Shown: positions 1-50,498 of the stretch, one piece after another
Layout of the letters: each line of letters starts with the position of its first letter
How positions within the stretch are numbered: the first letter of the stretch is position 1
Assembly (NCBI GenBank): GCA_011523615.1
Contig: WTGJ01000004.1
Coordinates: forward strand, 1,369-51,866
DNA: 50,498 nt
Origin: Chloroflexota bacterium
Lineage (GTDB): Bacteria; Chloroflexota; Anaerolineae; Aggregatilineales; Phototrophicaceae
Direction: 5' to 3'
Program-made: the position numbers and the translations under genes
The notes under the pieces: generated by a model
The model's database searches: none
Told to the model about the DNA's origin: nothing
What the model saw: only the letters and a program-made list of their open reading frames with translations

Positions 1-429
1 CAGGCGCCGCACGAGCGCGAAGCGCGCTTCGTACAAAGCCGCGCCCACACCGCGGCCTTGCCAATCCGGCTGCACCGTCATTTCGACGCCATACAGCCAA
101 TCGCCGGCCGCTTCATGCGCGGCAATGCCCATATCGCCGATGGCTGCGATCCATTTCAGGGCAGGCTGGTCAGGTGGGCGGTGGGTGCGCATGGTGCTGG
201 CGTAACCCACCACCCGTTCCCCCGCCAGCGCCACAAACTGCCCCGCGGGGAAGCGTTGGACCTGTTGGCGCAGGTCTTCGGCGCGGATGCACCATTCACC
301 GCCATCACCGGCCGTTACGCCATAGGCCGCCCGCACGCAAGCGGCGACGCCTGCGCCATGCTCGGCTTGTGCCTGGATGATGCGGATGCCGGCAGGGAGC
401 GGTCGGGGGTCGGTGCTTGGCGCCATCAT
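1..429 (-). CDS. GNAT-family N-acetyltransferase (partial, C-terminus off window)
   Basis: Reading the minus strand from the ATG at 429 gives 143 residues that run off the left edge. The tail carries QGRGVGAALYEAR, the acetyl-CoA-binding Q/RxxGxG/A motif of GNAT enzymes, preceded by a V-E-M-T-V-Q-P-D strand typical of the fold's beta-4. The substrate cannot be told. A second ATG follows immediately (426). A TAGAAT box (441-436) ends 6 nt before the ATG and there is no Shine-Dalgarno sequence, so the transcript may be leaderless. The gene is divergent from the polyamine transporter genes. The family call is secure; the function is unknown. Confidence 0.8.
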   Translation of the reverse strand, partial: MMAPSTDPRPLPAGIRIIQAQAEHGAGVAACVRAAYGVTAGDGGEWCIRAEDLRQQVQRFPAGQFVALAGERVVGYASTMRTHRPPDQPALKWIAAIGDMGIAAHEAAGDWLYGVEMTVQPDWQGRGVGAALYEARFALVRRL

Positions 430-489
430 GCGCCGATTCTAACACATTGCCTCGGGCTGGTGCTTGCCCCTTGCGGAACCGCAGCGCGC

Positions 490-495
490 TATAAT
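490..495 (+). promoter_or_regulatory. -10 box (TATAAT) for the pot transporter genes
   Basis: TATAAT lies 42 nt upstream of the potB ATG at 538, with a purine-rich ribosome-binding region (GGAGAAAGGGGG, about 513-524) in between. No convincing -35 at 17 nt is visible. Confidence 0.45.
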
Positions 496-537
496 CTCGC
501 TGAATCAGAAAGCGGAGAAAGGGGGCGCTCGGACACC

Positions 538-1407
538 ATGCGTGGAGAACGCGCTGAACGGCAGCCCTGGCAAGGGCTTTGGCTCGCGACGCCGACCCTT
601 TTCTGGTTGCTCGTTTTTTTCGTCTTGCCGCTGTTGCTGGTCGCGGTCGTCAGTTTCATGACCCGCGCCCAGGACGCCGGCGGCATGTTGCCCTTCACGC
701 TGCAACATTATGAACGGACGTTGGGCATCTTCTCCCCCATCCTCTGGCGCTCGTTGCGCATCGCCGCCTTAACAACCTTGCTGTGCCTGATGATGGGCTA
801 CCCGCTGGCTTTTTTCATCAGCACGCGGCGCAGTACGGTGGTCCGCTCGCTGTGCCTCTTCCTCGTCATCCTGCCCTTCTGGACCAATTTCCTGATCCGC
901 ACCTACGCGATGCGCACCCTGCTCGCCAACGAGGGCACGATCAACGGCATTTTGCTCGATCTGGGTTTGTTGCTGCAGCCACTGCGTCTGGTCGACAACC
1001 AGTTTGGCGTGCTGATCGGCATGGTGTATGGTTTTTTGCCCTTCATGGTCTTGCCGATCTATGCCTCCGTCGAGCGCTTTGATTTCCGCTATGTCGATGC
1101 GGCCCATGACCTGGGTGCGAACGATTGGCGGGCGTTTTGGCGCGTCGTTTTGCCGCTCACAATGCCGGGCGTCCTGGCGGGCAGCGCGCTGGTGTTCATC
1201 CCCTCCGTCGGTGCCTATGTGACGCCGGTGCTGATGGGCGGCGTGCGCGGCTTGCTGATCGGCAACCTGATCGCGCGCCAATTCGGCGGTTCCGGCAACA
1301 TGCCCCTGGGTTCGGCGATGTCCGTCGTGATGATGTCCGTCGTGCTGGGCATCGCGCTCCTATACTGGCTCATCCAACGCTTTACGGCGATCGCGGATGG
1401 TCGTTGA
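538..1407 (+). CDS. potB: Spermidine/putrescine ABC transporter permease PotB-like
   Basis: This 289-residue inner-membrane permease has a hydrophobic segment starting near residue 17 (LFWLLVFFVLPLLLVAVVSF) and about six membrane spans. The cytoplasmic EAA loop that docks the ATPase is visible (DAAHDLGANDWRAFWRVVLPLTMPG). Together with PotC it would form the channel of a polyamine importer. The frame is open back to 58, but the ATG at 538 is chosen because the purine-rich ribosome-binding region lies just upstream and family members start here; 1-429 is coding on the other strand. The gene overlaps potC by 11 nt, implying translational coupling. Substrate assignment to polyamines rests on the potBCDA order and on family resemblance. 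Confidence 0.9.
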   Translation: MRGERAERQPWQGLWLATPTLFWLLVFFVLPLLLVAVVSFMTRAQDAGGMLPFTLQHYERTLGIFSPILWRSLRIAALTTLLCLMMGYPLAFFISTRRSTVVRSLCLFLVILPFWTNFLIRTYAMRTLLANEGTINGILLDLGLLLQPLRLVDNQFGVLIGMVYGFLPFMVLPIYASVERFDFRYVDAAHDLGANDWRAFWRVVLPLTMPGVLAGSALVFIPSVGAYVTPVLMGGVRGLLIGNLIARQFGGSGNMPLGSAMSVVMMSVVLGIALLYWLIQRFTAIADGR

Positions 1408-2311
1408 AGCCGGACGCGGCGCGGCCCTTCGCAACTCGGCCGTGCAGCGAGATCTGGCGATACGCGCAGTGGGCCGGTGGCTGGGCCTGACCCTCACCCC
1501 CATCTTCGCTTATGCCTTTCTCTGGTTGCCGATCCTCGTGTTGCTGGTTTTTTCTTTCAACGAATCCAAATCCGTCTCTCGTCTCAGCGGCTTATCGTTG
1601 GGCTGGTACGAGGGAATCTTCGCCAATGTGATCGGCACCGGCGCAGATTTCTCCACTGACGAGATGCTGGAGTCATTTCAGAATAGCCTCTTCATCGCCG
1701 GAATTTCGACCTTCGTCTCTACCGTCATCGGCACGATGGTGGCTTTGGCGCTGGTGCGCGGCCGCTTTCCGGGCAAGCGCATCCTCGATGGCCTGCTCTA
1801 TTTCCCCCTCGTCATCCCGGAGATCACGCAAGGAGTCTCGTTGTTGCTCTTCTTCAGCATCCTGGCGAAATGGTGGCGAGCGATGAGCGGCCAGGTCATC
1901 CAACGCGGCTATGGCACGGTCATCATCGCCCATGTCGCTTTCAGCATCAGCTTTGTGGCCCTGGTGGTGCGGGCGCGGCTGGTGGATATGAACCCCAATT
2001 ACGAAGAGGCAGCGCGCGATCTGGGCGCGAACGAATGGCGCACTTTCTGGCGCATCACCTTCCCGCTCATCCTGCCCGGCGTCCTGGCCGGCGCCTTGTT
2101 GGCCTTCACCATTTCGCTGGATGATTTTGTGGTGACCTTCTTCACGCGCGGCGCCGGTTTCGACACCCTGCCCATCTACGTCTTCGGCCTGCTCAAGCTG
2201 AGCCCGACGCCGGCCATCAACGCGATCTCTACGCTGATGCTCGTGCTATCCTCCTTGCTGGTGGGCGTTTCGCTCGCCTTGCAGGGAAGGGAAGCGCGGA
2301 CGATTCGGTGA
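1397..2311 (+). CDS. potC: Spermidine/putrescine ABC transporter permease PotC-like
   Basis: This 304-residue second permease of the importer has about six membrane spans. Its EAA loop (EEAARDLGANEWRTFWRITFPLILPG) is the docking site for PotA, and LDDFVVTFF in the following span is typical of PotC/PotI. The ATG at 1397 lies inside the end of potB. There are about 25 residues before the first span, slightly longer than usual, so a later start is possible. It is followed by a 111-bp gap holding two tandem 26-bp repeats before potD. Confidence 0.9.
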   Translation: MVVEAGRGAALRNSAVQRDLAIRAVGRWLGLTLTPIFAYAFLWLPILVLLVFSFNESKSVSRLSGLSLGWYEGIFANVIGTGADFSTDEMLESFQNSLFIAGISTFVSTVIGTMVALALVRGRFPGKRILDGLLYFPLVIPEITQGVSLLLFFSILAKWWRAMSGQVIQRGYGTVIIAHVAFSISFVALVVRARLVDMNPNYEEAARDLGANEWRTFWRITFPLILPGVLAGALLAFTISLDDFVVTFFTRGAGFDTLPIYVFGLLKLSPTPAINAISTLMLVLSSLLVGVSLALQGREARTIR

Positions 2312-2320
2312 ATCGCACGA

Positions 2321-2376
2321 CACTTCGCCGCCGTAAGAAGCGCGTGCGGGCACTTCGCCGCCGTAAGAAGCGCGTG
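2321..2376 (+). repeat. Two direct 26-bp repeats (period 30) between potC and potD
   Basis: The same 26 bases (starting CACTTCGCCGCCGTAAGAAG) occur at 2321-2346 and 2351-2376, separated by 4 nt. Each copy contains a short CTTC/GAAG inverted pair. The position between the permease genes and the binding-protein gene would suit a processing or stabilising element, but this is inference. Confidence 0.85.
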
Positions 2377-2422
2377 GCAGTTTCTGACCAATCGTAGGAG
2401 AAAGACCGAAAAGGAGAAAGAA

Positions 2423-3511
2423 ATGTTCAAAAAAGCGGTGTTCTTGCTCACATTGCTCTGCGTCCCCGTCGTGCTCATCAGCGCACATGCGGCACATCAC
2501 GAAGGCTGGCAATGCCCCGAAGGTTATGAAGGACAAACGCTGAACGTCTTCAACTGGTCGACCTATATCGCCGAAGACACCATCCCCAATTTCGAACAAG
2601 CCTGCGGCGTTACGGTGAACTACGACATCTTCGAGAGCAACGAAGCCATGCTGGCCATCATCCGCCAGGGCAACCCCGGCTATGACATCATCGTCCCTTC
2701 GGGCGATACCGTCGCCACCATGATTCGTGACGAGCTGCTCATCCCGCTCGATCTGGCGATGATCCCCAATATGGCCAACGTGAGCCCGGATTTGCTGGAC
2801 CCCATCTACGATCCCGGCAATGCTTACTCTTTGCCGTACCAGTGGGGGACGATCGGCGTCGGCTACAACACGGAGAAGCTGCCCGATGGCATCTCCAGCT
2901 GGGAAGAAGTCTGGAGCCACGAAGGGCCGGTCGCCTGGCTGGATGACCGCCGTTCCATGTTCGGTTTCGCGTTATTGCTGCTGGGCCATGACCCAAATAC
3001 GGCAGATGCGGATGAAATCGCTGCCGCACGGGATTACCTGATCGAACGCAGTGGCAACGTGGTGGCCATCGCCGCCGATGATGGGCAGGTGATGCTCGAG
3101 CGTGGCGATGTCGATATCACCATCGAATACAATGGCGATATCCTCGCGCTGGCGGACGAATGCGAATGCGACACCTACGCCTATGTCCTGCCGGTCGAGG
3201 GGACAGGCCTCTGGACGGATAACCTCGCCATTCCGGTCGATGCGCCCAACCCGGCGCTGGCGATGGTCTTCATCGATTACGTCCTCGATGCGCAAGTGGG
3301 CGCGGACATCAGCAACTACACCGCCTACGCCTCACCCAACCAAGCGGCCATCGACCAGGGCCTGATCGATGAAGAGATGTTGATGGATGATTCCATCTAC
3401 CCCTCGGAAGAGACGCGCATGAATCTCTTCACCATCCAGGAATCCACCGCCGAACAGGATGAGCTGTACAACAACGCCTGGGATGAATTGCTGATCTTCA
3501 TCGGTGGCTGA
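2423..3511 (+). CDS. potD: Polyamine-binding periplasmic/extracytoplasmic protein PotD-like
   Basis: This 362-residue solute-binding protein (SBP_bac_8 type) has an N-terminal signal peptide (MFKKAVFLLTLLCVPVVLISAHA) without a lipobox. LNVFNWSTYIAEDTIPNFE and YDIIVPSGD are hallmark PotD/PotF segments, where the W-S-T-Y region contributes to polyamine binding. It delivers substrate to PotBC. AAAGGAGAAAGAAATG gives a strong Shine-Dalgarno site and fixes the start. The charged, acidic mature protein fits a cation-binding role. Whether it prefers spermidine or putrescine cannot be told. Confidence 0.92.
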   Translation: MFKKAVFLLTLLCVPVVLISAHAAHHEGWQCPEGYEGQTLNVFNWSTYIAEDTIPNFEQACGVTVNYDIFESNEAMLAIIRQGNPGYDIIVPSGDTVATMIRDELLIPLDLAMIPNMANVSPDLLDPIYDPGNAYSLPYQWGTIGVGYNTEKLPDGISSWEEVWSHEGPVAWLDDRRSMFGFALLLLGHDPNTADADEIAAARDYLIERSGNVVAIAADDGQVMLERGDVDITIEYNGDILALADECECDTYAYVLPVEGTGLWTDNLAIPVDAPNPALAMVFIDYVLDAQVGADISNYTAYASPNQAAIDQGLIDEEMLMDDSIYPSEETRMNLFTIQESTAEQDELYNNAWDELLIFIGG

Positions 3512-3531
3512 TAGCCGACGGCTGATGGCAG

Positions 3532-3573
3532 GCGAAGCGGAGGCGCGTTTTCTGCGCGAAGGCGCGTCTTCGC
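3532..3573 (+). other. Inverted-repeat structure between potD and potA
   Basis: GCGAAG (3532-3537) pairs with CTTCGC (3568-3573), enclosing CGCG/CGCG around a TTTTCTG loop. There is no U-tract, so it is not a classical terminator. It may be a stability or attenuation hairpin between the binding-protein and ATPase genes. Confidence 0.3.
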
Positions 3574-3661
3574 TGTCATCTAAGAAAGCTATCATAGAAT
3601 GTGCGCCGTTCTGCAGGAATGACCGTTCTGGCTGACCGGTTGAGCGGGTGATGGAGTGGAT

Positions 3662-4795
3662 ATGCCACAGCCGGATGTAGAGCTCGTCGACGTCAGCAAG
3701 GAGTTCCGCGGCCGGCAGCAGGATGTGCTGGCCGTGCATGATCTGAGCCTGGCGGTCGCGCCGGGTGAATTCTTCGCGCTGCTCGGCCCCAGTGGTTGCG
3801 GCAAAACGACGACGCTGCGCATGATCGCCGGTTTTGAGCAACCCACCCGTGGGGAAGTGCTCATCCGCGGCGTCGCCATGCAGGGTATCCCGCCCTTTCA
3901 TCGCCCGGTCAACACCGTCTTTCAAGATTACGCGCTCTTCCCGCATATGACCGTTCGTCAGAACGTGGCGTTTGGCCTGCGCATGGCGGGCCTTTCACGT
4001 GAGGCGGCCGATCAGCGCGCGGCCCAGGCCCTGGAACTGGTGCAACTGCCCGATGTCAGCGCGCGCCGCCCGCGCCAGCTCAGCGGCGGCCAACAACAGC
4101 GCGTCGCCCTGGCCCGCGCCCTCGTCAACGAACCGGCTGTCTTGCTGCTCGATGAACCGCTTGGTGCGTTGGACCTCAAACTGCGCAAGCAGATGCAGCT
4201 CGAGCTGAAAGCGATGCAGCAACGGCTCGGCATCAGCTTCGTCTACGTCACGCATGACCAGGAAGAAGCGATGACGATGGCCGATCGCATCGGCGTCATG
4301 CACGAAGGCCGCTTGCTGCAAATTGGCACGCCAGCCGAGATCTACGACGAGCCAGTGGATCGCTTCGTGGCCGATTTCATCGGCGAGACGAATTTCCTGG
4401 AAGGGCGGCTGGAAACTTTGAGCGCGGGCCACGGCCTGGTGCGCACGCACGGGAGCGACTTGCGGCTCATGGGGGTAGTGCCCAAAGAGCGCGTGTCGCC
4501 CGGGGCAGACGTCACCCTGACGATCCGCCCGGAGAAACTGACTTTGCTCCCGAAAGAGGCCCGCAGCGGAGAAGAACCGGGCGATGCAGGAGCGGAACAG
4601 CACCTGTTACCGGTCACCGTGGTCGCCACCAGTTACATCGGCACGGATACGCGCTACGAGGTGGCCTTGGGCGGGGGGTTGCAGGTGACGGTGCGCTTGC
4701 AGAATTACGGCGCACGTTACGATACCACTTACGCCGTCGGTGAACCCGCTCAACTGCGCTGGGACGCGGCCAACGCGCGGGTGCTGTTGCGGTAG
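3662..4795 (+). CDS. potA: Spermidine/putrescine ABC transporter ATP-binding protein PotA-like
   Basis: This 377-residue ABC ATPase powers PotBC. Walker A is GPSGCGKTT (about residues 42-50), followed by the Q-loop ([12 protein letters not shown]), the signature [15 protein letters not shown], Walker [12 protein letters not shown] and the switch histidine in [16 protein letters not shown]-terminal TOBE-like domain begins with a UGRL-type stretch after [16 protein letters not shown] at 3653-3656 lies 5 nt before the ATG at 3662, so this start is preferred over the in-frame GTG at 3656. It is 150 bp downstream of potD in the same direction. Confidence 0.93.
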
Positions 4796-4854
4796 GTATT
4801 GTTTATCAGAATATGTATACTCATATGGTTGTTGTTTAGTATGTATAATCAGTA

Positions 4855-5823
4855 ATGATGCATTTACAGCAAAGATTGGATTTAAAATTCACAACAGTGG
4901 AAGACGAGATAAATCCTCGTCGTATTAAATTCCTGCATCAGTTAAGTAGCAGTGGCAAACTGCGTTATAAGCGTTATGACGGTTCACCTCTACGCTATGC
5001 AGGTGGTAAGAGCCGTGCGGTAGGTTTGATTTTGGAAAAAATACCATCGAATATAAAGCGATTGGTTACCCCATTTTTGGGTGGTGGTTCTGTCGAAGTG
5101 GCCTGTGCTTTAGAGCTGGGGATGGAAGTTCAAGGATATGACATTTTCGATGTCTTATGTAACTACTGGCAAGTACAGTTAGCAAAGCCAGATGAATTAG
5201 CAACGAGCCTCGCAAAATACAACGCCACACGAGAGACATTTGCAGAAGCCAAAGCACGCTTACAAGGGCATTGGCGTGAAGAAACTTGTTTGCCAGCCAT
5301 GTTGTTAGCCTCTGATTTCTATTTCACCTTCAATACATCATATGGACCTCAATTTCTGGGATGGCCATCCAGCGTCTATATGGATGATACAAGGTGGAAC
5401 AAGATGCTGACTAAGGTGCGTAATTTTAAGACAACAAACTTAAGTGTACAAGCTGCTTCGTTTGAACAGATACTTCCTCAACATCGGGATGATTTTCTGT
5501 ATTGTGATCCTCCATATTATTTAGATGAAGGGAAAATGTTCATCGGCATTTATCCACAACGCAATTTTCCAGTTCACCATGAAGGGTTTGATCATGCACG
5601 CCTACGTGATGAGTTACATTCCCATCGAGGTGGTTTTCTACTTTCCTATAATGATTGTCCCATTATTCGTGAGTGGTACTCGGATTTTGAAATCACAACT
5701 CCTAGTTGGCAGTACTCATTGGGGCAAGGCGAGACACGCATCGGTGCCAATCGCAGGCGTGATAACGGTAGTAGCTATGTAAAACAATCGCATGAATTGT
5801 TGATTTATAAGGCACAGCCATAA
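4855..5823 (+). CDS. DNA adenine (N6) methyltransferase, Dam/D12 class
   Basis: The product has 322 residues. AdoMet motif I-like LRYAGGKSRAV and FLGGGSVEVA (about residues 47-84) precede the catalytic DPPY at 218-221, the order of the alpha/D12 class of N6-adenine methyltransferases. The nucleotide composition is clearly AT-richer than the flanks, and the stop overlaps the next start (TAATG), so methylase and putative nuclease are co-translated. TATAAT at 4844-4849 ends 5 nt before the ATG, suggesting a leaderless message. The recognition sequence cannot be predicted. The likely role is protection of host DNA in a type II restriction-modification pair. Confidence 0.9.
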   Translation: MMHLQQRLDLKFTTVEDEINPRRIKFLHQLSSSGKLRYKRYDGSPLRYAGGKSRAVGLILEKIPSNIKRLVTPFLGGGSVEVACALELGMEVQGYDIFDVLCNYWQVQLAKPDELATSLAKYNATRETFAEAKARLQGHWREETCLPAMLLASDFYFTFNTSYGPQFLGWPSSVYMDDTRWNKMLTKVRNFKTTNLSVQAASFEQILPQHRDDFLYCDPPYYLDEGKMFIGIYPQRNFPVHHEGFDHARLRDELHSHRGGFLLSYNDCPIIREWYSDFEITTPSWQYSLGQGETRIGANRRRDNGSSYVKQSHELLIYKAQP

Positions 5824-6596
5824 TGGCTAATGGATCGCGCCGTGCTATGCAATCCGATGCTGCGCGCAGAGTTCTGACTAGAGGGCATCAGGATGCCTTA
5901 GAATTTGCTCGTGTAATTGGTTTGGATAGAGATTATCAAAATGATCGTAGAGCAAAAAAGGATGTCATAGATCCATCAGGTGATGCACACTCCGTAAAAT
6001 CCGGTGAGAGAAGATGGCAAGTATTTTTATATGGAAGAAATCGCTTTTTATATGATGATGGCTTTCAGGCGTTGAATGGAATCGGAGGTCTGCTTGTACA
6101 TTGTATTGATTGTTTTCCAGACTCGTTTGAGGAATATCGAAACAATCAGGCTGCGGCTAAAAATCGTCTAAAAACCCCTATGAGTGAGCTGAAAGATCGC
6201 TTTCAGCGAAAAGCGGTTCTACGTGCATTTATAAGTAAGTCGTTTTTTAATGGTGGTGAAGTTGATTATCTAACAATTCTACACGAAGGAAAATACCACG
6301 TTTTTCGAAATGAAGACGTCGTTTCGACAATGGGGAAGAATTTTACGGTGGTTAATTCCATGGCACGTCGAGCAGGTGAATTTGATGAACAGAAGGTTCT
6401 TTTTCGATTCAATAATCGGAACGTAGGTGAGTTAGAGATGCGCAATTCGGCGGCGAATCATTATCGAGAAGTACTATTTGTAATGAACTGTAAGCCAGCA
6501 AAGCATTTGCTATTCAGCACAATTTCGTTTGAGGAAGAGTTTAACGATAAAGTGCTAATTTATGGTAAGGCGGCCGCAAGATTTGGTAACTGGTAA
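5823..6596 (+). CDS. Putative type II restriction endonuclease paired with the methylase
   Basis: The product has 257 residues and its start codon overlaps the methylase stop by one base. The segment DVIDPSGDAHSVKSG followed by WQVFLYGRNRF (residues 47-75) resembles the core of PD-(D/E)xK nucleases, with D47/D50/D54 as candidate metal ligands and K59 as the lysine. The acidic residue expected two before the lysine is a serine here, as in some divergent families. It is AT-rich like the methylase. I do not recognise an exact family. The nuclease call rests mainly on tight pairing with an orphan-type methylase and on the SVKSG motif. Confidence 0.65.
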   Translation: MANGSRRAMQSDAARRVLTRGHQDALEFARVIGLDRDYQNDRRAKKDVIDPSGDAHSVKSGERRWQVFLYGRNRFLYDDGFQALNGIGGLLVHCIDCFPDSFEEYRNNQAAAKNRLKTPMSELKDRFQRKAVLRAFISKSFFNGGEVDYLTILHEGKYHVFRNEDVVSTMGKNFTVVNSMARRAGEFDEQKVLFRFNNRNVGELEMRNSAANHYREVLFVMNCKPAKHLLFSTISFEEEFNDKVLIYGKAAARFGNW

Positions 6597-6639
6597 AGCA
6601 AGACAAATCGTTGGGATTTAATCGCCAAAGGAGTTCCCC

Positions 6640-7734
6640 ATGCCCGCGATCCGCGTCCTCGAGCTCAGTGGCAGCCCTTACGAAATGGGCGAGCAGCACG
6701 GCCGCGCTTACCCGGAGGCGATCCGTCGTTTCAGCGATGAGCGGATGCAGCTCAGCGGAACGCCCCAATGGAGCGGCTGCGCCCTCGATGAAGGGCAGGT
6801 GCTCGAACTCGCCGAGGCCTGCCTGCCCGCCCACCACGCCTATTCTCCGGCGTTGATGGCGGAGCTGCAGGGCATGGCGGATGCCAGCGGCGAAACCCTG
6901 GCCCGCCTCATCGTCAACAACGGTTTCACCGATTTCATCGATGCGGTCTACGCCCTCGGTGGGCGCAGCCAAACACCCGAATGGGAGGCGCACAACTGCA
7001 CCGCCTTCCTCATCAGTGAGGCGGCCGCTGCGCAGGGGCAGGCGATGTATGGCCAAACCTGGGATATGCACGCCAGCGCCACTCCTTACTTGATCCTACT
7101 GCGCGGCCAGCCGCAGGAAGGGCCGGCTTTCCTGGCGCTCAGCGTGGCGGGTTGCGTCGGCATGATGGGCATGAACGAAGCGGGCATCTGCATCGGCGTC
7201 AACAACCTGATGGGCGGCGATGGCCAGCTCGGCGTGACCTGGCCGTTCGTGATCCGCCGCGCGCTGGCGCAAACGACCCTGGAGGATGCCCTGGCCTGCG
7301 TGACGGAAGCACCGCTGGCCGGCGCGCACAATTACATGATTTTGGACCGTGAGGGGCGGGGCTTCAATGTCGAGGCGATGTCCAGCCGCCATGAAATTAC
7401 TCCCCTGAGCGGCAGCGCACTCGTGCATACGAACCATTGCCTGTTTTCGGCGACGGCCGCCTGTGAGCGGGAGCGCGAACCGCATTCCCTCGCCAGTTCG
7501 GAAGCGCGCCTCCGCATCGCTGAATCCTGGCTATTGCCGAACGGCGCGCCCGCAGAACCGATCGCGCCGGAAACGCTCATGGCCCTCACGCGGGAAGATG
7601 AGATCTGCCAACGACCGCAACCACCGCTGGAAGTCGAGAGCTGCGGCGCGATCCTCATGCGGCCCGCTAGCGGTGAATTGTGGGCCTGCTGGGGGCCGCC
7701 CGCCGATCACGAGTATGAGCGTTTCGAAATTTAG
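6640..7734 (+). CDS. C45-family peptidase / acyl-CoA:6-APA acyltransferase-like Ntn hydrolase
   Basis: This 364-residue protein begins with SGSPYEMGEQHGRAYPE, typical of the C45 (IAT-like) family. Cys120 in HNCTAF is the predicted nucleophile that would become the N-terminus after autocleavage. GQTWDM and SVAGCVGMMGMNEAGI match the conserved core of the family. Such enzymes hydrolyse or transfer acyl groups from amides; the substrate is unknown. AAAGGAG lies just upstream of the ATG at 6640. It returns to high GC immediately after the AT-rich methylase/nuclease pair. Its 3' end overlaps the convergent lipoprotein gene by 4 nt. Confidence 0.85.
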   Translation: MPAIRVLELSGSPYEMGEQHGRAYPEAIRRFSDERMQLSGTPQWSGCALDEGQVLELAEACLPAHHAYSPALMAELQGMADASGETLARLIVNNGFTDFIDAVYALGGRSQTPEWEAHNCTAFLISEAAAAQGQAMYGQTWDMHASATPYLILLRGQPQEGPAFLALSVAGCVGMMGMNEAGICIGVNNLMGGDGQLGVTWPFVIRRALAQTTLEDALACVTEAPLAGAHNYMILDREGRGFNVEAMSSRHEITPLSGSALVHTNHCLFSATAACEREREPHSLASSEARLRIAESWLLPNGAPAEPIAPETLMALTREDEICQRPQPPLEVESCGAILMRPASGELWACWGPPADHEYERFEI

Positions 7735-8276
7735 TTGCTCAGCGCCGTGAAGTGTCCGGCCAGGGCAGTGCAGAAATCTGCGTGCGTACCGGCGTAAAGG
7801 TAGAAATATCGATCATCCCGGGCCTGGAAGGTGCCCGAACGCAAGCAATGGCTGCTCGCCTGGGCGATGGCCGGGCCGCGGGTGACGCAACTGAGGAAAT
7901 TGCCGATCACGCGGTCCTGGTTGAGCACGATCAGCAGGCCGAATTTGCCGGCGCTCAAGTGGGTATAGGTACGCGCGGCCAGGGCGCCCGCTCGCTCATA
8001 ACACTGGCCCAACGTGCCGACCCGCTCGATCAGGCCCGCCATCACAAAATTGCCGCTCAGTAAATTGGCCGCCGCCAGGAACTGGTCGATCGCGAAGAGC
8101 GCATCCAGCGTATCCATCTCCGCATAACCAGGGACATCGTGATAGAGGAATTGCTGGGCAGCGGCGGCGTCATCCGCTCGATCCTGTGTGCCGGAGAGAG
8201 CCGAACAGGCCATCACGAGAGCGAGCAAGGCGACGCACAGCCAGCCGCATCGCCAGCAGGGGAGCGAGGTCAACAT
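7731..8276 (-). CDS. Predicted lipoprotein of unknown function
   Basis: The product has 181 residues. A hydrophobic leader ends in the lipobox-like ALVMAC, predicting lipidation at Cys24. The mature part is largely helical, with four further cysteines in two well-spaced pairs. I recognise no domain. A TATACT box (8288-8283) ends 6 nt before the ATG with no Shine-Dalgarno, so a leaderless mRNA is likely. It is divergent from the M23 peptidase gene across 68 bp, so both may share a control region. Confidence 0.7.
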   Translation of the reverse strand: MLTSLPCWRCGWLCVALLALVMACSALSGTQDRADDAAAAQQFLYHDVPGYAEMDTLDALFAIDQFLAAANLLSGNFVMAGLIERVGTLGQCYERAGALAARTYTHLSAGKFGLLIVLNQDRVIGNFLSCVTRGPAIAQASSHCLRSGTFQARDDRYFYLYAGTHADFCTALAGHFTALSN

Positions 8277-8344
8277 GACCTCAGTATAAGCACGGTTGGT
8301 GATGGCGCTGGCAAGGACGCGCGGCGGCTGCTAGATTTGCCCGA

Positions 8345-9295
8345 ATGCGGATGCACGAGGTTGCCGATTTGCGCTGCAGCGTCCTGATCTGGGTGGGAAT
8401 CGTGTGGGTGATTGGCTGGGTTGCGCCCGTCTCCGCCCAGCAGCTGCCCGTCACCACCACGCCGGGGCCTCCTCCTGAGCCACTGAGGCGCGTCGTGCAA
8501 CCCCCATTCGCGCTGGAATTGTTTTTCGATGATCTCCCGCAAGGAGGGGTGGGCCTCGTCCGCGTGCTCGGGGAAGGCCTGCGGTCGTTGACGCTGCGAG
8601 TATTCGACGAAGAATGGGCCGGTTTTGCCGTTGGCGATGCGCATTATGCCTTGTTGGCTGTACACTACTCGCAAGGGGCGCGCGGCTATCGCTTGACCGC
8701 CCAAATTGAGGATTCCCGCGGAATATTCCATGTGATCGAGGCGGATTTCCGCGTCACCGTCGGCAATTTCATCCGCTCGGAAGCGACGATGCCCTATGAA
8801 CGGGCGGCATTGCTGGATCCGGAATTGGAACAGGAAGAGGCGGCGTTGTTGTGTGAGCTGATCGCTCCTGTGACCGAACCGGCCTGGCTTCGTTTGCAGT
8901 TGCCGCTCGATCGGCCGCTCTCTTCCCCTTTTGGTGAATTCCGCCGATTCAACGAAGAGCATCTGACGCGGCATACCGGCTGGGATTTCCGCGCCACGAT
9001 CGGCACGCCGGTAGCAGCCATGGCGGGCGGGCGCGTCGCATACAGCGGCTGGTTGGTTTTGCGCGGCAATTACGTCCTCATCGATCATGGGGCTGGTATG
9101 TATTCGGGTTACGCCCATCTATCGCAGGCGCATGTCGTGCGTGGTCAACGCATCCACCCCGGGCAAATCATCGGCCGAGTGGGCAACAGCGGCCGCAGCA
9201 CCGCCGCACACTTGCATTGGGATGCTGCCCTCCAGGGGCGCTGGGTGGATGGCGTCGCCCTGGTCGGGATGTGGTTGCCGTGGTCTGGTGGCTAA
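8345..9295 (+). CDS. M23-family metallopeptidase (murein endopeptidase-like)
   Basis: This 316-residue exported protein has a signal-anchor-like segment at residues 12-30 (ending APVSAQ), a middle beta-rich region and a C-terminal LytM/peptidase M23 domain (about 190-300). The zinc ligands are visible: H210 and D214 in HTGWDF, and H289/H291 in HLHW. HGAGMYSGYAHLS and GxVGNSGRSTAAHLHW are classical. It probably cleaves peptidoglycan cross-links or binds cell-wall peptides. TAGATT (8332-8337) lies 7 nt before the ATG. Its stop overlaps the convergent rmuC stop by 4 nt. Confidence 0.9.
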   Translation: MRMHEVADLRCSVLIWVGIVWVIGWVAPVSAQQLPVTTTPGPPPEPLRRVVQPPFALELFFDDLPQGGVGLVRVLGEGLRSLTLRVFDEEWAGFAVGDAHYALLAVHYSQGARGYRLTAQIEDSRGIFHVIEADFRVTVGNFIRSEATMPYERAALLDPELEQEEAALLCELIAPVTEPAWLRLQLPLDRPLSSPFGEFRRFNEEHLTRHTGWDFRATIGTPVAAMAGGRVAYSGWLVLRGNYVLIDHGAGMYSGYAHLSQAHVVRGQRIHPGQIIGRVGNSGRSTAAHLHWDAALQGRWVDGVALVGMWLPWSGG

Positions 9296-10950
9296 TCGAG
9301 CACTTCGTCGCTGTGATCTTCTCTATTTTGACCCGAATGGGTGGTCAACAGCTTAACTTGATGTATGTCATCGTGTCGCAGTGAATCGTTGACGGCGTGA
9401 AGTTCAGGGAAATCTTCACCACGAATGGATTCCATTCTGCCAAATCTTTCTGCCTCAGGAATGAATCGGCGTTTGAGCGAACCCACAGCGTTGTTGTAGG
9501 AGGTAACGGCAGTCTGGATGCCGCCCCCAATTTTACTGATGTGCTCAACCAGAGTACTGGTACGCTTATAGAGCTCTTTACCCCGATTTCCGATTTCGGC
9601 TGCTTCCGCTGCTAGGGCATTTTCACGGAAGCCCAATTGGATGACGCCAATGAGAGCAAAAAGGGTAGTAGGGGAGGTAAGAATGACCCGTTTTTGAAAA
9701 CCTTCCTGAGTGAGTTTGGGCAGCTGCTCGAGCGCTGCCTGGTACAGCGCTTCACTTGGCAAGAACATGATCACATATTCAGGGGATGCATTTTCGCCGT
9801 AGGTCTCCTGGATGAAGGGGAGGTAATCTGTTTTGGCCAACCGGTCTAGATTCTCGCGAACTTGCTCTGCGTGTCTCTTAAGCAGCGAACTGCGTTCATT
9901 TTCATCTTCGGCCATGGCTGCATCTTCGAATGCTTGAAAAGAGGTTTTCGCATCGATGACCAGTTTGCGGCCATTGGGTAATTTGATGATGTAATCGGGA
10001 CGTACTCTTTGTTTGCCATCCTCAATCTGCAGAGTTACCTGTTTATCATAATGCGTGTTTTCCTGCAATCCGGAGAATTTCAGGATTTGCTCCAGAACAT
10101 ATTCTCCCCATTGGCCGCGCACTTGCGATTGGCTGAATGCTCGCGACAGTTTTCGCACTTCTTCCTGTGCTTTCCCAGAAAAATCCAATAGATTTTTGAT
10201 TTCTTGTTCCAGGCGAGATTGGTTGTCTCGTCGTTCTTTTGCTAGATTCTCCGTTTGGCTCTCCAATTTTTGTAACGAATCCTGCAATGGCTTGACCAGA
10301 TCAGATACCGCTTTTTGGTTCTGTTCTGCCTTGTCCTGTGCATTGTCAAGAAATTTTCGGGTATTATCATCGAGCGCTTTGGATGCGAGTGCTGCAAAAG
10401 TATCACCCAATTGTCTCTCCGCTCGCTCCAGAAAGGCAACTCGATCTTCAGTGGATTTTAACTGTGATGTTAGGCGGGTATTCTTATTTTCCTCATCGCC
10501 CAGGCGTGAATTGAGTTGCTTATTCTCCTCAGACAACTCCTGATTCCGTTGTTTGAGTTCCGTTCGTTCTTTTGCTAAAGCTTCCTTCTCTTGTTCCAGC
10601 AATGCGCTCTTTTTCTCTTCTGCGCTCAAATCATGCTGAAGCAAGGCTTTTGCTTCAGTTATTTTCGCATGCTGATCTTTTACCTCTGAATACTGCCCAT
10701 CCAATGTTTCGTGTCGAACTTGCCATTGTCTGGTCATGCTCAATTCTTCACGCAGAGACGAGATGCCTTGTTCAAGAGATTCTTTTTCCGCTCGGATCTC
10801 TGCCAATCGCTCAGTCAATGCGCGGCGCTGGGAGGAAATTCGTTGTTTCCAAACGAACATCAGGAAGGCGCCTACGAAGAAGCAAGCCACTCCTATCCCA
10901 ATCAGCTCTGCGACTCTAATTTGCTCTATCATCCCAAATTGTTCCATCAT
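9292..10950 (-). CDS. rmuC: DNA recombination protein RmuC-like
   Basis: The product has 552 residues: an N-terminal membrane anchor (about residues 15-33), a long coiled coil (about 40-260), then the RmuC nuclease-like domain with GQWGE and the PD-(D/E)xK core RPDYIIKLPNGRKLVIDAKTSF (D...DAK). RmuC limits DNA inversions at short inverted repeats in E. coli. Its base composition is noticeably more AT-rich than both neighbours, which may reflect transfer. The start is ambiguous (ATGATG); GAAGGGG lies upstream. It is divergent from proline dehydrogenase with only 43 bp between the starts. Confidence 0.92.
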   Translation of the reverse strand: MMEQFGMIEQIRVAELIGIGVACFFVGAFLMFVWKQRISSQRRALTERLAEIRAEKESLEQGISSLREELSMTRQWQVRHETLDGQYSEVKDQHAKITEAKALLQHDLSAEEKKSALLEQEKEALAKERTELKQRNQELSEENKQLNSRLGDEENKNTRLTSQLKSTEDRVAFLERAERQLGDTFAALASKALDDNTRKFLDNAQDKAEQNQKAVSDLVKPLQDSLQKLESQTENLAKERRDNQSRLEQEIKNLLDFSGKAQEEVRKLSRAFSQSQVRGQWGEYVLEQILKFSGLQENTHYDKQVTLQIEDGKQRVRPDYIIKLPNGRKLVIDAKTSFQAFEDAAMAEDENERSSLLKRHAEQVRENLDRLAKTDYLPFIQETYGENASPEYVIMFLPSEALYQAALEQLPKLTQEGFQKRVILTSPTTLFALIGVIQLGFRENALAAEAAEIGNRGKELYKRTSTLVEHISKIGGGIQTAVTSYNNAVGSLKRRFIPEAERFGRMESIRGEDFPELHAVNDSLRHDDIHQVKLLTTHSGQNREDHSDEVLD

Positions 10951-10993
10951 TACTACACCCCTTCACCCGCCAAACTCGCTACAATACTAGCCG

Positions 10994-11911
10994 ATGCTCA
11001 GGAGCATTTTACTTTACCTCTCGGTGGCGGGATGGGCGCAGCGCATCGCTACACGAAACTGGCTCGCGCGCCGCGTGGCTCGCCGTTTCGTCGCCGGTGA
11101 GACGCTGGAAGAATCGGTCGCCGTCGCCAAAGCGCTCAATCAGGATGGCTTCCGCGTAACCTTCACCTACCTGGGGGAAGCCGTCTATCGTGAAGAGGAA
11201 ACGCGACAGGTGGTCGCCGAATATCAACGCGTCAATGAAGTGATTGCCCGAGAGAATCTGAACGCCGAAATCTCGCTCAAAGTGACGCAGCTCGGCCTCG
11301 AGATCGACGAAGAAATCTGCCACAACAACCTGCGCGATATCCTCAACCACGCCCGCGAACGCGCGGGGACCCGCGTCGTCCTCGATATGGAGAGCAGCCC
11401 GTATCTCGAAGCGACCCTGCGGCTCTACCGCGGCTTGCGGGAGGAATTCGGCGCGCAAGTCGGCGTGGCCATCCAGGCTTACCTGTTCCGCAGCGCCGAA
11501 GATCTGACGCAGTTGGCCGCGCCGGACGCCGTGATCCGCATCGTCAAAGGCGCGTACCTGGAATCGCCGGCTATCGCTTTCGACGACAAAGCGAAAGTCG
11601 ACGAGAATTATGTGCGTCTGGTGGAACAATTCCTCAGCGATGATGGCGCCTTCCTGGATATTGCCACGCATGACGAGAAGATGATCACCGCCGCGCAACG
11701 CTTCATCGCCGCGAATGAGATCCCGCCGGATCGCTATGAATTCCAGATGCTTTACGGCATTCGCAATGAGTTGCAGCGCGAGCTGGTGGCCGATGAGCCG
11801 ACCTGTGTACTGATTTCATTTGGCGAAGAGTGGTACCCCTATTTCGTGCGGCGGCTGGCGGAACGCCCGGCCAACTTGGTCTTTTTCCTGCGCGGCCTTT
11901 TCGGGCGTTGA
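10994..11911 (+). CDS. Proline dehydrogenase (FAD-dependent, monofunctional)
   Basis: This 305-residue TIM-barrel enzyme is the length of monofunctional PRODH. It oxidises proline to pyrroline-5-carboxylate, the first step of proline catabolism. DMESSPYLEATL, RIVKGAYLESP, EFQMLYGIR and YFVRRLAERPAN are the conserved FAD- and proline-binding segments, including the paired arginines near the C-terminus. No P5C dehydrogenase is adjacent. TACAAT at 10980-10985 lies 8 nt before the ATG. The last 73 bp overlap the convergent mutY 3' end, so both C-terminal tails share DNA. Confidence 0.92.
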   Translation: MLRSILLYLSVAGWAQRIATRNWLARRVARRFVAGETLEESVAVAKALNQDGFRVTFTYLGEAVYREEETRQVVAEYQRVNEVIARENLNAEISLKVTQLGLEIDEEICHNNLRDILNHARERAGTRVVLDMESSPYLEATLRLYRGLREEFGAQVGVAIQAYLFRSAEDLTQLAAPDAVIRIVKGAYLESPAIAFDDKAKVDENYVRLVEQFLSDDGAFLDIATHDEKMITAAQRFIAANEIPPDRYEFQMLYGIRNELQRELVADEPTCVLISFGEEWYPYFVRRLAERPANLVFFLRGLFGR

Positions 11912-13017
11912 GCCTCTTCCCAGGCGGATAGAACCACCCGCTCAGCGCGGCCAAAGCTGGCCCGAGCACGCTCTGCCGCTGACAACCAGCGGATGTTCTC
12001 AGCGGTCGACTGATAATCGGCCGGCAGCTTCGCGCGATAGATCACCAGCCAGCCACGAACGCCGCTGATGCGCAGCGGTACCTGAGTGAAGAAGGCGCCT
12101 ACTTGCGCTGCGCAACCCAGTTGCTCCTGAAGGAGCCGCGCCAGTTCACTTCGCGCTCCTGCGGGCGGCTTTTTTATGGCGGTCGTCCCATTGTGGGTCA
12201 TCACCCCGCCCGGAAAAGCCCAGAGATGCCCCAGTCGTTCGTCTGCGTCTCGTTGGCGCAGCAAAGTCCGTCCCTGAGCGTCGACGATCAAGGCGCCGAG
12301 CTGCCATTCTTCCCGCGGGGCGGAACGCGGACTCCTGACCGGACGAAGGGCTACGGTGCCCCGGGCCAGGGCGCGGCAATGGCGGCGGAGCGGGCAGGAT
12401 GGGCAAAGCGGCGCCCGTGGTCGGCAGATTCGCTGCCCCAGCTCCATCAGCGCTTCGTTGTGTCTCCCCGGCGCATCCGCATCGAGCCAGTCCTGGGCGG
12501 TTTGCGCCAGGGAGCGCTGCGTCTGCCCCCGGCGGATATCCCCCGGTTCATCGAGCAGGCGGGCGAGGACGCGGCGAACGTTGCCATCGACGGCGGCGCG
12601 GGCCTCACCGGAGGCGATACTGGCGATGGCCGCGGCGCTGTAGGGGCCGATGCCGGGTAAGGCGAGCCATTCTTCATAACTTTGCGGCAACTGGCCCGCT
12701 CTTTGTTCGCTGATGATGCGAGCCGCTCGATGCAAGTTGCGCGCGCGTGTGTAATAACCGAGGCCCTCCCATCGCTTGAGCACTTCCGCCAATGGGGCAG
12801 CGGCGAGCGCGGCCGGGTCGGGGAATGCTTCGAGGAAGCGCTCGTAATAGCGCAGCACAGTCGCCACGCGGGTCTGCATCAGCATCACTTCCGCCAACCA
12901 GATGCGATAGGGCCTTCGCTCGCGTCGCCAGGGCAGGTCGGCGGCCTGAGCGGTGAACCAATCGCGCAGCGCGACCCGCGCCTCTTCGTCCAACTTTCCC
13001 TTTACAGGTGCGGCCAT
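11839..13017 (-). CDS. mutY: A/G-specific adenine glycosylase MutY
   Basis: This 392-residue protein excises adenine opposite 8-oxoguanine. Glu43 in AEVMLMQTRV and Asp144 in AVDGNVRRV are the catalytic residues. The HhH is LPGIGPYSAAAI (120-131), and the Fe4S4 cluster ligands are C198, C205, C208 and C214 with canonical 6-2-5 spacing. The C-terminal half is a NUDIX-like recognition domain ending in a very basic tail. The frame stays open upstream to 13755, but the ATG at 13017 fits the family start, and TATACT (13029-13024) lies 6 nt upstream. QQT is replaced by MQT in the intercalation motif. It overlaps the proline dehydrogenase gene convergently by 73 bp. Confidence 0.94.
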   Translation of the reverse strand: MAAPVKGKLDEEARVALRDWFTAQAADLPWRRERRPYRIWLAEVMLMQTRVATVLRYYERFLEAFPDPAALAAAPLAEVLKRWEGLGYYTRARNLHRAARIISEQRAGQLPQSYEEWLALPGIGPYSAAAIASIASGEARAAVDGNVRRVLARLLDEPGDIRRGQTQRSLAQTAQDWLDADAPGRHNEALMELGQRICRPRAPLCPSCPLRRHCRALARGTVALRPVRSPRSAPREEWQLGALIVDAQGRTLLRQRDADERLGHLWAFPGGVMTHNGTTAIKKPPAGARSELARLLQEQLGCAAQVGAFFTQVPLRISGVRGWLVIYRAKLPADYQSTAENIRWLSAAERARASFGRAERVVLSAWEEAQRPKRPRRKKTKLAGRSASRRTK

Positions 13018-13115
13018 CCGCGCAGTATATCGCTTGGGATTCAGGATCACGGGTTCGGCGCCGCCACATGCGCCGCAGCCGGCGACGTGGTGCGAAATTA
13101 CAGAGCGCCACACCA

Positions 13116-13143
13116 TGTGCGTCACGCAGTGTGCGTCACGCAG
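13116..13143 (+). repeat. Two perfect tandem 14-bp repeats upstream of the LSDAT gene
   Basis: TGTGCGTCACGCAG occurs at 13116-13129 and again at 13130-13143, in the 153-bp divergent region between mutY and the LSDAT gene. It covers the -35 area of the plus-strand gene (its -10, TACACT, is at 13158-13163). This could be a regulator-binding site. Confidence 0.85.
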
Positions 13144-13170
13144 AATCAAGCCCGCGCTACACTGGAACGC

Positions 13171-13887
13171 ATGGAAGAAGATGGGCAACTCCCCGATACC
13201 ATCGCTGTGCCTTTCGTCCGCTGCCGACCACAGGAAGACGCACAGGTGGTTTTGTGTCGCCTCGGCTTGGGTCACCCACGGCCGGCGCTCTTCCTCAGCG
13301 GTGGCGCGCGGAAGATCGCCCCCGAGCACCGGGCGCTGGCCGCTGAGTGTTTGCGGGGTGTGGCGCAGGCAGCCACCCGGTTGGGGATGGCGCTGGTCTC
13401 GGGTGGCACGAACTGCGGCGTGATGGCTTCCTTGGGTGAAGCCTGCGCATCCCTCCCGCGGCCACCGCCTTTGATCGGCGTCTTGCCGAGCGGCATCGTA
13501 GCCCGGCGGGGGGCAGCCATCCTGGAGCGACACCACAGCCACTTTTTGCTCATCGAAGGCGGGGATTGGGGCGTGGAATCCGGCTGGCTTTCTCGCCTGG
13601 CTGCGGCGCTGACGAAAGGGCAACACCCTTGCCTGGGGCTGTTGATCAACGGCGGCCGCATCGCCCGCCGCGACCTCAGCGCTGCCCTGGAACAGGGCCT
13701 CACCGTTTGGGCGATGGAGGGCAGCGGCCGGCTGGCGGATGGGTTGGCGCAGCACCGCCAGGGAAGCGCAGCGCCCGACCCTCAGTTGCAGGCGTTGGCA
13801 GCGGCAGCCAATTTATCCTTCCTGCCAGCGACGCTCCGTGCGAGAGCCATGGAGCAACGCATCCTGAAGCACTTTCGGCGCTCTTGA
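13171..13887 (+). CDS. LSDAT/SLOG-superfamily nucleotide-binding protein (prokaryotic TRPM-type sensor domain)
   Basis: This 238-residue protein resembles the LSDAT_prok branch of the SLOG (LOG/DprA-like Rossmannoid) superfamily. ALFLSGGARKIAPEH near residue 40, GMALVSGGTNCGVMASLGEA and LIGVLPSGIVA are the glycine-rich nucleotide-contact loops, and FLLIEGGDWGVESGWL is the strongly conserved acidic segment. Members are thought to bind ADP-ribose-like or NAD-derived ligands, often in stress or conflict settings. There is no effector domain, and neighbours give no partner. The ATG at 13171 is preferred over longer in-frame starts because TACACT (13158-13163) sits 7 nt upstream and the upstream extension is antisense to mutY. 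Confidence 0.72.
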   Translation: MEEDGQLPDTIAVPFVRCRPQEDAQVVLCRLGLGHPRPALFLSGGARKIAPEHRALAAECLRGVAQAATRLGMALVSGGTNCGVMASLGEACASLPRPPPLIGVLPSGIVARRGAAILERHHSHFLLIEGGDWGVESGWLSRLAAALTKGQHPCLGLLINGGRIARRDLSAALEQGLTVWAMEGSGRLADGLAQHRQGSAAPDPQLQALAAAANLSFLPATLRARAMEQRILKHFRRS

Positions 13888-14010
13888 AACCAGGGTAGCC
13901 ATTGCCTGTGTACAACCATATGCGAAGGCGGGTAAGGGAAGTTTTATCGCAGTATCGGATGCGGCCACATGCACCATTTGACGAAGGCTAAATGAAAGAA
14001 GGAGCGGAGC

Positions 14011-15084
14011 ATGGATACGCAGAATGCCGAACTGAATCACGAAAACAAAGAAATGATCTGGGATTTCTGGCAGAAGTTGAATCACGTCGGTGAGGAGCGT
14101 GTGCCGGAAGTCGTTCACGCTGCGCTCCATGAAGATGTCGATTGGAACGTCTCGGCGCCGATTGACCAGATACGGGGTATCGAGGCGGTAACTGCCGATT
14201 TCTGGCTACCATTGTTTCAATCATTTCCGGATCTCAAGCACCAACCCTATGTCTTCATGGGCAGCATCGACCAGCGGTCCATGATGGGCGTTCCGCCCAG
14301 TGGCGAGGCATGGGTCTCCGGCTGCGGCTATCTGACCGGCACTTTCGCCCAGGATTGGCTGGGGATTCCGGCCACGGGGCGCAAGACGAATATCTGGTTT
14401 GGCTTGTTTTATCTTGTGCGTGAAGGGAAGATCGCCGAAGGTTATACCCAGCTGGATATCCTGTCGGTAATGCGCCAGGCCGGCTATCAGGTATTGCCGC
14501 CGGCACCGGGCGCTGATGGCGGCAAAATCCCCGGCCCCCGGGCCAAAGATGGCATCCTCCTGATGGATTCGGCTCCCCTGGAATCCCGCAAGACGCAGCA
14601 ACTGGTGGTGGCGATGTTGCGCGGCATGATGCGTTACGTGCGCAGTCGCGATGGCGGCGATTTGCGCGCGATGGAACAGGACAAATACTGGCATCCCGAT
14701 ATGAAATGGTATGGGCCGAGCGGGATCGGTATGTGCCTCAGCCATGAGGAATACGAAGATTTCCACCAGCGGCCCTGGCTGCATGGTTTCGGCGACCGCA
14801 ACCTCATTCGCGAGGGCAGTGGCCGCTGGATGGGGCATATGGCCGAAGGGAATTACATGGCGGGCGGCATTTGGGATACGGCCTTTTCTTACCACAACGG
14901 CGAATACGCCGGCATCCCGGCTACCGGGAAGTTGATGACGATGCGAGACTTTGATTGGTGGAAACGCGAGGGTGATCGTTTGATCGAGAACTGGGTGCCG
15001 ATTGATTTGATCGACCTCTGCCGCCAGATGGGGGTGGACCTGATGGCGCGCTTGCGAGAGCAGATCGAGGAAGGCCGCCACTGA
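14011..15084 (+). CDS. Double SnoaL-like (NTF2-fold) protein, copy 1
   Basis: This 357-residue protein has two SnoaL-like cyclase/NTF2-fold domains: about 10-175 (WNVSAPIDQIRGIEAV...YVFMG...IPATGRKTNIW) and about 195-350 (MKWYGPSGIGMC...AGIPATGKLMTMRDFDWW). It is closely related to the next gene, indicating tandem duplication. SnoaL-like proteins include polyketide cyclases and small-molecule isomerases or hydrolases; no specific substrate can be named. AAGGAG about 6 nt before the ATG supports the start. It sits in a 123-bp AT-richer gap after the LSDAT gene. Confidence 0.8.
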   Translation: MDTQNAELNHENKEMIWDFWQKLNHVGEERVPEVVHAALHEDVDWNVSAPIDQIRGIEAVTADFWLPLFQSFPDLKHQPYVFMGSIDQRSMMGVPPSGEAWVSGCGYLTGTFAQDWLGIPATGRKTNIWFGLFYLVREGKIAEGYTQLDILSVMRQAGYQVLPPAPGADGGKIPGPRAKDGILLMDSAPLESRKTQQLVVAMLRGMMRYVRSRDGGDLRAMEQDKYWHPDMKWYGPSGIGMCLSHEEYEDFHQRPWLHGFGDRNLIREGSGRWMGHMAEGNYMAGGIWDTAFSYHNGEYAGIPATGKLMTMRDFDWWKREGDRLIENWVPIDLIDLCRQMGVDLMARLREQIEEGRH

Positions 15085-15216
15085 ACAGGGCCAGGCCGTC
15101 TGGGCGGCCAACCGATCTTGAATGACGCATTCGAGCGCAATTTTTGAGACGGGAATACGTGAATGCCGGTGCATTTGCGTTATGATTGGCCGAAAGGGGC
15201 GAAAGGACAGAGACAA

Positions 15217-16296
15217 GTGACGTTGGACAGCAAAAACGCAAAACTGAATCAAGCCAACAAAGAAGCTGTCTGGGAATTGTGGCATCGGCTCAACTATGCC
15301 AACCCCGATCAAATCCCCGCAATCTTTGAAGCAGGCGTTCACGACGATGTCAACTGGAACGTATCCGTGCCGATCGATCATATCAGCGGCCGCGATGCCG
15401 TGCTCGCGGATTATTGGCTGCCGTTGGTGCATGCTTTCCCCGATCTCAAGCGGCAGCCATATGTCTTCATGGGTGGCGTCGACGAGAGCTCTGCCTTGTA
15501 CGCAACGATAGGTGGCGAGGAATGGGTCTCCGGCACCGGCTATCTGACCGGCACCTTCGCCAACGATTGGCAGGGGATTCCGGCCACCGGGCGCAAGACG
15601 AATATCTGGTTCGGCTTGTTTTACGTCCTGCGCGAGGGCAAGATTTCCGAGAGTTACATCCAGTTGGATATCATTTCGGTGATGCGCCAGGCGGGCTACG
15701 AGGTGCTGCCGCCGTCGCCGGGCGCCGATGGCGGCAAGATCCCCGGCCCTTTGGCCAAAGATGGCATTTGCTTGACCGAATACGACCCGCTGGAATCGCG
15801 CAAGACCCTGCAATTGATGCAGGCGATGGGCCGCGGCCTGCGTCGCTACGTCCGCAGCCGTGATCTTGAGGACATGAGCTCGATGGAACAGTACAAATAC
15901 TGGCATCGAGACATGAAATGGTACGGGCCGAGCGGCATTGGCATGTGCTTCACCCTCGAAGAATTCGAGGATTTTCACCAGCGGCCCTGGCTGATTGGCT
16001 TCGGTGATCGGGACATCGACCGCGTCGGCAGCGGCCGGCGCATGGGGCGCCATGCCGAGGGGAATTACGCCGCCGGCGGCATCTGGGATACAGCCTTTTC
16101 TTACCACAACGGCGAATACAAGGGCGTCCCGGCCAGCGGCAAATTGTTGACCCTGCGAGATTTCGACTGGTGGAAACGCGATGGCGATTACCTGATCGAG
16201 AATTGGGTGCCGATCGATATGATCGATCTTTTCCGCCAGATGGGGGTGGACCTGATGGCGCGCTTTCGGGAACAGGTCGAGGCCCGTCGCCGCTAA
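15217..16296 (+). CDS. Double SnoaL-like (NTF2-fold) protein, copy 2
   Basis: A paralogue of the preceding gene, 359 residues with the same two-domain layout. Long stretches are near-identical (GYLTGTFA-DW-GIPATGRKTNIWFGLFY; SYHNGEY-G-PA-GKL). The GTG at 15217 is chosen because AAAGGA lies 9 nt upstream and the product then starts like copy 1 (M-T-L-DSKNAKLN against MDTQNAELN); the in-frame ATG at 15163 would add 18 residues with no counterpart. The pair is separated by 132 bp. Charged residues in the second domain differ (LHGFGDRN against LIGFGDRD), leaving room for divergent specificity. Confidence 0.8.
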   Translation: MTLDSKNAKLNQANKEAVWELWHRLNYANPDQIPAIFEAGVHDDVNWNVSVPIDHISGRDAVLADYWLPLVHAFPDLKRQPYVFMGGVDESSALYATIGGEEWVSGTGYLTGTFANDWQGIPATGRKTNIWFGLFYVLREGKISESYIQLDIISVMRQAGYEVLPPSPGADGGKIPGPLAKDGICLTEYDPLESRKTLQLMQAMGRGLRRYVRSRDLEDMSSMEQYKYWHRDMKWYGPSGIGMCFTLEEFEDFHQRPWLIGFGDRDIDRVGSGRRMGRHAEGNYAAGGIWDTAFSYHNGEYKGVPASGKLLTLRDFDWWKRDGDYLIENWVPIDMIDLFRQMGVDLMARFREQVEARRR

Positions 16297-16322
16297 CCAG
16301 CGAGACTAGCCAGCGAGACTAG
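16297..16322 (+). repeat. Tandem 13-bp duplication
   Basis: CCAGCGAGACTAG is repeated perfectly at 16297-16309 and 16310-16322, just after the second SnoaL stop and covering the last bases of the convergent SbcD-like gene. Confidence 0.85.
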
Positions 16323-17521
16323 CCAGCCGCCAATCCCTCTTCCGCCAGCTCCGCCCAGATTTCCTGCGCTGCGGTCAACAGCGCCGCTCGTTCTGCGGCG
16401 GTGAAGGCCTGCCCGCGATCCTTGCCCCGCAGTTCCAGGTAGCGTTCGAGCAAGGCAGGGGGTTCAGCGTCTGCCACATTCAGGCGCGTCTTCAGTGGGC
16501 CGCTGAGCTCACGGCGGCTGGCGGCCACGTGCTCCGCTCCGGCCGCGCGCAGCAGCTGCCGCACACTGCGCTCCGCCAAAGTTTCATCTTGCGCCCGCGT
16601 GAGGCGCAACTCCGCGCGAACGATGGTGCCTGCGAGGTCGGTTTCGGCCAGCGCTATCTGTAAGGCCTCCAGTGGGTCGCTGGCTTCACGCAGGTCCGCC
16701 CGGATGCGGATGAAGGGCCGCGCCGCCACTGGCACGAAGGTCCAGTCCACCCGACCGCGACGGATCTCCAGGCGCAGGAAACCTTTTTCCACTTCCGCTT
16801 CGCTGAAATCCAGGCGAGCCAGGCTGCCAGGGTAAAGCACCAACGGGCCGCTCGCGCTGGTCAATGCTTGCTGGCGGTGGATGCCACCCAGGGCCACGCC
16901 ATCCCAGGGGGGGAGCGCCAGCTGATCCAGCGGTAACGCAGCATTTGCCAAGACGTCTTCATCACCACGTTGCGCTTCTTCGACGGTGAGGTGCCCGAGC
17001 AATAGGCGGGGCCCCTTGCCAGCTTCCGCTTCCTGGGCGAGGGTGGGCAAAGCCTCCGCCAAACCTTCCCGTGGCGAGCAATGAGGAGCGGTAGCCAGCG
17101 TCAGCGGTCCGCGTTTCGTTTCGATGCGGTGCACCGCGTGAGTTTCGGCGACGAGCACCTGCGGTACGGACAGCGTCGCAAAAATCGCCAGGCTGGAGGC
17201 GCGCTCGGCCGTCGGCGCGGCATCCTGTCGACCGACCAGCAACACCAGAGGGGCGAGCTCCGCCAGGGCCAGTACCTTTTCGGCAAAGGCCTGCAACAAA
17301 GTCGGTTCCGGCTGTGGTGACTTGAAGGCATCGCCAGCGAATAGGATGAGATCGGGTGGTTCCGCGCGCGCGTTTGCGATCAGTTCTTCCAGCGCATGGA
17401 GCGTATCCTGCGTTCTGGTGGGCAGCGCTTCCGAAGTACGGCGCGATCCGTAGCGTTCGAGGCCCAGGTGCAAATCGGCGAAAAGCAAGATGCGAATCGG
17501 TGTGCCGCTGTCAGCCATCAT
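16319..17521 (-). CDS. SbcD/Mre11-like metallophosphoesterase with degenerate active-site motifs
   Basis: This 400-residue protein follows the SbcD/YhaO exonuclease architecture: FADLHLG (D16, H18), FAGDAF (D64), then later LLLGHLTVEEA. The motif expected to read GNHD is GRQD (97-100), and the expected GHIHxxQ reads GGIHRQQ. Three metal-binding or catalytic positions are therefore altered. No SbcC/ATPase partner lies beside it. It may be a non-catalytic or altered-specificity nuclease homologue. The start codon overlaps the dtd stop (ATGA), so it is translated with dtd. A second ATG is at 17518. Confidence 0.8.
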   Translation of the reverse strand: MMADSGTPIRILLFADLHLGLERYGSRRTSEALPTRTQDTLHALEELIANARAEPPDLILFAGDAFKSPQPEPTLLQAFAEKVLALAELAPLVLLVGRQDAAPTAERASSLAIFATLSVPQVLVAETHAVHRIETKRGPLTLATAPHCSPREGLAEALPTLAQEAEAGKGPRLLLGHLTVEEAQRGDEDVLANAALPLDQLALPPWDGVALGGIHRQQALTSASGPLVLYPGSLARLDFSEAEVEKGFLRLEIRRGRVDWTFVPVAARPFIRIRADLREASDPLEALQIALAETDLAGTIVRAELRLTRAQDETLAERSVRQLLRAAGAEHVAASRRELSGPLKTRLNVADAEPPALLERYLELRGKDRGQAFTAAERAALLTAAQEIWAELAEEGLAAG

Positions 17522-17976
17522 CGCCGGATCAATTCGGCAGTATCCAGCCAGAAAGTGGCGGGCCCTTCGTTATGGATCTCGACCAACATCTCCGCCCCAA
17601 ATTGCCCTTCGGCGACTGGCTCCAATCCTTCGCGGCGCAGGCATTCGGCGAATTGGCGCACCAGCGGTTCCGCCTGCGGTGGCGCAGCAGCGCGGATGTA
17701 ACTCGGGCGGCGGCCCTTGCGCATATCGGCATACAGCGTGAATTGCGAGACGACCAATGCCCCAACGCCCGCATCCACTGCGGAGACATTCATCACCCCC
17801 GCTTCGTCATCAAAGACGCGCAAGCCGGCCACTTTTCGCGCCAGCCAAATCGCCTCCGCCGGCCCATCTTCCCGCTGGATGCCGAGCAGCACCATCAGCC
17901 CGGCGCCGATTTCCCCCACGGCCTGCCCAGCGACACAGACGCGCGCCTCTCGGCAACGTTGCAGCAGGGCGCGCAT
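17518..17976 (-). CDS. dtd: D-aminoacyl-tRNA deacylase
   Basis: This 152-residue DTD hydrolyses D-amino acids (and glycine) mischarged on tRNA. SQFTLYAD (77-84) is the signature oxyanion/Thr motif; the cross-subunit motif near 138-141 reads GPAT rather than the usual GPVT. MNVSAVD and FDDEAG also fit. The frame is open to 18126, but MRALLQR is the standard family start and its ATG overlaps the preceding DinB-like stop by one base. It is the middle gene of a tightly coupled trio. Confidence 0.93.
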   Translation of the reverse strand: MRALLQRCREARVCVAGQAVGEIGAGLMVLLGIQREDGPAEAIWLARKVAGLRVFDDEAGVMNVSAVDAGVGALVVSQFTLYADMRKGRRPSYIRAAAPPQAEPLVRQFAECLRREGLEPVAEGQFGAEMLVEIHNEGPATFWLDTAELIRR

Positions 17977-18533
17977 CAATCTTCGCTTTCGGTTGATTTT
18001 GGCGGGATGGGCTGAGCGGCGGCCGAGGGTGCTGAAATCTGGGCCAGATGTTCTTGCCAGTGGTGCAGGAAGAAGGTCTGCGCCGCCCGTTCGACGGTGC
18101 TCCATTCCTGAGTCGCCACCAACCAAACCGGCGTGCTGAGCTTCTTCAGCGGCAAACGATGGATGAATTCACAAAGCTGCGGGCAATGCGCATCGATGCG
18201 CGCGAAAGTTTTCTCGAGAGGAGTTCGTTGGAAGAAACGTTGTTGCCAGCGATTCAGCCGATGCAGTTTGCCTTCGTCCCATTGTGGCCGGATCCCCACC
18301 AGCGCCGCCTGCAGTTGCCAGCGACCCAGGGTGTCGCTCGCGTTCAGGTGTGACAGCAGGGCGGCGATCGACCAGCCGGCGAACTGCGCTTCGTAGGCGC
18401 TTTCCAGTTGTGGGCCGCTGCGCAATTCGGCTGCCTGGCGCATTTGCTGGCGGATTTCGCGCATGGCTTGCGCCAACCGCTCGCGTTCGATTTCATCGTC
18501 GAGGTAAATCCAATCCGTCCTGGCTTGCGTCAT
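17976..18533 (-). CDS. DinB-like / YfiT-type putative metal-dependent protein
   Basis: This 185-residue four-helix-bundle candidate has histidines placed as in the DinB/YfiT metal site: one in AALLSHLNASDTLGRW and an HxxxH in FLHHWQEHLAQI. Proteins of this superfamily include thiol-dependent transferases; the substrate here is unknown. GAGGG lies about 8 nt before the ATG. The C-terminus is a short Pro/Ser-rich tail. Its stop overlaps the dtd start (TGATG), making it the first gene of the DinB-like/dtd/SbcD-like operon. Confidence 0.7.
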   Translation of the reverse strand: MTQARTDWIYLDDEIERERLAQAMREIRQQMRQAAELRSGPQLESAYEAQFAGWSIAALLSHLNASDTLGRWQLQAALVGIRPQWDEGKLHRLNRWQQRFFQRTPLEKTFARIDAHCPQLCEFIHRLPLKKLSTPVWLVATQEWSTVERAAQTFFLHHWQEHLAQISAPSAAAQPIPPKSTESED

Positions 18534-18569
18534 ATTTTGATCCCTCGCGCAGAACTCAGGCGCGGCCTC

Positions 18570-19604
18570 CTACAATGGCTGACAATCGATGCGTTGCGGC
18601 AACCAGGTCGGATATAAATTATCATGTTCGCCTTCCGTCAGCCGCTCGATTTTTTCGCTGGCGGTCATTTTTTGATGGATGTGCCAATGGCCGCTTTCGT
18701 TGCTGATGTAAGCGATGGAGGCGCCGTCGGGTGCCAGCGCGGCGCCACCGGTGAATTTTTCGGCAGCGCTCACTTCATGCAAGTCGCTGCCATCCGGACG
18801 AACGGCATAAACGCGCAGATCGCCTTCGCTCAGCGGAGCATCCCGCTCTGAGAAAAAGCCAACCCACTCGCCATCCAGAGACCAAAACGGCGCGAAATCC
18901 TCTGCTGCATGCGGCGCCAGGGGGATGATCTCCCCGCCCTGGTAGGGCACGAGGTAGATGTCTTCACCGCCCGCGCGGTTGGAGATGAAAGCGACCGTGC
19001 GCCCATCTGGCGATACATCGGCCATCCATTCGCGAAGCGGGGCGCCATCGCTGATCTGGCGCGGTTCGATGATGGTCTCCCCATTTTCGTCGGTCTGGGG
19101 TTCGTAGGCAAAAATCTCCAATTGGGAGAGGACTTCGCGCAGGGAAGTGCCGATCTGCAGCAATTGACCCGCATCATCCACCAACCAGCGCGCACCCCAA
19201 TCCACACGCCCTTTGGCATAGGTCTCCAACGCGATGGTGACGATCTCCTCCGCGCCAAAAGGCACCTTGCGGCCGTTTTCCAGATCGAGCAGGGTAGCCA
19301 GGTCACTCTCTGCCGAAGTGGAAACATACAGCATGGCAGCGCCATCGAAGGAAAAGGAGGGGAAGTAATCATGCACTTCGCTCTGGGTGAGGTTGGTGAG
19401 CGTTCCCGAAGCATCCAGGCAGTAAATATCCCAGTTGCCGCTGCGGTTGCTCATGAAGGCCAGCGGCCCACCCGGTACGCTGAGGGGAACGGCGGGTTGC
19501 AGGCGCAGGTAGGGCCGGGCCAGGAAAGCCAGCAGCAAGGCCAGGAGCAGCAAGATCAACCCCAGCGAGAGATGGCGCCGATTCCCGATGAATTTCGCCC
19601 ACAT
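18570..19604 (-). CDS. TolB-like beta-propeller (PD40) membrane-anchored protein
   Basis: The product has 344 residues with an N-terminal signal anchor (about residues 12-30, leucine-rich). It then has repeated PD40/WD40-like blades: GPLAFMSNRSGNWDIYCLD, VSPDGRTVAFISNRAGGEDIYLVP, WSLDGEWVGFFSERD and LAPDGASIAYISNESGHWHIH. A six-bladed propeller exposed outside the membrane is likely, used for protein or envelope interactions. No Tol-Pal genes are nearby. TATACT (19617-19612) ends 7 nt before the ATG, without a Shine-Dalgarno sequence. Confidence 0.85.
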   Translation of the reverse strand: MWAKFIGNRRHLSLGLILLLLALLLAFLARPYLRLQPAVPLSVPGGPLAFMSNRSGNWDIYCLDASGTLTNLTQSEVHDYFPSFSFDGAAMLYVSTSAESDLATLLDLENGRKVPFGAEEIVTIALETYAKGRVDWGARWLVDDAGQLLQIGTSLREVLSQLEIFAYEPQTDENGETIIEPRQISDGAPLREWMADVSPDGRTVAFISNRAGGEDIYLVPYQGGEIIPLAPHAAEDFAPFWSLDGEWVGFFSERDAPLSEGDLRVYAVRPDGSDLHEVSAAEKFTGGAALAPDGASIAYISNESGHWHIHQKMTASEKIERLTEGEHDNLYPTWLPQRIDCQPL

Positions 19605-19746
19605 GAGGCTCAGTATAATGCTCCGGGGCCGGCGGGTCAGCGGAGAAATTCGCCGCAGATAGCGCCTGGAAGTTGGGCCTTCCCACTTTCTATGCCAGCG
19701 ACCATTCGCTACAATGAGCGCCAGCGACCGCCGTATCGGAGCGACG

Positions 19747-20151
19747 ATGGCAACATCCGCGCGCAGTTGGTTTTATTCCACGCCAGAGCCTCGGCCCTAT
19801 TACATCGAAGAGCGCGTCAACCACACGCTCTGGCGCAACCGCTTGCAAGGCATTTCGATGACCTGCACCCAGGCCACCGTCCCGATCCAGATGCATGGCC
19901 GCTGGCGCGATATGCCCATCAGCTTTGAATGGCAACCCGGCGCTTTTTTCATCCTGCGCAGTGGCGAGGAGGCGCGCGAGTTGATCGGCGTCATGCGGCA
20001 AATCTTGATGACGCGGCCGCACTTCGCCTATACCGATGCCAGCGGCCGTTTCGTCGTCGAATGGCAATTGCAAGAGGCCGAAACGCGTTGGGGCCACTTG
20101 CGCAATGACAATTCCTTGCGCGGGCTGTTGCGTTTGCGAGAAGTGGACTGA
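19747..20151 (+). CDS. Conserved-looking protein of unknown function
   Basis: A 134-residue soluble protein that I do not recognise. It is rich in aromatic and basic residues (SWFYSTPEPRPYYIEERVNHTLWRN) and ends ETRWGHLRNDNSLRGLLRLREVD, with no signal peptide or membrane segment. The ATG at 19747 is preferred over that at 19714 because GGAG (19738-19741) sits 5 nt upstream and TACAAT (19710-19715) would place transcription between the two. The next gene (OsmC) follows after 20 bp and is probably co-transcribed. Confidence 0.6.
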   Translation: MATSARSWFYSTPEPRPYYIEERVNHTLWRNRLQGISMTCTQATVPIQMHGRWRDMPISFEWQPGAFFILRSGEEARELIGVMRQILMTRPHFAYTDASGRFVVEWQLQEAETRWGHLRNDNSLRGLLRLREVD

Positions 20152-20171
20152 ACGAAGGAGATGAGGACAGC

Positions 20172-20609
20172 ATGAAGGCAGCAAGCAAATTGCGGGAAGG
20201 AGCCCGCACCTCCGTCCGCATGCGTGGCTTCACCATCCATATGGATGAACCGCGCGATGCCGGCGGCGACGACAGTGCCCCAACTCCTCAGGAGATGCTG
20301 GCGGGTTCGCTGGGCAGTTGCATGGCGATCACGGCCAAAATGTATGCCGAGCGCAAAGGCTGGCCGCTGGAGGGGGTGGATGTATCCATCGAGATCGTGC
20401 GCTTCCTGGCGAGCGATTATCCCAGCGCGGCCGGGCAAACCGGCTACGTCCACGAGATTCGCGAAGATGTGACGCTTTACGGCCCGCTGGATGATCAACA
20501 ACGTTCCCGGTTGTTGCAAATCGCCCAGCGTTGCCCCGTGAGCCGTGCCCTCGGCACGCCTTCTTACTTCGTCGCCAATTTGCATGCAGGCGAAAGCAGC
20601 GACAACTGA
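20172..20609 (+). CDS. OsmC-family peroxiredoxin-like protein
   Basis: This 145-residue OsmC/YhfA-type protein reduces organic hydroperoxides with two conserved cysteines: C50 in SLGSCMAITAKMYAERK and C121 in QRCPVSRAL. TPQEMLAGSLGSC is the typical lead-in to the central helix. AAGGAG upstream of the ATG supports the start. It is probably co-transcribed with the preceding unknown gene. The third typical residue, an N-terminal Arg/Glu pair near the Cys site, cannot be confirmed by eye. Confidence 0.9.
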   Translation: MKAASKLREGARTSVRMRGFTIHMDEPRDAGGDDSAPTPQEMLAGSLGSCMAITAKMYAERKGWPLEGVDVSIEIVRFLASDYPSAAGQTGYVHEIREDVTLYGPLDDQQRSRLLQIAQRCPVSRALGTPSYFVANLHAGESSDN

Positions 20610-20656
20610 ACGCAGCACCTCGCCCTGCAACGGAGCCCTATCTCCTGCATGAAGAT

Positions 20657-21247
20657 TTGGAGCAAGCGGCGCGGATGGCGGCTGCTTTGCTCCCCTTCAT
20701 TTACGAAGAGCGACTGACAGGTGACCTGTACGGCGGTGCATTCTCCCGCCGGGGTCGAAACAAACCCCAGCTTGCGCTCGGCGAGTTCTTGTTGCGCCGG
20801 CGCCGTTTGGCACATTGGTTACCGGAGCAGGGGGATGCGGCGCAACAGGCACAATGGAAGGAGATCAGCGAGCGACAGGAAACGATCCAGCGAGAATGGC
20901 GCGTGCATTATCAACGGAAATTGCGCGAGGAGTTGGCCTGGCGTGGGCGGCGGCTGCAGGCTTTCCTCCGTGAACAACGTGAAGAGGGCGGGGGCCTGGG
21001 TGGCTTCGCGGCGGAAGCGCGCCGCCGTACCCTGGCCCAGGAACTGTGGCGCGAGCAAGGGGCCCGCGGTCATGAAGAAGATGCGCGGGAAGCACGCCGC
21101 CGATTGGCGGAGATCGACGCTGAGCTCCGACCGTTGACGAGCGCGGCTCCTTTTGCCTGGGATGCCACGCTGGCGCCGGTGTATCCTGCGGAAGAATTCT
21201 GGTGGCTTTACGCGACGAGTCGGGACCGTATTGCCCAAAAGCGGTGA
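20657..21247 (+). CDS. Unknown charged helical protein
   Basis: The product has about 196 residues, strongly helical and Arg/Glu-rich with a probable coiled coil in the middle (QWKEISERQETIQREWRVHY; LREELAWRGRRLQ). LTGDLYGGAFSRRGRNKP and EFLLRRRRLAHWL look like conserved blocks, and the C-terminus has a Trp/Tyr cluster (EEFWWLYATSRDR). The start is uncertain: the frame is open into osmC, no good Shine-Dalgarno is seen, and TTG 20657 or ATG 20675 are the plausible choices. Only 4 nt separate it from thpR. No function can be proposed. Confidence 0.55.
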   Translation: MEQAARMAAALLPFIYEERLTGDLYGGAFSRRGRNKPQLALGEFLLRRRRLAHWLPEQGDAAQQAQWKEISERQETIQREWRVHYQRKLREELAWRGRRLQAFLREQREEGGGLGGFAAEARRRTLAQELWREQGARGHEEDAREARRRLAEIDAELRPLTSAAPFAWDATLAPVYPAEEFWWLYATSRDRIAQKR

Positions 21248-21251
21248 ATCC

Positions 21252-21806
21252 ATGAGGCTGTTCCTCGCCTTTGAACTGGCCGATGTTCAGCGCGCGGCTC
21301 TGGACCAACTGCGTCGCAACGCCCCGCTCCGCCTCAAGCAAGCCGCTCGTTGGGTCCCCAAGGAAAACCTGCACTTGACCTTGCATTTCCTCGGCGATTT
21401 GCCGCGGGAAAAACTATCGGAGCTCAAGGAGACTTTGCGGACCGTAGAGGCGGGTTGCGCGAACCTGGCTCTGCGCGCTTTGGGCCGTTTCCCCAGGCGG
21501 GGAAAGGCGCGTGTGCTCTGGGCTGGCGTCGCCGAGGACGAAGCGCTGAGGGATTGCCATGAGCAGCTGGCGCGGGCATTGACGCGGCTGGATTTGCCGT
21601 TGTCGGCAGCGCCATTTACGCCGCACATCACCCTGGCGCGCCTCCGTCCGCCTTTGGAGTATGCGGAGCTGGCGGGCTGGCTGGCGGAACAGGCGAGCTG
21701 GCGGGGCCCGCGCACGCTTGTCTCCCATTTCACGCTCTTCGAGAGCCAACTGGGTGTCGGCGTGCCACGCTACATACCGTTGGCGCGATATCCACTTGCT
21801 CAGTGA
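21252..21806 (+). CDS. thpR: RNA 2',3'-cyclic phosphodiesterase (LigT/ThpR)
   Basis: This 184-residue member of the 2H phosphoesterase superfamily has the two catalytic tetrapeptides HLTL (41-44) and HITL (125-128). MRLFLAFEL at the N-terminus and FTLFESQL near the C-terminus are hallmark ThpR segments. It converts 2',3'-cyclic phosphate RNA ends to 2'-phosphates. The ATG at 21252 gives the family N-terminus; the frame extends upstream only through antisense-like sequence of the previous gene. Confidence 0.93.
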   Translation: MRLFLAFELADVQRAALDQLRRNAPLRLKQAARWVPKENLHLTLHFLGDLPREKLSELKETLRTVEAGCANLALRALGRFPRRGKARVLWAGVAEDEALRDCHEQLARALTRLDLPLSAAPFTPHITLARLRPPLEYAELAGWLAEQASWRGPRTLVSHFTLFESQLGVGVPRYIPLARYPLAQ

Positions 21807-21860
21807 TCTCAGGAACAATGAAATAACCCAGCGTGTGTCAACGGCCGCTATAATCCGCGC

Positions 21861-22676
21861 ATGACGGAGCCGACCCAACCAGAGCAGCAACGACCGGCGA
21901 TCCCGGTTGATCACGACCTGGATACACAGCAGTTCACCTCCTTGATGCGCAGCAGCTGGGGTGGCAATTTCATCCTGCGTCCGGAATTGCCCTTGAGCGT
22001 CCTCATCCCCTGTTACAACGAAGTGGCGACGGTCGAAGAGGCGGTGCGGCGCGTGCTGGCGACGGAGCTGGCCCAGGAGATTATCCTCGTCGATGATGGT
22101 TCGACCGACGGCACGAGGGAAGTCCTGCGGCGCCTGGAGAGTGAAGGGCACGCCAGTTTGCAGATCTATTACGCGGATCGCAATCGCGGCAAAGGGGCCG
22201 CGCTGCGGCAGGCGATGCAGTTGGCCAGCGGTGAAATCCTGATCATCCAGGATGCCGACCTAGAATACGACCCGCGCGATTACCCGATCCTGCTCAAGCC
22301 CTTGCACGAAGGAATCGCGCGCGTGGTCTATGGTTCCCGCTTCCTGGGCGGCCCGCGCAAGGCGATGAATTTCTGGAACATGGTCGCCAACAAACTCCTC
22401 ACCCTGCAAACCAATGTCCTCTACAACGCCATCTTGAGCGACATGGAAACCTGCTACAAAGCATTCCGGCGCGATGTGATCGCCGATATGCGGCTGAATG
22501 CGCGCGGCTTCGAATTCGAGCCCGAATTCACCGCCAAAGTGCTCAAGCAGGGCATCCGCATCTATGAAGTGCCCATCACTTACAACGGCAGAGAGTGGGG
22601 CGAGGGCAAAAAGATCCGCTGGACCGATGCCTTCATCGCCGCCTGGACCTTGCTCCGTTACCGCATCTCGGATTGA
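21861..22676 (+). CDS. Glycosyltransferase family 2 (dolichol-phosphate mannosyltransferase-like)
   Basis: This 271-residue GT-A enzyme has SVLIPCYNEVATVEEAV, the nucleotide-contact ILVDDGSTDGT, and the metal-binding QDADLEYDPRDYP (DxD-type) at about 133. It resembles the DPM1/polyprenol-phosphate sugar transferase group (CYKAFRRDVI, FEFEPEFTAKV). No C-terminal membrane spans are present, so it is the soluble form. TATAAT (21849-21854) ends 6 nt before the ATG with no Shine-Dalgarno site, a clear leaderless candidate. It is followed 17 bp later by aguA. Confidence 0.9.
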   Translation: MTEPTQPEQQRPAIPVDHDLDTQQFTSLMRSSWGGNFILRPELPLSVLIPCYNEVATVEEAVRRVLATELAQEIILVDDGSTDGTREVLRRLESEGHASLQIYYADRNRGKGAALRQAMQLASGEILIIQDADLEYDPRDYPILLKPLHEGIARVVYGSRFLGGPRKAMNFWNMVANKLLTLQTNVLYNAILSDMETCYKAFRRDVIADMRLNARGFEFEPEFTAKVLKQGIRIYEVPITYNGREWGEGKKIRWTDAFIAAWTLLRYRISD

Positions 22677-22693
22677 AGAGCCGGGACAGAGAA

Positions 22694-23800
22694 ATGAGCG
22701 ATGCTTTGGCCCGCACGCCGCGTGAAGCTGGTTTCGCCATGCCCGGCGAATTTGAGCGTCATGCGGGAACCTGGATGCTCTGGCCCGAACGCAGCGATAC
22801 CTGGCGCGATGGGGCGAAGCCGGCGCAGCGAAGTTTCGCCCGCGTGGCAGCGGCCATCGCCGAATGTGAACCGGTGACGATGGGCGTTTCCCGCGCGCAG
22901 TTCCGCCATGCCCGCGCTTCTCTGCCCGATTCCGTCCGCGTGGTGGAGATGAGTGCGGATGACGCCTGGATGCGGGATTGTGGCCCGACCTTTGTGCGCG
23001 ATGACCGGGGCCGCGTTCGCGGCGTGGATTGGCAGTTCAATGCCTGGGGTGGTTTGCAATGCGGCGCGTATTTTCCCTGGGATCAAGACGAGCTGGTCGC
23101 CCGGAAGGTGCTGGAGATCGAGCGCTTGCCCCGCTATGAAGCGCCGCTGATCCTCGAAGGGGGCAGCATCCACAGCGATGGCCAGGGCACTTTGCTGACC
23201 ACCGAATCTTGCTTGCTGCATCCCAGCCGCAACCCCAGCTTGAACCGCAGCCAGATCGAAACGCAGCTGCGCGATTTCACGGGCGCGGAACGCGTGGTCT
23301 GGCTACCCGCGGGCATCGATGCGGATGAAACGCAGGGTCATGTAGATAACCTCGCCTGTTTCCTGGCGCCGGGTGTGGTCGCCCTGGCCTGGGAAGAGGA
23401 CGAGGAAGATGCCAATGGCGCGATCACGCGGGCGGCGGCGGAGGCGCTCTCCCGCGAACGAGATGCCCGCGGCCGGCCCTTCACGGTGCATAAAATTCTC
23501 CTGCCTCCGCCGCAATTCCGGACGGAACAGGAAGCGCTCGGGCTCGATCGGGTGCAACGCGCATTACCACGGCCGGCCGGCTTGCGACTGGCCGCATCCT
23601 ACATCAATTTCTATTTTGCCAATGATGCCTGCATCGTGCCGACCTTTGACGTCGCTCAGGATACGACGGTGCTGGCGCAATTGGCGGATCTCTGCCGCGG
23701 GCGGCGCATTGTCGCCATCCCCAGCCGTGAAATCTTGCTGGGCGGTGGCAACATCCATTGCATCACGCAACAACAGCCGCTGGCTTCACCGAGCCCATGA
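22694..23800 (+). CDS. aguA: Agmatine deiminase
   Basis: This 368-residue guanidino-group-modifying enzyme converts agmatine to N-carbamoylputrescine, feeding putrescine synthesis. MPGEFERHAGTWMLWPER, DDAWMRDCGPTFV, LEGGSIHSDGQGTLLTTE, GHVDN and the terminal GGGNIHCITQQ with the nucleophile C356 are all family hallmarks. The ATG at 22694 gives the normal N-terminus. It lies about 18 kb from the polyamine importer, and the two together point to active polyamine metabolism. Its end faces the Fe-ADH gene across 29 bp. Confidence 0.95.
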   Translation: MSDALARTPREAGFAMPGEFERHAGTWMLWPERSDTWRDGAKPAQRSFARVAAAIAECEPVTMGVSRAQFRHARASLPDSVRVVEMSADDAWMRDCGPTFVRDDRGRVRGVDWQFNAWGGLQCGAYFPWDQDELVARKVLEIERLPRYEAPLILEGGSIHSDGQGTLLTTESCLLHPSRNPSLNRSQIETQLRDFTGAERVVWLPAGIDADETQGHVDNLACFLAPGVVALAWEEDEEDANGAITRAAAEALSRERDARGRPFTVHKILLPPPQFRTEQEALGLDRVQRALPRPAGLRLAASYINFYFANDACIVPTFDVAQDTTVLAQLADLCRGRRIVAIPSREILLGGGNIHCITQQQPLASPSP

Positions 23801-23829
23801 TCCAATAGATGTTGGCTTGAGAGAGAGCC

Positions 23830-24831
23830 TCAGCCCAGAGCCAAAAAATTGACTTGCTCGAGATCTTCTTCCCCCAATGTATGCGCCCGGCCGAAAGGCA
23901 ACTGGTGATGCTCGCAATACGCAGGCAACTCACGCAGCGTTTCCAAAACCACAGCCGGTGGGATGTTATCGAGCGGGATTTGACATGCCTGCAACGCATC
24001 CCGCAACGGAGCAACATCTTGCCCCTGTAACCCGGCCAGCAGCACGATGCCTGGCCCGACCAGGTCACCATGAGGCAATCCTTTGCCCATCACATTTTCG
24101 ACGGCGTAGGCGAAATAATGCTCGCTGCCTTCTTCCGGCCGTGAATGACCGAGCTGATTGCACAATTGTACTTCCAGCGCAAGGCAGTCGCATAGTTGTC
24201 GCAAACCCTCCGCATCACCGCGCCCAGCCGCCGCCGCCGCCGCCAGTGAACCCTGTAGGATGGCCTCGGCCGCCGCAGCAGCATAAGCGATGAAGCGCTC
24301 CGTTACCGGGTTGCGTCCCTCGCTTTCGGCGAAGCGCCAATCCCAGAGACCGGTGGCGATGCTGAGCACATCACAGATCCCAGCAGCGCGCAACGAGGGT
24401 GGCGCCGCACCTAGCAACTCAAAATCCAACACCAGTTCTTTGGGCGGGCCCGTTTCGAGATAACGCACGCAACCGTCGCGCCTCACCCCGGCGGCCCAGG
24501 TCCAGGGTGCATCGACGGAAATCGCCGTCGGCACGCCAATGAGTGGCAGGCCATGCTGCTGCGCCAAGTATTTCCCAGCATCCATCGCCAGGCCACCGCC
24601 GATGGCGTAAATGACCTCGCCCTGCAGATCCGCGCCCAGTTGCTGCCAGTGCTCTTCGGTAGCCTCGGTGACTTCCCCCTGCCAGGCCAGTGACAGGCGC
24701 AAAGAAGCATTCATCGTCGCCTGCCAGGCTGCAGCGCTGTAGATGAGGGCGGTCGGCCGCTCCTCCCGCCAGCGGGCGAGTGGCGTGTAATGCACGGTTG
24801 GTAGCGGGTAAACTGTATGCACTGGGATCAT
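23830..24831 (-). CDS. Iron-containing alcohol dehydrogenase, glycerol-1-phosphate dehydrogenase-like (AraM/EgsA branch)
   Basis: The product has 333 residues. YAIGGGLAMDAGKYLA is the NAD(P)-binding GGGxxxD loop and VPTAISVDAPWTWAAGV is typical of the G1PDH/AraM branch. Predicted metal ligands are the Asp in AGICDVLSIATGLWDW and the histidines in EGSEHYFAY and GLPHGDLVG. It likely oxidises or reduces a phosphorylated or cyclic polyol, or may act as a dehydroquinate-synthase-fold enzyme on a sugar. It is the last gene of the minus-strand sugar operon; its ATG overlaps the glycoside hydrolase stop by 4 nt. Confidence 0.85.
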   Translation of the reverse strand: MIPVHTVYPLPTVHYTPLARWREERPTALIYSAAAWQATMNASLRLSLAWQGEVTEATEEHWQQLGADLQGEVIYAIGGGLAMDAGKYLAQQHGLPLIGVPTAISVDAPWTWAAGVRRDGCVRYLETGPPKELVLDFELLGAAPPSLRAAGICDVLSIATGLWDWRFAESEGRNPVTERFIAYAAAAAEAILQGSLAAAAAAGRGDAEGLRQLCDCLALEVQLCNQLGHSRPEEGSEHYFAYAVENVMGKGLPHGDLVGPGIVLLAGLQGQDVAPLRDALQACQIPLDNIPPAVVLETLRELPAYCEHHQLPFGRAHTLGEEDLEQVNFLALG

Positions 24832-27011
24832 TCAGCACATTCGACGACGAGAATCGCCACACAATGAAACTCCGGCAGCCTGACGTTCAGCTGTCCGGCT
24901 GCCTGTGACCAGTTGAGTTCGCTGTTCACCCCCGCCACCGAGCGTACCGTTTGCACCGTCGCGCTCACATCCAATTCCAGCGTGATATCATGGTGTATCG
25001 GCGCTTCGATGATCGGCTGCTTTCGTTCCTCGCGCACGCTATCCACGAGGTGTAGGATGATGCGGTCTTCCTTCTTACGGTCGCGAGCCGCCGGCACGCG
25101 CTGACGAAAAGCCGTAACGGCCAGGGTCAGTGGTGCGTTACGGACTCGTATCGGTGCTTCTGTTCCCGCCGCCCAGCGCGTCCCGCCGGCGATGAGGCGC
25201 GGGAAATCCGGCACACCGAATTCCAGGTAGCGCAAGCCGATTGGAATGGCAATATAAACCGCTCGGCCACCGTTTGGCTGGGTGAAACGTGTGATGGTCG
25301 GGGCGCCGCGCTGGTCATCCAATGGCGCATAATGCACTGTCGATTCGCCGCCGGCCCAGGCCAGCGCTTCTGCGCCGGCCTCGCGTACGTTCTGCTGCAT
25401 GCCAAGGCTGGGGATGCTGCGCCGCGCGTCGACATCCGGCGCGAAATTACCCAGCTCACCCATTTGCATGTAAGCGTCCACTTGGAAACCGCGCAGATCG
25501 CCGTATTCGACCGCTAGGGTATCGCCCAGATCATCGCCAATCCGCAGCAGCCCGGTTTCGTCGAAGCGGCCGCTCTCGTAGCTGGCCAGCAAACCACCAC
25601 CCGCCGCCACGTAGGTGCGGATCGCCGTTAGCGCCGCATCCGGCAAACAGCTGGTGTTTGGCAGGATGAGTGCTTGATAACGTGCCAGAGTCTCTGCGTT
25701 CAGCTGCTCTTCGGTGATCACATCAAAGGGCACTTTCTGTTGCAACAGGGCCTTCGCGAAACCCTTGATTTCACCCAGATGGCTGGGGCGACCGTCTTGC
25801 TCGTGCCGCTCGAGCGTGCTCTGCGAGACGAGCATGGCGACGTAAGGGATGCTCTCGCGGTCGACCAGAAATTCTTCCAAATCGCGCGCTTCTCGCATCA
25901 ATTGATAGACATTCTCCCAGGCACCCTGGTCGACGCGATCCGGGTAATAACGTGCGAAGAGCGGCGCGCCGCCATTGGCCAGGATCTCGTGCACGGATAG
26001 GCGCAGCTCCGTTTCTTCCATACCGTACAGGTCAAAGGGACTGTTGGCCATCATGCTCAGCACGAGGATCGGCTTACCACGGCTTATGCTTTGCCCATAG
26101 CGCAGACTTAGCCCATACCACCAGAGCGGCTCCCCCACCAGAGAAGAGCGGTACAACTCAAAATGGAGCAGGTCGGCGAATTCCGTCTCGCGAGCAATAT
26201 CATCCCCATGGGCGAGGGGCACCTGCCAATTCGTGGCGAAACGCCGCTCATAAAAAGAGACCATCGGCGGCGCGCCGGAGATCACCCGCGGCGATGGTAG
26301 CGAGGCCAGCGGAAAAGCCCCCTGGAAGAAAATGCAACGCTCCGGTCGTTTGACGATTGCATATAGCGATTCCCGCCAGGTGCGGATCTGCCGATAGCGC
26401 CATTGGATGAAATGTTGGAAGATCGGATCCGCCCAGTTCTCCACTGTCGGCAATTCGACCCCGAATTCGTCGTAAAAGGCGCGCCGGCAGGCTTTGCTCG
26501 CAGACCAGCTCTGGAAGCTCGGCTCGTCGAAATAAAAGCCGTCGACATCGTAATTCTCGCTGATTTCCTCCACGACGCTCGCGAAATACTCGCGGTAGGG
26601 GCTGACCGGGTCCATGGCGACGCTGTTGAAATTTTCATCCCAGCTCGTGACGTTGCCATCCGCTTTACGCTGCGCCCAATCCGGGTGGGCGAAAAACATG
26701 TCACGGTTGCCCCAGATGGAAGCGACGTAGGAGATGACGCGCTGGCCGTTACGGCGTGCCGCCTCGATGCTTTCCGCCAGCAAATCACGCTCGCCGAGTC
26801 CCGGGTAATGCGGCGCAATCTGGCTGCGGTAAAAAGCTGTCCCGCCCGGATAATAGCCTGTGGAAAAGACGACGAGTGTGTTGACGGCCCCCACGTGCGC
26901 TTCGTCGATGATGGCGCGCACGTCAATCGTGGCCACATTGGCCGCCGGAAATTCTAGGGTAACGGCGCGCAAAGGCCGCTGCCACCAATCGCGGTTGTTT
27001 GGCTCCTTCAT
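24828..27011 (-). CDS. Putative glycoside hydrolase (GHL6-type) with beta-galactosidase trimerisation-like domain
   Basis: This 727-residue cytoplasmic protein has no signal peptide. The N-terminal part (about 30-370) reads like a TIM-barrel hydrolase of the hypothetical glycosyl hydrolase 6 group: NTLVVFSTGYYPGGTAFY, QRVISYVASIWGNRDMF and DVDGFYFDEPSFQSW, the last with acidic residues at a strand end. The middle (about 385-590) resembles the flavodoxin-like trimerisation domain of GH42 enzymes (YQALILPNTSCLPDAALTAI...AAGGGLLASYESG). The C-terminus is a beta domain. It probably processes the imported sugar ligand. It lies 3 bp from the M20 gene. Confidence 0.72.
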   Translation of the reverse strand: MKEPNNRDWWQRPLRAVTLEFPAANVATIDVRAIIDEAHVGAVNTLVVFSTGYYPGGTAFYRSQIAPHYPGLGERDLLAESIEAARRNGQRVISYVASIWGNRDMFFAHPDWAQRKADGNVTSWDENFNSVAMDPVSPYREYFASVVEEISENYDVDGFYFDEPSFQSWSASKACRRAFYDEFGVELPTVENWADPIFQHFIQWRYRQIRTWRESLYAIVKRPERCIFFQGAFPLASLPSPRVISGAPPMVSFYERRFATNWQVPLAHGDDIARETEFADLLHFELYRSSLVGEPLWWYGLSLRYGQSISRGKPILVLSMMANSPFDLYGMEETELRLSVHEILANGGAPLFARYYPDRVDQGAWENVYQLMREARDLEEFLVDRESIPYVAMLVSQSTLERHEQDGRPSHLGEIKGFAKALLQQKVPFDVITEEQLNAETLARYQALILPNTSCLPDAALTAIRTYVAAGGGLLASYESGRFDETGLLRIGDDLGDTLAVEYGDLRGFQVDAYMQMGELGNFAPDVDARRSIPSLGMQQNVREAGAEALAWAGGESTVHYAPLDDQRGAPTITRFTQPNGGRAVYIAIPIGLRYLEFGVPDFPRLIAGGTRWAAGTEAPIRVRNAPLTLAVTAFRQRVPAARDRKKEDRIILHLVDSVREERKQPIIEAPIHHDITLELDVSATVQTVRSVAGVNSELNWSQAAGQLNVRLPEFHCVAILVVECAE

Positions 27012-27014
27012 CTC

Positions 27015-28286
27015 TTAGCCCTCCGCTTGTCCACACCAATCCAGCGTGACGCGTGCGATCACCTTCGCGCAGCGCAGCACTTCTTCCAAATCGATGAATT
27101 CGTCGGTGCTATGGATCATTGCCCCGGCCGGCCCATAGAGTACGCTGGGCGTATCGCCGTAGAGCACCGGCAGGCGCAGATCGCAACCGCCACCACCACG
27201 CGGCTTCGGGCGCGTGCCGATGGTCGCTTCCGCTGCGTCTTGTATGCAACGCACCAACGCGTGATCCGGCGCAATTTCTGCCGCATCGAACCACAAGCCG
27301 AACCACTCCATCTTGGGCGGGTTCTCCCTGAGCCAGGGGTCGCGCCGGGCCACTTCCTCGATGTAACGCCGGAAGTCCCTTTTGATGGCATGGATGTCCT
27401 CGCCCGGTAGGCATTCGATTGTACCTTCGAGGACGGCTTGGGAGGCGATCGTGCTCGGCCATTCACCGCAGTGAAATTTGCAGATCCCAGTCGGCACCAG
27501 CGTATCGTGAATGCCTTTATACAGCGGATGGCTGACTTGCGATTCGCGCATCAGCGAATAATCCTCCACCGCCTCGAAAATTCTCATCCCCACCGCGATC
27601 GGATTCACCAGCTGGTGTTTGTATTCGGTACCACCTTCCTGGCCGTTGACGGTGATGCGAAAATACTGCGCGCCACGGTTGGAAACGGAAATTTCTTCCA
27701 GACCGGTCGGCTCGGTGAAGATGCAGCCGTCCGCTGTATAGCCGCGCAACACCGCTGCCAGCGTGCCGTTGCCACCCCCTTCTTCGTCGACGACGCTCTC
27801 CAATAGCACATCGCCGCGCAAACGTAAGCCGGCCCGTTGCAACGCCGCCACACAGAGCCAATTGACGACGCAGCCACCCTTCATATCCGCCGCGCCGCGC
27901 CCGTACACCCGCCCATCGACCAGCTCGCCACCAAAGGGTGGATATTGCCAAGTCTCCGGCGGACCGATCGGCACAACGTCGACGTGGCCGTTCAGTTTGA
28001 GCGAACGGCCGCCGCCCGTGCCGTGCCAGGTGCCCACGACGTTCGGGCGATTCTCATAGGTAAAACCGGTCGGCACATAGGCGGGGTGCGCAGCCAGCTC
28101 CTCGTCATTCGGTGTCCAATAATCTATTTCCAGGCCCAGATCGGCGTAGCGTGCCGCTACCAAATCCTGACAGGCGCGCTCTTCGCCTTCTAGTGAAGGG
28201 ATGCGTACCAGATCCTGTAATAATTGCAGGGCGTCCTCGCGTAATTCTTCGATGGCCTGCTCAATGGCAGCGTGGGTGTCATTCAT
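27015..28286 (-). CDS. M20-family metallopeptidase/deacylase (ArgE/DapE/CPG2-like)
   Basis: This 423-residue di-zinc hydrolase has metal ligands visible in LKLNGHVDVVP (H, D), GRGAADMKGG (D), VVDEEGGGNGT (catalytic Glu and ligand Glu), FTEPTGL and the C-terminal GAMIHSTDEFI (H). An insertion-type dimerisation domain lies around residues 200-310. Family members remove acyl groups from amino acids or amino-sugars, or cleave dipeptides. In this operon with a DegT aminotransferase, an N-deacylase acting on a modified amino sugar or cyclitol is plausible but unproven. It lies 6 bp downstream of the permease stop. Confidence 0.88.
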   Translation of the reverse strand: MNDTHAAIEQAIEELREDALQLLQDLVRIPSLEGEERACQDLVAARYADLGLEIDYWTPNDEELAAHPAYVPTGFTYENRPNVVGTWHGTGGGRSLKLNGHVDVVPIGPPETWQYPPFGGELVDGRVYGRGAADMKGGCVVNWLCVAALQRAGLRLRGDVLLESVVDEEGGGNGTLAAVLRGYTADGCIFTEPTGLEEISVSNRGAQYFRITVNGQEGGTEYKHQLVNPIAVGMRIFEAVEDYSLMRESQVSHPLYKGIHDTLVPTGICKFHCGEWPSTIASQAVLEGTIECLPGEDIHAIKRDFRRYIEEVARRDPWLRENPPKMEWFGLWFDAAEIAPDHALVRCIQDAAEATIGTRPKPRGGGGCDLRLPVLYGDTPSVLYGPAGAMIHSTDEFIDLEEVLRCAKVIARVTLDWCGQAEG

Positions 28287-28292
28287 GGGAAA

Positions 28293-29165
28293 TCATCCTT
28301 TCACCGCGCCGAAAGTGAGCGCGGAGACGAAGTAGCGGCGCACGATCAGGGCGAAAATGACCACCGGCAGCGTGCCCAGAGTCGCCGTCGCGAACATCGT
28401 TCCCCATTTGATGCCGGAATGCGTCTGGAAGAAGGCGATCGATGTCGGCAAGGTCCTGGAATTCAGCGAAGTCAGGAAGAAGGCCAGACTGAATTCATTC
28501 CAGACGCCGATGAAGATCAGGATGCTCGTCGCCGCCAGACCACCGACCATCAACGGCAAGGTGACCAGACGGAAAGCAGTGAAGCGTGAAGCGCCATCGA
28601 CCATCGCTGCTTCCTCCAGATCCTGCGGAATCGCCGAGACGAAACCGCGCAACATCCAGATCGCGTAAGGGATATTCCAGAGTAGATATACGAAGATCAG
28701 GAATGCGTGCGTATCGTGCAGTTTCAGCTGCTGCGCGATGAAATACAGCGCAAAAACGATGCTGATGCCAGGTACCATCTGTAAGAATAGAAAGCCATAA
28801 GCGATCGCCTCTTTGCGGCGAAAATCAAAGCGCGCGAAACTGTAGGTGGCGGGAATGGCGATGATCATCGTCAGCAAAGTGCTCGCCACCGCGATGATCA
28901 GGCTGTTCTTCATGTAGAAGAGGATGTTGAGGTCGAAACGATCCAGAATCTGCTCAAAATTGTCTAGCTGCAGCTTCGTGAACCAGAGCGATGGTTTCAA
29001 AATCCAATTCGCAAATTTGAAAGTCTCCAGGCGCGGCTTGAAAGCGGAGAGCACCATGAAGGCATAGGGGAAGAGGAAAGCGGCCACGATGGCGACCGTC
29101 AAGGCATCCCAACCGCGCTGGATCAGCGTGCGCAGCAACCGCAGGCCCGAAAGATTCGCTTTCAT
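28293..29165 (-). CDS. Carbohydrate ABC transporter permease, MalG/UgpE type
   Basis: This 290-residue permease has about six spans, the first at about 20-43. The EAA loop is LEEAAMVDGASRFTAFRLVTLPLMVGG, the standard ATPase-docking motif of CUT1 sugar importers. The C-terminus GAVKG is typical of MalG-like permeases. Its ATG overlaps the stop of the partner permease (ATGA). No ATPase gene accompanies the system, so a shared MsmX/UgpC-type ATPase encoded elsewhere is expected. Confidence 0.92.
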   Translation of the reverse strand: MKANLSGLRLLRTLIQRGWDALTVAIVAAFLFPYAFMVLSAFKPRLETFKFANWILKPSLWFTKLQLDNFEQILDRFDLNILFYMKNSLIIAVASTLLTMIIAIPATYSFARFDFRRKEAIAYGFLFLQMVPGISIVFALYFIAQQLKLHDTHAFLIFVYLLWNIPYAIWMLRGFVSAIPQDLEEAAMVDGASRFTAFRLVTLPLMVGGLAATSILIFIGVWNEFSLAFFLTSLNSRTLPTSIAFFQTHSGIKWGTMFATATLGTLPVVIFALIVRRYFVSALTFGAVKG

Positions 29166-30103
29166 GGTTGATGCGTGACCCTTGCCCGGAGTTGGATCAG
29201 CAAATAGGTCAAGGTAACGATGATGATGATCAACATGATGCTGACAGCTGAGCCACGCCCGACATACTCCTGCACCAGTGTGGTGCGATAAGTCAGTAGG
29301 GGTAGCGTGGTCGTTGCGCTGCCCGGGCCGCCGCCGAACATCACATAAATCACATCAAAGATCCGCAACACATCCATTAAGCGTAATACCAACGCCGTCA
29401 GGATGAGCGGGAACATCATCGGCAGCGTGATGAAGCGGAAGGATTGCCAGCGCGAGGCGCCATCCACCAGCGCTGCTTCATAAGGTTCACGTGGGAGCGT
29501 TTGCAACCCCGCCAAAAGGATCAGGATGAAGAACGGCGTCCACTCCCAGATATCCACAAGGATGACGGAGGTCAGCGCGCGCTCCGGTCCGGACCAATTG
29601 AAGCGCGAGCCGGTGAAAGTTTCCACGAAGAAATTCACCAGGCCGTCGTAAGTGAAATAGAGGCGCGCAACCAGGCCGACCATCGATGGCATCAACACGA
29701 TGGGGATGATGAGCACGGCTGTGAGCAACGATCCACCACGCATCTGCCGGTTCAGCAACAGGGCAATCGCGAAACCCAACAGTAGCTCTGGCAAGGTCGT
29801 GCCGAGGACGTGGATGGCCGTGGTCCGCACCGAGATCCAGAAAATGCTGCCGGAGTTGGTCAGTAGCCAGATATAATTGGCCAGACCCACTGGCCTCCCT
29901 TCATGGACAGGCTGGCCGAACGTCAAATCCTGTGTGCTCAGGTACACCAACCAGACAAAACTATAAGCAGCAAGAGCGAAGACGACGAGGAAAGCAGGCG
30001 CGATGAGCGCGAAGGGGATGAGACGCTGTCGGGCGCGCGGGTTCGACCACCAAGGTTGTGGTTTATGTTTCATTTTGGTAGGTTCCGCTCGCTGGCTGGA
30101 CAT
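29162..30103 (-). CDS. Carbohydrate ABC transporter permease, MalF/UgpA type
   Basis: This permease has about 313 residues, with six or more membrane spans and the EAA loop YEAALVDGASRWQSFRFITLPMMFPLI. It pairs with the MalG-type permease. The start is uncertain: the frame runs to 30169; ATG 30103 (MSSQRAEP) and ATG 30073 (MKHKPQPWW, weak GGAA upstream) are both reasonable, and upstream residues look non-coding. The binding-protein gene precedes it by about 95 bp, a gap with no obvious terminator. Confidence 0.9.
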   Translation of the reverse strand: MSSQRAEPTKMKHKPQPWWSNPRARQRLIPFALIAPAFLVVFALAAYSFVWLVYLSTQDLTFGQPVHEGRPVGLANYIWLLTNSGSIFWISVRTTAIHVLGTTLPELLLGFAIALLLNRQMRGGSLLTAVLIIPIVLMPSMVGLVARLYFTYDGLVNFFVETFTGSRFNWSGPERALTSVILVDIWEWTPFFILILLAGLQTLPREPYEAALVDGASRWQSFRFITLPMMFPLILTALVLRLMDVLRIFDVIYVMFGGGPGSATTTLPLLTYRTTLVQEYVGRGSAVSIMLIIIIVTLTYLLIQLRARVTHQP

Positions 30104-30198
30104 TGCTTTTTGTCCGCACTTGTGGGTCAAATTGTGGATTGATTTGGAGTGGGGCGCCAGGCACCCCACTCCTCATGCGTTACGTGATTGCTACAATT

Positions 30199-31524
30199 TC
30201 ACTCAGCGCTGCCGAGGAGTTCTTCGGCCGCCGCTTGCATATTGGTGATCGCTTCTTCCACGCTGATTTCACCGATGAAAGCGCGCGCGCCATCGTTACC
30301 CATAATCTCGCTGAACTGACCCCATTCCGGGATCGGGATCACGACAGAGTGCCCCGCAGCGAAGAGATTGCCGGCTTGCGCGAGCGAATCGAGTGTCGCG
30401 CCGTAGTAGGGATTGGCCATCTGCAGCTCTTCATCACCGAGTGAAGAAGCGCGCGAGGGGATGCCGCCGCCCGCTAGGTATTGATCCTGCGTACCGCGGC
30501 CCGTCAGGTAGGTCATCAGCGCCCAGGTCGCGTCCTTATTCTCGGAAGCGGCCGTCATCGCGATACCCCAACCCCAGACGCCTGTGAAGGAGCCCGCGGG
30601 GCCGGTCGGTAGTTGTGCGTAGCCGATATTGCCAGCGACCAGGGATTTTTCGGGGTTTTCCATTTCAGGCGCAGCAGCGGTGGCTTCCACCATGATCGCC
30701 GCATTACCCAGTGCAAAGGCGTCCCACGCTTCGGGGAAGGAGTAAGACTCGACGCCAACCGGTGCACATTCAGCCAACGCTTTCATGTAATTCAGCGAAT
30801 CCGCCGTGCCCGGCACGTCCAGCGCAGGGGTGCCCGTCATCGGATCCACCATCTGCCCACCGAAGGGGAAGAGGAAGATCGACCAGGTGTAGGTGAATTC
30901 CCAGCCCAGGCGCGCCCGGAAGGATACGCCGCTGATACCATCTACTTCATTGTGGAAATAGCAAGCCGCTTCCAACAGTTCGTCGTAGGTCGTTGGCACG
31001 CTGATACCATGCTCCTCAAAGAGGTCGCTGCGGTAGAACAGGAAGACGGATTCACCCGCGAAGGGGATCGCCCAATGCTGCCCTTCCCAGAGGAAGAGAT
31101 CACGATAGGCGGAAAGGATATCCTCATAATCGAACCAGTCGGGAGTCTTCATTGAGTCGTTGATCCAGGGCTCGAGCGGTTCTGAATAGGCAGCATCAGC
31201 CAGTTTGGGGCTGCGCTCCACGGCTGCCATCACGGCGTCATAGCTAGTGACGTTGTTGGCGACTTCCAACGTGAGCTTCTGACCCAGCTGACCCTCTTCC
31301 ATCTCATCGAGGCGGACGGTGATCCCGGTCATTTCTTCGAAATCACGGATCATCGGCTTGAACGCTTCCACGGATGGATGGGAAGCGACGGCGATGATGA
31401 GTTCCGTCCCTTCATTCGCGGCGCGCACACCAGCCGCCCATTCCTCATCTTGTGCCAAAGCGGTATGGCTCAACCCCGCAAGGAGCAGGACCATCAACCC
31501 AAGCATCCACATCTTCTTCAACAT
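30199..31524 (-). CDS. Sugar ABC transporter substrate-binding protein (family 1)
   Basis: This 441-residue extracytoplasmic binding protein has a cleavable signal peptide (LKKMWMLGLMVLLLAGLSHTALA, no lipobox). ITVRLDEMEEGQLGQKLTLE, YDAVMAA, IPFAGESVFLFYRSDLFEEHGI and VPTTYDELLEAA are typical of CUT1 sugar-binding proteins. AAGGAG sits only 2 nt before an ATG at 31530 but 8 nt before the next ATG at 31524, so 31524 is the better start. It follows the cupin gene by 50 bp and feeds the two permeases downstream. The ligand is unknown. Confidence 0.92.
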   Translation of the reverse strand: MLKKMWMLGLMVLLLAGLSHTALAQDEEWAAGVRAANEGTELIIAVASHPSVEAFKPMIRDFEEMTGITVRLDEMEEGQLGQKLTLEVANNVTSYDAVMAAVERSPKLADAAYSEPLEPWINDSMKTPDWFDYEDILSAYRDLFLWEGQHWAIPFAGESVFLFYRSDLFEEHGISVPTTYDELLEAACYFHNEVDGISGVSFRARLGWEFTYTWSIFLFPFGGQMVDPMTGTPALDVPGTADSLNYMKALAECAPVGVESYSFPEAWDAFALGNAAIMVEATAAAPEMENPEKSLVAGNIGYAQLPTGPAGSFTGVWGWGIAMTAASENKDATWALMTYLTGRGTQDQYLAGGGIPSRASSLGDEELQMANPYYGATLDSLAQAGNLFAAGHSVVIPIPEWGQFSEIMGNDGARAFIGEISVEEAITNMQAAAEELLGSAE

Positions 31525-31574
31525 ACGCATTTCTCCTTTATCGTTTTTCTATTTATGGAAAAGCCAAAGTTTTC

Positions 31575-32015
31575 TCAGGACACACCTCCCATCCCTATCT
31601 CGGGCACTACTTTGAGTAGCCAGCCAGGCCGCAGCAGAAAGAGTTCGTCGCGTTCCGCCTCCGTCATTGGCCGGATTTCTGTATCATCTTCATGGGTGCC
31701 GCGCCGCTCCACAATGGCCAGGCGCGCGTCTCGCGTCGCGATCAGGTTATGCCAGGCGCCCCGCCGCAAATTGTACAGGTGGCCGGGTTGCAAATCCTCA
31801 TGTTGCCATTCGCTTTCCGGATTCATCCTGGAAAACAACCAGGCGCGCCCCTGCAACAAGATGAAAACTTCATCTGTCTGCAGATGACGCTCAATCTCGG
31901 TGCAGGTGACGAGGTCGATCGGCGGTTCCCAGTTCAAGAGCGCTACCTGCCAATCCCCATCGAAAATCAACGGTGCATAACCCACACCATCCCATTCGTA
32001 GTGCTTGATGCTCAT
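31575..32015 (-). CDS. Cupin-fold protein
   Basis: This 146-residue protein has one cupin barrel: TDEVFILLQGRAWLF and GHLYNLRRGAWHNLIATRDARLAIVE match motifs 1 and 2, though motif 1 keeps no histidine pair and only one histidine (AWHN) remains in motif 2. It may be an isomerase/mutarotase-like or ligand-binding accessory to the sugar pathway. Its ATG overlaps the aminotransferase stop (ATGA), so the two are translated together. Confidence 0.75.
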   Translation of the reverse strand: MSIKHYEWDGVGYAPLIFDGDWQVALLNWEPPIDLVTCTEIERHLQTDEVFILLQGRAWLFSRMNPESEWQHEDLQPGHLYNLRRGAWHNLIATRDARLAIVERRGTHEDDTEIRPMTEAERDELFLLRPGWLLKVVPEIGMGGVS

Positions 32016-33241
32016 TTGCCCAACTCCGCGCTACGCCGCTGGATTTTCTGAAGTGCCAACCCAATCTCCTCCATATCCTGCGTGTCCCCGAGCAGCGCGT
32101 ATTGCGGGATCCAGATGGTCTCGTATGCGCCGCGCTCCGTGCCCGGAAAGGGTGCATTCATGAATTCGTGGTTTCCATCAGCCTGCTGCGGCCCGAGTCG
32201 TTGACGGTAGGCGTCTGTGGCAAACATTGCCAGGCGGTGCAGCGGCGGGTAGCTATCTTGGGTAGGGATACCTTCCGCATTCAACGCCGTGATGATCTCC
32301 TTAACTTCTGCGCCAGCAAAAGCACTCGTTTCCACGTGGAAGATATACGCGTAATGCCCGTCTCGCGTGCAGCCTTCAGGCAGCGTTTGCGGCGTGATCC
32401 CGTCCAGCTCGCCGAGCAAGTCATCCAGCAGGCGCGCGTTCTGGTGGCGCTGTGCCGATTGCTCCTCCAGTCGTTCCAGCTGCACACCGAGGATCGCTCC
32501 CTGCCACTCACTCAGGCGGTAATTCGAGCCGTAACCGAAATGCTCATAAAAATACTCGCCCGGCAAGCGGCCGCAATCATGTGCCGAGCGGGCGCGGCAC
32601 TCGAAATCATCGTCATTGATGATGATGATGCCCCCTTCGCCGGCGGTCATCGATTTGCTCTGCTGGAAGCTGAAGGTTCCCGCAATGCCAAATACGCCCA
32701 CGCGCCGCCCCTGCCACTCGCTCCCATGAGCGTGTGCGCAATCTTCGATCAGCGCGATGTCATGTCGGGCCGCTAGGGCCGCCAGCTCCTCGATCTGATC
32801 GACGCAGCCACCCATGTGAACGGTGATGATGGCGCGCGTTTGCGGTGTGATCGCCGCTTCGACTTCGCTCACGTTGAGGCAATAGGTCTTGGGCGAAACA
32901 TCAACGAGCACCGGCAAGGCCCCTGACGAAAGCACCGCGCTCGCCGTCGCCACGAAGGTGAAATTGGGGACGATGACTTCATCACCCTGGCCGATCCCCA
33001 GCGCGGCGATGCAAATCTCCAGCGCATGCGTACCGTTGGTGCAGGCGATGCCATGCTTAGCGCCGTGGGCCGCGGCGAAGTCGCGCTCGAATTGGGCCGT
33101 TTGCTGGCCCGCACCCCGCCACCAATTGTGGCTATGCAACACCGAAAGCAGCGCTCTCTCTTCTCGCTCGTCATAATGCGGCCAAGCGGGAAAGGGTTTG
33201 CTCTTGGTAGTCGGGCCGCCGTGGAGCGCTAATTGGGCCAT
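32012..33241 (-). CDS. DegT/DnrJ/EryC1/StrS-family PLP aminotransferase
   Basis: This 409-residue aminotransferase belongs to the sugar/cyclitol type, which converts keto-sugars or scyllo-inosose-like ketones to amines. K196 in SFQQSKSMTAGEGG is the PLP Schiff-base lysine; NGTHALEICIAALGIGQGDEVIVP and LIEDCAHAHGSEWQG are the cofactor-binding blocks. GGGAGG lies 6 nt before the ATG at 33241 but directly abuts the ATG at 33247, so 33241 is chosen. It is the first gene of an eight-gene minus-strand operon. A remnant of the ROK regulator 3' end lies immediately upstream (33253-33286). Confidence 0.92.
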   Translation of the reverse strand: MAQLALHGGPTTKSKPFPAWPHYDEREERALLSVLHSHNWWRGAGQQTAQFERDFAAAHGAKHGIACTNGTHALEICIAALGIGQGDEVIVPNFTFVATASAVLSSGALPVLVDVSPKTYCLNVSEVEAAITPQTRAIITVHMGGCVDQIEELAALAARHDIALIEDCAHAHGSEWQGRRVGVFGIAGTFSFQQSKSMTAGEGGIIIINDDDFECRARSAHDCGRLPGEYFYEHFGYGSNYRLSEWQGAILGVQLERLEEQSAQRHQNARLLDDLLGELDGITPQTLPEGCTRDGHYAYIFHVETSAFAGAEVKEIITALNAEGIPTQDSYPPLHRLAMFATDAYRQRLGPQQADGNHEFMNAPFPGTERGAYETIWIPQYALLGDTQDMEEIGLALQKIQRRSAELGK

Positions 33242-33252
33242 CTTCATCCTCC

Positions 33253-33286
33253 CAGCTCAGCTTTCGGCGACGTAGTGATCGGTGGT
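33253..33286. repeat. att-like direct repeat, left copy (ROK-gene 3' end remnant)
   Basis: These 34 bases match 35425-35459 in the same orientation with three substitutions and one gap (31 of 35 columns). On the minus strand they read T-T-D-H-Y-V-A-E-S-stop, the counterpart of the ROK C-terminus T-A-D-Y-Y-V-A-R-K-L-S-stop. The stop is followed directly by the aminotransferase Shine-Dalgarno. This looks like the original end of a ROK gene that once adjoined the operon. Confidence 0.8.
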
Positions 33287-33341
33287 TCATTGAGGGGGGA
33301 ATCGGGCACTGCCGCTAAGAACGTAGAGATAGAAGTCTTTG

Positions 33342-33372
33342 ATAATTGGCTAGGAATCGGAGAAATAGTCAA
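33342..33372 (-). promoter_or_regulatory. Possible promoter for the sugar operon
   Basis: On the minus strand TTGACT (33372-33367) and AATTAT (33347-33342) are 19 nt apart, giving a leader of about 95 nt before the aminotransferase. The spacer is long and the call is weak, but it lies inside the island and would restore expression after separation from the ROK gene. Confidence 0.3.
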
Positions 33373-33456
33373 CAATTATGCAATCTAACTGGCAATATAC
33401 GGCACATTCCACCTCAACCGTGAGAATATCACGAATGGATTGAAAATACAATCATT

Positions 33457-33621
33457 TCAAGGCTGAATTTGTTTCATTTGCTGAAGAATATTTTCCTCGA
33501 ACGAAGTATCGAAACAGCCCAACAACCTAAGAAACACGTACACATGTTCTGGATGAGAGGGGCTAAAGCGCCCAAATTCCAACATTAACGCTGCATATAG
33601 CCAGTTATCCTGCGCATCCAC
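33457..33621 (-). pseudogene. Short orphan reading frame, probable 3' gene fragment
   Basis: Fifty-four codons on the minus strand from GTG 33621 read as plausible protein (DNWLYAALMLEFGRFSP, HVYVFLRLLGCFDTSF, ending MKQIQP). The frame remains open upstream without an ATG or Shine-Dalgarno site, so this may be the tail of a gene broken by insertion of the Cys-rich module that starts at 33652. I recognise no family. The rest of 33287-33651 holds only AT-rich sequence. Confidence 0.4.
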
Positions 33622-33651
33622 CTCGGCCCGGTAAGAGAGCGGAGGTGTGTG

Positions 33652-34095
33652 ATGCGTTATGGGATATGGCTTGTTCTTTTTTTCATAGTAGTACTTGGTG
33701 GAAGTTCAGTGTTGGCGGCGCCGAATGGTAGCGTGTGTGAGGGTTCGGTTTGGGCATACTTTCCTGAAGCATTTTCAATTAGGTGTGCGGATCACCATGT
33801 ATGGACAACGCGGGAGCCCTATGACTGTAACTGTCGTACAGAGGCAAGGGAGTGGCGGTGTCCGGTTTGGATCAATGGCAATCGCTACTACAGAAATTCC
33901 TCAACAAAGCTGAATATTGAGTGTTTTGCTATCCGGACAGAGAGGGTGTGTGATACCTGTTATCGGGAAGTTAAACATTCACGTTGTGTACTCTGGCAAT
34001 GCTGCACTGTGCGGTATTCAGGGACGGGTGTACCCTTCTATGATGGTTGCTATCATTCGCGGGAACGACATGGCTGTCACGATCCCAATCAATAG
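33652..34095 (+). CDS. Secreted cysteine-rich protein of unknown function
   Basis: The product has 147 residues with a clear signal peptide (hydrophobic core WLVLFFIVVLGG, cleavage near SSVLA). The mature protein has 13 cysteines, many in CxC, CxxC and CC arrangements (DCNC, VCDTC, QCC), suggesting multiple disulfides or metal binding. GGAGG (33641-33645) lies 6 nt before the ATG. Its composition is AT-richer than the neighbours. A truncated paralogue follows at 34365. A strong terminator comes directly after the stop. No family is recognised; a toxin-like, adhesive or inhibitor role is only a guess. Confidence 0.75.
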   Translation: MRYGIWLVLFFIVVLGGSSVLAAPNGSVCEGSVWAYFPEAFSIRCADHHVWTTREPYDCNCRTEAREWRCPVWINGNRYYRNSSTKLNIECFAIRTERVCDTCYREVKHSRCVLWQCCTVRYSGTGVPFYDGCYHSRERHGCHDPNQ

Positions 34096-34097
34096 TG

Positions 34098-34319
34098 TTA
34101 CTGCCGCCCGGTAAGAAATCGGGCGGTTTCTTTTATGGCGCGTAGCAACCAGTTATTGCTAGTTTTCTCTTGAGGTTGTTGGCCAGTTTCTTCTTGTATT
34201 TCATCAGGTGAGTCTTTAATACTTGGAGGTAAAGGGTTCGCATTCCAACGCTGAAACGGCAAGGAAACGGAGAAAACCGTTAGAAAGTCATCGTATGGGT
34301 CTTTTTTTTCCTTGCTCAT
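34098..34319 (-). CDS. Small protein, PYxDFLT family of the island (copy 1)
   Basis: The product has 73 residues and no signal peptide. The N-terminus MSKEKKDPYDDFLTVF is clearly related to that of the gene ending at 34752 (MSDKKMQEPYEDFLTFA). The middle is acidic and Pro/Gln-rich and the end is a basic amphipathic helix (NNWLLRAIKETARFLTG). GGGAG upstream of ATG 34319 sets the start (an in-frame TTG lies at 34325). It converges on the Cys-rich gene with 2 bp between stops. Pairing in both modules suggests a functional link, for example immunity or a chaperone; this is inference. Confidence 0.6.
   Translation of the reverse strand: MSKEKKDPYDDFLTVFSVSLPFQRWNANPLPPSIKDSPDEIQEETGQQPQEKTSNNWLLRAIKETARFLTGRQ
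34104..34134 (+). terminator. Rho-independent terminator of the Cys-rich gene
   Basis: CCGCCCG (34104-34110), a 9-nt loop, CGGGCGG (34120-34126) and then TTTCTTTT form a perfect 7-bp GC stem plus U-tract, starting 8 nt after the stop codon. It lies inside the 3' end of the convergent small gene. Confidence 0.85.
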
Positions 34320-34364
34320 GATCAATCTCCCTTTTGCTTTTATCTAATATAGCACGTATGTATT

Positions 34365-34538
34365 ATGAGGGTGTGTGATACCTGTTATCGGGAAATTCAA
34401 CATTCTCGGTGCACTCTTTACAAGTGTTGTGTTGCCAGGTGCTGGAACCCCGGTGAAAAAGCTTTTCATGGAGGAGGTTGCGGTACATCAGAGTGCCATT
34501 ATTCGAGAACTCCACAATGTCATGATAACAACCAGTAG
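34365..34538 (+). pseudogene. Truncated second copy of the Cys-rich protein gene
   Basis: The 57-codon frame starts ATG-AGG and then repeats the first copy's RVCDTCYRE-x-x-HSRC-x-L block almost base for base (GGGTGTGTGATACCTG... is shared). It continues with a diverged Cys-rich tail ending CHYSRTPQCHDNNQ, against CYHSRERHGCHDPNQ in copy 1. The signal peptide and N-terminal half are missing, so it is probably a decayed paralogue, although a short intracellular peptide cannot be excluded. Confidence 0.65.
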
Positions 34539-34751
34539 GATCTGAATTTCGTGATGACCCTCTGGAAGAGATTTACTTTCCGGGAGACCTTCTTGGGAGA
34601 TGTTTCTTCCGCGCACGGTGGTTCATCCTGCATTGTTAACATCTCAGGGGGAAGTCAGGGGGAAGCAAATCAGCAGAGTCTGCGAAGGGCAAGCTACTAA
34701 TGGCCATAAAAGACATTAAGGAGTTGAAAGGTTTTGGGCGCTTTTCGGTGG

Positions 34752-35018
34752 TCAAATCACACCTCCATGGACTATCCAACAGCTGTGATTGGAGTCGTCA
34801 AGCTCTGATTTTTGCGATGAGTTTCTTTGTGAAGATCCAGAGATTTTCTGCCCAGCCAGGGTCATTTTATGAGATTTAAAATCTTCAGAGGACTTGGTAT
34901 CTTCCTGTGCCTGAGACATCTCAGGAGGTACCATGTCCTGTCCTTTAAAGAACGGGTTCGTGATAGCTGCGAATGTCAAAAAATCTTCATATGGCTCTTG
35001 CATTTTTTTATCAGACAT
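34752..35018 (-). CDS. Small protein, PYxDFLT family of the island (copy 2, possibly frameshifted)
   Basis: The product has 88 residues as read. It starts MSDKKMQEPYEDFLTF, matching copy 1, with GAGGTG 7 nt upstream of the ATG. After about residue 57 the similarity is lost. In the +1 frame the sequence continues PGWAENLWIFTKKLIAKIRA and stops at 34798, which resembles the amphipathic tail of copy 1. The present tail may therefore result from a frameshift. The gene sits next to the truncated Cys-rich copy, repeating the organisation of module 1. Confidence 0.55.
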   Translation of the reverse strand: MSDKKMQEPYEDFLTFAAITNPFFKGQDMVPPEMSQAQEDTKSSEDFKSHKMTLAGQKISGSSQRNSSQKSELDDSNHSCWIVHGGVI

Positions 35019-35068
35019 GATTTCACCTCGCTAAACATGCAAAGTATAGCATAATCCAGGTAGTCGGA

Positions 35069-35320
35069 TTACCTTCTCACCAAGAGGAACCCGCCAATGA
35101 GTAACACCAAAGGAGTGACAAACGCAATGACGGAGAGCGCATGAATTCCCGTTATCCATCCAATCAGGAGCAGCAGAGCCGGACCACATAAAAGGTAGAA
35201 CAGCACAAGGGGAGGGCGCTTTGTCGGTATTTCGCGGTTCTGATCAGATAAATGGGATAGGCGTTTGCGTATCTTTTCCTGGGCTCGCATGTGAACTTCG
35301 AAACGAGTCAGCCAATGCAT
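35069..35320 (-). CDS. Small two-span membrane protein
   Basis: The product has 83 residues. A basic N-terminal half (MHWLTRFEVHMRAQEKIRKRL) is followed by two hydrophobic segments (LVLFYLLCGPALLLLIGWITG and LSVIAFVTPLVLLIGGFLL). AAGGAGG lies 5 nt before the ATG at 35320, a near-perfect site, so the longer frame to 35380 is rejected. It reads toward the PYxDFLT copy 2 gene after 50 bp and may be its co-transcribed partner. No family is recognised; an export or immunity-like membrane role is speculative. Confidence 0.6.
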   Translation of the reverse strand: MHWLTRFEVHMRAQEKIRKRLSHLSDQNREIPTKRPPLVLFYLLCGPALLLLIGWITGIHALSVIAFVTPLVLLIGGFLLVRR

Positions 35321-35423
35321 TCCACCCTCCTTGGAGTGTTGCGATGTATTAAAGCAGTCATTCCCCTCGCTGGCAAGCAAGGTGAGGGGGATGCCACTCG
35401 ATCACCGTTTTGGATTTGGGAGT

Positions 35424-36659
35424 TCAGCTCAACTTTCGGGCGACGTAGTAATCGGCGGTCTGATGCAGCAAGCGTGTGATGCCCCCCAGCACGACCGCCC
35501 GCTGCCCGAGGCGGGAAGGCAGGATGCGCGGCGCTTGCGGGAGCGTCCCTTCCAGGCAGTTTTCGATCGCCGGGATGAGCAGATCCGCCGCCTGCGCCAC
35601 CCCACCACCCAGGATCACGCATTCCGGATCGAGCAAAGTGTGAATGGCGGCGATGCCCAGCGCCAACGTTTCACAGGTTTCTGTGATGATGGGTACGGCC
35701 CAAGGGGCGCCATCCCGTGCCGCAGCGAACACTGTTTCTGCCGTGATCCCTGCGAGCGCTTCGGCGGGCCATTCCCCGGCCAGGGCCGCCCGCGCGCGCG
35801 CGGCGATGCCACTCCCCGAAGCAACCTGCTCGAAAGCACCAAAGCCATCGTATCGTTCTCCCAGGAAGCGCCGCCCCGGTAGGAGGTAGCCAATTTCGCC
35901 CGCGCTACTGCGTGCACCACGATACAGCTGCCCTTCGAGGATGATCCCGGCGCCGATGCCCGTGCCGATGCTCAGCAACACGATGTTCTGTAGCGCGAAA
36001 GCGCCATCTGCCACTGCACCGAACCAGTATTCGCCGAGGGCTGCCAGGTTGACGTCATTCTCCACGACAACCGGCAACCCGGTTGCCTCTTGCAGGCGCG
36101 CTTTGAGCGGAAAATCGCGCCAATTCAGCGCCGGTGCCCAGCGCACCACTCCTTCCTCATGTTGCGTTTCGCCCGGTGCGCCTACCGCAATTCCGAGTAC
36201 CCGCTTGCCGCGCGCCTGAGCCGTCGCCAGTAACTCTCCCACTAAGGCCAGCAAGCGCGTATAATATTCTTCTGCCGATTTCGTTTCTTGATGGCGGACC
36301 TGTTGCTCATACAGGATTTGCCCACCTAAATTCGCGGTGGCACCGTATATTTTGGTTCCGCCCACATCCGCACCGATCACGAGGTTACCTTCTGCGTTGA
36401 ATTGCAAAAGGTTCCGCGGCCGGCCCACCCCATTTTCTTGAGAGTGAGAGCCCGCCAGCACCACCAAATTCGCTTCCATGAGCTGATCCACAATCCGCAT
36501 CACCGTGGGCAGACTCAGGTTGAGAGTGTCGCCAATGTCAGTACGGGAAGTACGGCCATCCCGCCGAATCAAGTCCAGTACCGCTGCTGCATTGATGCGC
36601 CGCATCTGACACGCATTGATCGTTTGGGAGAAGAAGTGGTTATCGTTCCGTTTGCTCAA
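35424..36659 (-). CDS. ROK-family transcriptional regulator
   Basis: The product has about 411 residues: an N-terminal winged HTH (INAAAVLDLIRRDGRTSRTDIGDTLNLSLPTVMRIVDQL, about 22-60), then a ROK sugar-kinase-like domain with DVGGTK (98-103), GAPGETQ, VENDVNLAALGE and SIGTGIGAGI. The usual Cys-rich zinc motif after GEIGY is missing. It presumably senses a sugar and controls the aminotransferase/ABC operon, from which it is now separated by the 2.1-kb island. The start is TTG at 36659, with a weak Shine-Dalgarno. Its last codons form the right att-like repeat. Confidence 0.9.
   Translation of the reverse strand: MSKRNDNHFFSQTINACQMRRINAAAVLDLIRRDGRTSRTDIGDTLNLSLPTVMRIVDQLMEANLVVLAGSHSQENGVGRPRNLLQFNAEGNLVIGADVGGTKIYGATANLGGQILYEQQVRHQETKSAEEYYTRLLALVGELLATAQARGKRVLGIAVGAPGETQHEEGVVRWAPALNWRDFPLKARLQEATGLPVVVENDVNLAALGEYWFGAVADGAFALQNIVLLSIGTGIGAGIILEGQLYRGARSSAGEIGYLLPGRRFLGERYDGFGAFEQVASGSGIAARARAALAGEWPAEALAGITAETVFAAARDGAPWAVPIITETCETLALGIAAIHTLLDPECVILGGGVAQAADLLIPAIENCLEGTLPQAPRILPSRLGQRAVVLGGITRLLHQTADYYVARKLS
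35425..35459. repeat. att-like direct repeat, right copy (within the ROK gene 3' end)
   Basis: This 35-bp copy comprises most of the ROK stop codon and the preceding 11 codons. It matches 33253-33286 at 31 of 35 aligned columns in direct orientation. Together they bound a lower-GC segment of about 2.1 kb. No integrase gene lies inside. Confidence 0.8.
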
Positions 36660-36677
36660 TACGATTTACCCAATTAC

Positions 36678-36690
36678 TTACAGACTGTAA
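36678..36690. promoter_or_regulatory. Perfect 13-bp palindrome, candidate ROK operator
   Basis: TTACAG-A-CTGTAA lies 18 nt upstream of the ROK start in AT-rich sequence. Symmetric TTA-rich sites are typical for ROK repressors such as NagC or XylR. It probably allows autoregulation. Confidence 0.45.
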
Positions 36691-36738
36691 ATTATTCGCA
36701 AGTATGTCAGTTGTGGCCACCCTTGTCCAATTTTGTAT

Positions 36739-36768
36739 TTGCTTACTACGCCTCTATTGTGTTACACT
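36739..36768 (+). promoter_or_regulatory. Promoter for the CBS-domain protein operon
   Basis: TTGCTT (36739-36744) and TACACT (36763-36768) are separated by 18 nt and lie about 95 nt upstream of the GTG at 36864. Confidence 0.4.
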
Positions 36769-36863
36769 TAGTGCAGTGTTGAACCGGTTTTTAGCCCGTT
36801 AGTGGACGAAGAATCTTCCTCAGCCGAAGCCGATAGAACGAGCGCAATTGTGGAGCCAGCTCG

Positions 36864-38195
36864 GTGAGCGCTTGGGTCTGGTTGCTCTTGCTTTGGTTGG
36901 CCCATGCCTGGGTGGCGCTCGCGCACGCCGCCTTGAACAACGCCCCCCCGAAGGAAAACGGGAACAGCGAGAATGGGGATGCCCAAGCCCGTGGCATGAA
37001 GGCGCTCAAGGCGATCCACGCGCAACCCGCCCGCATGCAACTCACCGCGCAGATCAGCCTGCTCTTGCTCAGCTTCGCAATGGCGGCGATAGCGCTGTCT
37101 GCGGCCGCCCAACCGCTCGCCGCTCAATATCCGGAGGCGCCCCTGTGGCTCTGGCAGGGGCTCACGCTGTTCGTCGTCGCTGCCATTGTGCTCGTGCTCG
37201 GATTGCTCGTGCCGGATGCGATCGGCAGTGCACATGCCGCTGCTTTCGTCCCCTGGGTGGCTGGCCCTTATCGTTGGTGGATGCGCCTTTTGAGCCCGCT
37301 GACCGGCATCGTCAGGCGTTTGAGCCACTGGCTTTCCGCCATTTTCCGCAGCAGCTCCGCTGTCAGCGCGGTGACGGAGGCGGAGATCCTCTCTCTCGTC
37401 GCCGCCGGCCAACAACACGGGACGATCGAAGACCAGGAGCAGGCGATGATCTCCTCGGTGTTGCGCCTGGATGAAACGGCGGTTCGGGAAGTGATGGTGC
37501 CGCGCATCGATATGGTGGCGGTCGATGTCCGCGCACCGTTGAAAGAAGCGCTGAAGCTGTTCATGCAAAGCGGCCATTCCCGCCTGCCAGTCTACGATGG
37601 CGATGTCGACCACATCCGCGGTTTGCTCTATGTCAAGGACTTATTGGCGTTGTTAAAAGTGGGCGATTCGGGGGCGTCGATTGCGGATAACATGCGCCCG
37701 GCCCTCTTCGTTCCCGAAACCAAACGAGCGGATGAGCTGCTGGAAGAGCTGCAACGGGACAAGGTGCACATCGCCGTGGTGGTGGATGAATACGGCGGCA
37801 CCGCTGGCCTGGTCACCATCGAGAACGTCATCGAGGAGATCGTCGGCGACATCATCGATGAATACGACGTCCATGAAGAGGCGGAATACATCCCGTTGGC
37901 TGAGGATGAATATGAAATCGATGCCAGTATGGACCTCGATGACGTCAATCAATTGTTGGAGATCGAATTGCCGACCGAAGAGACGGACACGCTCGGCGGC
38001 TATATTTACAGCGTGTTGGGGCGGATCCCGGAAATGGGCGAGGTCATCGCTACGGAGCAGGTTTGCCTGACGGTGCGCAGCATCGATGGGCGGCGCATCC
38101 GCAAAGTGCATGTGTTGCGAAAATCGCGCCAATCTGAGGGCGAAGCGATGGATTCGGCCGCGCCTGCGGCGGGTGAGGAAGAAGCAAAGGAGTGA
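36864..38195 (+). CDS. HlyC/CorC-family CNNM-CBS membrane transporter
   Basis: The product has 443 residues: N-terminal CNNM/DUF21-like membrane domain (hydrophobic spans near 3-24, 60-80 and 97-118), a CBS pair (about 205-330; VREVMVPRIDMVAVDV, HSRLPVYDGDVDHIRGLLYVKDLL, VVVDEYGGTAGLVTIENVIEEIVGDI) and a C-terminal CorC/HlyC domain (YEIDASMDLDDVNQLL, DTLGGYIYSVLGRIPEMGE). Such proteins are linked to Mg2+/Co2+ efflux. The GTG at 36864 has GGAG 8 nt upstream. An unusual hydrophilic insert (residues 28-50) interrupts the membrane domain. The gene is one base from cdd, so they are co-transcribed. Confidence 0.9.
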   Translation: MSAWVWLLLLWLAHAWVALAHAALNNAPPKENGNSENGDAQARGMKALKAIHAQPARMQLTAQISLLLLSFAMAAIALSAAAQPLAAQYPEAPLWLWQGLTLFVVAAIVLVLGLLVPDAIGSAHAAAFVPWVAGPYRWWMRLLSPLTGIVRRLSHWLSAIFRSSSAVSAVTEAEILSLVAAGQQHGTIEDQEQAMISSVLRLDETAVREVMVPRIDMVAVDVRAPLKEALKLFMQSGHSRLPVYDGDVDHIRGLLYVKDLLALLKVGDSGASIADNMRPALFVPETKRADELLEELQRDKVHIAVVVDEYGGTAGLVTIENVIEEIVGDIIDEYDVHEEAEYIPLAEDEYEIDASMDLDDVNQLLEIELPTEETDTLGGYIYSVLGRIPEMGEVIATEQVCLTVRSIDGRRIRKVHVLRKSRQSEGEAMDSAAPAAGEEEAKE

Positions 38196-38196
38196 T

Positions 38197-38607
38197 ATGA
38201 ACCCGGTACCGATTTCAGCGAACGATCGAGAGCTGGTGGAGCTGGCGACCGCCGTGCGCGAACGAGCCTATGCGCCGTATTCGAATTATCTCGTGGGTGC
38301 TGCCCTCCGCGCCAGAGATGGCCGCATCTTCACCGGCTGCAACGTGGAAAACGCCGCCTATCCCTCGACGCTCTGTGCCGAACGGACGGCGCTCGTCAAA
38401 GCGGTGAGTGAAGGCGCGCGCGAATTCGAGACCATCGCCGTGGTCGCCCTGGCCAAGAGCGGGCCTTGTGGCGGCTGTTTGCAAATGCTCTATGAATTTG
38501 CGCCGGATCTGCATTTCTATATGGCGGATCCCGACGGCAACGTGAGCATTTCCGTGCCGATGAAAGAGCTGCTGCCGTATGGTTTTGGCCCGGAATGGTT
38601 GCGCTGA
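38197..38607 (+). CDS. cdd: Cytidine deaminase
   Basis: This 136-residue tetrameric-type zinc CDA catalyses cytidine/deoxycytidine to uridine/deoxyuridine. Zinc ligands are C60 (TLCAERTAL, with the catalytic E62) and C91/C94 in GPCGGCLQ. FTGCNVENAAYPS is the substrate-binding block. The usual PCGxCRQ reads LQ rather than RQ. AAAGGAG precedes the ATG. recO follows, starting inside the last 29 nt. Confidence 0.93.
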   Translation: MNPVPISANDRELVELATAVRERAYAPYSNYLVGAALRARDGRIFTGCNVENAAYPSTLCAERTALVKAVSEGAREFETIAVVALAKSGPCGGCLQMLYEFAPDLHFYMADPDGNVSISVPMKELLPYGFGPEWLR

Positions 38608-39445
38608 ACCGCCGCGCTCGGCGGAAGCGGACATAGCACACGAGCATCTCTCAGGCGGGCGACGCAACCGCGCCATCCGCAGCCCTGCGCTCATCCTCAA
38701 ACGGCGGAACATGGGCGAAGCCGGCCGCTTGCTGACGATCTTCACCCCGCGGCATGGCAAGCTCAGCGCCCTCGCACGGGGCGTGCGCAAAGCCAGCAGC
38801 CGCAAGAGTGGCCACGTGGAGCTCCTCATGCACAGTGATTTGCTCCTGAGCCGCGGTCGCTCGTTCTACTATGTGCAACAGGCGGAGATGATCGCCGCCT
38901 TTCCTCGTTTGCGTGAAGACTTGACGCGCCATACGTATGGCCTCTACATCGCCGATTTGCTGGATCATTTTTTCGTCGGTGAGGAGGAGATCCAGCAGGC
39001 GGAATTCTTTGCCGAGACGCTGGCCGCGCTGCAAGCGCTCTGTGAAGACGACGATGCGCCGCTCATCCTGCGGCATTACGAATTGCGCTTGCTCAGCGTC
39101 ACCGGCTTCCAGCCGGAATTGCAACATTGCGCCGTCACCGGCCAGCCCCTGTTGCCCAGGGATCAGTATTTCAGCAACCCGGCGGGTGGCGTCATCAGCG
39201 AAGCCGGCCGGCCAGCCGCTCCGAGCATGGAACTCCGGCCTTTGCCGCTCGATGTGCTGAAGTTGTTGCGCTTCCTGCAGCGGGCGCCTTATTCCCGCGT
39301 GAAAACGCTGCGCGTCTCTGCTAAACTGCATGCTTTGACGGAATCCTTGTTGCAGGGATATATCGAGTCGATTTTGGAGCGGCGGCTGGCGAGCGTACCA
39401 TTTTTGCGACGCGTGCGGCAGCGGAACGCCCAGTCAACATTGTAG
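38579..39445 (+). CDS. recO: DNA repair protein RecO
   Basis: This RecF-pathway mediator loads RecA onto SSB-coated DNA. The OB-fold start is recognisable (SPALILKRRNMGEAGRLLTIFTPRHGKLSALARGVRK), followed by the helical domain with LRHYELRLLSVTGFQPEL. The zinc-binding CxxC pair seen in some RecO proteins is absent. The start is problematic: between the cdd stop and the family N-terminus there is no ATG/GTG/TTG in frame, so either ATG 38579 inside cdd is used (adding about 30 residues) or a non-canonical codon is. Gene order cdd-recO fits a housekeeping operon. Confidence 0.85.
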   Translation: MVLARNGCAEPPRSAEADIAHEHLSGGRRNRAIRSPALILKRRNMGEAGRLLTIFTPRHGKLSALARGVRKASSRKSGHVELLMHSDLLLSRGRSFYYVQQAEMIAAFPRLREDLTRHTYGLYIADLLDHFFVGEEEIQQAEFFAETLAALQALCEDDDAPLILRHYELRLLSVTGFQPELQHCAVTGQPLLPRDQYFSNPAGGVISEAGRPAAPSMELRPLPLDVLKLLRFLQRAPYSRVKTLRVSAKLHALTESLLQGYIESILERRLASVPFLRRVRQRNAQSTL

Positions 39446-39453
39446 GAGTCCGG

Positions 39454-41016
39454 GTGTATCGCGAAGATCCTGAATATGGCCGCATCGTCGATTTCGATTG
39501 GCTGCGCACCATCCATCGCCGAGTCGCCGATAATTTTCACCCCCGCTTCAATATGCTGGGTGCGGTGCGTACTTGCATCGAGCTCACCACCAGCGAACCC
39601 AGCGTCAACATCGCCATCGGTGCTTCTCTGCTCGCTTATACCTTGCTGATCGCTTCCGACGAAGATGAATTGGCCGAATCGCTCAAGGATGCCATCTTCA
39701 CGCTGGCCTGGACGGAAGAACATTGCGGCTCCGATTTGTTGAGCCTGCGTACCCACGCGACGCCCATCGCTGGCGATGAGACCGGCCGGCAATACCACCT
39801 GCGCGGCAGCAAGTGGATCATCAACAACTCCATCCACGCCGATTATCACATCGTCCTCGCCAAGCTGGACCCGACGCAGGATGGGCCGCGCTCGCTCTCT
39901 TTCTTCCTGGTGCCGCACAGCAGCACGAAGAATTGGCAGCGTATGGATACTCACGTGCTGCGCAACATGGTGCTCGCAGCTTATGAAATCGATGGCCCCG
40001 GTCGTTTGCTGGGCAAAGTGGGCCACGGTCTTTCGATCGTGCAACGCATGGCGACCGCCAGCCGCTACCTCTGCAGTTACATGGGCGTGGTCTGGATGCG
40101 TCAATCATTGCCTGCGGCCATCGAGCACCTGGCCCGCAAGCACATCTTCGGCGCACACCCGTTGGAATTTGGCAACGTCTTCCGTCAGATGTACGTGCTG
40201 GTGCAAAAAGCGGCCCTGCTCGATTACCTCTTCCACCGCTCGGTCGCCTTCAACGACGGCAGTTTCCTGCAATTCCTGGGCACTATGCTGAAATCCTGGC
40301 TGCTGCTGCGCACCAACGAGGTGATGATCGAGACTTTGCTGGTCACCGGTTCCAAAGGCTTCGTCTCCAGTTCTCCCATCGGCCGCAACGCGATCGATTC
40401 CTTGGTACTGCCCGTCTTCGATGGCCATTACACCGTCAACACCAACATGAGTGCGAAGCACCTCAAGCGCTACCTGAGCGCCGCGCGCCGCGTGGATTTG
40501 CGAGAACGCCTGCGCATCCTCGACGAGCGGTTGTACTACGAAACCTACCATGAAGAGATCCATGCCCACCCGCGGGACATTCGCAAGCCGGATTTCTTCG
40601 ATTTTGCCGACTATCTGCAGCAGTTTCAGCTGCCGTTGGAGCTGGATGCCCGCCGCCTGGTCGCCACGGCGCAACAGGTCCAGGAGGCGATCATCGACCG
40701 CGGCCAGCAGAATGACCCGGAGCATCGCTACAAGGCGGGCGACTTGTTGCACTGGCTGGAATCAATCCTGGTGGCGGCGGAACTTTCTGCGCACTTGGGT
40801 GGCGACGACTATGTGAATGCGGTCGCCATTCAATACAACGGCACCGTGGAGTTGCTGAACCAGATCATCGCCGAGAGCGCGTTGCCGGTGGATTTCATGA
40901 CGCCGGCTCGCTTCCTGCCTTTGCCCCGCGTTGCGGACCCGCAGGCATACCTGTTGCGCCTGCTGGATGTGGAAAGAAGGGTCCTGGCGAAGGAATCGAG
41001 TGTATCCTTAAACTGA
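39454..41016 (+). CDS. Acyl-CoA dehydrogenase-like protein with atypical architecture
   Basis: The product has 520 residues. FTLAWTEEHCGSDLLSLRTHATPI followed by LRGSKWIINNS is the conserved FAD-binding middle domain of acyl-CoA dehydrogenases, and ATASRYLCSYMGVVWMRQSL corresponds to the start of the C-terminal helical domain. The N-terminal helical domain is short (about 90 residues before the motif) and the C-terminus is extended by about 130 residues. The GTG at 39454 has AGGAG 5 nt upstream. The substrate is unknown. It follows recO by 8 bp, probably in the same transcript. Confidence 0.75.
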   Translation: MYREDPEYGRIVDFDWLRTIHRRVADNFHPRFNMLGAVRTCIELTTSEPSVNIAIGASLLAYTLLIASDEDELAESLKDAIFTLAWTEEHCGSDLLSLRTHATPIAGDETGRQYHLRGSKWIINNSIHADYHIVLAKLDPTQDGPRSLSFFLVPHSSTKNWQRMDTHVLRNMVLAAYEIDGPGRLLGKVGHGLSIVQRMATASRYLCSYMGVVWMRQSLPAAIEHLARKHIFGAHPLEFGNVFRQMYVLVQKAALLDYLFHRSVAFNDGSFLQFLGTMLKSWLLLRTNEVMIETLLVTGSKGFVSSSPIGRNAIDSLVLPVFDGHYTVNTNMSAKHLKRYLSAARRVDLRERLRILDERLYYETYHEEIHAHPRDIRKPDFFDFADYLQQFQLPLELDARRLVATAQQVQEAIIDRGQQNDPEHRYKAGDLLHWLESILVAAELSAHLGGDDYVNAVAIQYNGTVELLNQIIAESALPVDFMTPARFLPLPRVADPQAYLLRLLDVERRVLAKESSVSLN

Positions 41017-41161
41017 GTGCTGAACCATAGAGACCGATGAAATTTGGTATCGCTGAATATTGTGCACTCCGGTGCAAGATTTTTATGCCCGCCCACGTTC
41101 ATTTGGGAGGAATGGCCGTGCGTCTGAGTGACTCCTTCCCAGTGGTGAATCTGCTCCCATT

Positions 41162-43936
41162 TTGAGCGGCTCTCCCGTGTCCACGTACGAACTCCCTCAA
41201 CTGCTATACGGTCGGCTCGTCAGCGATGAGCGGGAAGCGGACGAACCCGAAATCATCGCCAGCAGCAGCCCTGAGCTCGCTGCAGCAGAGGCGCGTGCCT
41301 GGCTGGAGATCGTCTCGCTGAGTCCCTTCTCCAACGCGGCTGAGGATTACGCCATCGGCATCTTCGCCGACCCGGTGCAGGGCGAATGGCTGCTCGCCCG
41401 TTGCCATTGCTACCATGACGACCGGCAGCTGCCCACCTGGCAACTCATCCCGTTGCCGGCTGCGCTGATCGCGCGCGCGCGCGGTGGTTTGCTGCGCCTC
41501 GCCCAGTTGTTGCAGGAACCGCCCACCTTGCCGGATGGCAGCAAGCCCAGCCTCGAAGCACTGGTCGTGCCGGCGAAGCTGCTGCAAGCCATCCCTCGGC
41601 AGCGGTTGCTCTCGGCCTTGCCGCTGGCAGGAATGGAGCGCTCGGATGATGTGTTCCCCAGGCTGATTCAGTGGTTGAATCAGGCTTTGTTGCCCGCTGG
41701 TCTGATCGTTCGTGATGCGCCACCCAGGTTAGCGGTGCGCTTGAAACTGCTGGCGGCCCTGCAGGCATTGTTACCGCGCAGCGCCCCACAGTTGACCTTC
41801 AGCACAAATACCCTGCAGGCACCCTCCGCCGCAGAACGAATCTGCTTCTACGCTGGGGCAGAGCAGACCCCCAAAGAGGCGAGTTTCCACTGGGGAGAAG
41901 GGGGCGAAGCGCTGGGCGAGAGAGAATTGCTGCCCTATCCCGCCCACTTGCTGCGCTGCTGGCGTGACGGTGGGGAGACGGCTTTGTACGTCGAACTGAA
42001 GGACCTGGATCGCACCGCAGCGCATGGTTTCGGCGATGGGCCGCTCGATGAGGAATTGGCGAAACTCGCCGAAAGGCAGAATCTGGCCTACCGCATCGAG
42101 AGTGGCCAGGGTGCGGATTTGGCGCGCATCAAAACTCTCTTGCAAGAGGATGCCCCGGTGCCCATGCGCCATTTGCGGCTCTACTTGAGCGCGCTGTTGC
42201 AGGATGAGCTCGAACATCATGATGCGGAGGAGGCCGCCCTCATCGCTCGTTATATGGACGCCCGGCCCACGTTGGATCGGGCGCTCAATGCGGAGCTGGA
42301 GGGGCACCTCAACGATGCGCCGGACGCCGTCTACCGTTTCCTGCGGCAGCGCCTGGGGGAAGCGGCTTCCCCACGTTGGCGCAAGCGCTTGCAACAAGCC
42401 GCAGCAGCGGCCTTGCGCATCGCCACCGATGAGGGCGATGGCGCCATCATCGCCGCGTGGTTGCAGTTGATCGCGCGGGAACCGGCCGATTTTGCTTTGT
42501 CAGAGCAACTGCATGAAGGCATCATCGCCGCCATAGCCCCCGCGCGGGAAGACGGCCAACTCGGCGTGGAGTTGCTTTCCCTGGCCCTGCATTACGCGCA
42601 CGACGATTTGCCCACTCTACTCGGGGATGCCGTGCTGCTGGATGCCTTGCCCTATGGTTTGGCCGAGGTATTGCATGAAGGCAGCCACGATGATCAGGGG
42701 TTGGATTACGATGCTTTTCCCAGAGAAATCGCCACCCTGGCGCTCGCTCATTTGACGGAAGAAGCGCTGGCGCAAGAGCCACCGCCGCCGCTCATCGGCG
42801 TGCGCGGCGCCACCTCCCTCTGGGAGCTGGCGGTGGCCAATCACATGCGTTGGTTGCCGCCACAATACCATGCGCGGCGAACAGTCGAGTGCTGGTTGGC
42901 GGCCGCCCAGCCCCCCCTGTTGGAAAAGGCGCGGTATATCCTGCTGAGCGCGATGCTGCGCGATGGCGCAGACGAGGATTTTCGGCAGGCCTGCACGCTC
43001 TGGGGGCTACCCGCACCCACTGAATTTGCGAAGGCTTTGCAGCAGAGCGAACGTCCGGTCGAAGAACTGCTCGCGCAGGTCAACCATCTGGGTCAAGAAG
43101 GGGTGCTGAAGCCGCTGGCCGAGCGAGAAACCTACGAAATGCTATGGGGCTTGAGCGAAAGGGATGTTGCCTTTCCGATCGTCGAACAGATCGCCTGGTG
43201 GGTGGAAACACATCCGGAGTTGCCCACACCGCTGCAACTGTATTGGCGTATGCTCGCGGCCGCCGCCCATGCCGAAGAATTGCCGGTGGCGCGGATCGCG
43301 TTGCGGCACCTGCTGAACCGGCTGGAGGGGGCGCAGGATGTCGGCCAGCTGGTCGAAACCCTGGCGGAAGGGCAAAGAGTCTTGCAATGGTCGCCCGAAT
43401 TGGGGGAAAGCCTGGCAACCTGGTGGCGCCGGCAATTGAGCGCGGCGAATCAGGATTTGTTGCGCGATCTGGTGGCCGCGCTCTCTGAACTGCCGGATCT
43501 CAGCGAAGCATATACCGCTGCGCAGACCGCCCTGGCCCTGCGCGGCCTGGTCGGTCCCGCTCGGATCCGTGAATTTGCCGCGCAATTGCGCCAGACCCTG
43601 GCGAGCCTGGAAGCGTTGGCCGCAGCGTTTGAGCCGCTGGCGACGCGAGAGATGCAGTTCGATGATGAAGCGGCGCAGGCCGAGCTGCTCGCCAATGCGC
43701 AGGGTTTATCGCGGGAAGAGGCGGCGGTGCTGGGGCGAGACTGTCAGGAGCTGGCTCATTTGCTCACGGAGTTATCCGATCACCGTACGCGAGGCAACGT
43801 GATGCGTGGCAACGAGGAACTGGAACGCCGCCTCATGTCCGGGCAGCAGATGCCGGCCGGCGCCGTCGACGCCTTGAAATGGCTGGCGGGCTATTGGGGC
43901 GGGCGCCAAGCGATCGAGAACGGCGCTGAGGATTGA
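41162..43936 (+). CDS. Large protein of unknown function, possibly GAP1-N2-like N-terminus
   Basis: This 924-residue soluble protein has no signal peptide or membrane spans. The N-terminus (YELPQLLYGRLVS...) resembles the GAP1-N2 type domain found in GTPase-associated conflict proteins, but this is by eye only. From about residue 330 on, the sequence is nearly all helical, Ala/Leu/Glu-rich and repeat-like, suggesting an alpha-solenoid scaffold. The start is uncertain (TTG 41162 or GTG 41177, neither with a Shine-Dalgarno). It stands alone, and 145 bp separate it from the upstream gene. Confidence 0.6.
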   Translation: MSGSPVSTYELPQLLYGRLVSDEREADEPEIIASSSPELAAAEARAWLEIVSLSPFSNAAEDYAIGIFADPVQGEWLLARCHCYHDDRQLPTWQLIPLPAALIARARGGLLRLAQLLQEPPTLPDGSKPSLEALVVPAKLLQAIPRQRLLSALPLAGMERSDDVFPRLIQWLNQALLPAGLIVRDAPPRLAVRLKLLAALQALLPRSAPQLTFSTNTLQAPSAAERICFYAGAEQTPKEASFHWGEGGEALGERELLPYPAHLLRCWRDGGETALYVELKDLDRTAAHGFGDGPLDEELAKLAERQNLAYRIESGQGADLARIKTLLQEDAPVPMRHLRLYLSALLQDELEHHDAEEAALIARYMDARPTLDRALNAELEGHLNDAPDAVYRFLRQRLGEAASPRWRKRLQQAAAAALRIATDEGDGAIIAAWLQLIAREPADFALSEQLHEGIIAAIAPAREDGQLGVELLSLALHYAHDDLPTLLGDAVLLDALPYGLAEVLHEGSHDDQGLDYDAFPREIATLALAHLTEEALAQEPPPPLIGVRGATSLWELAVANHMRWLPPQYHARRTVECWLAAAQPPLLEKARYILLSAMLRDGADEDFRQACTLWGLPAPTEFAKALQQSERPVEELLAQVNHLGQEGVLKPLAERETYEMLWGLSERDVAFPIVEQIAWWVETHPELPTPLQLYWRMLAAAAHAEELPVARIALRHLLNRLEGAQDVGQLVETLAEGQRVLQWSPELGESLATWWRRQLSAANQDLLRDLVAALSELPDLSEAYTAAQTALALRGLVGPARIREFAAQLRQTLASLEALAAAFEPLATREMQFDDEAAQAELLANAQGLSREEAAVLGRDCQELAHLLTELSDHRTRGNVMRGNEELERRLMSGQQMPAGAVDALKWLAGYWGGRQAIENGAED

Positions 43937-43963
43937 TGGGCAGGGAGAGCAATGCGGCAGCGG

Positions 43964-44509
43964 TCAGGGCAATTCACCCGCAGCGAGCAATGCTGAGAAC
44001 GTCGGATTGTTCTGATCCCTTTCGGAGAGGGTGGGCGCAACCACCCCCCAATCCAGCGCCAACTGCTCGTCGTCCCAGGCAAGCCCGAATTCATCATCCG
44101 CGCCGCGATAATCCCGATTGACGATATACAGCAACACGCAGGGGGTGATGGCGTAAAAGCCATGCGCTACGCCGGGCGGGATCCATAAACCACGGGGGGC
44201 CGCAGCGTCCAGCTCCAGCATGGCGCTGGCGCGGAAGGTAGGGGATGCGCGCCGCAAATCCACCAGTCCCACCCGCAAGCGCCCACCCGCGGGGTACCAA
44301 TAATCGCCCTGATGGCGGTGGAAATGCAAACCGCGCAGCACCTCGGCGCGGCTGTTGGAATGGTTTTGTTGCAATTCCGACCAATCGACCTGGGGGAACC
44401 AGCTGCGACGAAAAGTTTCCCGAAATGAGCCGCGCTCGTCTTGAGCCGCGCGTAAATCGACGCATTGCACACCCTCGATGCTCGCCAGAGGCTGGATTTC
44501 GACCAACAA
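43964..44509 (-). CDS. rfbC: dTDP-4-dehydrorhamnose 3,5-epimerase-like (RmlC)
   Basis: This 181-residue cupin-fold epimerase has DERGSFRETFRRSWF, NHSNSRAEVLRGLHFHRHQGDYWY (catalytic His in GLHFHRHQ) and LWIPPGVAHGFYAI, all RmlC hallmarks. The C-terminal YxxxxYxPxDE element is altered to VNRDYRGADDEFGLAW. It starts at TTG 44509 (TTG-TTG-GTC), with GAGG about 10 nt upstream, 20 bp after lutB. No other rml genes are close, so it may act on another dTDP-sugar. Confidence 0.87.
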   Translation of the reverse strand: MLVEIQPLASIEGVQCVDLRAAQDERGSFRETFRRSWFPQVDWSELQQNHSNSRAEVLRGLHFHRHQGDYWYPAGGRLRVGLVDLRRASPTFRASAMLELDAAAPRGLWIPPGVAHGFYAITPCVLLYIVNRDYRGADDEFGLAWDDEQLALDWGVVAPTLSERDQNNPTFSALLAAGELP

Positions 44510-44529
44510 CTCAGCGTTTCCTCACTTTA

Positions 44530-45942
44530 TCAGTTTTTTTGCGAGCGTTCCTGCCACCAGCTGCGGAAAGATTGCGGCGCGAAGGGCGGAAAATCGCGCT
44601 GCTCCGTCCAGCGGTCGAAGGGAGGGGGCAGTTGCTTCAATGCGCCCGCGCGACGGGCTTGCCCGCGCGTGACGCGCTCGGCCAGCTGCCCACCGGCGTG
44701 AAAGAGCAGGGGGTGCCGGTTGGCGAAAGCCCAGCCCTTCATCCCCAATCGCCAGTGGGTCGGTTGCGCTGATTGCAAGTCTCGCCGCAAACGCAACAGC
44801 ATATCGGGGATGTGGATGTCGACCGGGCAGGCTTGTTGGCAGGCGCCGCAAAGGCTGCTGGCGAAGGGAAGGTACTGCGCTGCTTCTTTACCGGCCAGCC
44901 CCGGCGTAACCACCGAACCGATCGGCCCGGAATAGACAGAGCCGTAAGCATGGCCACCCACGTTGCGATAGACCGGGCAGACGTTCAAGCAAGCGCCGCA
45001 GCGCAAACAGGCCAGCGCCTCACGGTATTCGCTGGCATAGATCTGGCTGCGGCCGTTGTCCAATAGGATGAGGTGAAACTGACTGGGCCCGTCTTCGTCG
45101 CTCTCGGCTTTGGGCCCGTTGATGATGTTGACGTAAACGGTCAGCGTTTGCCCGGCGCCGCTCATCGCCAGCAACTGCACCAGGGTGGCGAAATCGCGCC
45201 AGGTAGGGATGATTTTCTCGATGCCGACGACGGCGATGTGGACATCCGGCAGCGAAGTGCTGAGGCGGCCGTTGCCTTCGTTGGTGATGATGACGAGGCT
45301 GCCGGTTTCTGCGATGAGAAAATTGCCACCACTCATGCCAAAATCGGCAGAGAGAAATTTCTCGCGCAAGTACTGGCGGGCGAAGGCGGTCATCTCCTCG
45401 GCCGTAGTTTCTGCGCGAGCTTCCATCCCCAGCTTCTCGCGGAAGATGTTCAGGATTTCTTCTTGGGGACGGTGCATCACCGGCATCACGATGTGGCTGG
45501 GGCGGTCGCCAGAGATCTGCACGATGAACTCGCCCAAATCCGTCTCGATGATCTCGATGCCATGCCCTTCCAGAAAAGGGACGAGCTCGATTTCTTCCGT
45601 CGCCATGCTCTTGGACTTGACGCCGCGTTTCAGGTGGTTCGCGCGGCATATTTCCAGGATCAGCTGATTGGCCTCCGCCGCGTCTCGCGCCCAGTGGGTG
45701 TGTCCGCCGTTGGCAGACAAGCGCGCTTCAAATTGCTCCAGCATGGCCGGCAGTTGTTGCAAGGCGCGCAGCTTGGCTCCTCGGCCCTGTTGGCGCAGGG
45801 CGGCGTAATGCGGCATCTCCTCGCGCATCTGCGAGACGCGATCGGTGACGTAACGGGTGCTGCGTTCCACAGCACCGCGCACGGCGATGTTGCCCAGGGC
45901 GATGGTCGCGGCTTGCGGGAATTTGTTGGCCGTGGTTTCCAT
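44530..45942 (-). CDS. lutB: Lactate utilisation iron-sulfur protein LutB-like
   Basis: The product has 470 residues. The N-terminal LUD domain (about 60-290; IVMPVMHRPQEEILNIF, SADFGMSGGNFLIAETGSL) is followed by a ferredoxin-like region with two cluster motifs: C312/C315/C318/C322 in CLRCGACLNVCP, and C365/C368/C372 in LCGACQQACP. LutB works with LutA and LutC in L-lactate oxidation; neither partner is adjacent. The in-frame ATG at 45966 overlaps a TATAAT box (45970-45965), so the ATG at 45942 with GAGG 11 nt upstream is chosen. Confidence 0.92.
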   Translation of the reverse strand: METTANKFPQAATIALGNIAVRGAVERSTRYVTDRVSQMREEMPHYAALRQQGRGAKLRALQQLPAMLEQFEARLSANGGHTHWARDAAEANQLILEICRANHLKRGVKSKSMATEEIELVPFLEGHGIEIIETDLGEFIVQISGDRPSHIVMPVMHRPQEEILNIFREKLGMEARAETTAEEMTAFARQYLREKFLSADFGMSGGNFLIAETGSLVIITNEGNGRLSTSLPDVHIAVVGIEKIIPTWRDFATLVQLLAMSGAGQTLTVYVNIINGPKAESDEDGPSQFHLILLDNGRSQIYASEYREALACLRCGACLNVCPVYRNVGGHAYGSVYSGPIGSVVTPGLAGKEAAQYLPFASSLCGACQQACPVDIHIPDMLLRLRRDLQSAQPTHWRLGMKGWAFANRHPLLFHAGGQLAERVTRGQARRAGALKQLPPPFDRWTEQRDFPPFAPQSFRSWWQERSQKN

Positions 45943-45964
45943 GAGCTGCGCTTCCTCAACGTGC

Positions 45965-45970
45965 ATTATA
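45965..45970 (-). promoter_or_regulatory. -10 box (TATAAT) for lutB-rfbC
   Basis: On the minus strand TATAAT lies about 22 nt upstream of the chosen lutB ATG and overlaps the more upstream in-frame ATG, which argues against that start. Confidence 0.5.
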
Positions 45971-46025
45971 GCGGGCGCATCACAGATGGCGCATGGCGAA
46001 AATGTCCGTTTGCTTGCTTTTGCCG

Positions 46026-46054
46026 TTGGCGGGGCTGCCCCGCTGCATTATGCT
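46026..46054 (+). promoter_or_regulatory. Promoter for tmk
   Basis: TTGGCG (46026-46031), a 17-nt spacer and TATGCT (46049-46054) lie about 85 nt upstream of the tmk start, in the 196-bp divergent region with lutB. Confidence 0.4.
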
Positions 46055-46138
46055 GCGACTGCATCATGCTGATTTTCCCGGTGGCGAAAGGGCCGCCATC
46101 GATGCTGGCTGGGGCGGCGAAGCGGAGGAGCATTTCCC

Positions 46139-46762
46139 TTGTCGAAACGAGGCTTTTTCCTGGTGTTGGAGGGGCTGGATGGCGTGGGCAAGTCTCACCT
46201 GGCGCGCCAACTGGAAGCGACGCTGCAATCGGTTCGGCCGGTCTTGCGCACCGAAGAACCGCAGGTGGATTGTTGCGCGGGGCAATTCTTGCGCCAGGTA
46301 CTCACCCGCAAACGACAGGCGGATGTTTGGACGCAGGCTTTGGCCTTCGCCGCCAACCGTGCGGACCACAATGCGCGCATCATCGCCCCTTTCCTGCGTG
46401 AGCACCCGGATGGTTTGTTGCTTTGCGATCGTTATGTTCTCTCCTCCCTCGTCTATCAGGCGCGAGATGGTGTCAGTTTCGCGCGCGTGCTCGCCCTCAA
46501 CGAAAGAACGCGCCGGCCGGATCTGACGATCTTCCTGGATGCCCCCGCCGACACCCTGAGCGAGCGGCAGCGGGACCGGCAAGAAGGACGCGAACTGTAT
46601 GATGGCCAGTTGGCCCTCTGGCGCTCTCGTTACGAGGAGGCTATCGCCATCCTGCGCGAACGGGGCGAACGCATCATCCAGTTGGATGCGGCGATGGCGC
46701 CGGAGGCGCTGCTGGATGCTGTACTCAACGCCCTGCAAGGCGAAGAAGAACCGCATGGCTGA
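46139..46762 (+). CDS. tmk: Thymidylate kinase
   Basis: This 207-residue P-loop kinase phosphorylates dTMP to dTDP. The P-loop is GLDGVGKS (12-19), the substrate-binding motif is CDRYVLSSLVYQ and the lid region is SERQRDRQEGRELYD. FFLVLEGLDGVGKSH is the canonical N-terminus. Translation starts at TTG 46139 with GGAGGAG 8 nt upstream, which decides the start. The TEEPQ loop corresponds to the REPG/EPGG phosphate-binding motif but is altered. The next gene follows after about 97 bp. Confidence 0.9.
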   Translation: MSKRGFFLVLEGLDGVGKSHLARQLEATLQSVRPVLRTEEPQVDCCAGQFLRQVLTRKRQADVWTQALAFAANRADHNARIIAPFLREHPDGLLLCDRYVLSSLVYQARDGVSFARVLALNERTRRPDLTIFLDAPADTLSERQRDRQEGRELYDGQLALWRSRYEEAIAILRERGERIIQLDAAMAPEALLDAVLNALQGEEEPHG

Positions 46763-46859
46763 GTTCAGAATCGGGCCGGAGCAGTGTTTTTCGCCTGGCA
46801 ACCTGCCATAACTTGTGCTAAACTGAAGCCGTTCCGTTCTGTTGATGCCCCATTTTCTC

Positions 46860-47195
46860 ATGCCCATTTACACCTACCGCCGCGAAGACGGCAGCCGATT
46901 TGACATCAAACAGAGCATCCATGAAGCGCCGCTGGAGTTCTGCCCGGATAGCGGACAGGCCGTCGTCCGCGTCGTCCAGCCGGTCGGCATCGTATTCAAA
47001 GGCAGTGGCTTTTACGTCAACGATAGCAAGGCGGTGAAATCGGCCAACGGCGTTGCCAAAGAGGAGAGCAAAGACGCCGAGGGCACGGCAGCGGAAGGAA
47101 CGAAAGAGAGCCAGAGCGAAACGAAAAGCAGCGAGGGGACGAATAAGGCCGAAGCGAAGCCAGCACAGAAAGAAGCCAGCACCGCCGCCGAATGA
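46860..47195 (+). CDS. FmdB-like small protein without zinc-ribbon cysteines
   Basis: The product has 111 residues. MPIYTYRREDGSRFDIKQSIHEAPLEFCP and VFKGSGFYVND follow the FmdB template, but the CxxC zinc knuckles are replaced (YRREDG, CPDSG), leaving a single cysteine. This variant is known among FmdB-like proteins. The C-terminal half (about 60-111) is a low-complexity Glu/Lys/Ser tail. ATG 46860 gives the family N-terminus; ATG 46845 would add five residues. No Shine-Dalgarno is seen. Confidence 0.75.
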   Translation: MPIYTYRREDGSRFDIKQSIHEAPLEFCPDSGQAVVRVVQPVGIVFKGSGFYVNDSKAVKSANGVAKEESKDAEGTAAEGTKESQSETKSSEGTNKAEAKPAQKEASTAAE

Positions 47196-47206
47196 TTCCG
47201 CTGGCG

Positions 47207-47521
47207 CTAGATCTGAAAATCGCCGGTCGCCTGCACCACCTTGTAGCTGAAATTCTCCACATAGCGATCCAGCTGCTCGCGCAAGATGGACCATTCCGTG
47301 GATTGCAGCAACGCGCGCACTTTGGCCACGCTCTCCATGAGCCCGCCGGTCATGATGCGTGGATGTTCATTGCCCTGTTGCGGCCAGAGCGTCAGCCAGG
47401 CTTCGCTGTGTTGCAAGCCGAGCGCCTCCATACCGGGCATCCAAACGCGCAGCACAAACTCTGAGTATTCTTCGTCGGTGCCGGGTTTGACATCCCAATA
47501 CATCAACAATTTGTAATTCAC
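47207..47521 (-). CDS. Dimeric alpha/beta-barrel (ABM/EthD-like) small protein
   Basis: The product has 104 residues. YKLLMYWDVKPGTDEEYSEFVLRVWMPGM and the later VENFSYKVVQATGDFQI fit a ferredoxin-like dimeric barrel such as ABM or NIPSNAP-type proteins. No catalytic residue is identified. The GTG at 47521 has GGAG 7 nt upstream. It lies 13 bp downstream of the MBL-fold gene in the same direction, probably the same transcript. Confidence 0.6.
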   Translation of the reverse strand: MNYKLLMYWDVKPGTDEEYSEFVLRVWMPGMEALGLQHSEAWLTLWPQQGNEHPRIMTGGLMESVAKVRALLQSTEWSILREQLDRYVENFSYKVVQATGDFQI

Positions 47522-47534
47522 GCTGCGCTCCGTA

Positions 47535-48173
47535 TCAGGCCGGGTTCAAACAAATGAGTTGGGTGTTCGCTTCTGCGTCGAGGGTCTTGGCGTTGAGCTG
47601 CAGAGAGGGGCTGGGCTCTGGTTTGTTGGTGCCGAGGGAAGCAGCGAATCGCTTCAAGGAAGCCTCCGTCTTCTGACCGGCGGCGGGTGAGCTGAACATC
47701 GGCACGACGAAGAGCGGCTGCAATTGATTCGTCAATGAGGCGGTCTCTTCTTCATTCAAGTCGCCATCGAGCGGCAACAACAATACGGTGATCGGTTCGT
47801 CGTACGGCAGAAAATCTGGCGGCAGCGGCGCCGTCAGCGCTCCCAGATGCAAGATCGTGATGCCATTTTCATGGAAGAGATAGCCGTTGCGCGCGGCCGG
47901 TTGCCCATCTGAACCCAGCGCCGGTGTGAGCGAAAGGCCGTGGATGAACAGTCCGCCGATCTCATACTCGCCCGGGCCGTCGATGATGTTGCGCAGGCCG
48001 CGGAAGGGCAATTTCTCTTTGGGGCGACCCGCGCTGAACGTGGCGATCTCTGCGCCCATGTTTTTGCCGCCACCCCGTTTGCCGAGCGCCGCCGGATAGC
48101 CATCCGTGATCACACTCGGCAGGCCGCTTTGCACGAGTCGGGTACAGCAATGGCCGTAATAACTGATGCGCAT
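47535..48173 (-). CDS. MBL-fold protein lacking metal ligands
   Basis: This 212-residue protein keeps the scaffold of the UlaG-like/PGEYEI group of MBL-fold hydrolases: ISYYGHCCTRLV at the N-terminus, IDGPGEYEIGGLFIHGL (65-80) and ITILHLGAL. The HxHxDH motif expected around residues 46-53 is FSAGRPKE, HLGDL reads HLGAL, and the PMHY motif reads PMFS (158-161). It therefore cannot bind the usual two metals and is probably a pseudoenzyme. GGAGGGAAGGA lies upstream of the ATG. Confidence 0.75.
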   Translation of the reverse strand: MRISYYGHCCTRLVQSGLPSVITDGYPAALGKRGGGKNMGAEIATFSAGRPKEKLPFRGLRNIIDGPGEYEIGGLFIHGLSLTPALGSDGQPAARNGYLFHENGITILHLGALTAPLPPDFLPYDEPITVLLLPLDGDLNEEETASLTNQLQPLFVVPMFSSPAAGQKTEASLKRFAASLGTNKPEPSPSLQLNAKTLDAEANTQLICLNPA

Positions 48174-48228
48174 CGATGGGGATGTCCTTCCCTCCGACTG
48201 CCATCATAGACGAAGGAGGAGGTGGGGG

Positions 48229-49479
48229 CTAGGCTTGGCTGGAGGCGGGCCGGGCGCGCAAACCCACTTTTCTCTCCTGTCGATCGGACCAGCGCATCAG
48301 GTAGTAACTCGGCGCCAGCATGGCCGCGAAGATGACCGCACTCACATAAAATGGCAGCCGTGGATGCGCGTCGAACAATGCTCCGGCAAACGCGGTGCCG
48401 AAAATGGTCGCCAGGCTACCCGCCGATTGCACCCAGCCGAGGATGGCGCCGCGCACTTCATCGCGCTCGGATCGCGTCGCCATGGCTTGCAAAGCCGGCG
48501 CCATCGTGCCTACCCCCAGGGCGGAGAAGATGCCGGAGATGGGGGCGAAGAGAAAACCGGTGCCGCTGCGCATGGTCGCCATCACCATCACCCCGATCCC
48601 ACGGCCGATCAAACCGCCGAAGGCCAATCTTCCTACCGCGGTCCGCCGCAGCAACCAGGGCAGAATCCACCACTGCGTCACCACCTGCCCCACGCCGAAG
48701 GACATGTAGACGACGCCGATGCCCAAAGTAATTTGCGCGACGGGAAAGCCAGCGAACATCACCGCCTCGCCATAAAGCGCAAAGGTGGAGAGCATCAATC
48801 CCAGGTTGATGGTGGTGCAAAAAGTCACCGTCAGGATGAAAAAGAGCGGCAGGTTGCGCAACACTTCGCCGCTGCTGATTTTCGAGCGGGCCTGGGCCGC
48901 TGCGTCCAACTTGCCGGATGGCAAGACCGTCTCGGCCATCGTGAAATGAATCACCGGTACGGTCAGAAAAGCGACCAGGGCCGCCAGCAAGAACGGAATC
49001 GTTGCGCCGAAAAAAGCAGCCAGCGTGCTGCCCAGCAAAGGGCCCAGCACCAGACCCAAACCCATCGCGCCCCAGACTTTGCCCAGGGCTTCGGCGTGTT
49101 TGTTGGGAGGGGTGATATCCGTCATGTAGGCCTGGGCCACGATCAGGTTGCCACCGGTGATGCCATCCAGAATCCGGGCGAAAAAGAGCAGCTCGACGCT
49201 ACCCGCCACCGCGATCAAGGCGAAACTGACCGCGGTGCCGAATTGGCTGATCAGCAACACGCGCAACCGGCCATAGCGGTCACTCCAGCGGCCCAGCAGC
49301 GGGCCAGCCAGGAATTGCGCGCCGAAGAAGATGGAGATCAAGAAGGCGATGACGGTCGAAGAGACGGCGAAACGTTCTTTGGCGTAGAGCGGGAGGATGG
49401 GCACCACCATCATCGTGCCCGAAAACTGGACAAAGACGATCAGGAGGACGGTCCAATAGGCACGGCGGTGGCCGCTCAT
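48229..49479 (-). CDS. MFS efflux transporter (TetA-like DHA1 family)
   Basis: This 416-residue protein has 12 predicted membrane spans. The loop 2-3 motif A is GRWSDRYGRLRVLL, and motif C-like GLGLVLGPLLGSTLA lies in span 5, placing it with drug:H+ antiporters. VVPILPLYA in span 1 is typical of the TetA-type group. The exported compound is unknown. TATGCT (49491-49486) ends 6 nt before the ATG without a Shine-Dalgarno sequence, another leaderless candidate. It is separated by 63 bp from the merB-like gene upstream. Confidence 0.88.
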   Translation of the reverse strand: MSGHRRAYWTVLLIVFVQFSGTMMVVPILPLYAKERFAVSSTVIAFLISIFFGAQFLAGPLLGRWSDRYGRLRVLLISQFGTAVSFALIAVAGSVELLFFARILDGITGGNLIVAQAYMTDITPPNKHAEALGKVWGAMGLGLVLGPLLGSTLAAFFGATIPFLLAALVAFLTVPVIHFTMAETVLPSGKLDAAAQARSKISSGEVLRNLPLFFILTVTFCTTINLGLMLSTFALYGEAVMFAGFPVAQITLGIGVVYMSFGVGQVVTQWWILPWLLRRTAVGRLAFGGLIGRGIGVMVMATMRSGTGFLFAPISGIFSALGVGTMAPALQAMATRSERDEVRGAILGWVQSAGSLATIFGTAFAGALFDAHPRLPFYVSAVIFAAMLAPSYYLMRWSDRQERKVGLRARPASSQA

Positions 49480-49542
49480 GCCGTTAGCATAATGCAGACG
49501 GACTCGCTCTGATAGGGCGCCGCCGTTTGGCTGCGGTGCGTT

Positions 49543-50250
49543 TCAATCCGGCGAGGAAAACCGCCAGAATTCGCCCGTCAGCCCCACTGCCGCGAAGATG
49601 GCTTCGGCTTGCTCCGCGCTGTGGCCCCGATATGCAGCAGATAATCGGCCGCGATACCAGAGTTGAGCCAGCTGCCAAACGGAAGCGATCGGCACACACT
49701 GGCCGCGCGGCTCGGCCGTCCTTGCCACCCATATGGCCACTTCCTCTTCCGACCGGAAGAGCAACATCGTCGCTCAGGTATGGATCAGGTCGTCATACCA
49801 GCGGCGCACCGGCAGGGCGAAATGAACGAGCCAGGATTTTGGCGCGCGCAACTCACCCTTCTCGACCGCGAAATGCAGCTCTTCGCCTGTATTGGGGTGC
49901 TTCGCCACTATGCGCGCATCTTGCGCCAGCATCGCGCTGACCCCCAGCGCATCCCAGGCGCAATTGGCCCAGAGGCAGCATCCGCCAGAATGCCGTCCGT
50001 CGGATGAGAGAACGGCGTAATCAGTGGGTTGCCCGGCCAGTGGGTTGGCCATGCGAATGGCCCCTGCTTCATCCAGCAAGATCTGATGCGCCTCGTGCAG
50101 CCGCTGGAAAGCCGCCTGCAAGTCCCCTTCTGTGCTGCCCAAATGGTGCGCCATTTCACCTGCAGTCGGTGCTCGGCCCAGTGCGACGAAATGCGCGTAT
50201 ATCTCTGCCCGCAGGAGCCAATCGCGCTCCGTCAACATCGTCGCCGTCAT
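49543..50250 (-). CDS. merB: Organomercurial lyase (MerB)-like protein, predicted selenoprotein
   Basis: Two adjacent frames join in the same register through one TGA (49776-49774), giving 235 residues with the TGA as codon 159. Upstream are a winged-helix-like N-terminal region (about 10-65) and ANCAWDALG with C97 and D100, equivalent to MerB C96 and D99. The TGA falls in LIHT-x-ATMLLFRSEE, where MerB has its second catalytic cysteine (C159). C-terminal homology continues past the TGA (IWVARTAEPRGQ...WQLAQLWY). A SECIS-like hairpin follows. Start ATG 50250 overlaps the stop of the preceding gene; GTG 50253 is an alternative. A simple nonsense mutation is the other explanation. Confidence 0.8.
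49744..49761 (-). promoter_or_regulatory. Bacterial SECIS-like stem-loop downstream of the in-frame TGA
   Basis: Starting 12 nt after the TGA, CTCTTCC pairs perfectly with GGAAGAG around a four-base GGTC loop (49754-49751). The GGUC loop matches that of the E. coli fdhF SECIS, where G and U contact SelB, and the distance from the stop codon fits bacterial SECIS elements. Confidence 0.75.
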
Positions 50251-50498
50251 CACCCGCTCGTTTCCGTCAGGATTTCTTCGTAGAGGGCGTGATATTTTGC
50301 CGCGACGCCCGCCCAGCTGTAGCGCTCCGCCATCAAGTTCCGCGCCGCCGCCGCCCGTTTCGCGCTGGCTGCCGGGTCTTCCAGACAGGCCAGAGTCTGC
50401 TCGATGAGGGAATCGTCGCTTGTCGCATCGTTCTCGGCGAGGAGGAGCTGTTCGCCATCGACCGCTTCGGGGATTCCCGCCACGCTGAGCGGCGTTGC
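50250..50498 (-). CDS. Glycosyltransferase family 4 (partial, C-terminal end)
   Basis: The last 82 residues of a GT-B glycosyltransferase enter from the right edge. TPLSVAGIPEAVDGEQLLLAEND contains the family 4 donor-sugar contact (GIPE) and the usual acidic position, followed by LIEQTLACLEDPAASAKRAAAARNLMAERYSW and the terminal helix. The donor and acceptor cannot be inferred. Its stop overlaps the merB-like start (TGATG), implying co-translation. Confidence 0.85.
   Translation of the reverse strand, partial: ATPLSVAGIPEAVDGEQLLLAENDATSDDSLIEQTLACLEDPAASAKRAAAARNLMAERYSWAGVAAKYHALYEEILTETSG

What the first reader, a model, noticed from the sequence alone, without database searches (positions are those of the whole stretch)
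49543..50250. MerB-like protein with an in-frame TGA at the catalytic cysteine: predicted selenocysteine organomercurial lyase homologue
Seen: a single in-frame TGA (49776-49774) splits a MerB homologue at LIHT-x-ATMLLFRSEE, codon 159 of the chosen frame, with similarity continuing on both sides and C97/D100 intact. The family has its second catalytic cysteine at this place (C159). Substitution of Cys by Sec at a catalytic thiol is the classic pattern of bacterial selenoproteins. Selenium binds mercury more tightly than sulfur, so a Cys/Sec pair could change C-Hg cleavage or bind another metal(loid). No other mer genes are nearby, so the real substrate may differ. I cannot recall with certainty whether such a MerB form has been described.
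Basis: partly seen in the sequence, partly recalled or inferred. Interest (0 to 1): 0.93.

Follow-up and report, generated by a model that had tools for sequence, protein, structure and literature searches.

The report
Selenium version of mercury-lyase enzyme MerB
This bacterial gene belongs to the family of the mercury-detoxifying enzyme MerB but has a 'stop' codon exactly where MerB has a catalytic cysteine; the codon is predicted to be read as the rare selenium amino acid selenocysteine, and because related genes in many bacteria share it, a selenium-based enzyme that would cut carbon-metal bonds has likely been widely overlooked.

Summary
In detail: ORF, in-frame TGA (49776-49774, codon 159), Cys97 and Asp100 are as described. 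The TGA is almost certainly a selenocysteine codon. Of the 80 best relatives kept from a scan of named genomes, 76 have TGA and 4 TAG at that site, none a sense codon. All four TAG genomes (Geodermatophilus, Modestobacter, two Blastococcus) carry a tRNA-Sec with anticodon CUA; 7 of 8 TGA genomes tested carry the UCA form. The window's genome has selA, selB, selC and selD, and its selD has an in-frame TGA too. A covarying stem-loop with a GGUC loop 19 nt after the codon meets the four constraints of the published bacterial SECIS model. Codons on both sides are under purifying selection, and Cys forms lie among Sec forms in the tree. The predicted fold is MerB's. A MerB-like selenoprotein, SaoL, is already known, so this is a new variant of a known kind: it is far below the SaoL and MerB model cut-offs, has no sao or mer family among ten window proteins scanned, and by record titles spans seven phyla. 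A sister clade has TGA at both catalytic-cysteine positions. That it cleaves carbon-metal bonds, and which metal, is inferred and untested.

The parts
49543..50250 (-). ORF of the predicted selenoprotein: MerB-family protein, 235 residues with Sec at 159
49774..49776 (-). in-frame TGA, codon 159, predicted Sec codon, at the position of MerB Cys159
   Evidence: 76 TGA + 4 TAG of 80 relatives at this site; aligned with a Cys of MerB2 5c17
49744..49761 (-). predicted SECIS upper stem-loop CTCTTCC-GGTC-GGAAGAG; loop (49751-49754) begins 19 nt after the TGA
   Evidence: 5 of 7 pairs with changes on both sides over 61 sequences; codon choice; fold -15.3 kcal/mol over 42 nt; constraints in PMC13188914
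49960..49962 (-). Cys97 codon (MerB Cys96 position)
   Evidence: Cys in 81 of 81; aligned with Cys of MerB2
49951..49953 (-). Asp100 codon (MerB Asp99 position)
   Evidence: Asp in 81 of 81
49543..49545 (-). terminal TGA; the GGTC stem-loop sequence does not follow it
   Evidence: sequence
50250..50252 (-). TGA stop of the upstream gene, overlapping the ATG start (TGATG), so probably translationally coupled; upstream gene perhaps a glycosyltransferase (name by inspection only)
   Evidence: sequence; its 82-residue tail in the window gave no Pfam match
48229..49479 (-). next gene downstream on the same strand, major facilitator superfamily transporter, 63 nt after the terminal TGA
   Evidence: PF07690 156.6 bits; no NCBIfam cut-off reached

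Best explanation
The window gene is a MerB-family gene whose in-frame UGA stands at the position of MerB's catalytic Cys159 and is predicted to be read as selenocysteine, giving a protein that likely cleaves carbon-mercury or other carbon-metal bonds with a Sec159/Cys97/Asp100 triad. Shown by sequence: the stop codon is conserved at this one position, is UAG where the tRNA-Sec anticodon is CUA, is followed by a covarying stem-loop, and alternates with Cys. Inferred: SelB with Sec-tRNA reads the UGA with help of the stem-loop. Inferred from MerB: Cys97 thiolate and Sec159 selenolate clamp the metal of an R-metal substrate, Asp100 delivers a proton to the carbon, RH leaves, and the metal held between Se and S is passed to cellular thiols. 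Selenium's lower pKa and higher affinity for soft metals (general chemistry, recalled) would favour capture of trace substrate. As no mer family was found among the window proteins scanned and no protein of the genome reached the MerA cut-off, the product metal is probably handed to thiols or efflux and not reduced by MerA; the substrate could be an organometal other than organomercury.
For: Stop codon at the same site in 80 of 80 kept relatives, C97 and D100 in 81 of 81. TAG form in 4 genomes, all 4 with CTA-anticodon tRNA-Sec; 7 of 8 TGA genomes tested with TCA tRNA-Sec. Own genome: selA 555.8 bits, selB 390.2, selC 73.6, selD 368.8 with an in-frame TGA after NCAG. Stem-loop: 5 of 7 pairs with changes on both sides, 88.3% of cells paired against 46.6-64.4% when slid; Arg codon CGG 65 of 72 (14.7 expected from the rest of the same genes), Ser codon TCG 72 of 72 (20.5 expected) (relatedness not corrected). 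dN/dS under 1 before and after the codon in 16 of 16 chosen pairs. Cys forms fall among Sec forms in the tree. MerB fold. MerB residues Cys96/Asp99/Cys159: passages of PMC4525700 and PMC8261052.
Against: No direct proof of Sec (no 75Se, no peptide). Folding with synonymous shuffles is weak: 12.6% of shuffles fold as well for the window; 19 of 80 relatives under 5%. Seven relatives (L045-L049, L053, L072) have a GTGA loop and L045 folds differently; L098 also departs in the loop. Pair shuffles do not allow for relatedness, and a structure taken from the consensus tends to beat slid versions (the tool's own caution). Class-wide, 33 of 37 TGA genomes have selC against 277 of 359 others, Fisher p 0.098; 4 of the 37 lack it. 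One TGA genome tested (G070) has only a tRNA-Leu as its best tRNA-Sec match. Activity: no mer or sao family among 10 window proteins, no protein over the MerA cut-off, and placement in the rpsB-tsf-pyrH region in part of the family does not point to a mercury operon.
Confidence: 0.72

Rival explanations
1. It is a selenoprotein with the MerB fold, but not a carbon-metal lyase: the Sec/Cys pair works as a metal(loid) carrier, sensor or redox centre.
For: No mer or sao family among 10 window proteins scanned; no protein over the MerA cut-off in the genome; placement in the rpsB-tsf-pyrH region in part of the family; the N-terminal domain resembles winged-helix regulators such as LexA and MntR, though the whole chain matches MerB better.
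Against: Cys97 and the proton-donating Asp100 are intact in 81 of 81; whole-chain match to MerB and MerB2.
Confidence: 0.25
2. The TGA is an ordinary stop: a 158-residue protein is made, or the gene is a pseudogene.
For: Public gene calls end here in 114 of 120 listed homologues; a decayed relative of the TGA form does exist on a Rubrobacter plasmid.
Against: Purifying selection after the codon in 16 of 16 chosen pairs; recurrence in 80 of 80; TAG/CUA switch; Cys forms read straight through.
Confidence: 0.03
3. UGA is read as Trp, Cys or another amino acid by suppression or code change, not as Sec.
For: Formally possible without protein data.
Against: The gene itself ends in TGA; TAG stands in place of TGA in four genomes whose tRNA-Sec has a CUA anticodon; the residue is Cys in every long sense-codon homologue that I looked at; stem-loop of bacterial SECIS type.
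Confidence: 0.02

Closest known systems
SaoL (NCBIfam NF040728), MerB-like selenoprotein of the Sec-assisted organometallic (SAO) system
   Same: MerB-related protein predicted to contain Sec; listed with motif CU and one Sec in the table of PMC13188914 (passage)
   Different: 43.1 bits against a cut-off of 140 for the window protein; motif here is TU, not CU; no sao family among 10 window proteins; 0 of 321 genomes of the phylum sampled have a SaoL over cut-off. Haft and Gwadz 2023, the describing paper, is not held and was not read
MerB, organomercurial lyase (R831b type; PDB 3f0o, 3f2f)
   Different: Cys159 replaced by predicted Sec; His at the Cys117 position (by the alignment to MerB2); 42.6 bits against cut-off 193; no mer family among 10 window proteins
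MerB2 (PDB 5c17)
   Different: MerB2 has Ser, this family Asp, at position 99; predicted Sec in place of Cys
'Organic mercuric lyase MerB2' / 'Alkylmercury lyase MerB-like protein' in tables of predicted selenoproteins (PMC7435645, PMC9312934)
   Same: earlier predictions that a MerB-family selenoprotein exists (passages)
   Different: the passages seen give no family beyond pfam03243; the 2026 review puts the entry under SaoL. Whether any listed member is of this clade could not be checked
UAG-Sec proteins of Geodermatophilaceae
   Same: same codon and CUA tRNA-Sec as in the four TAG relatives here
   Different: reported ones are formate dehydrogenase, UGSC proteins and AhpC (passage of PMC5330540); no MerB relative is named in that passage

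Membership tests
Bacterial selenoprotein gene | Sec machinery (selA, selB, selC, selD) in the genome | tested here: met
   each with a match over its cut-off
Bacterial selenoprotein gene | SECIS: loop 3-9 nt, upper stem 4-16 bp, G in the first two loop positions, 16-37 nt from UGA to loop, MFE <= -7.5 kcal/mol | tested here: met
   loop 4 (GGUC), stem 7, spacing 19, MFE -15.3; constraints from PMC13188914 passage
Bacterial selenoprotein gene | homologues with Cys at the site | tested here: met
   6 of 120 listed database homologues are long and have Cys; L020
Bacterial selenoprotein gene | Sec shown in the protein | not testable with these tools
   needs 75Se labelling or mass spectrometry
MerB (canonical organomercurial lyase) | Cys96 and Asp99 | tested here: met
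   Cys97 aligned with the Cys of MerB2; Asp100 three residues on, in 81 of 81
MerB (canonical organomercurial lyase) | Cys159 | tested here: not met
   TGA at the site
MerB (canonical organomercurial lyase) | Cys117 | tested here: not met
   His118 of the window protein is at that place (alignment); PMC8261052 calls MerB forms without it 117alt
MerB (canonical organomercurial lyase) | NCBIfam curated cut-off | tested here: not met
   42.6 of 193 and 33.8 of 200 bits
MerB fold family (Pfam PF03243) | Pfam gathering score and fold | tested here: met
MerB (canonical organomercurial lyase) | cleaves C-Hg bonds | not testable with these tools
   enzyme assay needed
SaoL | NCBIfam NF040728 cut-off 140 bits | tested here: not met
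   43.1 bits; six relatives 32.5-48.5 bits
SaoL | CU motif (PMC13188914 table) | tested here: not met
   TU: Thr158-Sec159
SaoL | SAO operon neighbours | tested here: inconclusive
   no sao family at E <= 1e-10 among 10 window ORFs scanned, at least one of them probably a spurious antisense ORF; only the downstream side lies in the window

The most novel reading that the evidence does not exclude
A large, unrecognised branch of MerB is built on selenium: a Sec/Cys/Asp carbon-metal lyase found in seven phyla by record title, not tied to mer operons, written with UGA in most hosts and UAG in Geodermatophilaceae, with a sister clade in which both metal-gripping positions are Sec, a diselenolate lyase. 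It would be a hidden demethylation route for methylmercury or another organometal in the environment, missed because gene calls stop at the codon and MerB surveys screen for Cys159.
Probability: 0.4. Interest if true: 0.9.

Novelty: new variant of a known kind. Interest (0 to 1): 0.76.

Why it matters
A large MerB survey screened homologues for Cys159 (PMC8261052, passages) and gene calls stop at the codon (114 of 120 listed homologues), so this branch would be missed when microbial organomercury degradation is counted. The UGA/UAG switch in step with the tRNA-Sec anticodon is a natural experiment that marks the site as a Sec codon, and because the four TAG carriers are named strains, direct proof is practical. 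The double-TGA relatives raise the question of what chemistry would need two selenolates on one metal.

Tried and rejected
Rejected: ordinary stop, pseudogene, sequencing error, code change (see rivals). Rejected: filing it as SaoL or as canonical MerB; curated cut-offs not met. The MerA search hit (316.6 of 454.45 bits) was rejected as MerA: it looks like a dihydrolipoyl dehydrogenase and lacks a C-terminal CC (by inspection).

Weak or negative: co-occurrence of the TGA form with tRNA-Sec in the class, p 0.098, because tRNA-Sec is common there (310 of 396); of the 37 TGA genomes I checked the position of the TGA in 32, and the two double-TGA genomes were counted among the others. Minimum-energy test with synonymous shuffles, weak. 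Rfam gathering scan of the window, no match. Viral contigs, no relative. Neighbour analysis used a crude ORF picker that often takes antisense ORFs in G+C-rich loci, so absence of mer genes beside the members in other genomes was not established; only 10 window ORFs were scanned with NCBIfam. For the first TGA of the double-TGA clade the folding evidence is modest: z -0.48 for L161; a consensus hairpin with GU in a 5-nt loop, which is not the best fold of each of the six sequences in both stretches tried.

Papers: Haft and Gwadz 2023 and Haft and Tolstoy 2025 are not held; Mukai et al. 2016 was not opened and is known here only through PMC5330540. I saw no UAG or double-Sec MerB relative in the titles and abstract starts listed by searches, nor in the passages opened; this covers the held library only. 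The word MerB does not occur in the main texts of PMC2398784, PMC12013277, PMC5029168.

Rows dropped: from the tree (quick method, with long-branch warnings) 23 of the 80 loci were left out to save time, one TAG locus among them; the dN/dS pairs were 16 close pairs that I chose, first 20 codons after the stop left out; the covariation alignment holds 61 of 81 sequences; the structure alignment holds 48 and no TAG row.

Full report
OBSERVATION. Minus strand 50250->49543 reads MTATMLTERDW...WANCAWDALG...WYDDLIHT-U-ATMLLFRSEEE...FSSPD, with one in-frame TGA at codon 159 (49776-49774) and a terminal TGA at 49545-49543. Pfam MerB matches across the TGA, residues 90-199, 2.2e-24. NCBIfam gives SaoL 43.1 bits (cut-off 140), MerB 42.6 (cut-off 193) and 33.8 (cut-off 200). 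The ATG overlaps the stop of the upstream gene (TGATG); a major facilitator superfamily transporter gene follows on the same strand.

RELATIVES. Among 61 genomes (the own one and 60 of its family and order), 6 have a match: 5 with the TGA, the own genome included, and one, G042, with Cys. The scan of named GTDB genomes found 275 relatives among 301 candidate stretches and kept the best 80. By record title these are Chloroflexota 56, Actinomycetota 9, Gemmatimonadota 7, Acidobacteriota 3, Thermomicrobiota 2, Myxococcota 1, Verrucomicrobiota 1 and one unassigned; the last two named phyla rest on one assembly each. At the aligned codon 76 have TGA, 4 TAG, none a sense codon; Cys97 and Asp100 are kept in 81 of 81 with the window. 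In 43 loci held from the class and phylum surveys, which include the window's own gene and several of the first set, 42 have the TGA and one (G042) is the Cys form; 40 of the 42 contain TTCCGGTCGG just after it. Of 2474 database homologues 120 were listed; 114 of these end at the residue before the codon and 6 are long; these six carry Cys.

WHY IT IS A SEC CODON. (1) Machinery: selB 390.2 bits, tRNA-Sec 73.6 bits with anticodon TCA, selA 555.8 bits and selD 368.8 bits in the window's genome. The selD has an in-frame TGA after NCAG, so the genome probably uses Sec in a second protein. (2) Codon-anticodon switch: the four TAG loci lie in Geodermatophilus saharensis, Modestobacter excelsi, Blastococcus saxobsidens and B. 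capsensis. All four genomes carry a tRNA that scores 65-67 bits as tRNA-Sec and has anticodon CTA; seven of eight TGA genomes tested have TCA, and in the eighth (G070, from locus L087) the best match, 47.7 bits, is a tRNA-Leu. UAG-Sec in this family of actinobacteria is known for formate dehydrogenase, UGSC proteins and AhpC (PMC5330540 passage). (3) Stem-loop: CTCTTCC-GGTC-GGAAGAG, with the loop 19 nt after the codon, folds at -15.3 kcal/mol and meets the loop and stem, G-position, spacing and energy constraints printed in PMC13188914. Over 61 sequences 5 of 7 pairs show changes on both sides; 88.3% of cells pair, against 46.6-64.4% when one side is slid, and 0 of 500 shuffles reach the covariation score (shuffles do not allow for relatedness). 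Codon choice is skewed: Arg CGG 65 of 72 (14.7 expected), Ser TCG 72 of 72 (20.5 expected), Phe TTC 77 of 79 (54.2 expected). L052, L065, L146 and L149 keep the stem through a C-G to U-A change. Against this, synonymous shuffles of the window fold as well in 12.6% of draws and only 19 of 80 relatives fall under 5%, and seven relatives have a GTGA loop, one of which, L045, was folded and takes another shape. (4) Selection: in 16 of 16 chosen pairs dN/dS is below 1 before the codon (0.07-0.51) and after it (0.04-0.52). (5) Cys/Sec exchange: in a tree of 82 rows Cys forms fall among Sec forms; the Cys label needs 5 changes, of which starred branches force 3. (6) Co-occurrence in the class is weak evidence: 33 of 37 TGA genomes with tRNA-Sec, 277 of 359 others, p 0.098. 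The best Cys form there, G042, has no tRNA-Sec at E <= 1e-8 in a genome 98% complete.

DOUBLE-TGA SISTER CLADE. Two loci from the class survey (L161, L162) and four more genes (L174; L176, L192 and L196 in one genome) have TGA at both catalytic positions, with Gly-[Leu/Met/Phe]-[Glu/Asp] after the first; a seventh gene of the clade, L175, has Cys at the first and TGA at the second. The seven form one side of a branch with support 100 (SH-aLRT, quick tree). The CTTCCGGTCGG sequence follows the second TGA in all seven. After the first, a consensus hairpin has a 5-nt loop with GU, and L175, with Cys, differs there, but support is modest. P0128 and P0129 (from L161 and L162) reach no NCBIfam cut-off, and MbdU, a listed double selenoprotein (PMC13188914 table), is not among their matches.

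MECHANISM. Shown: codon, stem-loop, machinery, conservation; fold by prediction. Inferred: Sec159 and Cys97 hold the metal, Asp100 protonates the carbon, and the freed metal goes to cellular thiols. Not known: substrate. No protein of the genome reaches the MerA cut-off; the assembly is 94% complete. In a Chloroflexota group the gene sits in the rpsB-tsf-pyrH region: rpsB cluster in 25 loci, tsf in 19, pyrH in 21, rpsB with tsf or pyrH in 22 of 81 loci examined. In 8 others it lies near an HMG-CoA reductase gene. This suggests a stand-alone, perhaps constitutive role and not an induced mercury operon.

PRIOR ART. A MerB-like selenoprotein is known: SaoL of the SAO system (PMC13188914 passages), and reviews list 'Organic mercuric lyase MerB2' (PMC7435645) and an 'Alkylmercury lyase MerB-like protein' (PMC9312934). 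The window gene fails the SaoL model and motif. I therefore rate it a new variant of a known kind. The TAG and double-TGA forms were not seen in the listings or passages searched, but three key papers were not read.

Noticed in passing
L161, L162, L174, L175, L176, L192, L196: Sister clade of MerB-like genes with in-frame TGA at both catalytic-cysteine positions (6 genes in 4 genomes) and one gene with Cys at the first position; one genome (G561) has three copies.
   Followed up: partly
L063, L086, L091, L100 with L107, L108, L110, L111: UAG-coded MerB-like genes in Geodermatophilaceae with CTA-anticodon tRNA-Sec; ARAGORN names these tRNAs Pyl because of the anticodon, while RF01852 scores them 65-67 bits.
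   Followed up: yes
L020, L236, L237: A Cys-form clade (including plasmids of Paraburkholderia sp. PGU19 and Sphingomonas panacis) has Cys in place of Asp100 (CAWC, CMWC, CLWC).
   Followed up: no
L235, 3941-4407: Rubrobacter radiotolerans plasmid: the annotated 89-residue 'merB' ends at a TGA at the Sec site; similarity beyond it lies in another frame, so this copy looks decayed.
   Followed up: no
22 of 81 loci, Chloroflexota (among L023-L055 and L072): The gene sits in the rpsB-tsf-pyrH region, after elongation factor Ts and before UMP kinase where both were picked up (15 loci).
   Followed up: partly
L041, L044 (same genes as L017, L018), end of gene; also L050: A TGA 74 codons after the Sec codon; in L017 and L018 another TGA follows two codons later (U-P-U), most simply the ordinary stop and a back-up stop; a second Sec is not excluded.
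   Followed up: no
G000:C19:123494-124426 (L234): The window genome's selD has an in-frame TGA (NCAG-U-ASKIGPEDL): a predicted Sec-containing SelD.
   Followed up: yes
L045-L049, L053, L072: Subgroup with TTCCGTGAGGA in place of TTCCGGTCGGA after the TGA: a different loop (GTGA) that still begins with GU.
   Followed up: partly
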